DNA of 64,000 bases, from the NCBI RefSeq assembly GCF_003473485.1, contig NC_053048.1:46140255-46204254 (forward strand), written 5' to 3'. The position numbers were made by a program, and so were the translations under genes. How positions within the stretch are numbered: the stretch's first letter is position 1; every line of letters starts with the position of its first letter. The notes under the pieces were generated by a model, which was given only the letters and a program-made list of their open reading frames with translations, was not told where the DNA came from and made no database searches. The stretch is from Medicago truncatula (taxonomy: Eukaryota; Streptophyta; Magnoliopsida; Fabales; Fabaceae). Of the stretch, positions 1 to 64,000 are shown piece by piece.

Positions 1-979
1 GACCGAGATAAGCATCAGCTATGTAAGCTCCAATAGCTGGCATGATCCAAACTGTACCGACCCAATTGGTGACATGGTTTGAAGATTTGACAGTACCCTC
101 ATGGAGCTTCTTTGTTAGATACAACACTAGATTTGATGCTATCCCATAGTATGCCATCCTTTCAATCATTTCATACCCTAAAATAAACACATGAATTTTC
201 CATATTAAGAAATGATAATCGTTCTTTGTACTAATGTATTATACATTATTGTTCAGGGGAATTATCGAACATTTACTTTTGTTATACATAATAATTTTTT
301 TTATTAAATATAGCTTGTGTTTGGTATCAAGTATTAAGTCACTCAGTTAATTGAAGCGTATTTTGCCTTCACCATTTAGGTATGACGCTCGAAAGCTGTG
401 TTCGATACCCATTCGGACTTTAGAAGGGCTGATTGTCGAGCTAGGTTGATGATCACTAGGGGTCCTAGACCAAGAACTGCCCATATGGTGTGTTTGTTGA
501 GTGAGACATGAACAAGGGGACAAGTTGAGTGAGCAAGACCGATACAAGCTTAGAACTTCCCATGCCTGTCATACCCCGGTCAATTGGATAAAGCTCCAAT
601 GGTACAAAAATCTTGTTCATACGTACACAAGGATTCTGTAAATGACTTGCCAATCATGAGAGAATATTTGATGGGACATGCACTGAAAAAGGGATGTGCC
701 CAAATCTTAAAATTGAAATGCTTATAAAGGGTTAAAATAAAATGAAATGACTTGCCAGTCACGAGAATATTGATTTTCTTCATTTCTGCCTAAAGATACT
801 TGTTCACATTTTCTTAAATAAAATAAAATTTTACATGGACTTCAAAATTTGTATATACCTACTATGAAGGAACAAGCTCTCCATCTTCCTGTATTTGATC
901 TTAAAACTGGTCTACCTTTAAGGTCCACTGTCCCATCTTCAGTATAATCTTCTTTTCCATTTTCTCCTAACATTGTCAT
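1..979 (-). CDS. NRT1/PTR family (NPF) transporter, 5' exons, truncated by window edge
   Basis: Proton-coupled nitrate/peptide-type transporter of the plasma membrane or an endomembrane; only the N-terminus is in the window. Exon 1 is 859-979, starting at the ATG read from 979 (a second in-frame ATG lies two codons on), and gives about 40 residues including GTVDLKGRPV and GRWRACSF. It ends TAG|GTATAT with one base of a split Gly codon. Exon 2 begins at 177 after a TTTTAG acceptor and continues GYEMIERMAYYGIASNL, then NWVGTVWIMPAIGAYIADAY. The ERMAYYGIA block in the first transmembrane helix is a hallmark of NPF proteins, and the wording resembles the NPF5.2/PTR3 group (family knowledge, not searched). 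The intron (178-858) holds nothing recognisable. Roughly 500 further residues should lie left of the window. No break is seen; the substrate cannot be told from this part. Confidence 0.9.
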
Positions 980-1068
980 GATGTTTGAGAATAATTATGT
1001 GCTGTTTCTAACCTCTGTTGAACGTTAATTTATATAGTTAAGACAGGGAATTATATTCTTCAAACTAA

Positions 1069-1976
1069 TGGGGTGTATTGGATTGAGATTTTAAAAGACT
1101 ATTTTGACAAAAAAAAGTCTTGAAGATTTTAAAAGATTGTGGAGGAATGTATTAACTTTCAAAGGATTTTAAATGACTTTTAAGATTTTGAGGGATTTTA
1201 GCTCATAGACTTTTAAAGATTTGAAAGTATTTTATGAGAATTCATAAGATTTGAAATGACTATCAAATTTTAGCAATAATTCAAAATCAAAGATTTGCTA
1301 GACCAAAAAATAAATAAAAAATCAAAGGTTTGCATGATAAAAAATAAAATCGATACAATTTTTATGGAATTGACTACTAATAATAATATATCATAATAAT
1401 AATTACTTAATAAAATCAAACTTACTCCTTGAAAAAAAAACTTATTGATAATAATAAAATAAACATGTAAGAGCACGAAAAAGAAAACATGAAGTAATAA
1501 TGTGATCAACAACAACCAATTCGTGAAGAAAATAAAAATGACGAGAATAAAAAAAATTAAAACCTGGAAAAAGAAAACAAACATGAAATAATGATACTGA
1601 GAGAAACAAAAAACTGAAGTGGGAGAAGGAGTAAAAAGTCTCAAGAAATCTCAAGGCTATATGTGGGAGACAAAAAAAGTCTCAAGGTTAGGTGTGAGAT
1701 TGTTAGTAGGTACATTTTACATTAAAATCCATTACTCACAACAATCTATTAAAATCCTTACAATTTTGAATACCAATAGACAATTTTTAAGTTGTGCAAA
1801 ATCTCAATTGAATACCACTGGAATTTATTGGACTCATTAAAAAATTCTGAAAATCCTAATTGAATACCACAAGAATGTTTTAGATTCCTTAAAAGTCTTG
1901 ATTAAATACCTAAAGACTTTTTTAAAACAAAAAAAGTCTTTTAAAATCTTTTGAAATCTCAATTGAATACACCTCT
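1069..1976. mobile_element. PIF/Harbinger-like non-autonomous DNA element with repeated ends
   Basis: The left end GGGGTGTATTGGATTGAGAT and the inverse of the right end GAGGTGTATTCAATTGAGAT face each other about 900 bp apart, with TAA on both outer sides. Inside, the terminal motif (AATTGAATACC with AAAGTCTT) recurs several times near the right end at about 1800-1930. No transposase frame is visible; the ORFs here are low-complexity. The internal echoes of the end suggest nested or repeatedly rearranged copies. The family call is by terminal shape and the 3-bp flank and is tentative. Confidence 0.6.
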
Positions 1977-3085
1977 AAGGTTATACATTAACTAATTGTC
2001 CAATTGCTTGCAAAAAAAATAACTAGTTGTTATGTACGTCTTGTTTTATCTTTTGTTATTTGTTTAAAATTTGTCTCATTATCTCCTTCCTATCTCTCTG
2101 TTTTTTTATGGTAGCATATGTTTCCTTTAAAATATTAATGTGAAATTGACAAGTCACAAAATGTCATTAATTAGCTATGAGTGAGCAAAACAAATTTTGT
2201 GGTGATTGGTTTTCAGGAATATATTTAAAGATCAAGAGCATCCAGAGTAGAACATTGTATTTTAGGGGTTTAAGCGAGTCTCATATATACATCAATATTT
2301 TAAATCGGATCGATCATCGATCGGTAAAGTCATGATTTATTGGCTTAATAGTCAAAACACTGAGTCATTGGTTGAAATCACATGAATGAACGGAATAAAA
2401 CCATCTGACTTGGTATAACATACTCCGATCTCTATAATGAATTTGTATGTGGACTAAACCGGATTGAACTAAATGACTAGTGTCTAAAATATTCTAAAAA
2501 AAACTCATCACACCTATAAAACATTGATGAGTACACATCATTGATTTTGTAATTTTTTTAATATCAATAACTAATAAACATCAAATTTTTCAAATCCAAC
2601 ACCTTAAGAATACTTATTAAATGAGTTTCACCAATAATTTTAAATCGTTATATTTCAACAAAAGTCATTTATTATATTTAATCAATTTATTAAGGGCAGT
2701 TCACAAAAGAGTACTGTCTAATTGATATATGAATATAAATTTGCGAATGACTACTGCATAATGAGGATCGAAGGATTGGAACATGGGGGTGGTAAAGCAA
2801 AGTGTATTGTTAGAGTGTAATTTGAAGACTTAGCGGCAACAACATGGAATTGTTTGGTTTATGTTTGATTAATTTATGATATTTGCATTTTTTTGGGAAC
2901 GATTCAATTTTTTTTAAGGATTAGGTAATGATTGCAAGCTAGGAACAATGGATAAGACAACTAATTTGTATTATATATAGTTTTATGGTTATGTTTTGAT
3001 TATTACTCTATATAATTTTGTTGCATAGATATATTTTAAATACTGGCTGACATATGAAACAAGTGTATGGTATGGGCGGATATTC
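1977..3085. other. Intergenic AT-rich stretch, nothing recognisable
   Basis: No coding frame with similarity to any family I know, no RNA gene and no clear terminal repeats are visible between the element ending near 1976 and the repeat cluster beginning near 3090. Confidence 0.4.
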
Positions 3086-3089
3086 TGGA

Positions 3090-3370
3090 TTTATGCAGGG
3101 AAAAAAAACATGCTTCTTAGATCGGTTGAAAATTATCTGACTTAAGAAACTCTTTTCTTAAGTCGGGTTTATATTTGATTGAAGTTCCTAGGCAAACACT
3201 TCTTAAATCGGTTGTTATTTAGCTGACATAACAAGATATCTTGAGTCGGCTCAAAATTAAACTTTACACGTCAAAACTTCTTATGTCGCAAATGCCTACT
3301 ATCAAGTCGGTGCAAAATCGACTTAAAGGATATTTTTATATGACTTAAGAAGTGTTTTCTGCACTAATGA
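3090..3370. repeat. Transposon remnant with clustered CTTAAGTCGGTT-type subterminal repeats
   Basis: Over about 280 bp the 12-mer CTTAAGTCGGTT and its variants recur at least six times in both orientations (for example near 3115, 3142, 3157, 3205, 3240, 3283, 3302 and 3345). The outer ends carry similar sequence facing inward: TGCAGGGAAAAAAAACATGC on the left and, inverted, TGCAGAAAACACTTCTTAAG on the right. Dense subterminal repeats flanked by short inverted ends are typical of CACTA or Mutator-like non-autonomous elements, but a CACTA terminus is not clearly formed, so the superfamily is left open. Confidence 0.5.
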
Positions 3371-3910
3371 GTGAAGAGAAATATGATCTTTTCATAGACA
3401 CTTTTTTGAGAACCCAAAATATCTACTTCACAATGGAGTTTCTGTTTTAACTTGGTGTTAAAAGATGAAGCACCCACTTTTGTGGAGGTTCAAGGGAATG
3501 CACTGTGTGATGTAAATTGTCAAGCAATGAAAACTCATTATTTTATCATTGGTTAAATATATTTTCGATGTCTCTAAATATACCAATCATCATTTTTAAT
3601 AAAGTCGATTAATTTTCATCAAACTTTTGGTCCCTCTAAATTTATATTGCTAATTTTAACCTCTTCTTTTTAATAATAGTTCTCGTGGCATGTTCAAATG
3701 GACTTTATTTCATAATCTTTCATTGATAAGACCTTAAAATATAACTAGTTGATAATTTAGCTATTTAATCCTTAAAATATACTATCTTTTTTTTATTTTA
3801 TTTTTTTCTCCTTCATTCACCGGAAATAATCTTTGTTATGAGACATACTGAACATTAAATATAGGTATATTGTCTTGTCGAAATTCAAACTCAACCTTCT
3901 TAAGAGCTCT

Positions 3911-4113
3911 TTTTTTGTGTTAACATGATAATGGTACAAAGTTTTCACTGTCGCTTAACAATGACAAATCTACATTCAGAAACATATGGAGCACACAAAG
4001 TGAGTTATCTCCTTCCAACCGGTTTTTTCATTATCATGAGATGGAAATCGAACCATTGACCACATGCTTAAAGGACTCAAATGCCTTACTACTTAGGTAA
4101 ATCCATTGTTGGT
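3911..4113 (-). mobile_element. tRNA-derived SINE, apparently full length, with target-site duplication
   Basis: Read on the minus strand from 4113, an A-box-like stretch (AGTAGTAAGGCATTTGA) is followed about 30 nt later by a B-box (GGTTCGATTTCC), the internal RNA polymerase III promoter of tRNA-derived SINEs. The element ends in an A-run, seen as T on the plus strand at about 3910-3916. Flanking direct repeats TCAACCTTCTTA at 3891 and 4114 (matching imperfectly for about 20 bp) are the expected target-site duplication. It is non-coding and would rely on LINE machinery for movement. Confidence 0.7.
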
Positions 4114-4316
4114 TCAACCTTCTTAGCAACTCTTTTATAGTTTTTCTGTAATACCATATTTTAACTTTCTTTAACGTAAAGACATGTCTTTTTTTAATTT
4201 TTTTGGTGTACGCATGTCTTTTTATTAGATTTAGAGAGCATATCTATCGCTGCAAAAGGAATATAACTTCAAATATTGTGTGAAGCTAACTTTCTTGTTA
4301 AGTAAAATCATTATAC

Positions 4317-4416
4317 CAAAAAATGGCTTTGTCATGACTGGGGTTCGAACCCCGGTACCTCCACTTATGTGTATAAATTTATAATAGCTTTGTCATTTTG
4401 TCTATCTATCAAAAAA
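4317..4416 (+). mobile_element. Short SINE with B-box, A-tail and target-site duplication
   Basis: A 100-bp insert contains the B-box GGTTCGAACCCC (about 4339-4350) and ends in an A-run (from 4411). It is bracketed by direct repeats AAAATCATTATAC at 4304-4316 and 4416-4428. No convincing A-box is present, so this is probably 5'-truncated. It lies 200 bp from the SINE at 3911-4113 but on the other strand and with an unrelated tail. Confidence 0.65.
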
Positions 4417-4609
4417 AAATCATTATACAAAGCCTGTTGTTCATTTACTCAGATTATGAAAAGCCAAGTCATAAGATATTAGAAATTTATTTTGAAATAA
4501 TTACGTCTGTGCATATGATGCATGCATTAATTATTTGTCAATTTTTCCATTAATCGTTCACTATTTCTTGCTATATAAATTTAGAATAGCTACGGAATTA
4601 AACATCAAC

Positions 4610-4694
4610 GGGGTGGTGGCGCAGTTGGCTAGCGCGTAGGTCTCATAGCTTCTGAGTAATCCTGAGGTCGAGAGTTCGAGCCTCTCTCACCCCA
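4610..4694 (+). tRNA. Elongator tRNA-Met (CAU) with intron
   Basis: A 7-bp acceptor stem forms between GGGGTGG (4610-4616) and TCACCCC, with discriminator A at 4694. The D arm GCGCAGTTGGCTAGCGC and the T arm GAGAGTTCGAGCCTCTC are perfect. The anticodon loop reads CTCATA with CAT as anticodon and is interrupted after position 37 by an 11-nt intron (GCTTCTGAGTA), leaving about 74 nt when spliced. A T-run from about 4699 fits a Pol III terminator. Introns at this place are typical of plant elongator tRNA-Met and tRNA-Tyr genes, and the arm sequences match the elongator rather than the initiator form. Confidence 0.95.
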
Positions 4695-4696
4695 AA

Positions 4697-4730
4697 CATT
4701 TTTTTTTTTTACTTTTTTTTACTTCTTTTT
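4697..4730 (+). terminator. Pol III terminator T-run after tRNA-Met
   Basis: The mature 3' end is followed within five bases by runs of ten and eight T residues, ample for RNA polymerase III termination. Confidence 0.7.
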
Positions 4731-4739
4731 CTTTGCCAG

Positions 4740-5600
4740 ACTAAGATGCAGCAATTTAAATTAGCTCGTTTTTTTTGTTGATGCAAATATGATATGATCA
4801 TTTTAATTATTCAACAAAATAACAAGACCATTTTACATTTCTTTCGTGTTATATGCATGCATTAATTTTGACTCTCTTATGTCATCGAAACCTGACTCAC
4901 GTAAATCTTAATCTTCAAAAGAAAATATTAAAAGTAAACCCGTTCATTTACAATTATTTTTTATTTGGTTCTTTTCACCGTGTACAATATATTAGAATAA
5001 AAACTCAATTTTCTTCACAATTTTTCTACCAACAAATTTCATCCCTATAAAAAATAATATTCAAATTGATCACTAACAAGTTTCTATGGAGAACGTATTA
5101 GTATCTTTATTTATAATTAAAATAAAAAATCAACTGAGACTAATTTGTACCTGTATATGAAATTGTGAGGAGTGCCAATCATTTAACAATCATTGATCTA
5201 TTTCCTCCTTAACAATGAACGAGCAAGATCAAGTGGGACACCGTATTCTTAACAAATGAGATGAACCATAGCCTTCTACACTGATAACAGATTTTGGGTG
5301 TAAATTCTAGATTTTGTTTGAATGCAAGAAGAGAAAAAATTTCACTCAAGTGTATTATTTTATTGTTTTCTGTTTTTTATATGAATTGAAAAATGTTTTG
5401 ATTGGTGTCCATATCCTTCATTGTGTTTAATATTGATCTTCATGGAATGATATAGTTATGTTTATGAGAACGTTGTAAACATTTTGACGTCCTTAAGCTT
5501 GATGATGGGAGCATGGCTATGACATGGTAGAGTAAGTTTTTCTGAGGGGGTGGTAAGAGTATGATAGATTTACTCTTATTCGATCATTAATTTATCATGA
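4740..5600. other. Intergenic, nothing recognisable
   Basis: AT-rich sequence without a credible gene, RNA or terminal repeat. Confidence 0.4.
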
Positions 5601-5619
5601 TAGATTAAAGGTCAAATAC

Positions 5620-5790
5620 CTTCATGGGTCCTTTAAGTTTCACGTTTGTTTCAGATAGATTCTTTAAGTTTTTAAGGTTTCATATAGATCCTTTAAGTTT
5701 CGAGTTTGTTTCGGATAGATCCTTTACGTTTCTAAGGTTTGAGATAGGTCTTTAAGTTTCGAGTTTGTTCAGATAGATCCTTTCTATCAA
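5620..5790. repeat. Degenerate tandem repeat at the broken 5' edge of the LRR gene
   Basis: Units of about 55 bp built from GATCCTTTAAGTTTCGAGTT and TTCGGATAGATCC recur about three times with drift. The last unit ends just upstream of the first LRR codons, so the repeat marks the junction at which the receptor gene lost its 5' part. An in-frame TAA at 5798-5800 closes the frame on this side. Confidence 0.6.
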
Positions 5791-5812
5791 CCTTCACTAA
5801 ACAAAAGTTGAT

Positions 5813-7600
5813 ATGTCCTTTCTCAGTGCTAACTTTTTGAACTCTAAAGTTCCTTCTGAGCTTGGCCTATGCACAAATCTAACTTTCTTGAGCTTAGCAG
5901 TAAATAACCTGACAGGTTCTTTGCCTTTGTCATTAGCAAATTTGACTAAACTATCAGAACTAGGATTATCGGATAATTCTTTTTCTGGTCAAATTTCAGC
6001 TTCATTGGTATCTAATTGGACCAAGTTAACTTCCTTGCAACTCCAAAACAATAGTTTAACTGGAAAGCTACCTCCACAGATTGGCTTACTGAAAAAAATT
6101 ATAATCTTACTTCTGTACAATAATATGTTGTCTGGTCCAATCCCTGATGAGATAGGAAACTTGAAGGTAATGACAGGGTTAGACCTTTCAGGAAACCACT
6201 TCTCTGGTCCAATTCCATCAACCATATGGAATCTCACAAACATAACCGTCATAAATCTTTTCTTCAACAACCTCTCTGGAAATATTCCAATGGATATTGG
6301 AAACTTAACTTCACTGCAAATTTTTGATGTCGACAATAATAACTTGGAAGGAGAATTGCCAGACACAATTGCTCATCTAACTGCCTTAACTTCTTTTTCT
6401 GTGTTCACCAATAACTTCTCAGGAAGCATTTCCAGAGATTTTGGAAAGAACAGTCCTTCTTTGACTCATGTCTACTTTTCAAACAATAGTTTCTCAGGAG
6501 AACTTCCTTCTGAATTATGCAGTGGCCACAATCTAGTTGTTTTGGCCGTAAATAACAACAGCTTTTCAGGATCATTGCCAAACTCCTTGAGAAATTGTTC
6601 ATCCTTAACAAGAGTTAGGCTTGATGATAACAAGTTCAGTGGAAACATCACAGAATCATTTGGGATTCATACAAATCTTATTTTCATCTCGCTAAGTCGA
6701 AATCATCGTGTTGGCCATCTCTCTCCAATGTGGGGTAAATGTATCAGCTTAACTGCGATGGAAATGAGTGGAAACAAACTTTCTGGAAAAATCCCATCCG
6801 AGCTAAGTAAGTTGAGTAAATTACAGTTTCTTAGCTTGCACTCCAACGAATTCTCCGGAAATATCCCACCTGAAATTGAAAATCTCAGTCTGCTCTTCAT
6901 GTTGAACTTGAGCAGGAACCATTTATCAGGAGAAATTCCAAAGATTATTGGAAGATTAGCTCAACTTAATATTGTTGATTTATCAGATAATAACTTCAGT
7001 GGAAGCATTCCTAAAGAGCTTAGTAATTGTAATCGGTTACTAAGCCTGAACTTAAGTCATAACAATCTATCTGGTGTGATACCATATGAACTTGGCAATC
7101 TATTCTCCCTCCAATACCTGTTAGACCTTAGCAGCAACAATCTTTCAGGAGAAATTCCTCAAAACCTTCAAAAGTTAGCAACATTGGAGATTCTCAATGT
7201 CTCACACAACAATCTATCTGGAACAATCCCACAATCCTTTTCAAGTATGATCAGCCTTCAATCTGTGGATTTTTCTTACAACCACTTGTCAGGTTTGATA
7301 CCAACAGGTGGTGTTTTCCAGACAGAAACCGCTGAAGCTTTTGTTGGGAACCCAGGTTTGTGTGGTGATGTAAAAGGATTAAGATGTGCCACTGTATCGT
7401 CTCAAAAAGGTTCTGGAGGAGCCAACAGAAAGGTACTTCTTGGTGTTACTATATCAGTTGGTGGAGTACTATTTATAGGGATGATTTGTGCTGGAATCTT
7501 AATATTTCGAAGGCAAGCCAAAAAACACGGTGAAGAATCCAAAAACATTGAAGATAATGATCAATCTATTTGCATGATAATGATCAACCTAAATAACTAG
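5813..7600 (+). CDS. LRR receptor-like kinase remnant: 20 LRRs plus membrane helix, no signal peptide, no kinase
   Basis: An uninterrupted 595-residue frame. About twenty 24-residue plant leucine-rich repeats (consensus LxxLxLxxNxLSGxIP) fill residues 14 to about 500. A Cys-containing C-cap (NPGLCGDVKGLRC) follows, then one membrane helix (about 540-565, LLGVTISVGGVLFIGMICAG) and a short basic tail with RRQAKKHG. This is the layout of a subfamily XII/MIK2-like receptor kinase, which normally has about 1,000-1,200 residues. Both ends are missing here. No signal peptide or N-terminal LRR cap precedes the ATG at 5813, and an in-frame stop lies five codons upstream. After QSICM at about residue 588 the frame runs into six unrelated residues and stops, with no kinase sequence downstream. 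It is probably a pseudogene. If expressed it would lack secretion and signalling; a truncated decoy is possible only if another exon supplies a signal peptide. Confidence 0.85.
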   Translation: MSFLSANFLNSKVPSELGLCTNLTFLSLAVNNLTGSLPLSLANLTKLSELGLSDNSFSGQISASLVSNWTKLTSLQLQNNSLTGKLPPQIGLLKKIIILLLYNNMLSGPIPDEIGNLKVMTGLDLSGNHFSGPIPSTIWNLTNITVINLFFNNLSGNIPMDIGNLTSLQIFDVDNNNLEGELPDTIAHLTALTSFSVFTNNFSGSISRDFGKNSPSLTHVYFSNNSFSGELPSELCSGHNLVVLAVNNNSFSGSLPNSLRNCSSLTRVRLDDNKFSGNITESFGIHTNLIFISLSRNHRVGHLSPMWGKCISLTAMEMSGNKLSGKIPSELSKLSKLQFLSLHSNEFSGNIPPEIENLSLLFMLNLSRNHLSGEIPKIIGRLAQLNIVDLSDNNFSGSIPKELSNCNRLLSLNLSHNNLSGVIPYELGNLFSLQYLLDLSSNNLSGEIPQNLQKLATLEILNVSHNNLSGTIPQSFSSMISLQSVDFSYNHLSGLIPTGGVFQTETAEAFVGNPGLCGDVKGLRCATVSSQKGSGGANRKVLLGVTISVGGVLFIGMICAGILIFRRQAKKHGEESKNIEDNDQSICMIMINLNN

Positions 7601-7639
7601 TAACCTCAAAAAGTGGAATTCGTAGCAGTTATAAAATCA

Positions 7640-9130
7640 CTAGTTGGCGCAAGAGGCAATTGGCTACAATTTAGAATGGAAGTTAAGGATATAGAGAAGA
7701 AGTTGTAAAAATCAAAGATGGAGAATGTAGTTGCACAGAAAAGTAAATAAAGATAAAAAGAAGGAAATCATTATTAATGGAAGCACATTGAGTATTATTG
7801 GAAATAGCCTTTAGCGTAATCTTTCAAACACGCCATAGAAATGAATCCACATCGACACGGTCTAAAAAGTTGAGAGGCAGATTCTCTATAAATAAAAAGT
7901 GTGACAGCGAAACCATACAATCAAACTTGGTTATGCTTGTAAATTAGTCGTAATTCAAGATCTACTCAAATAAACCGTACAATCAAACTTTTGCCCACTA
8001 ATGAGATGCAGATAGATCTCCGACACCCTAATTATATTAAAATATTTTTGTTTGTAAGAAAGAAGACTGGGGGACATGGTAACCAAGTTAAACCAAGAAG
8101 CTAACCAGCCATATGATAATACAATACATGACAATCTAATGGATAAATAAACAAATTCGAATGTATTCGAACTATTTTTTGACTCAACCACATGGTTTGG
8201 ATTGGTTTATGGTGGTGGCTTGAGGACTATCTCCCGCTGCGAGGGCTTTAATTCTCAAATTACAACGCACAATCGAGAATTTGCATCTGTAATTGGTTTG
8301 TTGTTCATGATATTTTGAATTGGATATGTCAACATAACATTTTATTATATGTACCACCAGTACTGGTGTAAATTTTCAAACAAATACATATTTCATTACT
8401 TTGGAAAAAGAAATCAAGTTTGAGATACATTCTAATGTTGGCTGGTTATTAAATGCTTGACATTTAACAATATTATCAAAATGTGTTTGTGTCTATGCTT
8501 TGCTGCACTTATTAGTAATGGTTTTTCCCAATCTATGTTTATATCCTTCTATATCAGATTACTTGCCAGAAAACAAGTCAGATAATCATCTCAAGCCGTT
8601 AGTTTTACCATAGTGAGTGGGAGGGAGAAGAAGAAATATTTAGTGTTGAGTGTGCACTATTAAGATTGGTGAGGTTTACTAAGTTTTTCATGCAATAATG
8701 GGATTTCTCAAACTCAACTTCTGACTTCATCAACTCTAATGCCTCTTTCTCTTTGGGCAAACCAGGTTGCTTCATAGCTTATTAGAGTTGAAAAAACAGT
8801 TTATTAAAGACAATCATTAAAGAAGCGTTATAGAAGTCTCCATGAATAAGCGTTATATATAGGATCAAAAAATATTCAAAAAAAAAAAAAAATCTTATAA
8901 TAAGGACCAGGTGTTAGTTAGCTAAATAGTTAGATTTTTTTTTACCAAATAATCCAGTGGTGTTAGTTTTTTATATATCAAATAACAAAGTGATCAGAGT
9001 TTCGCCTTTTAAAATGTATAAATGAAAAATATGATGTTTGAACTTTGACCCGACATGTGAAAATGAGTTATTCCTACCAACTAAGTTATATTCATGGAAA
9101 CAACGAAGCGGTTAGATTGGTTGTGATATA
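7640..9130. other. Intergenic, nothing recognisable
   Basis: I looked here for the missing kinase exon of the LRR gene and for RNA genes and found neither. Only short AT-rich frames are present. Confidence 0.4.
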
Positions 9131-9141
9131 ATAAAGATATA

Positions 9142-9395
9142 CTCCCTATGTTTCATTTTAATTTTAACATTTTTCTGTCACAAGATAATTGTCACTTTAT
9201 AATATCAATGTAGTAATTATATTTTTTTTCCATTAATATATCTTTATCTATTGAATTTCACTCAACTTAACTACTTACATGTAATAGGGGTGTTTTAGTA
9301 AATAATATTAATTTTACTATTAAAATCAACTCATCTAATCATTTTCTTAAAAACCACGCACAGTTCTTAAAAGACAATTATAACGAGACAGAAGG
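9142..9395. mobile_element. Stowaway-type (Tc1/mariner) MITE, degenerate
   Basis: Starts CTCCCTATGTTTCATTTTAA and ends TTATAACGAGACAGAAGG, imperfect inverted copies of the familiar CTCCCTCCGT terminus, with TA on both outer sides. It is about 254 bp with no coding content. Confidence 0.7.
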
Positions 9396-9399
9396 TAAA

Positions 9400-10190
9400 A
9401 TAATAATGCTTTCTTAATGTGTAGGGTGCATGTTAAGCTACCAAAGATAAAAGTTATGTGCCCGAAATTATGCCAATTTATTTCTAAGGAGATTGAAATT
9501 TAATGTTTCTCAATAAATATTTGCTCTTATAAAAACCTTAACATGTGTCCCAAGGATACATGTTAGCATGACCTATCGTTATTAACTGTTTTTATTTAGA
9601 TAGTTAAATGAGATACAATAAATAAAAATATATTAGCGAGGAATAAAATGATTAATGCTTTATTTTATGCCATCTTGGCTGCTTAGCCTACATGTTATAA
9701 TGGAAAGATATGACTCTAATCCAACAAACGGACAGTGAATTCAAAACACAAGTATGTCTTCCACGCCATAATTGGTGAGAAAAAACAACTTAAGAACTAG
9801 AATTGTACCTTTTTTTATTTTGATACAGTTAAAACAGACAGTTCATATTAGAAATCTAGTACATACCACATTGAAATTTAGGTCGTAGGATGTTGATAAG
9901 ATATTGTCCTAATAAGATAAGGTGAAGCCATTATCTGCACTGTACACTAGAATCTCATCCTAACCAGGATACCAAATAAGATAAGGTGTTGAAGAATGTC
10001 ATGGTCAAAACTGACTTAAAACTAAATGAAAGGTAAACATACAAGCCCTCATTGAACACAACAGGACATGAGAAACCCGTTAAGTTATAGAGCTCTAGGC
10101 ATTAATCAATCAAGCCTTCCTTGCTAAAATTATAACTCAAATGAATCAGTATTGTGTTGTCGGTTCAATGCTGATTCAGAAAGATCACAA
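9400..10190. other. 3' flank of the PHR-like gene, nothing else seen
   Basis: No separate gene is supported between the MITE and the stop codon of the minus-strand MYB-CC gene; the 3' UTR of that gene should lie in the upper part. Confidence 0.4.
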
Positions 10191-10193
10191 GGT

Positions 10194-13100
10194 TCACTCA
10201 TCTGTCCTTTGACGCTTAGGGGCTTGAGGGCTATCTTCATTTTCATTTTGCTCAAGATCCTTAGAAGCTTGTTGAGATTTGGAGGTATCCAACTTCTCAA
10301 CTGCTTCCAGTGAGCTTTCCTCAACCGTGGTACTACCATTAGCTTGATCAGGTCCTGACTTGCAATGGTCCATTTTGGATGCTTCCAATTCATTTTTGGT
10401 AGGAGAGTCTTTCATGGTATCAGAAGACACTCCAGATGGATTCTCAATGGCTGACGATGATGCCTTAAATGGTTCAACACCAGATTTGCATTGCTTCTCA
10501 AACATCATCTGGAGATACCTGCCTTGCTCTTCTATTCGCAACTGTAGATTTCTTTGAATCTAACACAAAAAGGGGGAGTTATAAGAGGAACAAGTGAAAT
10601 GCCTTGGACAGTTCATGCATGTGACTCACAGATGCAACATAACCCTAAATGCCATATGCATAAAGCTTCGTATCAAATAATATTACGGAAATTAATTCCA
10701 TGACCCAAGAAGCAAATAAACAAATCCTAATCAGTATCAGTATAGCCAAAAATGTCCGGATTCCAAAAGGGGAAAAAAGAAAGTATTCAAGGTTTAGATA
10801 TTTTGCAAAAATAAAAATAAAAAATGTCTTGAAGAGCATAGATCATTCTCTTTTCCAAGTCAAGAAATGGGCATCACCTATAAATTAACATGTTTTGTGT
10901 ATGGTCGGTATCTGATTTTTAATTCATACTCCACAGCAAAGAGAGACGACCGAATTTCAATTGACAAGTGCAAAAAAGAAAAATTAGCATCAGCTACCTT
11001 TGCTCTGAGGTACGACAAGTATCTACGATGATACATGACACTAATCCAACGATTGCAAAGATGTTCATATTTTTGCAGTGCCTGTTAATCTTATCATATA
11101 TTAAGCTGTAAAGATGCTCCCAGATTAAGTGACACCTTATTTTTCAATAAAACTTGATTTTTATTTAGTTATTCCCCCAAATAAATGCAATGTGCATCGC
11201 TCTCAAATCATTATACTTCACTATGCATTTAGGACAATAGTTAACAAGGATGATTTAGAAAAATTGTTACGCTCATCCACTATTTATTGTTTTTATAGAT
11301 CCTTCTGAAAAAACCTTAAACAGCACTTAATGTGGGACAGAGGGAGCATAATCTTGCCACTAAGACACTGCATTTAGACAACTACCTACCCATTTTTTTA
11401 TTAAAGAATGAACAAAAGTACATAATAATATTAACTACTTCCTATACAGGCTAGTTACATTCCAATTTCCTTGAATTTCTTCACTAAGCTTATAAACACC
11501 AGTTGTAAGTACAGAATCCCAATAAATCCTAAATAGTTTATTCACACTAATTTCATTAAGTTATAGATGAAAATTTTCTAAAAGTCATGGCAATTGCAAC
11601 AGAGATAGAGCTTGCTTACAAGTCTTCAATTCACATTTCTAATCTTTTAACAATCAAATGAGCATATCAGAAAAAAAAAAATCACAAAAAGAATAAAATT
11701 CAAACCTCAAGCTGTTCATGCAACCGTTTCTGGACCTCCATCTGCAGTCGTAGAGCTTCCGTGATCTCAATACCACTGTCAACGATGGAATGGTAAAGTC
11801 AGCATACCAATAACTCTATCCATGCCTGTGCATGTCTATGTACGAAATATGACCAAAAGCTTACATAGAGACATTCAATATTAAATCTGCACTTTTGCGT
11901 TGCTCTAAAAAAGTACCTTCCTGATCCATATAACTGAGAACCTTGCTCTAGATGGATTATCTTAAAACCCCCTACTTCTCTAGCATTTTATTCATATATT
12001 CAATCTTGAAAATATACATAACTTTTTGTTTATCTGTTACCTTATCAGATTAAGAGATGATATATGCATAATTACAAGGTACATGCCCCAACTAGGAAAA
12101 GACACATCAGATTGGTCAAGGAGTTAATTAGACACGCTTCTCAGGAAAGTTGTTGTAGTAGTTACTAGTAATCCCTTTAAAGATAGAGACAGAATATAAG
12201 AGAAGGCAGTTAGTTGACTATCAGATTTAGTATGGCACGGTTCAGGCTCTTGACTTCCTATAAAAGATACCACTGTAAGATGTTTTTGTTCTTGACCGTG
12301 GATACCCACTGATCCAGAGTTGGAAGATGGTGGGTAAGATTTCCTATTTTCTTTCTGTTAATCTCGATACCTGAATCAGTATCTTTCATGATGCCAGCAG
12401 ATAAGTTTACAGCGCTAATTTTCTATACATGTCAGTGTTGTGCGCGTTAGTGACTTAGTGTCAATATCTACAATGATATTACTAACTAATATAATCGACA
12501 GGCAACTTTTTCCCACCAAACAAAACAGATGACCGACATCAATGATGAATGGAAAATATTTGTCCGCATGTCATGTTTCAAAAGCTATATTATCCTTTAC
12601 CTTTAGATTGATTAGATTAGATGTTGGTAATAGATCAGGAACAATATATAAAATGTTTAGGATTTGACTTCTCTAAAGTGGGGTGCAATTTACTCATCTA
12701 ACCCACAACAACACAACCAAATATTTTCCCCTAAAAAAAAACACTACTAAATATTTTAGCTGCTGTTGCAAAATTATAACCGTTGATTGGAAAATTAATG
12801 GCCTAGATTTTAATAACTTAATTGTTGTTTTTATGCACATACATATGCTTTATCATAATCTTTTATTTATTTCTAATCATCAACAGTTATCACTCTAAAG
12901 AAGTCAAATTCAAATATTTCAAATTTGGAGAATATTTGTAATTTTGTATTGGCAAAGTCATATTAGAGAACCAAAAAGTTGTCTAAGAAATTGATGAATC
13001 AGTAGTCCTAGAAATACAACAATGCATAACAAAATAGAGGTTAGAATCAAATAAAAGTTTATAGTTTACTTACGTTTTCAAATCTAGAGATGAAATATCT

Positions 13101-15137
13101 TCAATGGGGCTTAATTTTTTCTCTCCAGCTCCTGCCAAGTGCCAACAGTATTCAACAAATTGTACATCGTGTGATTACACAAAGAAAGGGCATTACTCTA
13201 TATTTCTAGGAAGATAATAAAGACACGCTACTTAGAACATCAAATGCAGAAAATCAGGTCAATAATAGAGTTCACAGTTAGGTCTCATAACATCTCCAAT
13301 ATGCAAATCTAATAAAAAAATTACAATGAAGGAAATTATAGTTAATACTTAACTAATCATTTGAAAATCCAAAACTCTTTCATCCTCTTCGGATTTCATA
13401 TAAAGAGATGATTTACATTTAGCAACGTCACAAATAATTATGCAGAATGTACGAAAAATTCCATGGAAACTTGCATCTTAAATGGTTTCCTCTTACATGA
13501 GGATGGTGAAGGGACAAAGAAAGGAAACAATGTCATAAGAAAACAGATAACCAAAATATTGTATACAAAGGGCTAAGAGCCATAGACAACAATTTAAGAC
13601 TTCACGCACTTGCACCATTCAAATACTTTTTTAAATAGGTTCTTATGTTCGAAAAGCATACTTGACATAAATTCCAAGTTTCTTGATATGGAACGAAGTA
13701 AGTTTCCAAATAACAGGAAATTTGACAAGAGCCATCTGCTTAATAAAATCAATTCTCCAGTAAACTTTACAGGTCATAGTTCATACTTTAATAAGTTATT
13801 TAATAACCAGTGGTCACCTCATCCTAAGTCCTAACTGATATGCAAAAATTTGTCCATACAAAAGGCATGCATAATACAATCCATATCTTATGTACCTTCA
13901 GATGACTCTGGTCTATATCTAGCTGTCCTGTATTTCTGCATTTCATGAGGCAACTTATTTGAATATAAATATTCAAGGAAACAATCCTTGGAAGATAAAG
14001 CAAATTGTACATACCTGTAAGTGGCTTTTAACATGATATATAGTTAATCCTTCAACTTTCATGAGCTTCAACACACCCTTAGGGGTAGCTCCTGTAGAAA
14101 GAAGCACGTAAAAAAATAATTGAGGCAGAAGTTTAACAAATTAAGATTTTACTTTGGAGTGAGAAAGAGAAACTGACATACTTTCACTCCCACCAAGTTG
14201 GTTGACAGCCTCCACAAATGCTTCGTGAAGCTCAGGAGTCCAACGCATCCGTGGCTTGGTGGTTGCAGAATTTGCTGAGGAAGATGGAGCGACGCCAACA
14301 TGGTTTTCTCCAGATAGAGCAGGAAGTTGTTGGTGGTCTTGAGATTGGTGTCCTGCTGGAAATTGTGAAGATGACTTTGAAATGGATTCCACCGCCTAAA
14401 GAAACAAAATGAGTTCCCAACATGTTCCTTAAATAAATTGCTATTCATTTACTCTGCAAGCTAATACTGATTTGAGTAATGAAAACCTTAACCTTTGGCT
14501 CAAGATCTTGAATATTATCAGCAAGAAGATCATTCCAATTAGAAGTCAAAGTATCGTCATCACTGATTAGCTGGTCAGCCCACTCCTGCCAATCATTTCG
14601 CTTAGAAAATTCCTCGGTGGCCATAATATTGCAGGCACCACTCTCTACTTGGTTATTATCAATTGAGGCATTTGCAGAGAAATCAAGAAAACTAGGCAGG
14701 GGATCTGCATGCCATGAAGCACTGTTTCCATTGGAATAATGAGTTGATGTTGTAGAAGGTACCGGTCCATTATTTGAAGAATACGGTAATGGCACGGAAG
14801 CCATGTTACTCAATGACTGTGAAATAAAATGAGCACTTCTAGAGTGTTTTTCATGAGGTGAAAGGGATGAGTGATGAAGATCGGTTGAGTATCCAGGGGA
14901 AGATGAAAACATATGCCCAACTGCTCCACTGGAACTTATATGACTTGAATGATTAAAAGTTTTTGTCTTAAGATCTTTTTCCACATAAGTCGGCTGCGAA
15001 TCAGAAAATCTGGGGTATGTCTCCTCTAGGGGTGTTGGATGGACAGACAACGATGAAGGAAGTGCTCCAGACATCCCTATGTTATTCAGTTGCTGGGAAC
15101 TTGATCTTTCAATTGAGAAAGCAGGACGAGCTTCCAT
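10194..15137 (-). CDS. PHR1-like: MYB-CC (GARP) transcription factor of the PHR1/PHL phosphate-starvation-response type
   Basis: Seven coding exons on the minus strand: 14493-15137, 14182-14395, 14015-14091, 13896-13935, 13074-13131, 11706-11775 and 10194-10559. They join in frame (1470 nt, 489 aa) with GT-AG borders throughout. Residues 1-215 are a Ser-rich acidic region with [13 protein letters not shown]. The single MYB repeat follows: [20 protein letters not shown], then [20 protein letters not shown] and the diagnostic [14 protein letters not shown]. The MYB-CC coiled coil ([19 protein letters not shown] then [16 protein letters not shown]) comes from the last two exons, and the tail ends PKRQRTDE. 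Family members bind the P1BS site as dimers in the nucleus, drive phosphate-starvation genes and are held by SPX proteins. The ATG at 15137 is the first after an acceptor at 15144; 5'-UTR exons are indicated by donors at 15238 and 16178. No defect is seen. I cannot say which PHR/PHL orthologue it is. Confidence 0.93.
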
Positions 15138-15143
15138 TACTTC

Positions 15144-16310
15144 CCTAAATTGTTAATTGAAAAAGAAAAAGGTATCAGCTGTCTAGTCAACTGATAAAAG
15201 CTGAGATTCGCATTATCTATCAGATGGTAAAGCTTACCAGCAAAATACTACAAATGTCGCTTTTTGTTCTTGATGCCCAAACCAGACAAGTTGTCATCAA
15301 TCTACAAACTTGTGAAAGAAAAATGACCGTTTAGTTTAGTGTCAAAAATTAACCAAAAGAAAGAAGCTCACTTGTGAGAATGTTGCTTCTGAAGGTCATA
15401 AAATCCCGTCACGAAAGTAAAAACTATATGAATAAAATGACAAGCTTGAAAACAAGGCTAAACTTGATAGAATGAAAATGTTAACGTCATATAAAAACTT
15501 TACAACGTTATAGCTGTTGGTCACACAAATCTCGAAATATACAATGTTTAGCCGACCCCACTTAGTAGGATAAGGCTAAGTTGTTGTTGCTGTAAATATA
15601 CAATGCCCTTTATTGCAATTTTTGTCCAGAAATACATAACAATCCCTTTATTTTCAAATCAAGAGGTAAGCACAATCAGAGATATGAAAAAGATTAAACA
15701 TCAAGCTTCACTTTAAATATATACTATTCATGATAAAAAAAAATAAAAAATAAACAGTTCAAAAGGTTTGTATACAAGCATCAAATGCAAGTTCATACTG
15801 CAGGAAGCAAAAACCATCATTTTTTCATGAAAACAAAAATTAAAAAAAAAATGGTCAAATACAAATACTTTTCCTTAGTTAATAATTCATTCAAAAAAAT
15901 GAATAAACACACAAAAATTGAAAAAAAAAAATCATGAAAAAGCAATTCACACTCCATGATCAAATCTTAACATGATATACCTAACAACATGCAAAATATA
16001 AATAAATTAAACATCAAATAGCAGAGAAAAAAATTAACATGAACAAATCAATTTACTGAATTAGGTAGGTCCCTACCAAAAAAAAAACAAATAGCGAATG
16101 AAATCGACAAGAATCATTAACAAAAAAGAGGAAACACATGAAGAAATCGATTATGAGGTGAATAATCGAATAGTTACCTGAAAAAGGAGAATTTCACGGG
16201 AAAATGAGAATTGAAAGTACCGTCACCGGGAAAGGGAAGTGAATTGGATTTGAGGGAGTGGAACGGCAACGAACGGATGCGCTTTGCACCTTCTTTTGGT
16301 TATGGACCAA
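15144..16310 (-). promoter_or_regulatory. 5'-UTR exons and leader intron(s) of the PHR-like gene
   Basis: On the minus strand a donor CAG|GTAACT at 16178/16177 and a second donor CTG|GTAAGC at 15238/15237 precede the acceptor TTTAG|GGAAG at 15144, just seven bases before the ATG. This points to a non-coding first exon at about 16179-16310 and perhaps a second at about 15238-15306. The transcription start is not defined by sequence alone. Confidence 0.55.
15547..15593 (+). mobile_element. RTE-type LINE 3' end, 47 bp, with 12-bp target duplication
   Basis: The core AGCCGACCCCACTTAGTAGG followed by GTTGTTGTTG is the widely repeated 3' terminus of plant RTE LINEs, which end in TTG repeats. Direct repeats AAATATACAATG at 15535-15546 and 15594-15605 match perfectly and give the target-site duplication. 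It sits in the leader-intron region of the PHR-like gene on the opposite strand. It is an extreme 5' truncation. Confidence 0.75.
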
Positions 16311-16696
16311 ATCTCTTACTTCATATCCTACGCACCATCGCAGCGCGTGAGTGATACTCTCGGTTACGAAACACTCACCAGCGTGTAAGAGTTTTCGTTA
16401 CGTTGCTGTGATTGGTTTCTAACATTAAATATCTAACGGTGTGCACGTGAGCTTTCTATTTGCACCACATGATTAGGAAAAATGTTCTTTCATTTACCTC
16501 AATGTGTAAAATTATGTACTCCATAAGGTTTACAAATCAAAACTAAACAAAAGTTGTTAAACTTTTTTTATTAAAAATTAAAACTGTATGTAAAATTAGT
16601 TCAACTGACTAAGTTGATACTACTCATGTGGAGAACTTTATCTAAGTTTGAATATTGAACGTTGTATTTGTGTATATAAATTTTATGAATCTTATT

Positions 16697-17070
16697 AATG
16701 ATTATCTCTGGGGTATTCTTTAAGCATTCTAAAATAAGTAATTATTCTTTATTGAAGTCAAATATTTCGATTTTCAAGATAATAAGTACATACATTTTTA
16801 AAAATATTTATTGTTTGTGGGTCTTAAAGAGTGCATCAAAGACACTTGTTAAAATTTCTCAAATTTTATATGGTGTTTATCATTTTGTATAGTGAAATGT
16901 TAGTGCTCCCAAGTCCTAGGACATTAGTTAAAACTTAAAAACTTTAAATTATAACTTTTTATGAAAGCTTGTGTAACCAGTACAGTAAAAATTGAAAATT
17001 TTGACATTATTGAAGAATAATTACTTAATTTAATATGCTTAAAGAGTGTCATGGAAGTACCCATTAACAA
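16697..17070. mobile_element. Two adjacent MITE-like copies of the 'CTTAAAGAGTGTC / ACACTTGTTA' family
   Basis: About 16700-16855 and 16885-17070 each carry the block GCTTAAAGAGTGTC or its variant (CTTAAAGAGTGCATC) towards one end and a GTTAGTG/ACACTTGTTA-type terminus. Related copies sit at 21597-21752 and 57918-58016. Copies are about 150-180 bp and non-coding. The superfamily is undetermined. Confidence 0.45.
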
Positions 17071-17261
17071 TACTCTTTTGTCATAGAACAAAAAAATTTC
17101 ATATTACATATATTTGTATATCAATGAATGTCAACGTCGTGTTCACAAGGAGATAAAACAATCACTTAAACGGATAGTAGAAAGAAGAAAAAACAATACA
17201 AGTACATTGTTTGTGTGAAAAAAAGAAGAAAAAAAAATTGCAATAAAATACAACTTGTCCC

Positions 17262-17822
17262 TAGGCATGGCAATGGAGCGGGGTGGGGATGGGTTTTACC
17301 TTCCCCATTCCCATACCCGATTCTCATATATTTACCCGTTACCCTACCCATACCCAACGGGATGAGAAATTGAATCCATTTCTCGTCCCCGACGGGTTCG
17401 GGTATCCCCGCCCCATCCCCTTCCCCGCATCGAATATTTTTTTTTAATAAAAAATAAAAGTTTTTTTTGCATCCCCATGAGCAACGTTGTAATACATTAT
17501 CCACCAATATGCTCACTTTAACATTTGTTAGACGTAATGATTTAATCGATCCTTCAAATATCAATGGTAGTTTTTATTAACATGACAATTATCAAACAAA
17601 ATAACATGACATATCAACATAAAATAATTTTTTACATTTGAGACGGATATGGGTATGAGTTCAGGATGGATACATATATACCCGCTACCCGTCCCATACC
17701 CGTGTTTTGAAATCGAGGAAAACTCATACTCATATCCAAACCCAGTCAAAACGGGGAAAACCCGTCAAATTGAGTTTGGTTCGGGCGGATAACCGCGAGT
17801 ATGAATTTTGTTGCCATGCCTA
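17262..17822. mobile_element. hAT-type non-autonomous element with 8-bp target-site duplication
   Basis: The 12-bp inverted termini TAGGCATGGCAA at 17262 and (inverted) ending 17822 flank a 561-bp insert. Outside them are CTTGTCCC (17254-17261) and CTTGTCCT (17823-17830), the 8-bp duplication that hAT transposases make. The interior is rich in GGGGATGGG/CCCATACCC-type blocks on both arms (GGGTTTTACC, ACCCGCTACCC), giving long imperfect self-complementarity. There is no transposase frame. Confidence 0.85.
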
Positions 17823-18401
17823 CTTGTCCTCCAAAGAGTTAAATAAAACCGTCTTTTAGAAAAATATATTTTATTTACATATTTAATTTTAAGTTTATTA
17901 TTTGTTAGAAAAGCAAGTAGTAAAAAGAAGATTAAATAAATAAATGATAACAAACACGATTGTTATTTGTTCACATAGTCAAATCAATTGTATATGCTTA
18001 TATGACTATAAAATAGTTTTTTTTTTTTTTAAACATGACTTTAAAATAGTTATAGTTTCTTTTGACTAACCAAATATACAATCAATGACTATTTTAAATT
18101 TTTGATGCATTATGGAATTAGATGATACTTCACATGGAAAAGGAGAATCTTTTTCTATTATGATTTTTTTTTTTTAAACTATTAGATTGAAATGGAACAT
18201 TGATATTACTATATAGACTATCCACACAGTATATTTTTTCTCACTGTCATCAACCTCTCTCTTAATGTTATTGACCGGGGCTTAGCTTTTTGCTTCCATT
18301 CCTGCCATAGTATCAATACGACTCAACCAACAAATTCAATGGAAAATGATAGAGATAATAAAATCATCTTCAAGGTTAGGATCAGATCTTCACCATTTAC
18401 T

Positions 18402-18507
18402 ACAGAAATATAAAATGGACAAAAACATAAATGTTTTAACCTTATAAATTCTATACAGAAATATAAAATGGACAAAAACATAAATGTTTTAACCTTATAA
18501 ATTCTAT
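18402..18507. repeat. Perfect 53-bp tandem duplication
   Basis: The 53-bp unit starting ACAGAAATATAAAATGGAC is present twice back to back (18402-18454 and 18455-18507) with no difference that I can see. Perfect identity in otherwise drifting intergenic sequence points to a recent slip or repair event. Confidence 0.9.
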
Positions 18508-18509
18508 TG

Positions 18510-19190
18510 AAAATGTAATGCAACATTTGATTATCTACGCCATCATGTGTTGAAAGCTTAAAAAAAATTCACTTTTTTTTACTCCATTGATTTGGCCCCT
18601 TTTTTTGCAATTCTGAAATATATTTTTTAATAATTAAATGTTGAAGCTTCAGTGAATTCAAGATGAAGCTTGTTGGAATCAGGAATATGGGTTAAAGATA
18701 ACTCGATTTAGAAAATGGGTTAAAGCTCATTTGATTTTGGGACAATAGCCAAGATACATGCTATTTAACTTTTGGATTTGAGAAGATAATGGAATATTTT
18801 TTTTTTTGGGTGGGGGATGAGAATAGGATAAAGATGATGAGCATAAAAGATTTAGGCTGAATTCAATTGTTAAAGGCTAGCTCTTGGAGTCGATGGTGGT
18901 GGTTGTGGGTATATTGGTGTCGTATGAGAGGTTGAAGACAATGAGAAGAAAGATAAAATATGGAAAGTCTGTAGCAAAATCAGTGTTCCCTATCAATCTA
19001 ACTGTTTAAAAAAACATTCCCATTGTGGGAAAGGATTCCCCTTTCCCATGTAAAATGTCACCATGGAACTATTATAACTACTTTTATACATTCAAAAATC
19101 AAAATGAATACGGCCCCAATTATCGTAAAAAAGTAAAACTTTGTTGAAAAAGAAGTCAGCAAGCATGTGATACACGATCATGCTTTTGTA
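18510..19190. other. Intergenic, nothing recognisable
   Basis: AT-rich, no supported gene or terminal repeats up to the Helitron terminus. Confidence 0.35.
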
Positions 19191-19195
19191 GGACA

Positions 19196-19228
19196 CTAGT
19201 CGAGACACCTGTGCTACAGCACGGGTAG
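19196..19228 (-). mobile_element. Helitron 3' terminus (hairpin plus CTAG)
   Basis: On the minus strand the 20-nt hairpin ACCCGTGCTGTAGCACAGGT (one mismatch in an 8-bp stem) is followed after seven bases by CTAG and a flanking T. A short GC-rich hairpin about ten bases before CTRR, with insertion next to T, is the defining 3' end of Helitrons. The body extends towards higher coordinates, and its 5' TC end was not located. The B3-like relic at 19478-20164 on the same strand lies within the expected body. Confidence 0.75.
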
Positions 19229-19477
19229 CTCGGCTTCCCCGCGCCTATTGACAGGTACGTTGCAAAAGTAATTACTTTTATTGTGGATAGTGAAAAAATG
19301 AGTTGTATTTAAATGAGAGTATTAATTAAAAAGAATAAATATATAACAGTAGTAATAATAAAAAAGAAAAGGCAATATAAATTTATTGTAAGAAGTACAA
19401 GGAAAATATTTGATAGTCAAAGTTACGGAATAAATATAATAATAAGAATAGTAGATTTTTAGTATCGTCTAGTTAAT

Positions 19478-20164
19478 CTAAATATAATAATGATGTTTTT
19501 TTGCCATGACAGAGTCACACTTGAATTCTAGAAGAGTCTCAGGAGCAATGCGATTGCATGAGCAAAATCTTCTCCATCCACTTCCAATTATAACAATTGT
19601 GGTATTTGTCTGCGGATCATTTATGAATAGCAATTTGCATATTATGACGTTGTTAGCTGTTCCACATAATCTAATATATTCGTGGTTTTTAGATTGTAAA
19701 AAGTTCCCAAGATCAGTTGGTAAAATCTGCAACACCAATGAAATTATATAAAATAGTGAAATATTTATAGAGTTGTATAAAATGGAAACTGTAATAAGTA
19801 ATATTACAAAATTAAATTTAAATATTAAAAGGCTTATCAATTTTGAATTAATTATTGAATTTTCTGGAACTGTGAGTTGAAATGTTACATCTCGTGTAAT
19901 GCAAGTAGTCAATCTATGGTAACGTCGATATTCATTTTTTGGTGTAGAACCATCGAATATTTTGATTTGAAATTTACTATCAGCTAAATATGTGAAAGAC
20001 ATAAGTGAATTCATTGTGATATGATAAAAATCTCTAAATTGATGCCAACCGGTAGTAAGTATTGGTGTAGTGAGGATTTTGTTAAATTCAGCTTGATGAC
20101 AATTGCCAATACCATCTTGATGCACATATGATCGGACTAAAAGACAACAAACCAAAAAAGACAT
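19478..20164 (-). pseudogene. B3-domain-like coding relic, probably carried by a Helitron
   Basis: Two minus-strand blocks resemble halves of plant B3 DNA-binding folds. The first (about 20164-19870) has ILTTGWHQFRDFYHI and SLMSFTYLADSKFQIKIFDG, matching the GW-x-F...V-F-x-Y-x-F pattern. The second (about 19712-19478), following a TTGCAG acceptor, has LPTDLGNFLQSKNHEYIRLC and GSGWRRFCSCNRI. Between them is AT-rich sequence that the frame happens to read through, probably an intron. There is no upstream first half of the first B3 unit and no nuclear-localisation signal or other plant-TF domain. Location just inside a Helitron 3' end suggests capture or a Helitron-borne gene. Function, if any, would be DNA binding; decay is likely. 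Confidence 0.55.
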
Positions 20165-21590
20165 GAAAAAGGAAAGGAAAATTGTTGCAAGGTTTTGGTT
20201 GATGCCTTTGAGTGGTAAAATGTAAATTTGAGTGTTCTTTAAATTGTTTCTCTATCTTTAAATGGACATTGCTCTTCGCTCTAAAAAAATTCTATAATAA
20301 AATCAATGAAATGAATACCATGTGATGTGATGTGATGTGATGCTTTTAAAAAATAGTAAAACTCTTTTCTTCCTCATAAAAGTGCATTTGTTTTGATATG
20401 GATGGGGCAATAGAGTAATAAAATGAATATAATTACAAACTAAGTCTTTGAGCTCAGATGAGCAATGACTTTTTTCTATAACGAATTTACTGTCGAACTC
20501 TTATTATAAGAATCTCTTTCTTTAGAAATTGAGTTAACTTAATTTTGTTTCCACATGAGCACCCCTAAAAAAATTGAATTATTATAACCTTTGACATCGA
20601 TGAAGTGCTAGTGGTACCCTTAGACAAAGGAGACATCAGCATGATTGTGGGCATGCTATTCTAATAAAATTAAAAGTACATGTTCATACAATGTAGGTAA
20701 ACAATGAGAAATGCATGTTATTTAGTACATGGAATTGGGTAGTTTGAATGTTATCTTTGCAATTGTGACCTTCATATAATTGGGTAACCTCCCTCAAAAA
20801 AACAAAAAAATATAATTGGGTAACATGGCCTTCATCAACCAATGGTTGTCTCACCCTAGAATAGTACCTCCTCACTTCCATCAATTCATCATCTAAACCC
20901 CTGAGAACATATATAATTCAATTATAGCTGAGAGAACTTGTGCTCAAAGAAACCTCAAAGAAATATTTCATGAGTGGAAATTAAAAAGAGGAAATTATAT
21001 ACGTCACATAACCACAATATTAAACCAGTTTCCTCTTATCTTTTTTTAACTATAAATGACAAAAGACGATTTTTGTGCCACTTGGATCCAAGTTGGAGCA
21101 ATTAAACCTACTCCACATCCTAAAAGAAACAGTCTAGACATTATTCCAATTCCAACTAGTAAACAACAATGTGAGGTTTTTCATATGAAAAAGATGATTT
21201 CCATATCATGAGCTAATGCATTATGTGGACACCTAGTCATAAATAATTATATGTAGAACAGCATTAATAATTATAGTTTTGTAGAGGAGTAACAATTATA
21301 GTTAGATATGCACTATTGTATAATAAAACAGAAAAGTACGCCATTGGGCACTAACCCAAAACCATGATCAATATCAAAAATCTAGGAATCTTTGCCTTCA
21401 CCTTTCAAAGTGTAGCATCCACTCAAATAGAGCCTAACCTCTTCCACGTGCTCCACACTTTCTTCAAGCACAAGTACAACAATGAACCCCTTAATTTTTT
21501 ATTTTTTTTAAGAAAGTGTGGTGTGGAGCAATAATGTGTAGAATGGATGGAATAGAAAGGGTTTCAAAATAAATCCCCTTAATATTTGTT
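20165..21590. other. Intergenic; possible remainder of the Helitron, no gene seen
   Basis: Contains a short TGTGA tandem run near 20322-20342 and a local duplication of ATATAATTGGGTAAC (about 20775 and 20810). No helicase or Rep-like coding sequence was recognised. Confidence 0.35.
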
Positions 21591-21596
21591 GAGAAA

Positions 21597-21752
21597 TGTT
21601 AACGAGTGTCTTTGAGACACTCTTTAAGCACTTTAATTAGTAAGTTTTTTATTAAAAGTTGTGTATTGAATACATTGAAAATTGTAATAGTTGACTTTTT
21701 AAAAGAATAATTGTTAAATTTGGTATGCTTAAAGAGTGCCTCATATCTGTTA
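21597..21752. mobile_element. MITE-like copy, GTTAACGAGTGTC family
   Basis: Left GTTAACGAGTGTCTTTGAGAC and right AGAGTGCCTCATATCTGTTAA face each other. The internal GCTTAAAGAGTG block matches the copies at 16697-17070. Confidence 0.5.
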
Positions 21753-21771
21753 AGTTTAATTATAGGGTCTT

Positions 21772-21950
21772 GCTAACCATTGCTCAGGGCAATGGTTAAG
21801 GTAACCAAAATTAGTAGCTTTACATTGGAAACAACAATTTATAAACTTTTTACAAGTTGATTTGACTATTTTTTTTATCATTTTCCAACACAAAATTTAT
21901 ATTTTTGTTCCTTTATCCAATGCTGCAATGGTTAACATTTCCCTTAATTA
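21772..21950. mobile_element. MITE-like element with GCTAACCAnTGC...GCAATGGTTA termini
   Basis: Left end TTGCTAACCATTGCTCAGGG, then GGCAATGGTTAAGG. The right end is CCAATGCTGCAATGGTTAAC. Ends are inverted copies of one another with an internal palindrome, and a relative with the same layout lies at 58191-58345. Confidence 0.5.
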
Positions 21951-22029
21951 TATTGCAGGTATCAATTCAAGATTCTATTACAAAATATGGAAAAGTCTAA
22001 TTATACATTACCACTTGGATGACATTCTA

Positions 22030-22130
22030 GTTAGTGATATTGGTCAACCACAATGTCGTATGTGTATAAAAAACTTATAAAAAGAGAGAAGAAAACGACT
22101 TGTAACATTGTAGTTGACCAATATCATAAA
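22030..22130. repeat. Inverted repeat around a 30-nt loop
   Basis: GATATTGGTCAACCACAATG (about 22038) is inverted as CATTGTAGTTGACCAATATC (about 22106), giving a stem of about 20 bp with short flanking matches (GACATT/ATGTC). It could be a small MITE or a hairpin-forming transcript. Confidence 0.55.
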
Positions 22131-22242
22131 TGTCACCAACATTAAGGATATGTGGCTCGCAGCATATTAATCATGTGTAGAACAATACAAAATATGTTAA
22201 ATAATTTGGGTTGCATATAAATTTATAGGAAAATGTAATGGT

Positions 22243-22372
22243 ATACTTTTTCCGTCTCAAAATAAATGTATAGTATTATCTACATTGACCTCTTCTTTGG
22301 ACTACTGTTCATTACTTCCTGAACACAGATCATGGACTTCTTAACATGACATCTTGAAAAAGACAAACATTT
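22243..22372. mobile_element. Degenerate Stowaway-like MITE
   Basis: Starts CTTTTTCCGTCTCAAAATAA and ends with ACATTTATCATTGAAAT, a weak inverted match to the Stowaway end. Low certainty. Confidence 0.35.
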
Positions 22373-22534
22373 ATCATTGAAATAGCTAGTTAGCGCACCA
22401 TTCAGATAGTCTGTTCAAAAAGTTACATTGGTTGTCTTCCTTCTTCTCAACATTTTTGTTATCCCTTCGATTCGGCTTTTGTAATTTAAAATTTGATCCA
22501 AGGATAAGAAAAATTTGATTCATAATCTCGTAAA

Positions 22535-22690
22535 CAATCATATTTTTTTTTTTTAACAAATCAAAATGGGATATATTGCTCAAAAGAAAGGTGAATCACC
22601 CTCCATAAGATGTGCAAAAGTGAAAGAACACCTAAAGTCTGTTACAAACAAAAGCACCTAAAAGTGATGCCAAAAAAGTATTTTACTTAA
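22535..22690 (-). mobile_element. Probable LINE-like 3' end with A-tail
   Basis: On the minus strand the sequence runs through TTTAGGTGTTCTTTCACTTT and CAATATATCCCATTTTGATT into an A-run (T-run on plus at 22542-22555). The tail and lack of terminal repeats suggest a 5'-truncated retroposed copy. No coding part is visible. Confidence 0.35.
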
Positions 22691-22699
22691 TCTTGTTCT

Positions 22700-23400
22700 T
22701 ATTTATTATTAGCCTCAAATTTATTACTCAAAACATTTTTATGTAAATATATTTAAACCAAAATGAAACACTTTTAGTTTTATTCGTTTAAGTATTATAT
22801 TTGTTTTTTGGTTAATTGCTTTCAAAATTATATTCTGAAAGGTGTTTTTTTCCTTCTATTTGTTTACTGCTTGAATGTAGCATTAGTTGTTGGTGGCAAC
22901 GATGACTTGTTTCAATTGTATAATAAACTTAAAATTAAAATATGCACTAGCTAGGTTGATAATTTAGTTGAGTTTAATAATAGTTGATAAACAATTTCCC
23001 CTTCAAGAATTTCAAAGTAGCGTATTATATTAATATGCAAATTCCTGTTCGAAAAAATAAAATCATTCACATATTATGGTCAGTGTACAAATAATTTACA
23101 AATAAGCAAAAGTAAAGTTCCAGGATGGCACACAGGTACGTAACGAAACCAATTAACCAATAATTAAACAGATAGCAAGAATGAAGTTCACCAAACATAA
23201 AACAATCAACACAAATTAAATTCTATATATGAAATTATAATAGTACATTAACATAAAATTATTTTATAAATAAACAGATAGCAGTTGTTTTCTTCCAATA
23301 AATAAAAGTAGAGATTTTTCAACAATCAACCATATTTTGATTTCAATCACCACCTAATCCAAGTAGCAACTTCTAATTACACAAGCATATGATATTACCC
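22700..23400. other. Intergenic, nothing recognisable
   Basis: No supported gene. This would be the 3' flank of the decayed cytochrome b561 gene. Confidence 0.35.
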
Positions 23401-23761
23401 TCCTCTATATGGCTAAGACAATGGTTGTGTAACCAACTAAGAAATGAAAAATGTTCCACCATATTATTCTATACTTGTGGTATTTCTTTGGCCTATAGGT
23501 TTCCCATATATAAAACCTATAGTGCCAAATAATAATGCTATGGATTGACTGACAAGCTCTATGTAAAATATTTAAACCATGTTGTCCTTCAACTGGCATT
23601 AGTGCCTTCACCTAGTCAATCCACCATACCTATTAAGCATTAAGCGTTTCATCTTCTCCATTTTCTGCAACTTTTTCTACCAGCAAATAAAATCAAACCC
23701 AAACTCAGGCCAAATTAAAGAAAACAAAATTCAAAATTCTACTCAGTTTGTTCGTTTTTTA

Positions 23762-23915
23762 ATCTAGATCTAGAATTATTATGAAATTATTAAAACTTGA
23801 CAATCTTTTTTGAAATTAACCACGACTGATTCATGACTGGTTTGAGAGGTTATTATTTTGTGACCTTAAACTTCTGAGTTGTATCTATTTTATGAATCAA
23901 AATTCTAGATCTAGA
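23762..23915. repeat. Inverted repeat ATCTAGATCTAGAATT, possible small MITE
   Basis: ATCTAGATCTAGAATT at about 23762 and its inverse AATTCTAGATCTAGAT at about 23899 flank 120 bp of AT-rich sequence. The motif is itself partly palindromic, so the pairing could be coincidental. Confidence 0.35.
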
Positions 23916-24282
23916 TGAATTTGACAAAATTGAAAAATGAACCCACAACCAACTACTCCCTAATTTTGTTTCTTTTTTGTTGTCAATTGAAGCCATAGCC
24001 CATTGAATCTCGCTGCACAGGTTAATGGCAGAAGTGAAATAAATGGCAGTGGAAAAACTAATGGGTTGGAGAAGATGAATGCGAATTGATATGAGTCACA
24101 TGGGTTGTTTAAAGTGATGTTTATTAATCTGGCGGTGGTGGAAGTTGGAGACGGCGGGCTTCGCGCCGAAAGAGTTAACGCAGTCAACGCACACGTAAAA
24201 GGAATTGAGTGAAATTTGGAAATATAATAGACTATAGAGAGACATATGGGTTTTTAAATGGGTTTTTTCTAAATTACCTTTG

Positions 24283-24402
24283 AAGAATGGTGGGTAATTT
24301 ACCCACCAACCAATTAAAATGAACAATTTATTTGTGGGGTCAAGATAGTTCATGAATATGTGGCTAATGTGTATTGGTTGGGTAAATTACCCATCATTCT
24401 TT
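24283..24402. mobile_element. Foldback / MITE with ~30-bp inverted ends
   Basis: GAATGGTGGGTAATTTACCC on the left and GGGTAAATTACCCATCATTC on the right are near-perfect inverted copies extending into ACCAACCAAT/ATTGGTTGGG. They enclose about 60 bp. The whole unit of about 120 bp would fold into a long hairpin. It sits inside the b561 pseudogene. Confidence 0.7.
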
Positions 24403-24526
24403 CATGAGTAGCCTAGTTGTCACCTTTTAAATGATATTTTTTAATCTCAGCCATATATTTTTAATCTAATAGCTGATAAATCATTCTCATATTCTCACAT
24501 AACAAATTCATTCTTATTGGATATGT

Positions 24527-24527
<1 letters not shown>

Positions 24528-24569
<42 letters not shown>
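24528..24569. repeat. (TA)n microsatellite
   Basis: About 21 TA units, followed by a 32-bp near-duplicate of ATTGCTTATCCAAAACC at 24583 and 24614. Confidence 0.95.
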
Positions 24570-24571
<2 letters not shown>

Positions 24572-25912
24572 CTTACCAATATTGCTTATCCAAAACCCCT
24601 TCAAAAAAAAAAATATTGCTTATCCAAAACCATTTCAAAAACAAATATTAAGAATTGCTTACGGCAATTTAACCTTTTCAAGCAAGAAACTACAGTTTTA
24701 ATATGTTAAAAATCCTGAATAAAAACTTTTAGAATATACTAAAATTTACGCATAGTTTTGTAGTTCAACAGGAAACAAAACAAGGATGATCACCTAAACT
24801 AAAATGTAGATATAAAATAGCGATTTGTATAAAAAATAATGAAAAGAAAAGGAGTATGTTACTTACGATTCTTAGCATCATTTTAGACTTCAATTTTGCA
24901 CCAACGTTTTGAGAAATTATATTACCAGATGTAAAATCCAAAGTTCCAAAACTTTGAATATTAGGTCCCCTCAAAGCATGAGACTTCAAACTTCCATCAT
25001 TAGAAACCAATCCTTCTTGCCAAGCATGATTAACCAAAGTGACGTTTTGAGGAAGTTGTAAACTTGCGAATATCATCATGCTCCCATTTACGAACATTCC
25101 CGAGAGATTGTAAACCGGAAAACTTAAATTATCCTCTTGTAACATAGTTTGATAACTTGTTATTGACGAAGTATAAGCTTTGAAACTTCCATCAAAATTT
25201 TGATAACCGATCAAGGCTTGTGATCCTAACATGCCCTTTGAAGTAGGGTTTATGGCCCAAGCAATCCAACTAGAATCTTTTACGTTATTTTTCTTGAATG
25301 CAACGTCGATTATAGTATAGTAGTTTTTGGATTGTAGTTCCAATACAAAGAGGATTCTAAAACATGTAAATCACTGCATCTTGCATAGTTAAGGTTGTTT
25401 GGGAAAGTGTATGAATTGCATGATTGTGAGGTTGTAGGGTTAATGAATGATGTGAAGAGGGTGAGAATCAAGAGAAGAACTTGAATCGAAGGCATGGTTG
25501 AATTTGTATGTTTTTAACACTATGGTTGTCTATATTTATAGGAGGATACGTTTAAAAATTTGTTTTATTCTTATCTTTTTTGACTGATTAATCTTGTTAG
25601 GATTAGGATAGGAAAGAGGTAACAAACAAAACAAAAAATGTAACAAACTTCTTTGGTAGCATAGGCGGCACTTGAAATATTCAAAATGAAACAAACTTCG
25701 CATGCTTAATTTGCAATCTCTTTTCTTAAGGTTTTACATATAGAACCATAGAATTACAACAAGAGTTATCATACTTCAACATAAGTCGGTTTCCAAAAGT
25801 AATATCGCGATATGATAAAATGAAAAAAAATGGTTCAACATCTATATAGACCTTATTCATAATACTGATTTACATTAATACATAAAAGAGAAGGTTAAAA
25901 ATAAAAAAATCA

Positions 25913-26158
25913 TCAACCAATACAATGTGTATGATCGTTCAAATGAGTATCATTGAAGTTCAGACAATAACTGCGAAGATCATAGCTATACTGTGGACTG
26001 TACCTATGCCATTTCATAGCTTTTTTCCAGCTACTCTTCAACTTGCAAACCATCTTCCTGAGAACTTTTGATGCAGGGCCAAAACCAAGTTGTCTTCTTC
26101 TGTGGACATTACCAAGTGTCACTAAAGGGCTAACTCTCAATTTTCTCTTAAGTCTCAT
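25913..26158 (-). CDS. Small basic protein, 81 aa, unknown function
   Basis: Single-exon frame from the ATG at 26158. The first 30 residues are strongly basic (MRLKRKLRVS, NVHRRRQLG), the centre has KLKSSWKKAMKWHR, and the C-terminal third reads SPQYSYDLRSYCLNF followed by acidic and His residues (ND, HLNDHTH). The YSYDxxSYxLNFxD wording recalls a family of short uncharacterised plant proteins that end in a Y-D-P-x-S-Y-A-L-N-F motif; this is from memory and not searched. There is no signal peptide or membrane segment. It stands alone between the b561 pseudogene and RPL23. The function is unknown; nuclear targeting by the basic start is only a guess. Confidence 0.55.
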   Translation of the reverse strand: MRLKRKLRVSPLVTLGNVHRRRQLGFGPASKVLRKMVCKLKSSWKKAMKWHRYSPQYSYDLRSYCLNFNDTHLNDHTHCIG

Positions 26159-26159
26159 G

Positions 26160-27915
26160 AGTTAACTACTGAGATATATAAACCTATGATGTTTTCATTT
26201 TGTAGTGTTTTCACCATACAAAAAAGTCAACTAAAACTTGTATTGCTATCTGAAATGCATCATGAGAAATATGACTGGAAGAAAGCATGATAGGTGTTTT
26301 TTCATGTGCCAACCACACAAAGCTGGCATCAAATCAAATTTTGATTTGTGGTACATGTTAGACATTATCATGAATAGTAGTATATCAGGTGATCAAACTT
26401 TAGTTTGGTGGCTTCACACAAATTAATAATGGTTCCAACATGGAGTATGGATTGAAAATTGGACTATAGTGATGTAACATCAATGGGGTACATTTATAAG
26501 AAGAGTCTTTTATACGAGTAACTATTAACCATATATTGCTCTAAACAATTTCCTGGGATGATACTAGGTCCCCAGACATATAGGTGCAATCCAAGTTATC
26601 CAACCTAAGCTTGAAAGCAACATGATAAGAAATCACTAAGTTTTTTCTTTGATTCATAAGTGAGGAAAAGACTGGACTGAACTACCTCAAAGCAAATTAA
26701 GGTCTTGGCATGCTCATTACCATTCTTGAATAAAGGCATCATGCCATGCTTACTATAAAATAAAATAAAATCGCAAGTGTTTTTACACTAATTAAAATAA
26801 ATTGTGCGTGTTTTTACGCTAGTTAAAATAAAATAAAATTATCGTATAGAATAATGTTTTTACTTAACATGTTTTTACTTAACCGTTTTATGTTACCATA
26901 TCCGTATACTACAGCAGAATCATGACAAACAGTTGTTTGACCTGTACTGCTGTGTATATTCATGTACATTGGCAGCACAGGAATTTTGTTAAGAGTAAGG
27001 AAAAGCTTAGGAAAATTGGGACCATGGTTGTACAAAGACAGTCAAGGGAAAACAATCTGGGTCATAAAAAGTTTACAAATTACCGATAAACATTGGTTTG
27101 CCTCTACTTCAGGAAACGAAAAACCATCCAGACATATGCCAGCTCGTTAAACTCAATTCCTCATTGGTTTTTCAATCAACCAGTCCAAATGCAATGAGAT
27201 TGTAACATTCGAAATTGACGAATGCAGAATTGGTGATAAAAAAATATGTAGATGACTAGCCAAATTCCAATCAACCAGTCTAAATGCAATGAAAATTGAC
27301 GCTGAACGAAATATTGTTTAGACAAAATGGAACCAAATATGGAAAAGAAGGGGCAAGTATTGTTTAAGACGAGCCAAATATACTTGTAAAATGTCATATA
27401 TGCTAGAATACTAGCAACAAAACAAAAGAGAATTTGCATTCGAGCAACAAAACAAACATTGTCATTGAATAACAAATATGACAAACAATAATATCAATAA
27501 GAATACTAGCAAAATAAAATTGTCAAACGAGAAACCAGCTAAGCTTATGAAAAACTTGTCTTGAGTTAGACAAAAACACAAACTTTAAAACATCACAACC
27601 CAAATTCAGGTTAAGACTCTGCAAGAACATTTGGTTAATCACAGATTAATACTCTGCAAAACCAATCATTGTTAATCACAGATTAAGACTCTAGAACATT
27701 TGTTTCTGATTTCAAGATGATGCATTGATATGCAAATGGCACAAGAATAAACACAAACAACTCTTTAGAACTAGAAATTAATATCTTTCAAAGACTTTGC
27801 AGTACAACAAAATTCAAAACTTTTAAGCTATCCTCAATCATTTCAAAATCCATTCAATCTAAAACAGGACAACATCAAATAGCAAAAAACAAAATCCTTA
27901 TCAATACTAGAAATA
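26160..27915. other. 3' flank of RPL23, part of an old local duplication
   Basis: No gene is supported. About 26620-27810 is similar in order and sequence to 31560-32510 (see that entry). Small local repeats include GTGTTTTTACnCTAnTTAAAATAAA at 26776 and 26811, and CCAGTCnAAATGCAATG at 27179 and 27276. Confidence 0.45.
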
Positions 27916-27919
27916 CAAC

Positions 27920-28846
<927 letters not shown>

Positions 28847-28878
28847 TGCTGCTGCAGCTCGATCACACTCAACAAAAC

Positions 28879-28960
28879 AAACCCTAACTCAACCCTTTTT
28901 CGTTTATATATTCATCACTCTGAATGTTATGGGCTTTCATTTCTTATATCCGGCCCATTA
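28879..28960 (-). promoter_or_regulatory. RPL23 promoter: telo-box, TATA and two site II elements
   Basis: Upstream of the ATG at 28846 lie AAACCCTA at 28879-28886 (telo-box), a TATATAA-type box at about 28903-28910, TGGGCT at 28930-28935 and GGCCCA at 28952-28957 (TGGGCC on the other strand). Telo-box plus site II (TGGGCY) is the known arrangement for growth-linked expression of plant ribosomal-protein genes. Confidence 0.8.
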
Positions 28961-29221
28961 CTGTACGTTAGATCGCCAAATAGATCCATCTTTTTATTGT
29001 AAAAAATGCTCCTTAGTTATTTATTTTATATTTTTTACAAAATTAAAACAAGTTTTTTTATTTAATTTAATTCATAGTAAAAATCAAATTCTTATAAGAC
29101 TCTGATAAATTTCAGTTTGTTAGTAGTTGATAAAGTGTTTGATAGCGGATAATTTTTAGCTAATAATGAATAAATTAATAATTAATTGATGTGTTTGTTA
29201 AAATGAATAGTTCAATTAGAT

Positions 29222-29779
29222 TTTTTTTGACAAAAACAAAACGATATTCATTCATTCAAATCGATGGATTACATCAAATACAAACATCGCTAAAACGTAA
29301 AAGGTAAATCTGCGAACAAATTCACAGCACCCAAGTTAATAGCATAAAACGGCAAAATGCCTACAAATATGATAAAACCTAAGTCACCGAGATTCACATG
29401 CTTTCGGATCTTCAACGTTGACGCCCAAATCATTGGTTGAATTTGTAATTGACTGATGCCGATCTTTCAATAGGAAATAAACAAACACCGCGACAAAACG
29501 CGAAATCAAACGCCGCACAAGACGACGAACAACACAACGCCGTACTTAGACGACGAAATCACAAAAAAAGAAAAAAAAGAAAAAACTTGATATGTGTGAA
29601 AACCACTTATTTAAATTGAAAGAAAAGGGAAAAAAGATGCAGATGGGTAATTCTAGGTAAAAAAAAAGACCTAAACCCACTCCTCCTCGATGAACAAAGG
29701 AGAAAGAAAGTTTAGAAAAAAGTTTGAGTTTCTCTCACTAGAAAATTAGGGCCGGCTAAATCAGAATTTTTTTTTTGTT
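29222..29779 (-). mobile_element. Retroposed sequence with A-tail, probable LINE fragment
   Basis: On the minus strand the insert ends GTTTTGTTTTTGTCAAAAAA. AATTAGAT occurs at both edges (29214-29221 and 29780-29787), a possible target-site duplication. The body is less AT-rich than its flanks, with many CG dinucleotides (29490-29560). I see no coding match. It could equally be a retroposed mRNA end. Confidence 0.45.
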
Positions 29780-29799
29780 AATTAGATGATAAGTATAAT

Positions 29800-30900
29800 T
29801 TAGGTTTTGTTTTTTTGACAAGAATAAATTATGTTTTGTTAATTATTAATTTTCATTCGTTTAAATATTATTTTTTATTTAATTCTTCATAATGTATAAA
29901 AAATTGATTATTGTACAATACAATTACACACAAACAATCCTTAAAAAAAAAAGTTTACACACCAAATAATGCCACCGCTCTCTAAAGGTCATATTTTACG
30001 TCAAAAATAACAAATACGTAGACCAAAACTTCCAATGTTGCATTCCCCTCAAATAAGCATCCAATACATCTCACTCAAACTACCAATATGTTGACAAACC
30101 ATTGAGAAATTGAATTGTTGCATGGTTGTATTAGATACAAAGTTTGATCTTTCATATGTTGCATTTAAAATATACCTATTTTATTTGAATTTATAATATA
30201 ATAAATTATAAAAGATAAACATGAATTTTAGTTTAAAAAAATAAGGGGTGAAAATGGAAGAAAAAGCAATAAATTGTAAATTCAAACAATACTTAAAATA
30301 ATGTCTAAAAATTAAGATATAAGTGTGTGATTAAATAATAGTTATCAAACAAATTCTTTTATTCATGTAAGAATATAAGTATAAGCTGCTTATTAGTCTT
30401 GTGAAACAGATCTTGAGATTTATATTTGTAAAATTAATTTTTATAATAGAATGAAAGTGCTTCTAATTTTTAATTTACATCATGTGCGATTGGGTTTTGT
30501 TTCCAACAATTTCATGTAATTCAATGAATTTAAAAATGAACTCACTTAATAAGATGTATGTCCCGCCTAGGGGCGGACCTGTATGAGGCTTGATGTGTCT
30601 ATAGTCACACCATCCCACCCTAAACCATATTTTTTTTTAATATCCTAAGATATTATATATTTTTGAATATGCTAAATGGAGTCATTCCCAGAAGCAAGCT
30701 GGGACAAATTCCTTGCTCCTAAATTGAATATTTTGAACAGTATCATAAATGTCGGTCACACAGTTTTGGAAAAAAAAAAAAAAGTTATTTCTAATCATCC
30801 AAGTGCACTCCAAAGTTACCACAAATGTGACCAATTTATATCTTTCTCTTTTCTACCTGTTATATTGAACTCAAGTCATTTCATGAAATTACTATTTAAA
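29800..30900. other. Intergenic, no gene seen
   Basis: Near 30570 a short GC-richer block CCTAGGGGCGGACCTGTATG resembles a hAT-type end, but no partner was found. Confidence 0.3.
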
Positions 30901-30929
30901 AAAATTGGATGAGTGTAGCAGTTCATATA

Positions 30930-31127
30930 TATACCAATTTGACATTCTCTAAATACATGATGAGAGGTGGATTCTGGACAGTTACTACACATTTGACAGT
31001 TTGGATTGGTTGACATGTATGGGCGGGCTCTTTCAAGGTTGGTAAGCAAAGCGCCTCTCGTTAACCTCCAAATGATAGCGAAGAAGGACGATTTATTGTG
31101 TCCAGAAAAGTACACTTCCAGAAACAT
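30930..31127 (-). pseudogene. LINE reverse-transcriptase C-terminal zinc domain (zf-RVT) fragment
   Basis: The minus-strand frame reads FAIIWRLTRGALLTNLERAR, then MSTNPNCQMCSNCPESTSHHVFRECQ. This matches the zinc-binding segment after the polymerase of plant L1-type LINEs: W near the start, then C-x2-C, H and C. Only about 60 residues survive, there is no polymerase core nearby, and the frame is short. It is a fossil of a non-LTR element. Confidence 0.75.
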
Positions 31128-31559
31128 GGCAAGTGTTTTAGTAGCAAAGCCTCATAAATATAAATTCTCAAGTTCAGTATGAGCAAAGCCTTTTAAACTA
31201 TCAATTAAGAAAATTGCAATGAACATAAAGAAGTTATATCTGCAAAAATGCTTTTTAAAAGGCTCTTAAACTACATAAGCTGCTCATCCTGCTCAAATAA
31301 GCTTATAATCCTGGATAAACACTGCACAAATAAGCTGTCACAGAAAAATCAAATCAAAACCTCAACAACTAAACAATCAAGGAAAGTGAATTACAAAATA
31401 AAAGAAGGCTATGGAGATGTTCAGTAACGAATATGGTAGGCCAAAAGCCAACTTACTAGTGTACATGGCATTTTACAATTCAGTAGCCAAGTACCACATA
31501 AAAGTTTATATCAATCATGATTCACTCAAATTATCTCAACTTGTTTATGTTGCCAATCC

Positions 31560-32510
31560 ATCCCCTACTTGAGAAATAGTTAAGATTTTTCTTTGATTCA
31601 TGAGTGAGAGCAGGATTGAACTGAACTACCTCAAAGCAAATTAAGGTCTTGCCATGCTCATTATTTTTCTTGAATATATCATTGATAAGTTCCAGTATAA
31701 ATACATTGAATTGGAGATTATGGTATAAAAAAGATGTCCACTCGCTTAACCTTTATATGTTCAAAGAAATTCATATTCTAATTTGAGGGAGTTCATGTCA
31801 AGCTTACATATATCAAAAGGTAAAAATTAAATATGCATATCTTCGCCAAACAAAAGTTATAATCCTATTCCTATCGACATGTGTATTTATACACTAGCTA
31901 AATCTTATTTCAAAAGTAGAGGCCCCTGAATTTTGTTTTTACAATTTAATTGTTTTCGTTTGAATATTTGGAATTGCTTTGACCGAGTACTCTTAACTCT
32001 ATAAGTCGTCACGTTGCATGATTTAAATAACTGCTATTCTCTAGCTTGCTACTGAGATATTCACAAATTCAGTTTTGGAACGTTGCACACAACATAAATA
32101 CATTTTCCTCTCAAACAAGAATAACAAAATAATAAGGCTACCGGCGTGTTTGTTTCAGATTTTCAAAGCCACAATAAAATTGGCCAAACGAGCTCCAAGG
32201 AAGCTTTAGAAAAACTTGTGTTGCATACAAAATACATGGTTTGAGGTTGTAAACGGGAACTGCAAAAAAAGTTACCATCATTGTTGATCACCAATAAGAC
32301 TCTCCGAGAATGTTAGTTACAGATTTTCACTATTGCAAAACCCATAGCATATCTATCTTTTGGTGATCAGTATCAATTCATTCACAACATCGATAAATCT
32401 ACCTTTCCACACACACATACAAAATGAAACACGAAAAGCACAATAAATTGAAACACAAGCATAACATAAGCAACTTCAATAACCAAAAATTAATATTCAA
32501 AATACTTCTC
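31560..32510. repeat. Old duplicate of the RPL23 3' flank (26620-27810)
   Basis: The block TACCTCAAAGCAAATTAAGG with flanks (31577-31680) repeats 26636-26733 at high identity. Weaker collinear matches follow: AAATTG-CAAACGAG and GAAAAACTTGT at 32175/27520, AATAAGACTCT at 32292/27680, and AAAATTAATATTCAAA at 32487/27775. No second L23 coding sequence follows. Confidence 0.5.
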
Positions 32511-32624
32511 AGTACGGAGAGGTTAACTTAACTTTCAATTATTTCCTCATAGTTTGCTATAACTACAAAAAGTGTATTTGATGTTAAAAACCATAGGAAA
32601 AGCACCTAAGTTTTGTGCTTAAAA

Positions 32625-32830
32625 AATGAGAAATGATATTTGAACATCCATTTAGTGACAACTTTTGTAACAACTTTCTCTCTTATACTCACATTACTTT
32701 TTACTTTATCTCTCTATTGCTATGATTTCCGTGCCAATACCACTTTTTTCTTTGTAAAATATGGTTGTCATCAAATTGGTTGTTCAAATAACACTCCTCT
32801 TAAAAAATATACTTATAGAGAGTGATTTGT
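32625..32830. repeat. Dispersed repeat fragment (TGACAACTTTTGTAACAACTTT)
   Basis: The phrase ATATTTGAACATCCATTTAG followed by GTGACAACTTTTGTAACAAC is, as I recall, a recurrent opening of legume repetitive elements. No terminal repeats were found here. Confidence 0.3.
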
Positions 32831-33017
32831 TGAATGAAATCATAAATGAAGGAAACCAACCATGAGTTGGAGTATGCAGTTTTTTTTTTTTTTTTTTTTT
32901 AATTTACTAATAGACAGTGATTTATACCATTTTTTCTTAAAATAAAAAGACTATTGTCTTGGTCTTTGTACCAAATAAAAAAAAGACCACTGGACTAACA
33001 CAAGCAGCATCTAGGAA

Positions 33018-33024
33018 AGTCAAC
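33018..33024. promoter_or_regulatory. Conserved W-box core upstream of PDR copy 1
   Basis: AGTCAAC (GTTGACT on the other strand, the WRKY-binding TTGACY core) lies in the leader block ACACAAGCAGCATCTAGGAA, about 410 bp before the ATG. The same block and core occur before copies 2 and 3. Confidence 0.5.
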
Positions 33025-33285
33025 TTAATTGGTCTATTATATTTTGTTTAGTATTTTAAACTTCTCAAGACAAAATCAGTGATCTCAGTTAGACAATTAG
33101 GCCATTATTTATCCTAAGACTGATACTACTAGTCTACTATTATAGTGTTACAGTACTATGATTTTATTTTGTTGACAAAAGTACTATGATGATTCATTAT
33201 TTATTTGAGGTTGTTTTTCCTTATACAAAGTAAAAATAATTAATAATAATATGTAGCATAAACATATGAACATTAATTAGTAGTG

Positions 33286-33324
33286 ATGATGGAGGTTGGA
33301 GGTACTTTCAGGATTAGTAGTTAG
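33286..33324 (+). other. Duplicated start of PDR copy 1: 12-codon upstream ORF
   Basis: ATGATGGAGGTTGGAGGTAC begins a copy of the real gene start, giving MMEVGGTFRISS and then TAG, 110 bp upstream of the true start region at 33436. It is either a relic of an earlier first exon or an upstream ORF in the leader. Copies 2 and 3 do not have it in this place. Confidence 0.7.
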
Positions 33325-33435
33325 CAAATAGCAAATGATTTTGAATACCCTTTTCTCCAATTTTGTTGTTAGTTACTAGGACTAATGAGATTTTAACTGG
33401 GGTATCGTAAAGGATAAAACTTTTTCCTGTTATTG

Positions 33436-36400
33436 ATGGAGGTTGGAGGTAGTTTCAGGATTGGCAGTTCATCAATATGGAGGAACAGTGATGCAGCTGA
33501 GATTTTTTCAAATTCTTTCCACCAAGAAGATGATGAAGAAGCTCTTAAATGGGCTGCAATTCAGAAACTTCCTACTTTTGAACGTTTGAGGAAAGGTTTG
33601 CTCACTTCACTTCAAGGTGGAACCATCGAGATTGATGTTGAGAACCTTGGGATGCAAGAAAAGAAAGATTTGCTCGAAAGACTTGTTAGACTTGCTGAAG
33701 AGGACAATGAAAAGTTTCTGCTCAAACTTAAGGATCGAATAGACAGGTTCGGATTCAAAAAATATTTTGTCCTTGTGATTTTAAAAGAAATGCTTTTGAA
33801 ATACACTGATTTCTTTGCTTCTCCTCCTTTTTTTTGTTCATTGGATGATGTCAGAGTTGGAATTGATCTTCCTACAATAGAAGTTCGATTCGAGCACCTC
33901 AATATTGAAGCAGAAGCTCGTGTAGGAAGCAGATCTTTGCCTACCTTCACTAACTTCATGGTTAATATAGTAGAGGTAAAGTACTAAAATTTGAAAATAG
34001 TACTAACTTGCTATGTGATTTTTTATATTGAAGGGGATTCTAACTAAACATTTTGGTTTTTTTTTTTTTTTTTTTTTTAATTACCTTTGAAGAGAATATT
34101 CAACTCTCTTCTTGTACTTCCAAGTAGAAAACAACATCTAAATATTCTCAAGGATGTTAGCGGAATAATCAAGCCTTCAAGGTATCAATACATTTACTGT
34201 TTTATTCATTGATTTCTCTAGGTACCTTTCAAACAAATATAACTTATTTCAATTTGCTTTTTTTCTTCTTCTTCAGAATGACGTTGCTTTTGGGTCCTCC
34301 GAGTTCTGGAAAAACAACACTCCTATTGGCTTTGGCCGGGAAACTTGATCAGAAATTGAAGGTTAGAACATTAATAAGATAAACCCACCTCTTATCTACG
34401 TTTTCGATTTTATCTCTAGTTTCCAATCTTAGATCTATAGCTAAAATGCTAATATAGTGTGACTTGACTTCATGATCAGTTTTCTGGAAGGGTGACTTAT
34501 AATGGTCATGAGATGAGTGAATTTGTCCCCCAAAGAACTGCTGCATATGTGGATCAAAATGATCTTCACATTGGAGAATTGACTGTTAGAGAAACACTGG
34601 CCTTCTCGGCAAGAGTCCAAGGAGTTGGACCTCAATATGGTTGGTCTACAAGATTTCTTTATGCTTATATTCATTATTGAATACACAAGCTGAAGTATTA
34701 AGGCTTTCTTTCGATAAACAGCTTAATTAATTGCTTATAAAATAAACATTTAATATTGTAAAAAATTAAGCTTAGCATGTAAGTGATTAAATATAAGCTA
34801 TTTTAGTAACAAATTATAGAGTCAAACGGTTTCCATATAAGCTGTTTTCAAAAGCTATCCTGGCGAGCTTATGGAAATAAGCTGAATGCAACTTATGGAC
34901 ATGTCATAAATTGTTTCCATAAACTCTACCAAACAGTCTCACGAGTAATTATTCCAGTAGATAAGTTCAAACAAGCCAGTTCAAACAAGCCCTAAATTAG
35001 AAAGTTTTGACCACGTGTAATATTGTTGACATTCTGCAGACTTGCTAGCAGAATTGTCCAGAAGAGAAAAAGATGCAAATATCAAGCCTGATCCAGATAT
35101 TGATGTGTACATGAAGGTAATATAGAGGTTCTTTTAATACTTAGTGAATCTTAGACTTATTTTCCACTCAAATAGAACTGACTGATAATGAAGTGGCTGT
35201 CATTTTTATTCATAATGCTCACAGGCTGTAGCAACTGAAGGCCAGAAGGCAAATTTGATAACAGATTATGTCCTAAGGGTAAAGTAATTTATACTTTCAT
35301 ATGTAATCTCACCATAACTACATTGTAATATTGTGTTATGAAGTCTCTTGTTTCTTTTTCTATACATTTGTAGGTTTTGGGACTAGAGATATGTGCTGAT
35401 ACTGTTGTGGGAAATGCAATGATAAGAGGTATCTCTGGCGGACAAAAGAAACGCCTTACAACAGGTAAAACAAATCTGATTTAAATCTAACACGCGTTGT
35501 GATTAATTACCTCAATAAACTGATTATTAGGAATCTATAAATGTAGGGGAGATGTTGGTTGGACCAACTAAAGCTTTATTCATGGATGAAATATCTACTG
35601 GTTTGGATAGCTCAACAACTTTTCAAATTGTGAATTCAATGAAGCAATATGTCCACATTCTCAAAGGAACCGCGGTGATCTCACTCCTGCAGCCGCCACC
35701 AGAAACTTACAATCTATTTGACAGCATTATTCTACTCTCTGATAGTCATATTATATACCAAGGTCCTCGGGAACACGTGCTTGAATTTTTCGAATCAATT
35801 GGTTTTAAATGTCCAAATAGGAAAGGAGTGGCGGATTTTTTGCAAGAAGTGAGTTTCATTGCGTCTTCTCTCATTTTTGCATAAACAAAGTTTTATTTAT
35901 TTTTACTATATAGTAGCAATTTAAATTTTTCCATGAAAACTATTATGTTATAGGTGACATCAGTGAAAGACCAAGAGCAATTCTGGGAACACAAAGACCA
36001 ACCTTATAAATTTGTTACAGCTGAAGAGTTTTCTGAAGCATTTCAAACATTTCATGTTGGCAGAAGACTTGGTGATGAACTTGGTACTGAATTTGACAAG
36101 TCTAAGAGCCACCCAGCTGCTTTGACAACAAAGAAATATGGAGTTGGAAAAATTGAACTGTTAAAAGCTTGCTCATCAAGAGAATATTTACTTATGAAGC
36201 GCAATTCATTTGTCTACATCTTCAAGCTTTGCCAAGTAAGTTTGGAAATGAGACATTTTCATTTTTAACATTACGTTCCGAACTAAAGTCCGTTGTATTG
36301 TTTTATTTATTTATACTTTTTATAACAAACTTGCTCATAAAGAGTATCGACTTTGGGAATTGTGTATGCCCTCTATCCCCAAGTATTGCAGGACATTTTT

Positions 36401-39400
36401 GGTGTATGGATCACATTAAATAATACAATGTTAAAATCCATTACTGATGACTTCCTTCTCGTTTTAGCTCGCTGTAATGGCAATGATAACCATGACTGTC
36501 TTCCTCCGAACTGAAATGCGCAAAGATTCAGTGGTGCATGGAGGTATATATGTAGGTGCATTGTTCTTTGGCGTTACTGTGATCATGTTTATTGGAATGG
36601 CTGAACTTTCCATGGTAGTTTCAAGGCTTCCTGTTTTCTACAAGCAAAGGGGGTGCCTTTTTTTCCCTCCATGGGCATATTCTCTTCCTTCATGGATCCT
36701 AAAAATCCCCTTGACTTGTGTGGAAGTGGCTGTTTGGGTATTTCTCACTTACTATGTCATTGGTTTTGATCCATATATTGGAAGGTAAGGGTGATATGAG
36801 TTTATAAGTCCTAAGCGTACTTGTGATTTGTGCCCAGTATGGAAAAACAGTTTAATTAAGCCATTAAAGCATAAGCACTTATGTATAAGCTATTTCAACA
36901 ATAAAAGATTAAATAAATAAAAGTCAAATTGTTTTCAGAAGCTCTTCCAAAGAGTCTCTCGTATGTGTTTATGTCCGTAGATAAACTCTAATAAGCTAAT
37001 ACAATCAAACCTTTGATATATTATTTGTCCCTTATATCACTGTCTATTCTAAACCCAAATAAGCTAATACAATCAAACCTAATGCAGATTTTTCAGACAA
37101 TACCTTATTCTTGTACTAGTACACCAGATGGCTGCTGCATTATTCAGATTCATTGCAGCAGTTGGGAGGGACATGACAGTGGCTCTAACATTTGGATCAT
37201 TTGCAATTGCCATCCTTTTTTCAATGAGTGGTTTTGTTCTATCAAAAGGTACTATAAATACGGATACAAAACAAATAAACAATCACAGTGTTTGTCCCAC
37301 TAAGATTTCTTTCTTTTCTTTGCTTTATGCTCATAGACGGTATAAAAAAATGGTGGATATGGGCATTTTGGATATCACCTTTGATGTATGGACAAAATGC
37401 CATGGTAAATAATGAGTTCCTTGGGAATAAATGGAAACATGTAAGCTTTCTTTTACTATTTCATATGTTCATTTTCTATGAATTCCATATCATATAAATA
37501 ATCTGGTGTACTACCGAGGTCTGGTGCAAGTGCTTGGTGTATTGTGTGTGTGAGTGTTGTAAACTCCGGAGTACCGAATTTGATTCTTACTCATCAAAAA
37601 ATATAAATAGTCTGATGATTTTGATATGTTTTCCTATGAAAGGTTCTTCCTAACTCAACCGAATCACTTGGAGTTGAAGTTTTGAAATCTCGCAGTTTCT
37701 TTACTGAGACATATTGGTACTGGATATGTGTTGGTGCTTTGATTGGATATACATTACTTTTCAACTTTGGATATATCCTTGCCCTCACTTTCTTGAATCG
37801 TGAGTATCTTCACCTTAGATGTATGATAAAACAGATGAGACTACAGTTCGTGTACTGATAATCTTCAAAATTGATCATGTAGCACTTGGGAAGCATCAAG
37901 CTGTTATACCAGATGAATCTCAAAGCAATGAGCAAATTGGTGGTAGCCAGAAAAGAACTAATGCATTGAAATTCATAAAGGATGGTTTTTCTAAGCTCTC
38001 AAATAAAGGTACTTTCATCTCATAACTACCGACAATGTAGTAAGGTCTACTCCCTCCGTCCCAAATTACAATCAAAAAAATCTCAGTTTCTTTGTCCCAA
38101 AATATAAGCAAAAAATACCAACTTTTATGCTATTATTGTGTTGTTTCAAAAAAAAAATCATCTTTTCCAAATTAAAACTAAATGCAAATTGCATTCAAAT
38201 TGTTCTCCTTTCTATTTTCTCCATAATGTGAATTGGTGATTTTTGCTTATAATTGGGACGGAGGGAGTATGTTGGAAATTTCGCCCAATATAAAATCTAA
38301 GGGTGCGTTTGATTTGCTAAACACGAAGTATTGAACAGAACAACATACCACAAACATTGTTGGTATTGAATGATTTTCGGTCTTGTACGGTTTCTTGTTG
38401 TCCAGTGCTTCATTTTTTAGCAGATCAAATCAAATGCACCCTAAGAGTCTAGATGAGTAATTTTTTATTTTCAATTCACATAACACCTTATGGATAAAAT
38501 TGGACCACTTCACAGTGAAAAAAGGAGAAAGTAGAAGAGGAAGCATCTCTCCTAGTAGACAAGAAATAGTTGCTGCAGCAACAAATCATAGTAGGAAAAA
38601 GGGAATGGTTCTTCCTTTTGAACCACATTCTATAACCTTTGATGAAGTTACATATTCTGTAGACATGCCACAGGTAATGTAGAAACCAATTGAATAAAAA
38701 GTTAAATTTCGATACACTGTCAGTGTAAAAAGCAAATCACACTCAATTACATGTGTGACTTTAGGAATAGTTATTGTTAACAATGCAGCTACAAAATAAA
38801 GAAACAATACAAAATAAATAAAGAGAATGGGAACGACAACGGAGACAAGGGTTTCATAGAATAGCATTAACTTGACATTACAAAAGGTTACGAGAGAATA
38901 TACATACATACATATATATATATATATAACCTAATGGGCTGCTAACCTAGTAATATAAAGGTCCAAATACTTAAGCTTAATACTTTATTATCTAACAGTT
39001 ATAATTAATGTTAAATGTTTCTAATGATTTGACGATTATAATTGATTGATAGTATAAAATGTTTTAAACGAATGATGTTTACAAATTGGATCCCAAAATA
39101 AATTGGAAAAAATTATCATATTAAACTTTAAAACCATTGTTGTGAAGTAGATATTATTAAATACTTGGACTGGATTTGCAGGAAATGAGAAACAGAGGTG
39201 TTCTTGAGGATAAGTTAGTTCTTTTGAAGGGTGTAAGTGGAGCTTTCAGACCAGGTGTTCTCACCGCTCTGATGGGCATCACCGGTGCTGGGAAAACAAC
39301 TCTGATGGATGTGCTTTCTGGTAGAAAAACTGGTGGATATATTGGTGGGAACATCAAAATTTCCGGCTTTCCAAAGAAGCAAGAAACCTTTGCAAGAATT

Positions 39401-41719
39401 TCTGGATACTGTGAGCAAACTGATATCCATTCTCCTCATGTTACTGTCTATGAATCTTTGCTCTATTCAGCATGGCTCCGATTGTCCCCTGACATCAATG
39501 CTGAAACCAGAAAGGTTAGTATTTTAATCACTTGAGATTTTACCATTAACTGGAATTATTAAGTTTAAGTTTGAAAATGACTTATGCTTGAAGATGTTCA
39601 TTGAGGAAGTCATGGAACTTGTGGAACTGAAACCACTGCAAAACGCAATAGTAGGACTACCTGGTGTTAGCGGTCTCTCAACGGAGCAGCGCAAAAGGCT
39701 GACTGTTGCAGTTGAGTTGGTTGCTAATCCTTCAATAATATTCATGGATGAGCCAACTTCTGGGCTAGATGCAAGGGCTGCAGCTATTGTTATGAGAACA
39801 GTTAGGAACACAGTAGACACTGGAAGAACAGTTGTTTGTACAATCCACCAGCCTAGCATTGATATATTTGAATCTTTTGATGAGGTGAAAAATAAAAAGT
39901 TGAAAACTCAAGAAATTAAAAACAAATTGTTTGTTCTCTTGCATTACAATATATTAAATTTCTAATATTTTCTCAAAATGAAATGCAGCTTTTACTACTT
40001 AAGCAAGGAGGGCAAGAGATATATGTAGGGCCACTTGGACATAATTCTTCCAATTTAATCAATCACTTTGAGGTAGGTAGAATATATACACACACACACA
40101 CACAATGAAAAGTATGAAATTGATTTCGATTTTATGCTTCAAACTATTATCTTCTTCTTAACATTTCAAACTGTAAGCACTTGTCATGAAGGGAATCCAA
40201 GGTGTTAGCAAGATCAAAGACGGTTATAATCCAGCAACATGGATGTTGGAAGTCACAAATTCATCTAAAGAAGTGGAATTGGGGATTGATTTTGTAGAGT
40301 TGTACAAAAATTCAGAGTTATACAGGTATTTTCACTGGTATACACAATCTAATCAAACTATAGAACCAGAAAATTCAGAGTTATACAGGTATTTTCACTA
40401 CTATAATTGTTTCAGGATAAACAAAGCACTTATCAAGGAATTGGGTAGTCCAGCACCTTGTTCAAAAGATCTTTATTTTCCTACTCAGTACTCGAGATCC
40501 TTTTTTACACAATGTATGGCTTGCTTATGGAAACAACATTGGTCTTATTGGCGCAATCCTGAATATAATGCCATAAGATTTCTGTACTCAACCGCAGTGG
40601 CTGTTTTGCTAGGAAGCATGTTTTGGGACCTTAGCTCCAAAATGTAAAATCAAATTGGAAAACTAGAAATTTTTTACGGCTTCAAACTCTTGAATTTGTA
40701 AAATTTCATTTCATTATTGCAGTGAAAAGGAGCAAGATCTTTTTAATGCCATGGGGTCCATGTATGCTGCTGTTATCCTTATTGGCGTCATGAATGGTAA
40801 TTCAGTGCAGCCGGTGGTTGCTGTTGAAAGAACGGTCTTTTATAGAGAAAGAGCGGCCGGAATGTATTCAGCTTTTCCATATGCTTTTGGGCAGGCAAGT
40901 ATCCATACCAATTTATAAAATATCTTCTGGTACCAAGTTTGATGACTTTAATATCGTAAGAACATAACAAAAAACAGTTAATTAGCTTGCATTGCAGGTT
41001 GTAATAGAGCTCCCATATGTTTTTGTACAAGCTGTGGTCTATGGCATTATAGTGTATGCGATGATTGGTTTTGAGTGGTCTATGGTTAAAGTTTTGTGGT
41101 GCCTATTCTTCTTGTTTTTCACCTTTCTCTACTACACTTACTATGGGATGATGTCAGTGGCCTTGACCCCAAACAATCACATTTCCATTATAGTTTCCTC
41201 AGCATTCTACTCAATATGGAATCTCTTCTCAGGATTCATAGTCCCAAGACCAGTAAGTTTTTACTTCCTCAAATTCTTGGTGCATTTTAATTTCATAGTT
41301 TTTGTTTTTAAGGTTTCAGTTCATTAGTAAGAGTTTGACATTGTAAACTCAGAGGATAGTCAGAGATGGTTGTAAAATAGTAATTAGTGTCATTTTAATT
41401 AATAATAGTCTGATTTTGTAAAAAAAAAAATCTTGGTGCCTTTGGCTAACAGAGTATTCCAGTGTGGTGGAGGTGGTACAGTTGGGCAAATCCAATGGCA
41501 TGGAGTTTGTATGGATTGGCGGCTTCACAATATGGAGATTTAAAAAAAAACATTGAATCCAATGATGGAAGCCAAACCGTGGAAGAATTTTTGAGAAACT
41601 ACTTTGGTTTCAAGCCTGATTTTCTAGGAGTGGTTGCTCTTGTCAATGTTGCATTTCCAATAGCATTTGCTTTGGTGTTTTCCATAGCAATTAAGATGTT
41701 TAATTTCCAAAGGCGTTAA
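33436..41719 (+). CDS. PDR-type full-size ABCG transporter, copy 1, complete, 24 exons
   Basis: Exons: 33436-33746, 33855-33975, 34093-34181, 34277-34361, 34480-34639, 35040-35116, 35225-35278, 35374-35464, 35547-35848, 35954-36235, 36468-36784, 37088-37248, 37337-37440, 37643-37799, 37883-38008, 38516-38673, 39182-39514, 39594-39884, 39989-40072, 40192-40325, 40416-40643, 40723-40894, 40998-41252, 41453-41719. They join in frame (4359 nt, 1452 aa). Order is NBD1-TMD1-NBD2-TMD2, the reverse layout of ABCG/PDR pumps. NBD1 has Walker A GPPSSGKT (180-187), signature ISGGQ (319-323) and Walker B ALFMDE (339-344). NBD2 has GITGAGKT (897-904), LSTEQ (1004-1008) and IIFMDE (1024-1029). The end is IKMFNFQRR. 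These plasma-membrane pumps export terpenoids, phenolics or hormones using ATP; the substrate here is unknown. Start is the ATG at 33436. Oddities: GC donor at 40895, duplicated donor in intron 20, MITEs and a SINE in introns. Confidence 0.95.
37506..37600 (+). mobile_element. SINE-like insert in intron 13 of PDR copy 1 (shared with copy 2)
   Basis: ATATAAATAATCTG (37492-37505) and ATATAAATAGTCTG (37601-37614) flank a 95-bp insert with GGTCTGGTGCAAGTGCTTGG and an A-rich 3' end (CATCAAAAA). Copy 2 has the same insert at about 48806-48900, so it entered before those two copies split. Confidence 0.65.
38050..38267. mobile_element. Stowaway MITE in intron 15 of PDR copy 1
   Basis: Perfect 13-bp termini CTCCCTCCGTCCC, extended imperfectly to 23 bp, and TA on both sides. 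It is 218 bp and non-coding. A gutted version lacking both ends is in copy 2 (about 49350-49490). Confidence 0.92.
38301..38441. mobile_element. Tourist/PIF-type MITE in intron 15 of PDR copy 1
   Basis: Ends GGGTGCGTTTGATTTGCTAA and, inverted, GGGTGCATTTGATTTGATCT; TAA lies on both outer sides. It is 141 bp. The right half only survives in copy 2 (about 49497-49618). Confidence 0.85.
40311..40415 (+). repeat. Duplicated exon-20 end inside intron 20 of PDR copy 1
   Basis: The stretch AATTCAGAGTTATACAGGTA, continuing to TTTTCACT, occurs at the true exon end (about 40310) and again 63 bp later (about 40373). It therefore carries a second identical donor CAG|GTATTT at 40388/40389. Copy 2 lacks the second copy. 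Confidence 0.9.
40895..40997 (+). other. GC-AG intron (intron 22 of PDR copy 1)
   Basis: Exon 22 ends GGGCAG and the intron begins GCAAGT, ending TTGCAG. The frame (FGQ then VVIELPYVF) requires this border. The same GC donor is at 55714 in copy 2. Confidence 0.85.
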
Positions 41720-42320
41720 GAACATTCGGATTTTTCTTTTTGTATAGGAGTTCCATCTAAAGAAGAAAATATCCCACAACCATTATTATATTTTCTTTAT
41801 TACTAATTAAATATTGTATCATAGTTCGAGATTAGATAATCTAAGTGACATGTGATACGGCTTCGATAAAGTTGCATATGTTGTTTATCCTTATGAAATT
41901 AGGATCTTTTCACAAGAGCTTTGTTAGAATGTCTGCCTATTGATCTCGTTGATAACATTTTCCCTTACATTTATACTGCATGTGTGTAGAATTGGATTGT
42001 GTGTGTGAGAGAGAGAGCACACCTAAATGATCACAGAGAAACCTTGGAGTTTGATGTTTGACCCTTAATTCTCGTAATAATGAATGAAGCAATAGAATTT
42101 CTGCATTATAGCATGTTCTAAATTCCTAATCTCTGCTTTAACACTTGACCTTGCAACTATTGTCTAATACTTTTAAACCTTGGTAAAAATCATCAAGTAG
42201 GCCTTATGATCAAATTTTCCAGCAATGACATAGGCACATCAAAGAGAACAAACCAACAACAAAAAACAAATGCAAGAGAAAAAACAAACCAAAAGGTTAG
42301 TATACATTTTGCTCTTGTCA
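41720..42320. other. 3' flank of PDR copy 1, duplicated after copy 2
   Basis: Sequence from the stop codon to about 42300 matches 56528-57124 after copy 2, including GAACATTCGGATTTTTCTTT and the tail AACAAACCAACAACAAAAAA. Similarity ends at TAGTATACA (42303 / 57125), one edge of the duplicated unit. Confidence 0.75.
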
Positions 42321-42321
42321 A

Positions 42322-42620
42322 ACAGTGTTGGAAGCCAAACTGTGGAAGGTTTTCTGAGAAATTACTTTGGTTTCAAGAATGATTTTCTAGGAGTAGTTGC
42401 TCTTGTCAATGTTGCATTTCCAATAGTTTTTGCTTTGTTTTTTCCTATATCAATAAAGATGTTTAGTTTCCAAAGGCGTTAAGAACATTCAATTTTTGTA
42501 TTTTCTTTATTTACCAGTTAATATTGTATCATAGCTCGAGATTGGATAGTCTAAGTGACATTTGATACGGCTGTTATACGATTAAATATGTTATTTGTCC
42601 TTATGAAATTAGTATATTTA
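42322..42620 (+). pseudogene. Relic last exon and 3' UTR of a further PDR gene
   Basis: From 42330 the frame reads [20 protein letters not shown], then [27 protein letters not shown] and TAA at 42480-42482, clearly the C-terminus of the PDR family. The following 130 bp resemble the 3' UTR of the intact copies (CATAGCTCGAGATTGGATAG). The first part of the exon and all other exons are missing. It is a stump left by unequal exchange or deletion. Confidence 0.9.
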
Positions 42621-42802
42621 GTTTGTTAAAAGGATCATGAGCATATTTTTTTTAAACAAGGGCTTTGTTAGCATGTCTGCCTATTGATCTGGAGCTGATA
42701 TATGAGTGTTTAAGAAAGTCTCGTGGATTTTAATATACTTTGCACGATTTTAATGAAGGATTTGAAATCAATTTATAGATTCATAAGATTTCAAAAGACT
42801 TA

Positions 42803-43342
42803 GAGTGTGTTTGGATGAGGTAATTGAGAAATTTTAAAGAATTTAGAATTCTAGGCAATTTAAATGATTCAATTAAATTACTTTCATTTTTCAATTCTTT
42901 TGTTTGGATGAAGTAATAAAAAAAATTCATTGTCATATTTTTGGGCAACTTTTATAAATTTTAATTTTTTTGGGCCAAATTTGAAAATTGAAATTAGGGG
43001 TCAAAATGTAAATTTCAAAAAATTGAGGGGTCAAATTATAATTTTTGAAAATTTTGAGGGACCAATTTGCAATTTTTTGGAAATTTATTGGGGTCAATTT
43101 GAAATTTTTGGAAAATTTGAGGACCAAAATGAAAAATAACAACAATGAATAAATTTGAAATTCTTAGCTTTTAGGTGTTATTTGAAATTCTCTAAATTTA
43201 ACTTGAACAAAATACTTCATAAATTTCCATCATTTTGAAAATGCTTCAAATTATTATCCAAACAATGGAATTCACCCCAAAGTATTTGAATTCCCTTAAA
43301 ACAATACATTCCCTCAAAACATTCCCCCATCCAAACACACTC
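42803..43342. mobile_element. PIF/Harbinger-like non-autonomous element with internal tandem repeats
   Basis: Ends GAGTGTGTTTGGATGAGG and, inverted, GAGTGTGTTTGGATGGGG; TTA flanks both sides. It is 540 bp. The middle (about 42955-43135) consists of 35-40-bp degenerate repeats built on GAGGGGTCAAATTATAATTT and the like. There is no transposase. Confidence 0.75.
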
Positions 43343-43349
43343 TTAAGGA

Positions 43350-44225
43350 ATAAGAGAAATTTCGACAGAAGCTATAATTAGTCATTTGTAATAGCTACTG
43401 CATGAATGAGCTTCTTTCTTAGAAGATTCGACAGAAGCAACCTGATCCTTCAAAATTTTATGCTCTTCCTGGAATACTATAGACTTGAAAATAATTTGAT
43501 TTTCACATATTTAATCCCAACAATTGAATTTTTAATTGCCACCATGTACATCTGAGCAGGACTAAATAAAATTTTGATTTTTTTTTTGTTTGGAAAATGT
43601 GTGCCTAAGGATATATTTTAATGAAACAAAAAAAAAAGTAATTCTGTATAAAAAAATTATATAATTATTATTTGAGAATAATTTAATTTGTATTTTTAAG
43701 ATAGAACTTTCTATTATGGATTTCTTAAGTACTGCTTAGCATTACATTTTGTTTTTTTCTTTTCTTTTCATGTTCCTTAGATACGGCATGATTTTCCCCC
43801 ACAACAGCAAGATATTGAAATCTCATTGATAGAGAAAGATATTGAAACTCTACATTAGATCTAAATTTAAAAATTAACAAATCTTATGAAAAGCACCTAA
43901 ATAAAATGTGTCTAAGTTTTATCCTTTAAAAAAATATAATAGACAAGATCTGCTGATTGAAACCATATGAAGGAAACCAATGCATTTTTTATTTTTTATT
44001 ATTATTACGTGTGCACGTATACCTTATTTTTGTCTTAAAATAAAAATAAAAATAAAACTATGTCTATTGGTCTTTGTACCAAGTAAACAAAAAGGACTAT
44101 TGGACTAACACAAGCAGAACCTAAGAAAGTCAACTTAAGTGGTTCCATATTTTGTTTAGTATTTTAAGCTTCTCAAGACATAATCAATGATGTCAGTTAG
44201 GTAATTAGACCATTGTTTTTCCTAA
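43350..44225. other. Intergenic between PDR copies 1 and 2, partly duplicated before copy 3
   Basis: About 43780-43850 (AGATATTGAAATCTCATTGA, AGAGAAAGATATTG) corresponds to 58045-58115, and 44060-44210 to 58370-58500 and 32960-33100. So the duplicated unit includes roughly 900 bp upstream of each gene. No extra gene is present. Confidence 0.6.
44128..44134. promoter_or_regulatory. Conserved W-box core upstream of PDR copy 2
   Basis: AGTCAAC (GTTGACT inverted) in the block CAAGCAGAACCTAAGAA, about 590 bp before the ATG, equivalent to the copy 1 and copy 3 sites. Confidence 0.5.
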
Positions 44226-44232
44226 AATTGAT

Positions 44233-44515
44233 ACTCCCTTCGTCCCAGTTTAACTGAGTTAGTTGACTATTTTACACAGATAAAGAAAAGTGTATAAATG
44301 AAAGAGAGAACAATCGTTTTGAGTGCATTTGTCAAGTATTTGTGTATTCTTCTTTATCATAAATGTAAAGTAGAATATATTGAATTTGGAGTGGTGAAAA
44401 TAGTATTAATTAGAGTTATAATTGAAAAAGGGTAATTAATATTGTATTGAAAAGTGAAATGGTTAAATATTTTTGAGACAATATTTTTTACAAATGGCTC
44501 AGTTATTATAATGTT
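44233..44515. mobile_element. Partial Stowaway-like MITE upstream of PDR copy 2
   Basis: Left end CTCCCTTCGTCCCAGTTTAA; the right side has only the inner match (AAATGGCTCAGTTATTATAA, inverse of the AACTGAG part). It is absent before copy 1 and copy 3, so it inserted after the units separated. Confidence 0.5.
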
Positions 44516-44716
44516 ACCTACAGGAACAAAAAACATATGAACATCAGCTATGTCACTCCAACATGTAAAAAAGGAAAAGGGTCATTTTTGACTGCAGAAA
44601 ACAACACCAACAGAAATAAACTGAAGCAACTTTAGCAAATAGCTGATGATTTTTAATACCATTTTCTCCAAATTTGTTGTTAGTTACTAGGACCAATTGG
44701 ATTTTGACTAGTGGTA

Positions 44717-47700
44717 ATGATGGGGGGTGGAGGTAGTTCATCAATTTGGAGGAACAGTGATGCTGCTCAGATTTTTTCAAATTCTTTTCACCAAGAAGAT
44801 GATGAAGAAGCTCTTAAATGGGCTGCAATTCAGAAACTTCCTACTTTTGAACGTTTGAGGAAAGGTTTGCTTACTTCACTTCAAGGGGAAGCCACCGAGG
44901 TTGATGTTGAGAAGCTTGGGTTGCAAGTAAGAAAAGATTTGCTTGAAAGACTTGTTAGACTTGCTGAAGAGGACAATGAGAAGTTTCTGCTCAAACTTAA
45001 GGATCGCATGGACAGGTTCAAATTCAATTTTATTTTGTTCCTCAGGGGATGTTAAAAGAGTGCTTTTAAAATACACTAATTTCTTTGCTTATCATTCTTT
45101 TCTTGTTCATTGATGATATCAGAGTTGGAATTGATCTTCCTACCATAGAGGTTCGATTCGAGCATTTGAATATCGAAGCAGAAGCTCATGTAGGAAGCAT
45201 ATCTTTGCCTACCTTCACTAACTTCATGGTTAATATAGTAGAGGTAAAGTACTAAAATTTGAAAATAGTACTAACTTGCTATGTGATTTTTTTTATATTG
45301 AAGGGGATTCTAACTAAACATTTTGGTTTCTGTTTTTTTTACATTTTAATTAACTTTAAAGAGTCTATTGAACTCTCTTCATGTACTTCCAAGTAGAAAG
45401 CAACGTCTAAATATTCTCAAGGATGTTAGTGGAATAATAAAGCCTTCAAGGTATCAATACATTTACTGTTCCATTCATTGATTTCTCTAGGCACCTTTTG
45501 AACAAATATAACTAATTTCAATTTGCTTTTTTTTTTTCCTTCAGAATGACGTTGCTTTTGGGCCCTCCAAGTTCTGGAAAAACGACACTCCTTTTGGCTT
45601 TGGCCGGAAAACTTGATCCAAAATTGAAGGTTAGAACATTAAAACGAAGATGAACACACCTCTCTCTTATCTATGTTTTCTATTTTATCTATAGTTTCCA
45701 ATCTAACTAGATCTATAGCTAAAATACTAATAATGTGTGACTTGACTTCATGATCAGTTTTCTGGAAGGGTGACTTATAATGGTCATGAGATGAGTGAAT
45801 TTGTCCCCCAAAGAACTGCTGCTTATGTGGATCAAAATGATCTTCACATTGGAGAATTGACTGTTAGAGAAACATTGGCCTTCTCGGCAAGAGTCCAAGG
45901 AGTTGGACCTCAATATGGTTGGTCTACAAGATTTCTTTATACTTATATTCATTATTGAATACACAAGCTGAAGTATTAAGGCTTTCTTTCAATAAACAGC
46001 TTAATTAATCGCTTATATAATAAATGTTTAATATTGTAAAAAATAATCTTAGCATGTAATCGATTATGTATAAGCTATTTCAGTAACAAAAGATAGAGTC
46101 AAACTGTTTTCATATAAGCTGTTTTCAAAAGCTATCCTGACGACCTTATGGAAATAAGCTGAAAGCAACTTATGGACATGTCATAAACTGTTTCCATGAA
46201 CTCTACCAAACAGTCTCACAAGTAATTATTCCAGTAGATAAGTTCAAACAAGCCCTAAATTAGAAAGTTTTGACCACGTGTAATATTGTTGACATTCTGC
46301 AGACTTGCTAGCAGAATTGTCCAGAAGAGAAAAAGATGCAAATATCAAGCCTGATCCAGATATTGATGTGTACATGAAAGTAATATAAAATTTCTTTTCA
46401 ACTCAGTGGATCATTTATTTATTTTCCATACAGATATATATTACTGATATTAAAGTGGCTGTCATTATGATTCATAATGCTCACAGGTTGTAGCAATTGA
46501 AGGCCAGAAGGAAAATTTGATAACAGATTATGTCCTAAGGGTAAAGTAATTTATACTTTCATATCTAATCTCACCATAACTACATTTTAATATTATGTTT
46601 TGAAGTCTCTCTTGTTTCTTTGCTATACATTTGTAGGTTTTGGGACTAGAGATATGTGCTGATACTGTTGTGGGAAATGCAATGATAAGAGGTATCTCTG
46701 GCGGACAAAAGAAACGCCTTACAACAGGTAAAACAAATCTGATTTAAATCTAACACGCGTTGTGATTAATTACGTCAATAAACTGATTATTAGGAATCTA
46801 TAGGGGAGATGTTGGTTGGACCAACTAAAGCTTTATTCATGGATGAAATATCTACTGGTTTGGATAGCTCAACAACTTTTCAAATTGTGAATTCAATGAA
46901 GCAATATGTCCACATTCTCAAAGGAACCGCGGTGATCTCACTCCTGCAGCCGCCACCAGAAACTTACAATCTATTCGACGACATTATTCTACTCTCTGAT
47001 AGTCACATTATATACCAAGGTCCTCGGGAACACGTGCTTGAATTTTTCAAATCAATTGGTTTTAAATGTCCAAATAGGAAAGGAGTGGCAGATTTTTTGC
47101 AAGAAGTGAGTGTCATTGTGTCTTCTCTCATTTTTATATAAACAAAGTTTCATTTATCTATAATATACGATAGCAATTTAAATTTTTCTATGGAAATTAT
47201 TATGTTATAGGTGACATCAAGGAAAGATCAAGAGCAGTACTGGCAACACAAAGATCAACAATATAGATTTGTCACAGCTGAAGAGTTTTCTGAGGCATTT
47301 CAATCATTTCATGTTTGCAGAAGACTTGGTGATGAACTTGGTACTGAATTTGACAAGTCTAAGAGCCACCCAGCCGCTTTGACAACAAAGAAATATGGAG
47401 TTGGAAAATTTGAACTGTTAAAAGCTTGTTCATCAAGAGAATATTTACTTATGAAGCGCAATTCATTTGTCTACATCTTCCAGCTTTGCCAAGTAAGTTT
47501 GGAAATGAGAAATTTCCATTTTTAACATTATGTTCTGACCTCAAATCTGTTGTATTGTTTTATTTATTTAAAATATATACAGCAAGCTTGTTCATCAAGA
47601 GAATATCGACTGTGGGAATTGTGTATGCCCTCTATCCCCAAGTCATGCGGGGCATTTTTGGTGTATGGATCACATTAAATATCATATAATACTACTAAAA

Positions 47701-50700
47701 TCCATCATTGATGACTTCCTTCTCATTTTAGCTTGCTGTAATGGCAATGATAGCCATGACCGTCTTCCTCCGAACAGAAATGCGCAAAGATTCTGTGGCG
47801 CATGGAGGTATATATGTAGGTGCGTTGTTCTTTGGCGTCGTTGTGATCATGTTTATTGGAATGGCTGAACTTTCCATGGTAGTTTCAAGGCTTCCTATTT
47901 TCTACAAGCAAAGGGGGTGCCTTTTTTTCCCTCCATGGGCATATTCTCTTCCTTCGTGGATCCTAAAAATCCCCTTGACTTGTTTGGAAGTGGCTGTTTG
48001 GGTATTTCTCACTTACTATGTCATTGGTTTTGATCCATATATTGGAAGGTAAGGGTCATATGTGTTTATAAGTCCCAGTGTACTTGTGATTTGTGCCGAG
48101 TATGGATAAACAGTTTAATTAAGCACTTAAAGCATAAGCGCTAATGTATAAGCTATTTCTACAATAAGATTAAATAAATAGAAGTCAAATTGTTTTCGTA
48201 AGCTCTTCTAAAGAGTCTCTTGTATGTGTTTATGTCAGTAGATAAACTCAAATAAGCCAATACAATCAAGCCCTTGATATATTATTTTTCCCTTGTATCA
48301 TTGTCTATTCTTATCTTACTAAACAAATAATGATATGCATTTGTCTATATACTTCCTAATGCAGATTTTTCAGACAATACCTTATTCTTGTACTAGTACA
48401 CCAGATGGCTGCTGCATTGTTCAGATTCGTTGCAGCAGTTGGGAGGGACATGACAGTGGCTCTAACATTTGTATCATTTGCAATTGCCATCCTTTTTTCA
48501 ATGAGTGGTTTTGTTCTATCAAAAGGTACTATAATAATTACGGATACAAAACAAAAAAAACAATCACAGTGTTTGTCTCACTATGTTCTATACTAAGATT
48601 TCTCTCTTTTCTTTGCTTTATGCTGCTCATAGACAGTATAAAAAAATGGTGGATTTGGGGATTTTGGATATCACCTTTGATGTATGGACAAAATGCCATG
48701 GTAATTAATGAGTTCCTTGGGAATAAATGGAAACATGTAAGTCTTTTACTATTTCATATTCATATGTTCATTTTCTCTGACTTCCTTATCATATAAATCA
48801 TCTTGTGTACCACCAAGGTCTGGTGCAAGTGCTTGGTTCGTTGTGTGTGTGAGTGTTGTAAACTCCAGAGTACCGAATTTAATTCTTACTCATCAAAAAA
48901 TATAAATAGTCTGATGATTTTGATATGATTTCTTATGAAAGGTTCTTCCTAACTCAACCGAATCACTAGGAGTTGAAGTTTTGAAATCTCGCAGTTTCTT
49001 TACTGAGACATATTGGTATTGGATATGTGTTGGTGCTTTGATTGGATATACATTACTTTTCAACTTTGGATATATCCTTGCTCTCACTTTCTTGAATCGT
49101 GAGTATCTTCACCTTAGATGTATGATAAAACAGATGAGACTACAGTTCGTGTACTGATAATCTTCAAAATTGATCATGTAGCACTTGGGAAGCATCAAAC
49201 TGTTATTCCAGATGAATCTCAAAGCAATGAGCAAATTGGTGGTAGCCGGAAAAGAACTAATGTATTGAAATTCATAAAGGAAAGTTTTTCAAAGCTCTCA
49301 AACAAAGGTACTTTCATCTCATAACTACCGACAATGTAGTAAGGTCTACTCTTTGTACCAAAATATAAGCAAAAAAGACCAACTTTTATGCTATTATTGT
49401 GTTGTTTCAAAAAATTAATCTTTTCCAAAGTAAAATTAAATGCAAATTGTATTCAATTTGTTCTCCTTTCTATTTTCTCGATAATGTGAATTTCTTAACA
49501 TGAAGTATTGAACATAACAACACACCACAAACTTTGATGGTATTGAATGATTTTCGGTCTTATACGGTTTTTTGTTGTCCAGTCCTTCATTTTTTAGCAG
49601 ATCAAATCAAACGCACCCTAAGAGTCTAGATGAGTAATTTTTTATTTTCAATTCACATAACATTATGGATAACATTGGAGCTACTTCACAGTGAAAAAAG
49701 GAGAAAGTAGAAGTGGAAGCATCTCTCCTAGTAGACAAGAAATAATTGCTGCGGAAACAAATCATAGTAGGAAAAAGGGAATGGTTCTTCCTTTTGAACC
49801 ACATTCTATAACCTTTGATGAAGTTACATATTCTATAGACATGCCGCAGGTAATCTAGAAACCAATTGAATAAAAAGTTAAATTTCGATACACTGTCAAT
49901 GTAAAAAGCAAATCACACTCAATTACATGAGTAACTTTAGGAATAGTTATTGTTAACAATATAGCTACAAAATAAAGAAAGAATGCAAAATAAATAAAGA
50001 GAGAATGGGAACAACAATGGAGGCAAGGGTTTCATAGAATAGCATTAACTTGACATTACAAAAGGTTACAGGAGAATATATATATAAATCCTAATGGGCT
50101 GCTAACTTAAGAGAATATATATAAAAAACAATGGGCTCTGTTATCATGGTTTTTGGGTGCCAAGCCATTAATTGGACTTGAACCTTTTGACCGTTGATAT
50201 CTCTCTTTTTTCTTGGGAAGGGCAAAATTGAGAAAAAACCCTTAGATTCTAAGTTCGGGGGTCGTTTTCGCTACGGGAAGGTGTTAGGCACCCGGAGCGA
50301 TTATGGTATTCCATAAGAACCGTTCTCCTAAGCTTATTTCTACGCTTTATTTTTATTGCCTACTTTATTGAAAGAAGTTTTATTTGAGTGAAGAATGGAG
50401 GTGAGAAGAAGTAGAATTTTATTTTATTTCGGCTTGGAGGGGTTAAAGTCCCTTGCCTACGTACCGTTTTACGGGATCAAAACCGGCGTAGTTCTTGCTA
50501 AAAAGACTTGTTGTTTTTTTGTTTTAATTGTTTGATTTTAAATTTTGAAAATGATTTTGAAGAAGGGGATTGAGAGGCTTCATGAGCATTAGAGTATGAA
50601 AAAGTGAGGGTTTGTTTAGTGATTTTGCAAAAAGGTCTAAATGATTAGACTTATTTGAGAATTTTATTAAGAAAATAAAAGGTGAAAAGTTGTTGGAGTT

Positions 50701-53700
50701 TTGACTCCATTTTTATGAAAAATATTTGAAGCGAGTTTGTTTGCATATTTTTTGGAAAAAAGTTGAATTTTCTCTAAGTGTTTAAACCTAAGCATTCATC
50801 TAACCGTGCAATCCTAGGCATACATCTACACACGCAATCCTAGGCATACATCTAGGGTGAGTGTGTGCGTGCCGGTGCGCCATAGTGTCCATAGTCCATA
50901 TTACAAGAATTGCCTAAATACATTCTATGGCCTCTTTGCCAAGCTACAAACCAATGATAACAAATTACATCACCGAATGAATTAAAACTTGCAAAAATAA
51001 AGGCTAAGCTAAAAAAAGTGGTGGAGATAGTGAAATGCTATGAAATGTATGGCACATGAAATGAAATGGTTAGTAATCATAAAGCACAAAATAGTAGGAA
51101 ATAAACAACAAGAAATTGCATAAGAATGGCAAAAAGGAAGTAATAAAGTGGTAAAAACCTAAGAAAATTTGATATGATACCTAAATGTGCTTGTGACCCA
51201 TAATTCTCACATTATGGCAATTTTGAAAGAGATTTTGTTTCAAATCATGATGTGAAATTAATAGAGACACATGCAAGCAAAGTATCACACCAAATTCATA
51301 GAGGAATTTGACACTTTATTCCTTAAGACAAACACTTGTTGCTTGCAAAACAAGAAATTTACAAAATCATATCCAAAAACAGCAAAAAAGGGCACATGAC
51401 CAGAGGCATATTCATCACAAGATTGGGTATCATTTATTCATGTCACATATCAAAGTGTCAAGAATAAAAACATAACCAAAATAATACCAAAAATGTAAAA
51501 ACACATGGAAATTAATTCATGCCATTTTACCATTTTTTTTACATGCAAAACACCATAGAAATACCAAAAATATATCAAGAAACAACTAGGATTTTTAGGA
51601 ATTTTTGTAAAAAAATGTGAGCAAGCAACAGGTTCAGATAGCAAGGAAAACAGTGCAAATAGCAAAAAAAACAAAAACGTAGAAAGAAACTTAAGCCCAA
51701 CCCAAAACCCACTGGGCCTGGATCATCCAAAGGCCTCAGGGGCGTTAGATTGATCCAGACCTAGATCTGACGGTTCAAAGCAAGCAGCGCATGGTAACAC
51801 AGATCAAGCACACGGAAGCAGAGCATCACAGCCATTCAAACGTAAAAACCCTAGATCCTACGGTCCAGGATGAAAACAAAATGAACCGGACCGGTTCAGG
51901 CGTCTATATAAGCATATGGACACCGGTCCAGTTCATTTCTTCCATCTCCCTCTCTCTCTAAACTTCTCTCTTCTCTCGCCTCTCTCTAAAAACTCACCGC
52001 CGGTGAGGATGAAGCTACGGCGGAGACCTTGAAGGTCCGCCGGAAACTTCATCTTCTCCGGCGAGCCTATGAACTCTCCGGTGACCTAACTTTCCAGAAT
52101 TCAAAGATTTTCACATCAAACGATTCGTCCTTTAACCCTAAACACGAATCCAGCAAAGATTTTCTCAAACACAGCTTGAAACGACGTAGATCTGAAAATC
52201 TTCGTACGGTTTTGAAACTAATTTTTTGATCTTTTTTGAAAGAAAACGTTTATACCTTTAAGGATCTACATCGTTTCGTCGTTCATCACTTCTCTGGTGC
52301 TTGTTCTTGCTTTCAAAACTTGGATCCTTATGGATCTAGGTTTTGGTGTTTACGGTTATGACTTTATCTTTGTGATTCTGGAAAATTTAGATCTGTTTGT
52401 TCGTTTTCATGCAGGTTTAACCGTGATTATAACTTTTTAAAGAGAAAAATGAGTTTTACCTGAGTTTTGGTTGAAACTTTTGATAGAGAAAATCTTCGGA
52501 AAACTTGAATGTTCTTTGACGAATCTTTGATTTTCTCTGGACCGAAAATAAATCGGTTTACCGGTTCTGTTTCTTCATCTTCTCCGATTCCTTCTCTACT
52601 TCTCTCTCTGTGATTACGTGCTTGAGCTTGCTTCTTGCTTCTTAGATCCGCGTGAGAGAATTCCTGTGATCAGTGCTTGAGCTTGCTTCAATGTGAGCTC
52701 GCACTTAGAATTGCAGGAGAATCTTCAATCCAGTGATGAAGATTCACACGAATCTCTGAGGATTGATGTGAAATTCGTTGATTTCTGATGAACTTTTGAG
52801 TTTCTGGAAACGGTTAGGGTTTTGTGTTCTTGGTGTTCTTGAGGAATTCTGGGGAAATTTTCTGTTTTGATTCAATTGCTGAGAGAGAAAAATTGGATTT
52901 GTGTTTATGAGTTGGCGTGTGATTAATGGATCTCCGAATTATGTGGCACTGTGAACAGTATTTATAGCTGATGTGTGAGTGATTGGACCATTAGAAAGCT
53001 GACATGTGGCATTGGACTGAAAAAGGGGCGCTGCCCTGTAATTTGACTTGAAGGACCTGTTTGCAAATTTGAAAAATATATGGACTGGACTGAAAAATGA
53101 AAGTAAGGACTGAAATGAAATTAAAAACTGTTTGGACAAAAAATGCAATTTTGGGACCTCAATTGAGGGACCAAAATGCAATTAAAAATAAGATTGAATA
53201 AAAACGTAATTTGACCAAACGTAAAGCGAAACAAAAAATAAAATTGACAAAACGGACTAAAACGAACCAATGGCTTAAATGAGGTACTTCAAAGTAACCT
53301 CTCTATGCCGAAAATTTTGTGTGAAATGACCAAAATGCCCCTAGGGCTAAAAATGACCTAAACAGATTCAAATTGACTTGACACTGACTCAGATGCAAGT
53401 TTGAAATGAATTTAACAAGGTTTACTGATGAAATGTTAAAAAAAAAAAATCAATCTGAAAAGACTCAGAGACAGTCACAAGGATGAAAATGGGTCCCACT
53501 GCAGGAAATGACCAAAATACCCTTCTGTACGACTTTTTGCAAATTTTGAAATAAACTGTAGAAAAATCAGTGTAATGATTGAGAGACACTTTTGAATGAC
53601 TTACAAGACAAGTAAAGACATTTCGAAAGGTTTTATGCAAGAAAAACATAGGTAAAATGGTGATTGAAAATACTGCGAGGCAGAGACAATTTGAACTGTG

Positions 53701-56527
53701 CAGTTGAAATTTGATAATTGACAAAGTTTGAAATGAAATTGGGCCCAGTATTTTTAGGTCCAAAAACAGGGTATAACAGGCTCCTAACTTAGTAATATAA
53801 AAGTCCAAAGACTTAAGCTCAATACTTTATTATCTAACAGTTATAATTAAAGTTAAATATTTCTAATGGTCTGACAGTTATAATTGATTGATAGTAAAAA
53901 ATGTTTCAAACGAATTATGTTTAGGAATTGAATCCCAAAATAAATTGGAAAAAATTATCATATTGAACTTTCAAACCACTGTTGTGAAGTAGATATTATC
54001 AAATACTTGGACTGGATTTGCAGGAAATGAAAAACCGAGGCGTTCTTGAAGATAAGTTAGTTCTTTTAAAGGGTGTAAGTGGAGCTTTCAGACCAGGTGT
54101 TCTCACGGCTCTGATGGGCATCACTGGTGCTGGAAAAACAACTCTAATGGATGTGCTTTCTGGTAGAAAAACCGGTGGATATATTGGTGGGAACATCACA
54201 ATTTCCGGCTATCCAAAAAAGCAAGAAACCTTTGCAAGAATTTCTGGATACTGTGAGCAAACTGATATCCATTCTCCTTATGTTACTGTCTATGAATCTT
54301 TGCTCTATCCAACATGGCTCCGGTTGTCCCCAGACATCAATGCTGAAACCAGAAAGGTTAGTACTTTAATCACTTGAGATTTTACCATTCATTGGAATTA
54401 TTATGTTTAAGTTTGAAAATGACTTATACTTGAAGATGTTCGTTGAGGAAGTCATGGAACTTGTGGAACTGAAACCACTGCGAAATGCATTAGTAGGACT
54501 TCCTGGTGTTTGCGGTCTCTCAATGGAGCAGCGCAAAAGGCTGACTGTTGCAGTTGAGTTGGTTGCTAATCCTTCAATAATATTCATGGATGAACCAACT
54601 TCTGGGCTAGATGCAAGGGCTGCAGCAGTTGTGATGAGAACAGTTAGAAACACAGTAGATACAGGAAGAACAGTTGTTTGTACAATCCACCAGCCTAGCA
54701 TTGATATATTTGAATCTTTTGATGAGGTGAAAAATAAAAAGTTGAAAACTCAAAGAAATTAAAAAAAAAATTGTCTGTTCTCTTCCATTACAATATATCA
54801 AGTTTCTAATTTTTTCTCATAATAAAATGCAGCTTTTGCTACTTAAGCAAGGAGGGCAAGAGATATATGTGGGCCCACTTGGACATAATTCTTCCAATTT
54901 AATCAATCACTTTGAGGTAGGTAGAATATATATGTATATAGACAATGATAAGTATGGAATTGATTTCAATTTTATGCTTCAAATTATTATCTTCTTGTTA
55001 ACATTTCAAAATGTACACACTTGTCTTGAAGGGAATCCAAGGTGTTAGAAAGATCAAAGACGGTTATAATCCAGCAACATGGATGTTGGAAGTCACAACT
55101 TCATCTAAAGAAAGGGAATTGGGGATTGATTTTGCAGAGTTGTACAAAAATTCAGAGTTATACAGGTATTTTCACTGGTACCCACAATCTAATCAAACTA
55201 TAGAAATGGAAAATAATCTACTATAATTGTTTCAGGATAAACAAAGCACTTGTCAAAGAATTGAGTGCTCCAGCACCTTGTTCAAAAGATCTCTATTTTC
55301 CTTCACAGTACTCGAGATCCTTTTTTACACAATGTATGGCTTGCTTATGGAAACAACATTGGTCTTATTGGCGCAATCCTGAATATAATGCCATAAGATT
55401 TCTGTACTCAACCGCCGTGGCTGTTTTGCTTGGAAGCATGTTTTGGGACCTTGGCTCCAAAATGTAAATTCAAATTGGAAAACTAGAATTTTTTACGGCT
55501 TCAAACTCTTGAATTTGTAAAATTTCATTTCATTATTGCAGTGAAAAGGAGCAAGATCTTTTTAATGCCATGGGGTCCATGTATTCTGCTGTTATCCTAA
55601 TTGGCGTCATGAATTGTAATTCAGTGCAGCCGGTGGTTGTTGTTGAAAGAACGGTCTTTTATAGAGAAAGAGCAGCCGGAATGTATTCTACTTTTCCATA
55701 TGCGTTTGGGCAGGCAAGTATCCTTACCAATTTATAAAATATATCTTCTGGTACCAAGATTAATGACTTTAATATCGTAAGAACATAACAAAAAACAGTT
55801 AATTATCTTGCATTGCAGGTTTTGATAGAGCTCCCATATGTTTTTGTACAAGCTGTGGTCTATGGCATTATAGTGTATGCGATGATTGGTTTGGAGTGGT
55901 CTGTGGTTAAATTTTCGTATTTCCTATTCTTCATGTATTTCACCTTCCTCTACTACACCTACTATGGGATGATGTCGGTGGCCTTGACCCCAAACAATCA
56001 CATATCCATTATAGTTTCCTCAGCATTCTACTCAATATGGAATCTCTTCTCAGGATTCATAGTCCCAAGACCAGTAAGTTTTTACTTCCTCAAATTCTTA
56101 GTGCATTTTAATTTCATATTTTTTATTTTTAAGGTTTCAGTTCAATAGTAAGAGTCTGACTTTGTAACCTCAAAGGATAGTCAGAGATGGTTGTAAAATA
56201 GTAATTAGTGTCATTTTAATTAATAATAGTCTGATTTTTCTTGGTGAGTTTGGTTAACAGAGTATTCCAGTGTGGTGGAGGTGGTACAGTTGGGCAAATC
56301 CAATAGCGTGGAGTTTGTATGGATTGGTGGCTTCACAATATGGAGATGTAAAACAAAACATTGAAACCAGTGATGGAAGACAAACAGTGGAAGAATTTTT
56401 GAGAAATTACTTTGGTTTCAAGCATGATTTTCTAGGAGTGGTTGCTCTTGTCAATGTTGCATTTCCAATAGCATTTGCTTTGGTGTTTGCCATAGCAATC
56501 AAGATGTTTAATTTCCAAAGGCGTTAA
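44717..56527 (+). CDS. PDR-type full-size ABCG transporter, copy 2, complete, 24 exons
   Basis: Exons: 44717-45015, 45123-45243, 45362-45450, 45545-45629, 45758-45917, 46303-46379, 46487-46540, 46637-46727, 46804-47105, 47211-47492, 47732-48048, 48365-48525, 48633-48736, 48942-49098, 49182-49307, 49692-49849, 54024-54356, 54436-54726, 54833-54916, 55032-55165, 55236-55463, 55542-55713, 55819-56073, 56261-56527. They join in frame to 4347 nt, 1448 aa; every exon but the first has the same length as in copy 1. Exon 1 is four codons shorter ([11 protein letters not shown]). The domain plan and Walker motifs equal copy 1, but the NBD2 signature region reads [12 protein letters not shown] instead of [12 protein letters not shown], and VCRRLG replaces VGRRLG in the linker. 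Intron 16 is 4.17 kb because of a solo LTR (50139-53778). The GC donor at 55714 is shared with copy 1. No stop or frameshift is seen, so it is likely functional if the long intron is spliced. Confidence 0.94.
47584..47606 (+). repeat. Exon-10 fragment echoed in intron 10 of PDR copy 2
   Basis: AAGCTTGTTCATCAAGAGAA plus TAT (23 nt) is identical to exon 10 at 47422-47444. Copy 1 has a more decayed version near 36330-36350. Intron 10 of copy 3 has no such block. Confidence 0.75.
49340..49620. mobile_element. Remnants of the intron-15 Stowaway and Tourist MITEs in PDR copy 2
   Basis: Interior Stowaway sequence (ACCAACTTTTATGCTATTAT) survives, but its left terminus and, by a second deletion of about 90 bp, its right terminus together with the Tourist left terminus are gone. 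The Tourist right end (AATCAAACGCACCC) remains. Confidence 0.8.
50139..53778 (+). mobile_element. Solo LTR, 3640 bp, in intron 16 of PDR copy 2
   Basis: Begins TGTTATCATGG and ends GGTATAACA (short inverted TGTTAT/ATAACA), with the 5-bp duplication GGCTC on both sides (50134-50138 and 53779-53783). Copy 1 keeps the empty site (GGGCTGCTAAC at about 38937). No gag, protease, integrase or polymerase frame occurs within, and no internal LTR repeat was noticed, so a solo LTR left by LTR-LTR recombination fits best. A TATA box (TCTATATAAG, 51903-51912) followed by a CT-rich leader (CCATCTCCCTCTCTCTCT) marks a likely U3/R border on the plus strand. The length suggests a Ty3/gypsy Ogre/Tat-like family; that is inference. 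Confidence 0.85.
51903..51980 (+). promoter_or_regulatory. TATA box and pyrimidine-rich start region of the solo LTR
   Basis: TCTATATAAG is followed 30-40 bp later by a CT-repeat tract (TCTCTCTCTAAACTTCTCTC), the usual appearance of a plant retrotransposon Pol II start. It points in the same direction as the PDR gene that contains it. Confidence 0.55.
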
Positions 56528-57780
56528 GAACATTCGGATTTTTCTTTTTGTATAGGAGTTCCATCTAAAGAAGAAAATATCCCACAACCATTATTATATT
56601 TTCTTTATTACTAATTAAATATTGTATCATAGCTCGAGATTGGATAGTCTAAGTGACATGTGGTATGGCTTTTATACAGTTACATATGAAATTAGGATCT
56701 TTAGTTTGGTAAAAATATGGTATGCTGCATATTTTCACAAGGGCTTTGTTATCATGTCTGCCTGTTGATCTCGTTAATAACATTTTCCCTTACAATTATA
56801 CTGCATGAGAGTAGAATTGGATTGTGTGTGTGAGAGAGCGCACTTAAATGATCACAGAGAAACTTGGAGTTTGATGTTTGATTCTTAATTCTCGTAATAA
56901 TGAATGAAGCCATAAAATTTCTGCAGTATAGCATGTTCTAAACTCCTAATCTCTGCTTTAACACTTGACCTTGCAACCAATGTCTGATACTTTTAAACCT
57001 TGGTAAGAATCATCAAGTAGGCCTTATGGTCAAATTTTACAGAAATGAAATAGGTACACCAAAGAGAACAAACCAACAACAAAAAACAAATGCAAGAGAA
57101 CAGACAAACCAAAAGGTTAGTATACAAACCCTTGTTTGGATTTGTCACACTCTTACTTAGCAGATGTTGTTCCCCCTAATGCGGTCAGCACGTCTCTACT
57201 TTTCTAAAACTTTGAGAAAACATGAGAAAATCAGGAAAATACATGAGAAATCAGCAATGCTACAAATCTGTGTAATTTTTTTATTCTAAAATTCGAACAA
57301 ATGAAACAAAATTTCATATTTTAAAATCTAAACAATACTAGTGGTATAGAAAGAAAAGAAGAAAACAACTTGAAAACAAAATAATAGAGTAAATGTGTAC
57401 TAGCTTCTTGCTTATATGTTCAAAATTTGTTAAATGATATGAATTAGATGTGGATTTGATGAAAAATGAAGGACTGTAGGTTTTGGGGTTATTTTTTCAT
57501 GTTTAAATTATATGGGTTTAAACCACACAAATGGATTGTCCTGATTCTATAATCCGAAACATGACAGATTATAGAATTCAAAAAAGGTAATTTTGTTTAA
57601 AACAGAATTTTAAATCCGTAAATTTTATTATAAATATTAAATAATTGATTCTTCTTATGCTTGCAGGGAGGTGTGACAGTCCTATTTTAGTTACACTTTT
57701 CCGGTAAAAAAAGAAGGATAACACCAAAGTTTATCTACCAAAATCCATTAGGATTAGGGCCTTACCTATATTTCATTTCA
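56528..57780. other. 3' flank of PDR copy 2 and intergenic
   Basis: The first 600 bp match the copy 1 flank; from 57125 the sequence is unique in the window and shows no gene. Confidence 0.5.
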
Positions 57781-57917
57781 TTTCATTTTTCCATTTGTGC
57801 ATCAACTTGAAAGTTATACACTTAAAATGGTGAGGCAGCGAAACTTTCTAAGACACCGTTATAGCGAGATGGCAAGGCAGCAAAACAACGTGACGGTGAG
57901 ACAGAGAAAGTAATGAA

Positions 57918-58016
57918 AAATGCTAACAAGTGTTCTAAAATATTCTTTAAAGAGAAGAGAAAAAAAAAACTTATGTCTAGAAAAATAATGTAATTATCAA
58001 TTAAGGTACTTGTTAG
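57918..58016. mobile_element. MITE-like copy, ATGCTAACAAGTG family
   Basis: AATGCTAACAAGTGTTCTAA on the left and GTACTTGTTAGCAT on the right are inverted matches enclosing about 70 bp. Confidence 0.55.
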
Positions 58017-58190
58017 CATCAGCATCAATCTTGCTACCTGTTCCATAGATACGACATGACTTTACCCCATGGCGGCAAGATATTGAAATCTCAGTAATAG
58101 AGAAAGATATACAATGATTTGAAAGAACCATACTGAAAATAGGATATACAATGATTTGTTGAATGAAACCATTTTTCGCTTGAAATAAGG

Positions 58191-58345
58191 GTCATGCTAA
58201 CCAGTATTCTTGTCTCCGGCACACTGGTTAAGGAAGTCAAAAAATTAAGTTTTGAGTTGAAAATTGGACTTTTTAAACTTTTCAATGCATATACTACTAT
58301 ATTTGATTCCTTAACCGGTGCCTCTGGGACACTTGTTAGCATTTT
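58191..58345. mobile_element. MITE-like element with GCTAACCAGT...ACTTGTTAGCAT ends
   Basis: Left ATGCTAACCAGTATTCTTGT with CACTGGTTAAGGAA; right TTCCTTAACCGGTGCCTCTG with ACACTTGTTAGCAT. The paired internal blocks (TGGTTAAGGAA/TTCCTTAACC) mirror each other, like the element at 21772-21950. Confidence 0.6.
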
Positions 58346-58438
58346 CTTTAAAATAAATAGACTATTGTATTGGTCTTTGTACCAAATAAAAAAAATTAAA
58401 AAAAAGAACACTGGATTAACACAAGCAGCATCTAAGAA

Positions 58439-58445
58439 AGTCAAC
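58439..58445. promoter_or_regulatory. Conserved W-box core in the upstream block of PDR copy 3
   Basis: AGTCAAC (GTTGACT inverted) within CACAAGCAGCATCTAAGAA, the same block as before copies 1 and 2. Here it lies farther (about 840 bp) from the ATG because of an extra leader copy. Confidence 0.45.
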
Positions 58446-58626
58446 TTAATTGATTATGTTTAGTACATTTTAAATTTCCAAGACAAAATCAATGATGTCA
58501 GTGCTATGTTACTACTATTATAGTGTTACAGTACTATGATGATTCATTATTTATTTGAGGTTGTTGGAAGTTAAAAAGTTAATACAAATATGTAGAGTTG
58601 GCATGTCCGTGCCAACCTTTCCTCAA

Positions 58627-58860
58627 ACTGTATGGAACATAAACATATTAACATTAGCTATGTCACTCCAACATGGAAAAATAGAAAAGGGTCATTTTGA
58701 CTGCAGAAAACAACACCAACAGAAATAAACTGAAGCAACTTTAGCAAATAGCTAAAGATTTTTAATACCATTTTCTCCAAATTTGTTGTTAGTTATTACG
58801 ACCAATTGGATTTTGACTAGTGCGGAGGTAGTTTATCAATAAACTGATAGTATTATATTA
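58627..58860 (+). pseudogene. Relic leader and first codons of another PDR gene
   Basis: From AACATATTAACATTAGCTAT to GATTTTGACTAGTG the sequence follows the 5' leader of copy 2 (44533-44712), then GGAGGTAGTTTATCAATAAA resembles the first codons (GGSSS), without an ATG, and is lost at a stop. A second complete leader follows before the real copy 3 start. Confidence 0.75.
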
Positions 58861-59079
58861 TTATAGTATTATATCATTACGATGGTTCATTATTTATTTG
58901 AGGCTGCTTTACCTTAAAGGATGTCAAAAGGAAAATAATAGTAATATGTGCAATGTATATCTAGCCGGCATGTTTATGATGGCCACCTTGTCTAAGATTA
59001 TATGGAATTTGAACATATGAACATGAGCTATATGTCCCTCCAACTTTTACGGCATTGAAAATCCAATGCATCCATGTTA

Positions 59080-59121
59080 CTCTCTCTCTCTCTCAATATA
59101 TATACATACACACACACATCA
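59080..59121. repeat. (CT)n-(TA)n-(CA)n compound microsatellite before PDR copy 3
   Basis: A CTCTCTCTCTCTC run passes into ATATATATAC and then ACACACACAC, about 170 bp upstream of the start codon. Confidence 0.9.
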
Positions 59122-59280
59122 CCATTGTTTATTTTTGTTTCACGTTCATTCAAACTCCAAAGACTACACAAAGCAACACCATAATGAAATTAAGTTAGCA
59201 AGTAGCCAGTGATTTTTTTAATATCCTTTTCTCCAAATTTGTTGTTAGTAACTCGGACTAATTGTATTTGTTGAGGTGGG

Positions 59281-62200
59281 ATGGAGGGTGGAGGTAGTTT
59301 CAGGATTGGCAATTCATCAATTTGGAGGAACAGTGATGCTGCTGAGATCTTTTCAAATTCTTTTCACCAAGAAGATGATGAAGAATCTCTTAAATGGGCT
59401 GCAATTCAGAAGCTTCCTACTTTTGAACGTTTGAGGAAAGGTTTGCTTACTTCACTTCAAGGGGAAGCCACCGAGGTTGATGTTGAGAAGCTTGGGTTGC
59501 AAGAAAGAAAAGATTTACTTGAAAGACTTGTTAGACTTGCTGAAGAGGACAATGAGAAGTTTCTGCTCAAACTTAAGGATCGAATGGATAGGTTCGAATT
59601 CAAAAAAAAAATTGTTTCTCTTGTGATTTTAAAAGAGTTGTGCTGATTTCTATGCTTATCATTCTTTTCTTGTTCATTGGATGAAATCAGAGTTGGAATT
59701 GATCTTCCTACGATAGAGGTTCGATTTGAGCGTTTGAATATCAATGCAGAAGCTCGTGTAGGAAGCAGATCTTTGCCTACCTTCACTAACTTCATGGTTA
59801 ATATAGTAGAGGTAAAGTACTAAAATTTGAAAATAATACTAACTTGCTATGTGATTTTTTATATTGAAGGGGATTCTAACTAAACATTTTGGTTTATTTC
59901 TTTTACATTTTAATTTTAAAGGGCATGTTGAACTCTCTTCATGTACTTCCAAGTAGAAAACAACATCTAAATATTCTCAAGGATGTTAGTGGAATAATAA
60001 AGCCATCAAGGTATCATTAGAAATACATTTCTATTCACTGATTTCTCTAGGGACTTTTGAACCAATATAATTTAATTCAATTTTCTCTCTTTTTTCTTCA
60101 GAATGACATTGCTTTTGGGCCCTCCAAGTTCTGGAAAAACGACGCTCCTGTTGGCTTTAGCTGGAAAACTTGATCAGAAATTGAAGGTTAGAAAATTAAA
60201 AAGAAGATAAACACACCTCTTATCTATGTTTGCAATTCTATCACAAGTTTCCAATCTTAAATATATAGCTAGATTACTAATATAGTGTGACTTCATGATC
60301 AGGTTTCAGGAAAGGTGACTTATAATGGTCATGAGATGAGTGAGTTTGTACCCCAAAGAACTGCTGCTTATGTGGATCAAAATGATCTTCACATTGGAGA
60401 AATGACTGTTAGAGAAACCTTGGCCTTCTCAGCTAGAGTCCAAGGAGTTGGACCTCGTTATGGTTAGTCTACAAGATTTCTTTATGCTTATATTCATTAT
60501 TGAATACACAAGCTAAGTATTAAGGCCTTGTTTGGATAACCAGCTTAATTAATCACTTATAACATAAACGTTTATTAATGGAAGGAAAAAAAAAACACTT
60601 ATCATGTAAGTGCTCATGTATAAGCTATTTCAATAACAAAAGATAGAGAGTCAAACTGTTTTCATATAAGATGTTTTCAAAAGCTATCCTGGCGAGCTTA
60701 TTGAAATAAGCTGAAAGCAACTTATGGATATGTCATAAGTTGTTTCCATAAACTCTATCAAACAGTCTCACGAGTAATTATTCCAGTAGATAAGTTCAAA
60801 CAAGCCAGTTCAAACAAGCCCTAAATTAGAAAGTTTTGACCACGTGTAATATTGTTGACATTGTGCAGACTTGCTAGCAGAATTGTCCAGAAGAGAAAAA
60901 GATGCAAATATCAAGCCTGATCCAGATATTGATGTGTACATGAAAGTAATATCAAATTTCTTTTGTACTCAGTGGATCACTACATTACTGATAATAAAGT
61001 GGCAGTCATTTTGATTCATAATGTTCACAGGCTGTAGCAACTGAAGGCCAGAAGGAAAATTTGATAACAGATTATGTCCTAAGGGTAAAGTAATATTTAC
61101 TTTCACATCTAATGTCACCATAAATACATTTTAGTATTACGTTTTGAAGTCTCTCTTGTTTCTTTGCTATACATTTGTAGGTTTTGGGACTAGAGATATG
61201 TGCTGATACTGTTGTGGGAAATGCAATGATAAGAGCTATCTCTGGCGGACAAAAGAAACGCCTTACAACAGGTAAAACTAATCTGATTTCAATCTTAACA
61301 TGAATTGTGATTAATTAACTCAATAAATTGATTGTTATGAATCTATAAATGTAGGAGAGATGTTGGTTGGACCGACTAAAGCTTTATTCATGGATGAAAT
61401 ATCTACTGGTTTGGATAGCTCAACAACTTTTCAAATTGTGAATTCAATGAGGCAATATGTTCACATTCTCAAAGGAACCGTGGTGATCTCACTCCTGCAG
61501 CCTCCACCAGAGACTTACAATCTTTTTGACGACATTATACTACTCTCTGATAGTCACATTATTTACCAAGGTCCCCGGGAACACGTGCTTGAATTTTTCG
61601 AATCAATTGGTTTTAAATGTCCAAATAGGAAAGGAGTGGCAGATTTTTTGCAAGAAGTGTGTGTCATTGTGTCTTCTCTCATTTTTATATAAACAAAGTT
61701 TCATTTATTAATATTATATGATAGAAACTTAAGTTTTGCTATGAAAATTATTATGTTATAGGTGACATCAAGGAAAGATCAAGAGCAGTACTGGGAACAC
61801 AAAGATCGACCATATAGATTTATCACGGCTGAAGAGTTTTCTGAGGCATTTCAAACATTTCATGTCGGCAGAAGACTTGGTGATGAACTTGGTACTGAAT
61901 TTGACAAGTCTAAGAGCCACCCAGCTGCTTTGACAACAAAGAAATATGGAGTTGGAAAAATTGAACTGTTAAAAGCTTGCTCATCAAGAGAATATTTACT
62001 TATGAAGCGTAATTCATTTGTCTACATCTTCAAGCTTTGCCAAGTAAGTTTGGAAATTAGACATTTTCATTTTAACATCATGTTCCAAACGCAAGCCATC
62101 ACAATTTTGCCTTTAGTTAAAAGGCACATCGTCAGGCTGACTCTCTACATATATGTTATGAAGAACTAGTCAATATTTCCAAAATCTGTTATAATGCTTT

Positions 62201-62615
62201 TAGTTAATATTTCGTGTGGTGAATAATGAAGAACACGACAGCAATTATGGAACACAATATTCAAATCCATATTACTGATGACTTCCCTCTCGTTTTAGCT
62301 TGCTATAATGGCAATGATTGCCATGACCATCTTCCTCCGGACTGAGATGCACAGAGATTCAGTGGCTCATGGAGATATATATGTAGGTGCATTGTTCTAT
62401 GGCTGTATTGTAATCCTGTTTATTGGAGTGGCTGAACTTTCCATGGTAGTTTCAAGGCTTCCTGTTTTCTACAAGCAAAGGGGATACCTCTTTTTCCCTC
62501 CATGGGCATATGCTCTTCCTGCTTGGATCCTTAAAATTCCCTTGACTTTTGTTGAAGTGGCTGTTTGGGTAATCCTCACCTATTACGTCATTGGTTTTGA
62601 TCCATATATTGGAAG
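59281..62615 (+). CDS. PDR-type ABCG transporter, copy 3, exons 1-11 (3' part not in window or lost)
   Basis: Exons: 59281-59591, 59691-59811, 59922-60010, 60102-60186, 60303-60462, 60869-60945, 61031-61084, 61181-61271, 61355-61656, 61762-62043, 62299-62615. They give 629 codons in frame, each exon the same length as in copy 1. NBD1 is complete: Walker A GPPSSGKT, signature AISGGQKKR (Ala where copies 1 and 2 have Gly), Walker B ALFMDE. Exon 11 covers the first helices of TMD1 with [20 protein letters not shown], where copies 1 and 2 read [20 protein letters not shown]. The donor after exon 9 is GTGTGT, weaker than GTGAGT in the others. Intron 11 matches the paralogues to about 62752 and then enters a truncated copia element on the minus strand that runs to the window edge. 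Exons 12-24 may lie beyond 64000 or be deleted, so function cannot be judged. Confidence 0.9.
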
Positions 62616-62754
62616 GTATGAGTGATATGTGTTTATAAGTCCTAAGTGTACTTGTGAATTGTGCCAAGTTTGGATAAACATTTTAATTAAGCACTTATAG
62701 CATAAGCACTTATGTATAAGCTATTTTCATAATAAAAGTCAAATTGTTTTCATG

Positions 62755-64000
62755 TAAGTTATCTTTGAGATCTTATAAAGTTTCCATTGGTTTTTATTGA
62801 GTGCCTCCATTTCCAAGTTCATGGCTTGTTTCCATTTTCTGTCGGTCAATGCCTCAGATAAAGAGGTAGGTATTGTGGTAGTGTTTAGACTTGTGAGGAA
62901 GGCTTTATGGGTGGTTGATAACTGTTCAAAGCATAGGAAGTTGGATAGAGGATAGAGTGTCTTGCTGGTACAGGTTCTGATATCTTTCATTAGGGCAATT
63001 GGAAGATATAAATCTTTATAGTGTAGTGGTGGTCTTTCTTTGGATTTTGGTTTCTTATGCTTTATTAGGCTGGATTTTGGTTTCTTATGCTTTATTAGGC
63101 TGGATTCTGGTTCCTTATGTAACAATGAGTCACTAGAAAATTTAGAAATTGAATCACTAGAATTTATAGGGTCAAGTGAAGTTACATCGTGTAATGTCGG
63201 ATCGCAGAGTGACCGGCTTGCTGCCCCGTGATTGACTCACTGGACAAAGAGTCGATCCTCCACTAATTATGGTATCTTGGATATGATTAGATTCAGGAAT
63301 GAACTTTTTTCTAGTATATACCAAATTCTTTTCATATCTTACATCAACTTCAACATTTCCATCTTTTTCATAATCAACTTTGGTCTCAACATTGTTACCT
63401 CTAGTTTCAGCCTCAATTTTGGCCTGAAAGTAAGGTCGGGAAGTAGAAGAAACTCATTTCCTTACTTATAGTCTCCCCCAGAAGATGAGTTTGAACAAAG
63501 TAACTTTCTTGTTCATGGAAGGTGACATCTCAACAGACAAAATACTTATGAGATGGTGGATGATAACATATGTAACCTTTTTGAGTGGAGGAATACCCTA
63601 TAAAGACACACTTTAAGGCTCTAGGATCAAGTTTGCTTCTACCATCACTTTGGATATAGACAAACGACGTACACCCAAATATTTTATGTGTGAAATTATT
63701 AGAGGTGGGCATATAAGGATATAATGACGATAAAACTTCCATGAGTTTTGGAGTCAAGGGCATTAGAAAGTAAACGACTTATGAGATAAGATGCAGTTAA
63801 AACCGTCTCCCCCCAAAATTTCTTGGGAACCTTACTTTGGAATGACATTACTCGAGTTTGATCTCACAAATGGCCATTTTTCCTCCGAGTAACCTCATTT
63901 TGTTAAGGGGGGTGGTACAGGAAGACTCGTGAATAATAATACCCTCTTTTGACAAAAAGAATAACTTGTGATTCAAGTAATCTTTGGTATTATCAAACCT
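62755..64000 (-). mobile_element. Truncated Ty1/copia retrotransposon (integrase to start of reverse transcriptase), frameshifted
   Basis: Read on the minus strand from the right edge: integrase core fragments with frame changes (the RFDN and IIHESS region, about 64000-63880), then the integrase C-terminal part at 63763-63530 (KIFGCTSFVYIQSDGRSKLD, CVFIGYSSTQKGY). A low-complexity linker follows, then the start of the polymerase region at about 62950-62770 (SLSEALTDRKWKQAMNLEME). This order, integrase before polymerase, is that of copia elements. The polymerase ends abruptly in intron 11 of PDR copy 3, so the element is 3'-truncated there. A 30-bp repeat (GGATTTTGGTTTCTTATGC...) occurs twice and a half at 63041-63120. 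Several frameshifts make it inactive. Confidence 0.88.
63041..63120. repeat. 30-bp tandem repeat inside the copia fragment
   Basis: Units at 63041-63070 and 63071-63100 are identical and a partial third follows to 63120. On the minus strand they encode a basic ten-residue repeat (IKHKKPKSSL) in the linker between integrase and polymerase. Confidence 0.9.

Follow-up and report, generated by a model that had tools for sequence, protein, structure and literature searches.

In the alternative donor events described in plants, two donors stand upstream of one acceptor, and the size distribution of introns has its peak near 90 nt in four plants, Arabidopsis and rice included; introns shorter than 70 nt were reported to be more likely to be retained, although the authors did not show the supporting data (passages of PMC2277414). 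Exitrons lie within coding exons, are stop-free when retained and have a GC content above that of other introns (passages of PMC4484396). Intron gain by AGGT duplication, for which ATP2A1 and a potato RdRp are described examples, involves duplication of an AGGT-containing segment that provides an extra GT and AG (passages of PMC4974935). Scars of theta-mediated end joining (TMEJ) in Arabidopsis combine small deletions with insertions templated by the flanks, with a mean microhomology of 3 bp (passages of PMC10923293). Here, we compared these systems with intron 20 of a PDR transporter gene of Medicago truncatula, in which a segment carrying the 5' splice site of exon 20 recurs inside the intron. 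The gene lies in a stretch of 64,000 nt, which is called the window below.

The host gene, PDR copy 1, was modelled on the forward strand from ATG to stop codon (33436-41719) with 24 exons encoding 1452 aa and no internal stops. Domain matches in the encoded protein comprise two ABC_tran stretches, two ABC2_membrane stretches and PDR_assoc at residues 716-779; with two NBDs, two TMDs and PDR_assoc, the predicted product is a plant PDR or full-size ABCG transporter. Exon 20 (40192-40325) is followed by intron 20 (40326-40415), which is 90 nt long, in phase 2 and stop-free in the exon frame. The intron begins with donor 1 (CAG/GTATTT, GT at 40326-40327), a 5' splice site common to copy 2, and ends with the acceptor AG at 40414-40415, both of which were also evaluated by splice-site scoring. 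Its insertion point corresponds to residue 1146, between the matches for NBD2 (ABC_tran, 880-1032) and TMD2 (ABC2_membrane, 1177-1391), all domain coordinates being those of the best stretch per family. A search of the sequences of solved structures returned 7 distinct sequences, comprising three fungal multidrug efflux transporters, two of them labelled CDR1, and four plant ABCG25 sequences. The first of the three fungal structures, 7p03, is one that we take to be Pdr5. All three fungal PDR chains align without gaps and with similar letters across the insertion site (NSELYR/INKAL), and the ABCG25 chains align only beyond it.

Two further PDR copies in the window were modelled by mapping the exons of copy 1. 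The mapped model of copy 2 contains a single stop, at codon 1 of mapped exon 1, which is explained by a mapping start upstream of copy 2's own ATG; apart from this stop, copy 2 was taken as intact. For copy 3, exons 1-11 map, and exons 12-24 were not found by mapping from copy 1. The similarity of copy 3 to copy 1 stops about 130 nt past exon 11 (at 62744), with over 1.2 kb of the window still to follow (62616-64000); either intron 11 carries a large insertion or the copy is truncated. Intron 16 measures 4174 nt in copy 2 and 508 nt in copy 1, with an insertion of about 3.65 kb at approximately 50120-53773. This insertion region of copy 2 is touched by three ORFs of at least 100 aa, and the only mostly internal one encodes 134 aa and lies at the right edge. 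Intron 22 starts with GC in both copies (40895-40997 in copy 1, CAG/GCAAGT; 55714-55818 in copy 2) and is a GC-AG intron. About 600 nt past the stop codon of copy 1, the last exon and 3' end recur in part at 42320-42631; this partial duplicate matches copy 2 at 264 of 296 positions versus 256 of 296 for copy 1, and its open frame ends in FQRR. Besides the repeat in intron 20, a second exon-to-intron micro-repeat occurs in copy 2, where 23 nt of exon 10 are found exactly in intron 10 (47422-47444 and 47584-47606). Its counterpart in copy 1 matches at 18 of 21 nt (36165-36185 and 36327-36347), at a C/T site the intron 10 piece carries the base of the exon in its own copy, and this micro-repeat was not found in copy 3 at the same threshold.

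The repeat in intron 20 consists of the last 19 nt of exon 20 and the first 11 nt of the intron, donor 1 included (40307-40336), and its second copy lies at 40370-40399. The two copies are identical at 30 of 30 positions and at 34 of 36 over the extended unit, with a spacing of 63 nt, and the surroundings of the donors at 40326 and 40389 are thereby identical from -19 to +11. After low-complexity filtering, the window contains 7 exact direct repeats of at least 20 nt at spacings of 20-200 nt, the one in intron 20 being the longest, versus none in each of 3 simulated order-2 Markov copies of the window. These data indicate that the repeat is beyond chance. Local repeats of the same sort are found at 6 other places in the window, and the repeat in intron 20 is real and ordinary in kind. 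An earlier note on this DNA had described the end of exon 20 with its donor as duplicated inside a 90-nt intron without an in-frame stop, with GTs at 40326 and 40389 that are 63 nt apart, and had placed any extra residues between NBD2 and TMD2; the exact repeat, the gene model and the position of residue 1146 all agree with this description. Its term "tandem" is loose, as 33 nt (40337-40369) separate the exact 30-nt cores.

Comparison with copy 2 points to the origin of the second repeat copy. Intron 20 of copy 2, located on the forward strand at 55166-55235 by exon mapping, is 70 nt long, lacks the repeat and contains an in-frame TAA, as the earlier note had also stated. The two introns read GAAAAT-AAT-CTACTATAATTG in copy 2 and GAAAAT-TCAGAGTTATACAGGTATTTTCA-CTACTATAATTG in copy 1, and their remainder is alignable. 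Thus, a 23-nt piece, TCAGAGTTATACAGGTATTTTCA (40375-40397), stands where copy 2 has AAT, a net gain of 20 nt; this split and its boundaries were set by eye, and automatic alignment puts the gaps elsewhere. With the by-eye boundaries, the junctions match the source at AAAAT on the left (5 nt) and CT on the right (2 nt). The 63-nt distance between the donors is composed of 49 nt of older intron and 14 nt of the new piece. This distance follows from the site at which the 23-nt piece entered an intron of 70 nt, which is sufficient to explain why it is a multiple of three.

With its small deletion, flank-copied insertion and short junction microhomology, the piece resembles the templated insertions of TMEJ, also termed fillers or delins (passages of PMC10923293). 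The exchange of 3 nt for 23 nt, with junctions AAAAT and CT, would place it among insertions of this type, and the junction matches suggest a repair pathway of the polymerase theta type. Unlike the TMEJ cases that follow induced breaks, the event in intron 20 is deduced from two paralogues, and its polarity rests on one of them. The derived state would be that of copy 1, since a gain of the piece there is a simpler reading than its loss in copy 2; loss is the other possibility, as the similarity of copy 3, the candidate outgroup, ends before intron 20. Copies 1 and 2 are 95.6% identical over exons 2-24 and 92.2% identical over 22 of the 23 introns, intron 16 being omitted because of the large insertion in copy 2. 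For a repeat as old as the split between these copies, the chance of zero differences in 30 nt is 0.18 with the exon and intron divergences and 0.09 with the intron rate, so perfect identity leaves it unproved that the insertion is younger than the split. In the proposed course of events, a small repair or replication error in copy 1 would have inserted a 23-nt copy of the exon 20/intron 20 junction into intron 20, 63 nt downstream of its source and in exchange for 3 nt, so that the intron grew from about 70 to 90 nt. The duplication also resembles AGGT-duplication intron gain in ATP2A1 and potato RdRp, in that an AGGT-containing segment was duplicated and an extra GT and AG arose. In contrast to those cases (passages of PMC4974935), it affected an intron that was already there, lacks a head-to-tail arrangement and yields no new intron; intron gain of this kind would not apply here, since intron 20 is present in copy 2 without the repeat.

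Donor 2, the duplicated GT at 40389-40390, lies 27 nt from the acceptor at 40415, a distance on which the earlier note was silent. Of the 56 introns in the models of copies 1 and 2 and of the visible part of copy 3, the shortest is intron 20 of copy 2 with 70 nt, the next has 76 nt, and none of copy 1 is below 79 nt. Donors 1 and 2 have equal scores (6.39, the 27th percentile of 52 donors, in small models whose training set was 52 introns from these three copies), and donor 2 therefore has no advantage in strength. With 27 nt versus a minimum of 70 nt, the two donors would not form a tandem alternative 5' splice site, in which both could be spliced with one acceptor. Within 27 nt, donor, branch site and acceptor would not fit at their normal spacing. 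To our knowledge, an intron of this length is far below what plants splice, and Goodall and Filipowicz reportedly put the plant minimum at about 70 nt in 1990; a 27-nt intron is implausible in a plant, though logically possible. In adenovirus E1A pre-mRNA, spliceosomes no longer assembled when donor and branch site were 35 nt apart (work cited in passages of PMC6692369). Introns of about 25 bp occur in some ciliates (PMC5014332), and human introns of about 30 bp, even 10 bp, have been reported, although the citing paper doubts that the spliceosome removes them (passages of PMC6310983). A cut at donor 2 leaves a 27-nt intron, which makes a form with 21 extra residues very unlikely. For an intron of usual length, donor 2 would need a more distant acceptor; joining it to the acceptor of the next exon, at 40722, would skip exon 21 (228 nt) and remove 76 residues, including the start of TMD2. 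Of the three in-frame products proposed in the earlier note, the arithmetic, the frames and, on paper, the retention form with 30 extra residues stand, but the +21 form would need the 27-nt intron, and the new splice-isoform opportunity suggested there is largely removed by the distance between donor 2 and the acceptor.

Very probably, therefore, a neutral templated micro-insertion left a dead decoy donor, and intron 20 is still removed as 40326-40415. The copied donor would be unable to pair with an acceptor 27 nt away, the cut would stay at 40326 and 40415, and normal splicing of the intron would be unchanged. Most likely, the insertion is neutral or of slight benefit, the latter because lengths around 90 nt are the most frequent among plant introns and 70 nt comes close to the lower limit. 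The branch motif has the consensus YTNAY, and the second repeat copy contains a matching branch-site-like TTCAC (40394-40398), whose A (40397) is separated by 72 nt from donor 1 and by 18 nt from the downstream acceptor. Intron 20 of copy 2 has full YTNAY matches only at 9 and 27 nt from its donor and lacks the geometry of TTCAC in copy 1. If anything, the inserted piece may ease normal splicing of intron 20.

An alternative, which appears unlikely, is that intron 20 undergoes regulated or leaky in-frame retention, with donor 2 binding U1 snRNP over the region of branch site and acceptor, hindering splicing and giving rise to a nonsense-decay-proof transporter with 30 additional residues. Retention with 30 added residues is possible on paper, the predicted intron being stop-free and a multiple of three in length. 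Donor 2, located 27 nt from the acceptor, scores the same as donor 1; the scores of donor 1 and of the acceptor are only at the 27th and 35th percentiles of the gene copies' own sites, and among alternative splicing events in plants, retention is the most frequent (passages of PMC2277414). However, the GC content of intron 20 is intron-like (0.289, compared with 0.212-0.337 for the 23 introns and 0.337-0.447 for the 24 exons of copy 1), its 90 nt are a usual intron length, and 30 added residues would interrupt the NSELYR/INKAL stretch that is gapless in all three fungal PDR chains. Moreover, a stop-free intron of 3n length is not special, because intron 1 of copy 1 (33747-33854, 108 nt) is another, with neither the duplication nor a decoy. 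Retention of intron 1 would add 36 residues in frame; neither copy 2 nor copy 3 has a stop-free 3n intron at this place. Such introns account for 2 of 23 in copy 1 (introns 1 and 20), 0 of 23 in copy 2 and 0 of 10 in copy 3; under a first-order Markov null built from pooled copy 1 introns, 0.41 are expected per 23, and one or more occur in 34% and two or more in 6% of cases. Like exitrons, intron 20 is stop-free, a multiple of three and situated between coding exons. In contrast to exitrons as described in passages of PMC4484396, its GC content is intron-like, its position is common to copy 2 and it is not inside a coding exon; the predicted open frame upon retention is thus shared with exitrons, but the higher GC content and the location within a coding exon are not. 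RNA folding of intron 20 in both copies, without a shuffled control, gave nothing usable. That a putative U1 decoy lowers intron 20 splicing and so produces a stable PDR isoform with 30 more residues (or 9, via the copied AG) from copy 1 only is an outcome we consider improbable.

It is very unlikely that the duplicated AG at 40387-40388, which the earlier note did not mention, serves as an alternative acceptor. As such a candidate, it would define a 63-nt intron and add 27 nt, or 9 in-frame residues without a stop; it scores 5.84 versus 6.42 for the true acceptor, and a branch-like CTAAT lies 36 nt upstream. However, 63 nt is below the 70-nt minimum among the 56 introns, and no pyrimidine tract precedes this AG as judged by eye. 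The CTAAT lies 27 nt from donor 1, compared with the 35 nt that abolished assembly on E1A (cited in passages of PMC6692369), but this objection hits the CTAAT of copy 2 equally.

A false local duplication introduced into intron 20 by the assembly is highly improbable, as the extended copies differ at 2 of 6 sites outside the exact core and the junctions are those of a partial replacement, not of a clean head-to-tail duplication. Least credible of all, with hardly any chance of being right, is the proposal of the earlier note that the donors at 40326 and 40389 are both joined to the acceptor at 40415 to give normal and +21 forms: the donor surroundings are identical and the frame of the longer form is open, and the arrangement of two donors with equal sequence ahead of a single acceptor recalls plant alternative donor events, but unlike in those events as described in passages of PMC2277414, the second donor is just 27 nt before the acceptor, which would require a 27-nt intron.

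Among the matches listed for literature on PDR splicing variants, no title or abstract start mentions intron 20. With the decoy donor as the preferred reading, this PDR gene provides a small example of splice signals being brought into introns by local DNA copying, and it warns that a pair of equal in-frame donors does not amount to two isoforms if the leftover intron is too short. If retention or use of the new acceptor were found in RNA, the locus would show an isoform that arose cleanly from a single event, and the paralogue would serve as a built-in control. Were the copied donor indeed a U1 decoy, a DNA repair scar would be the one-step origin of a new isoform.
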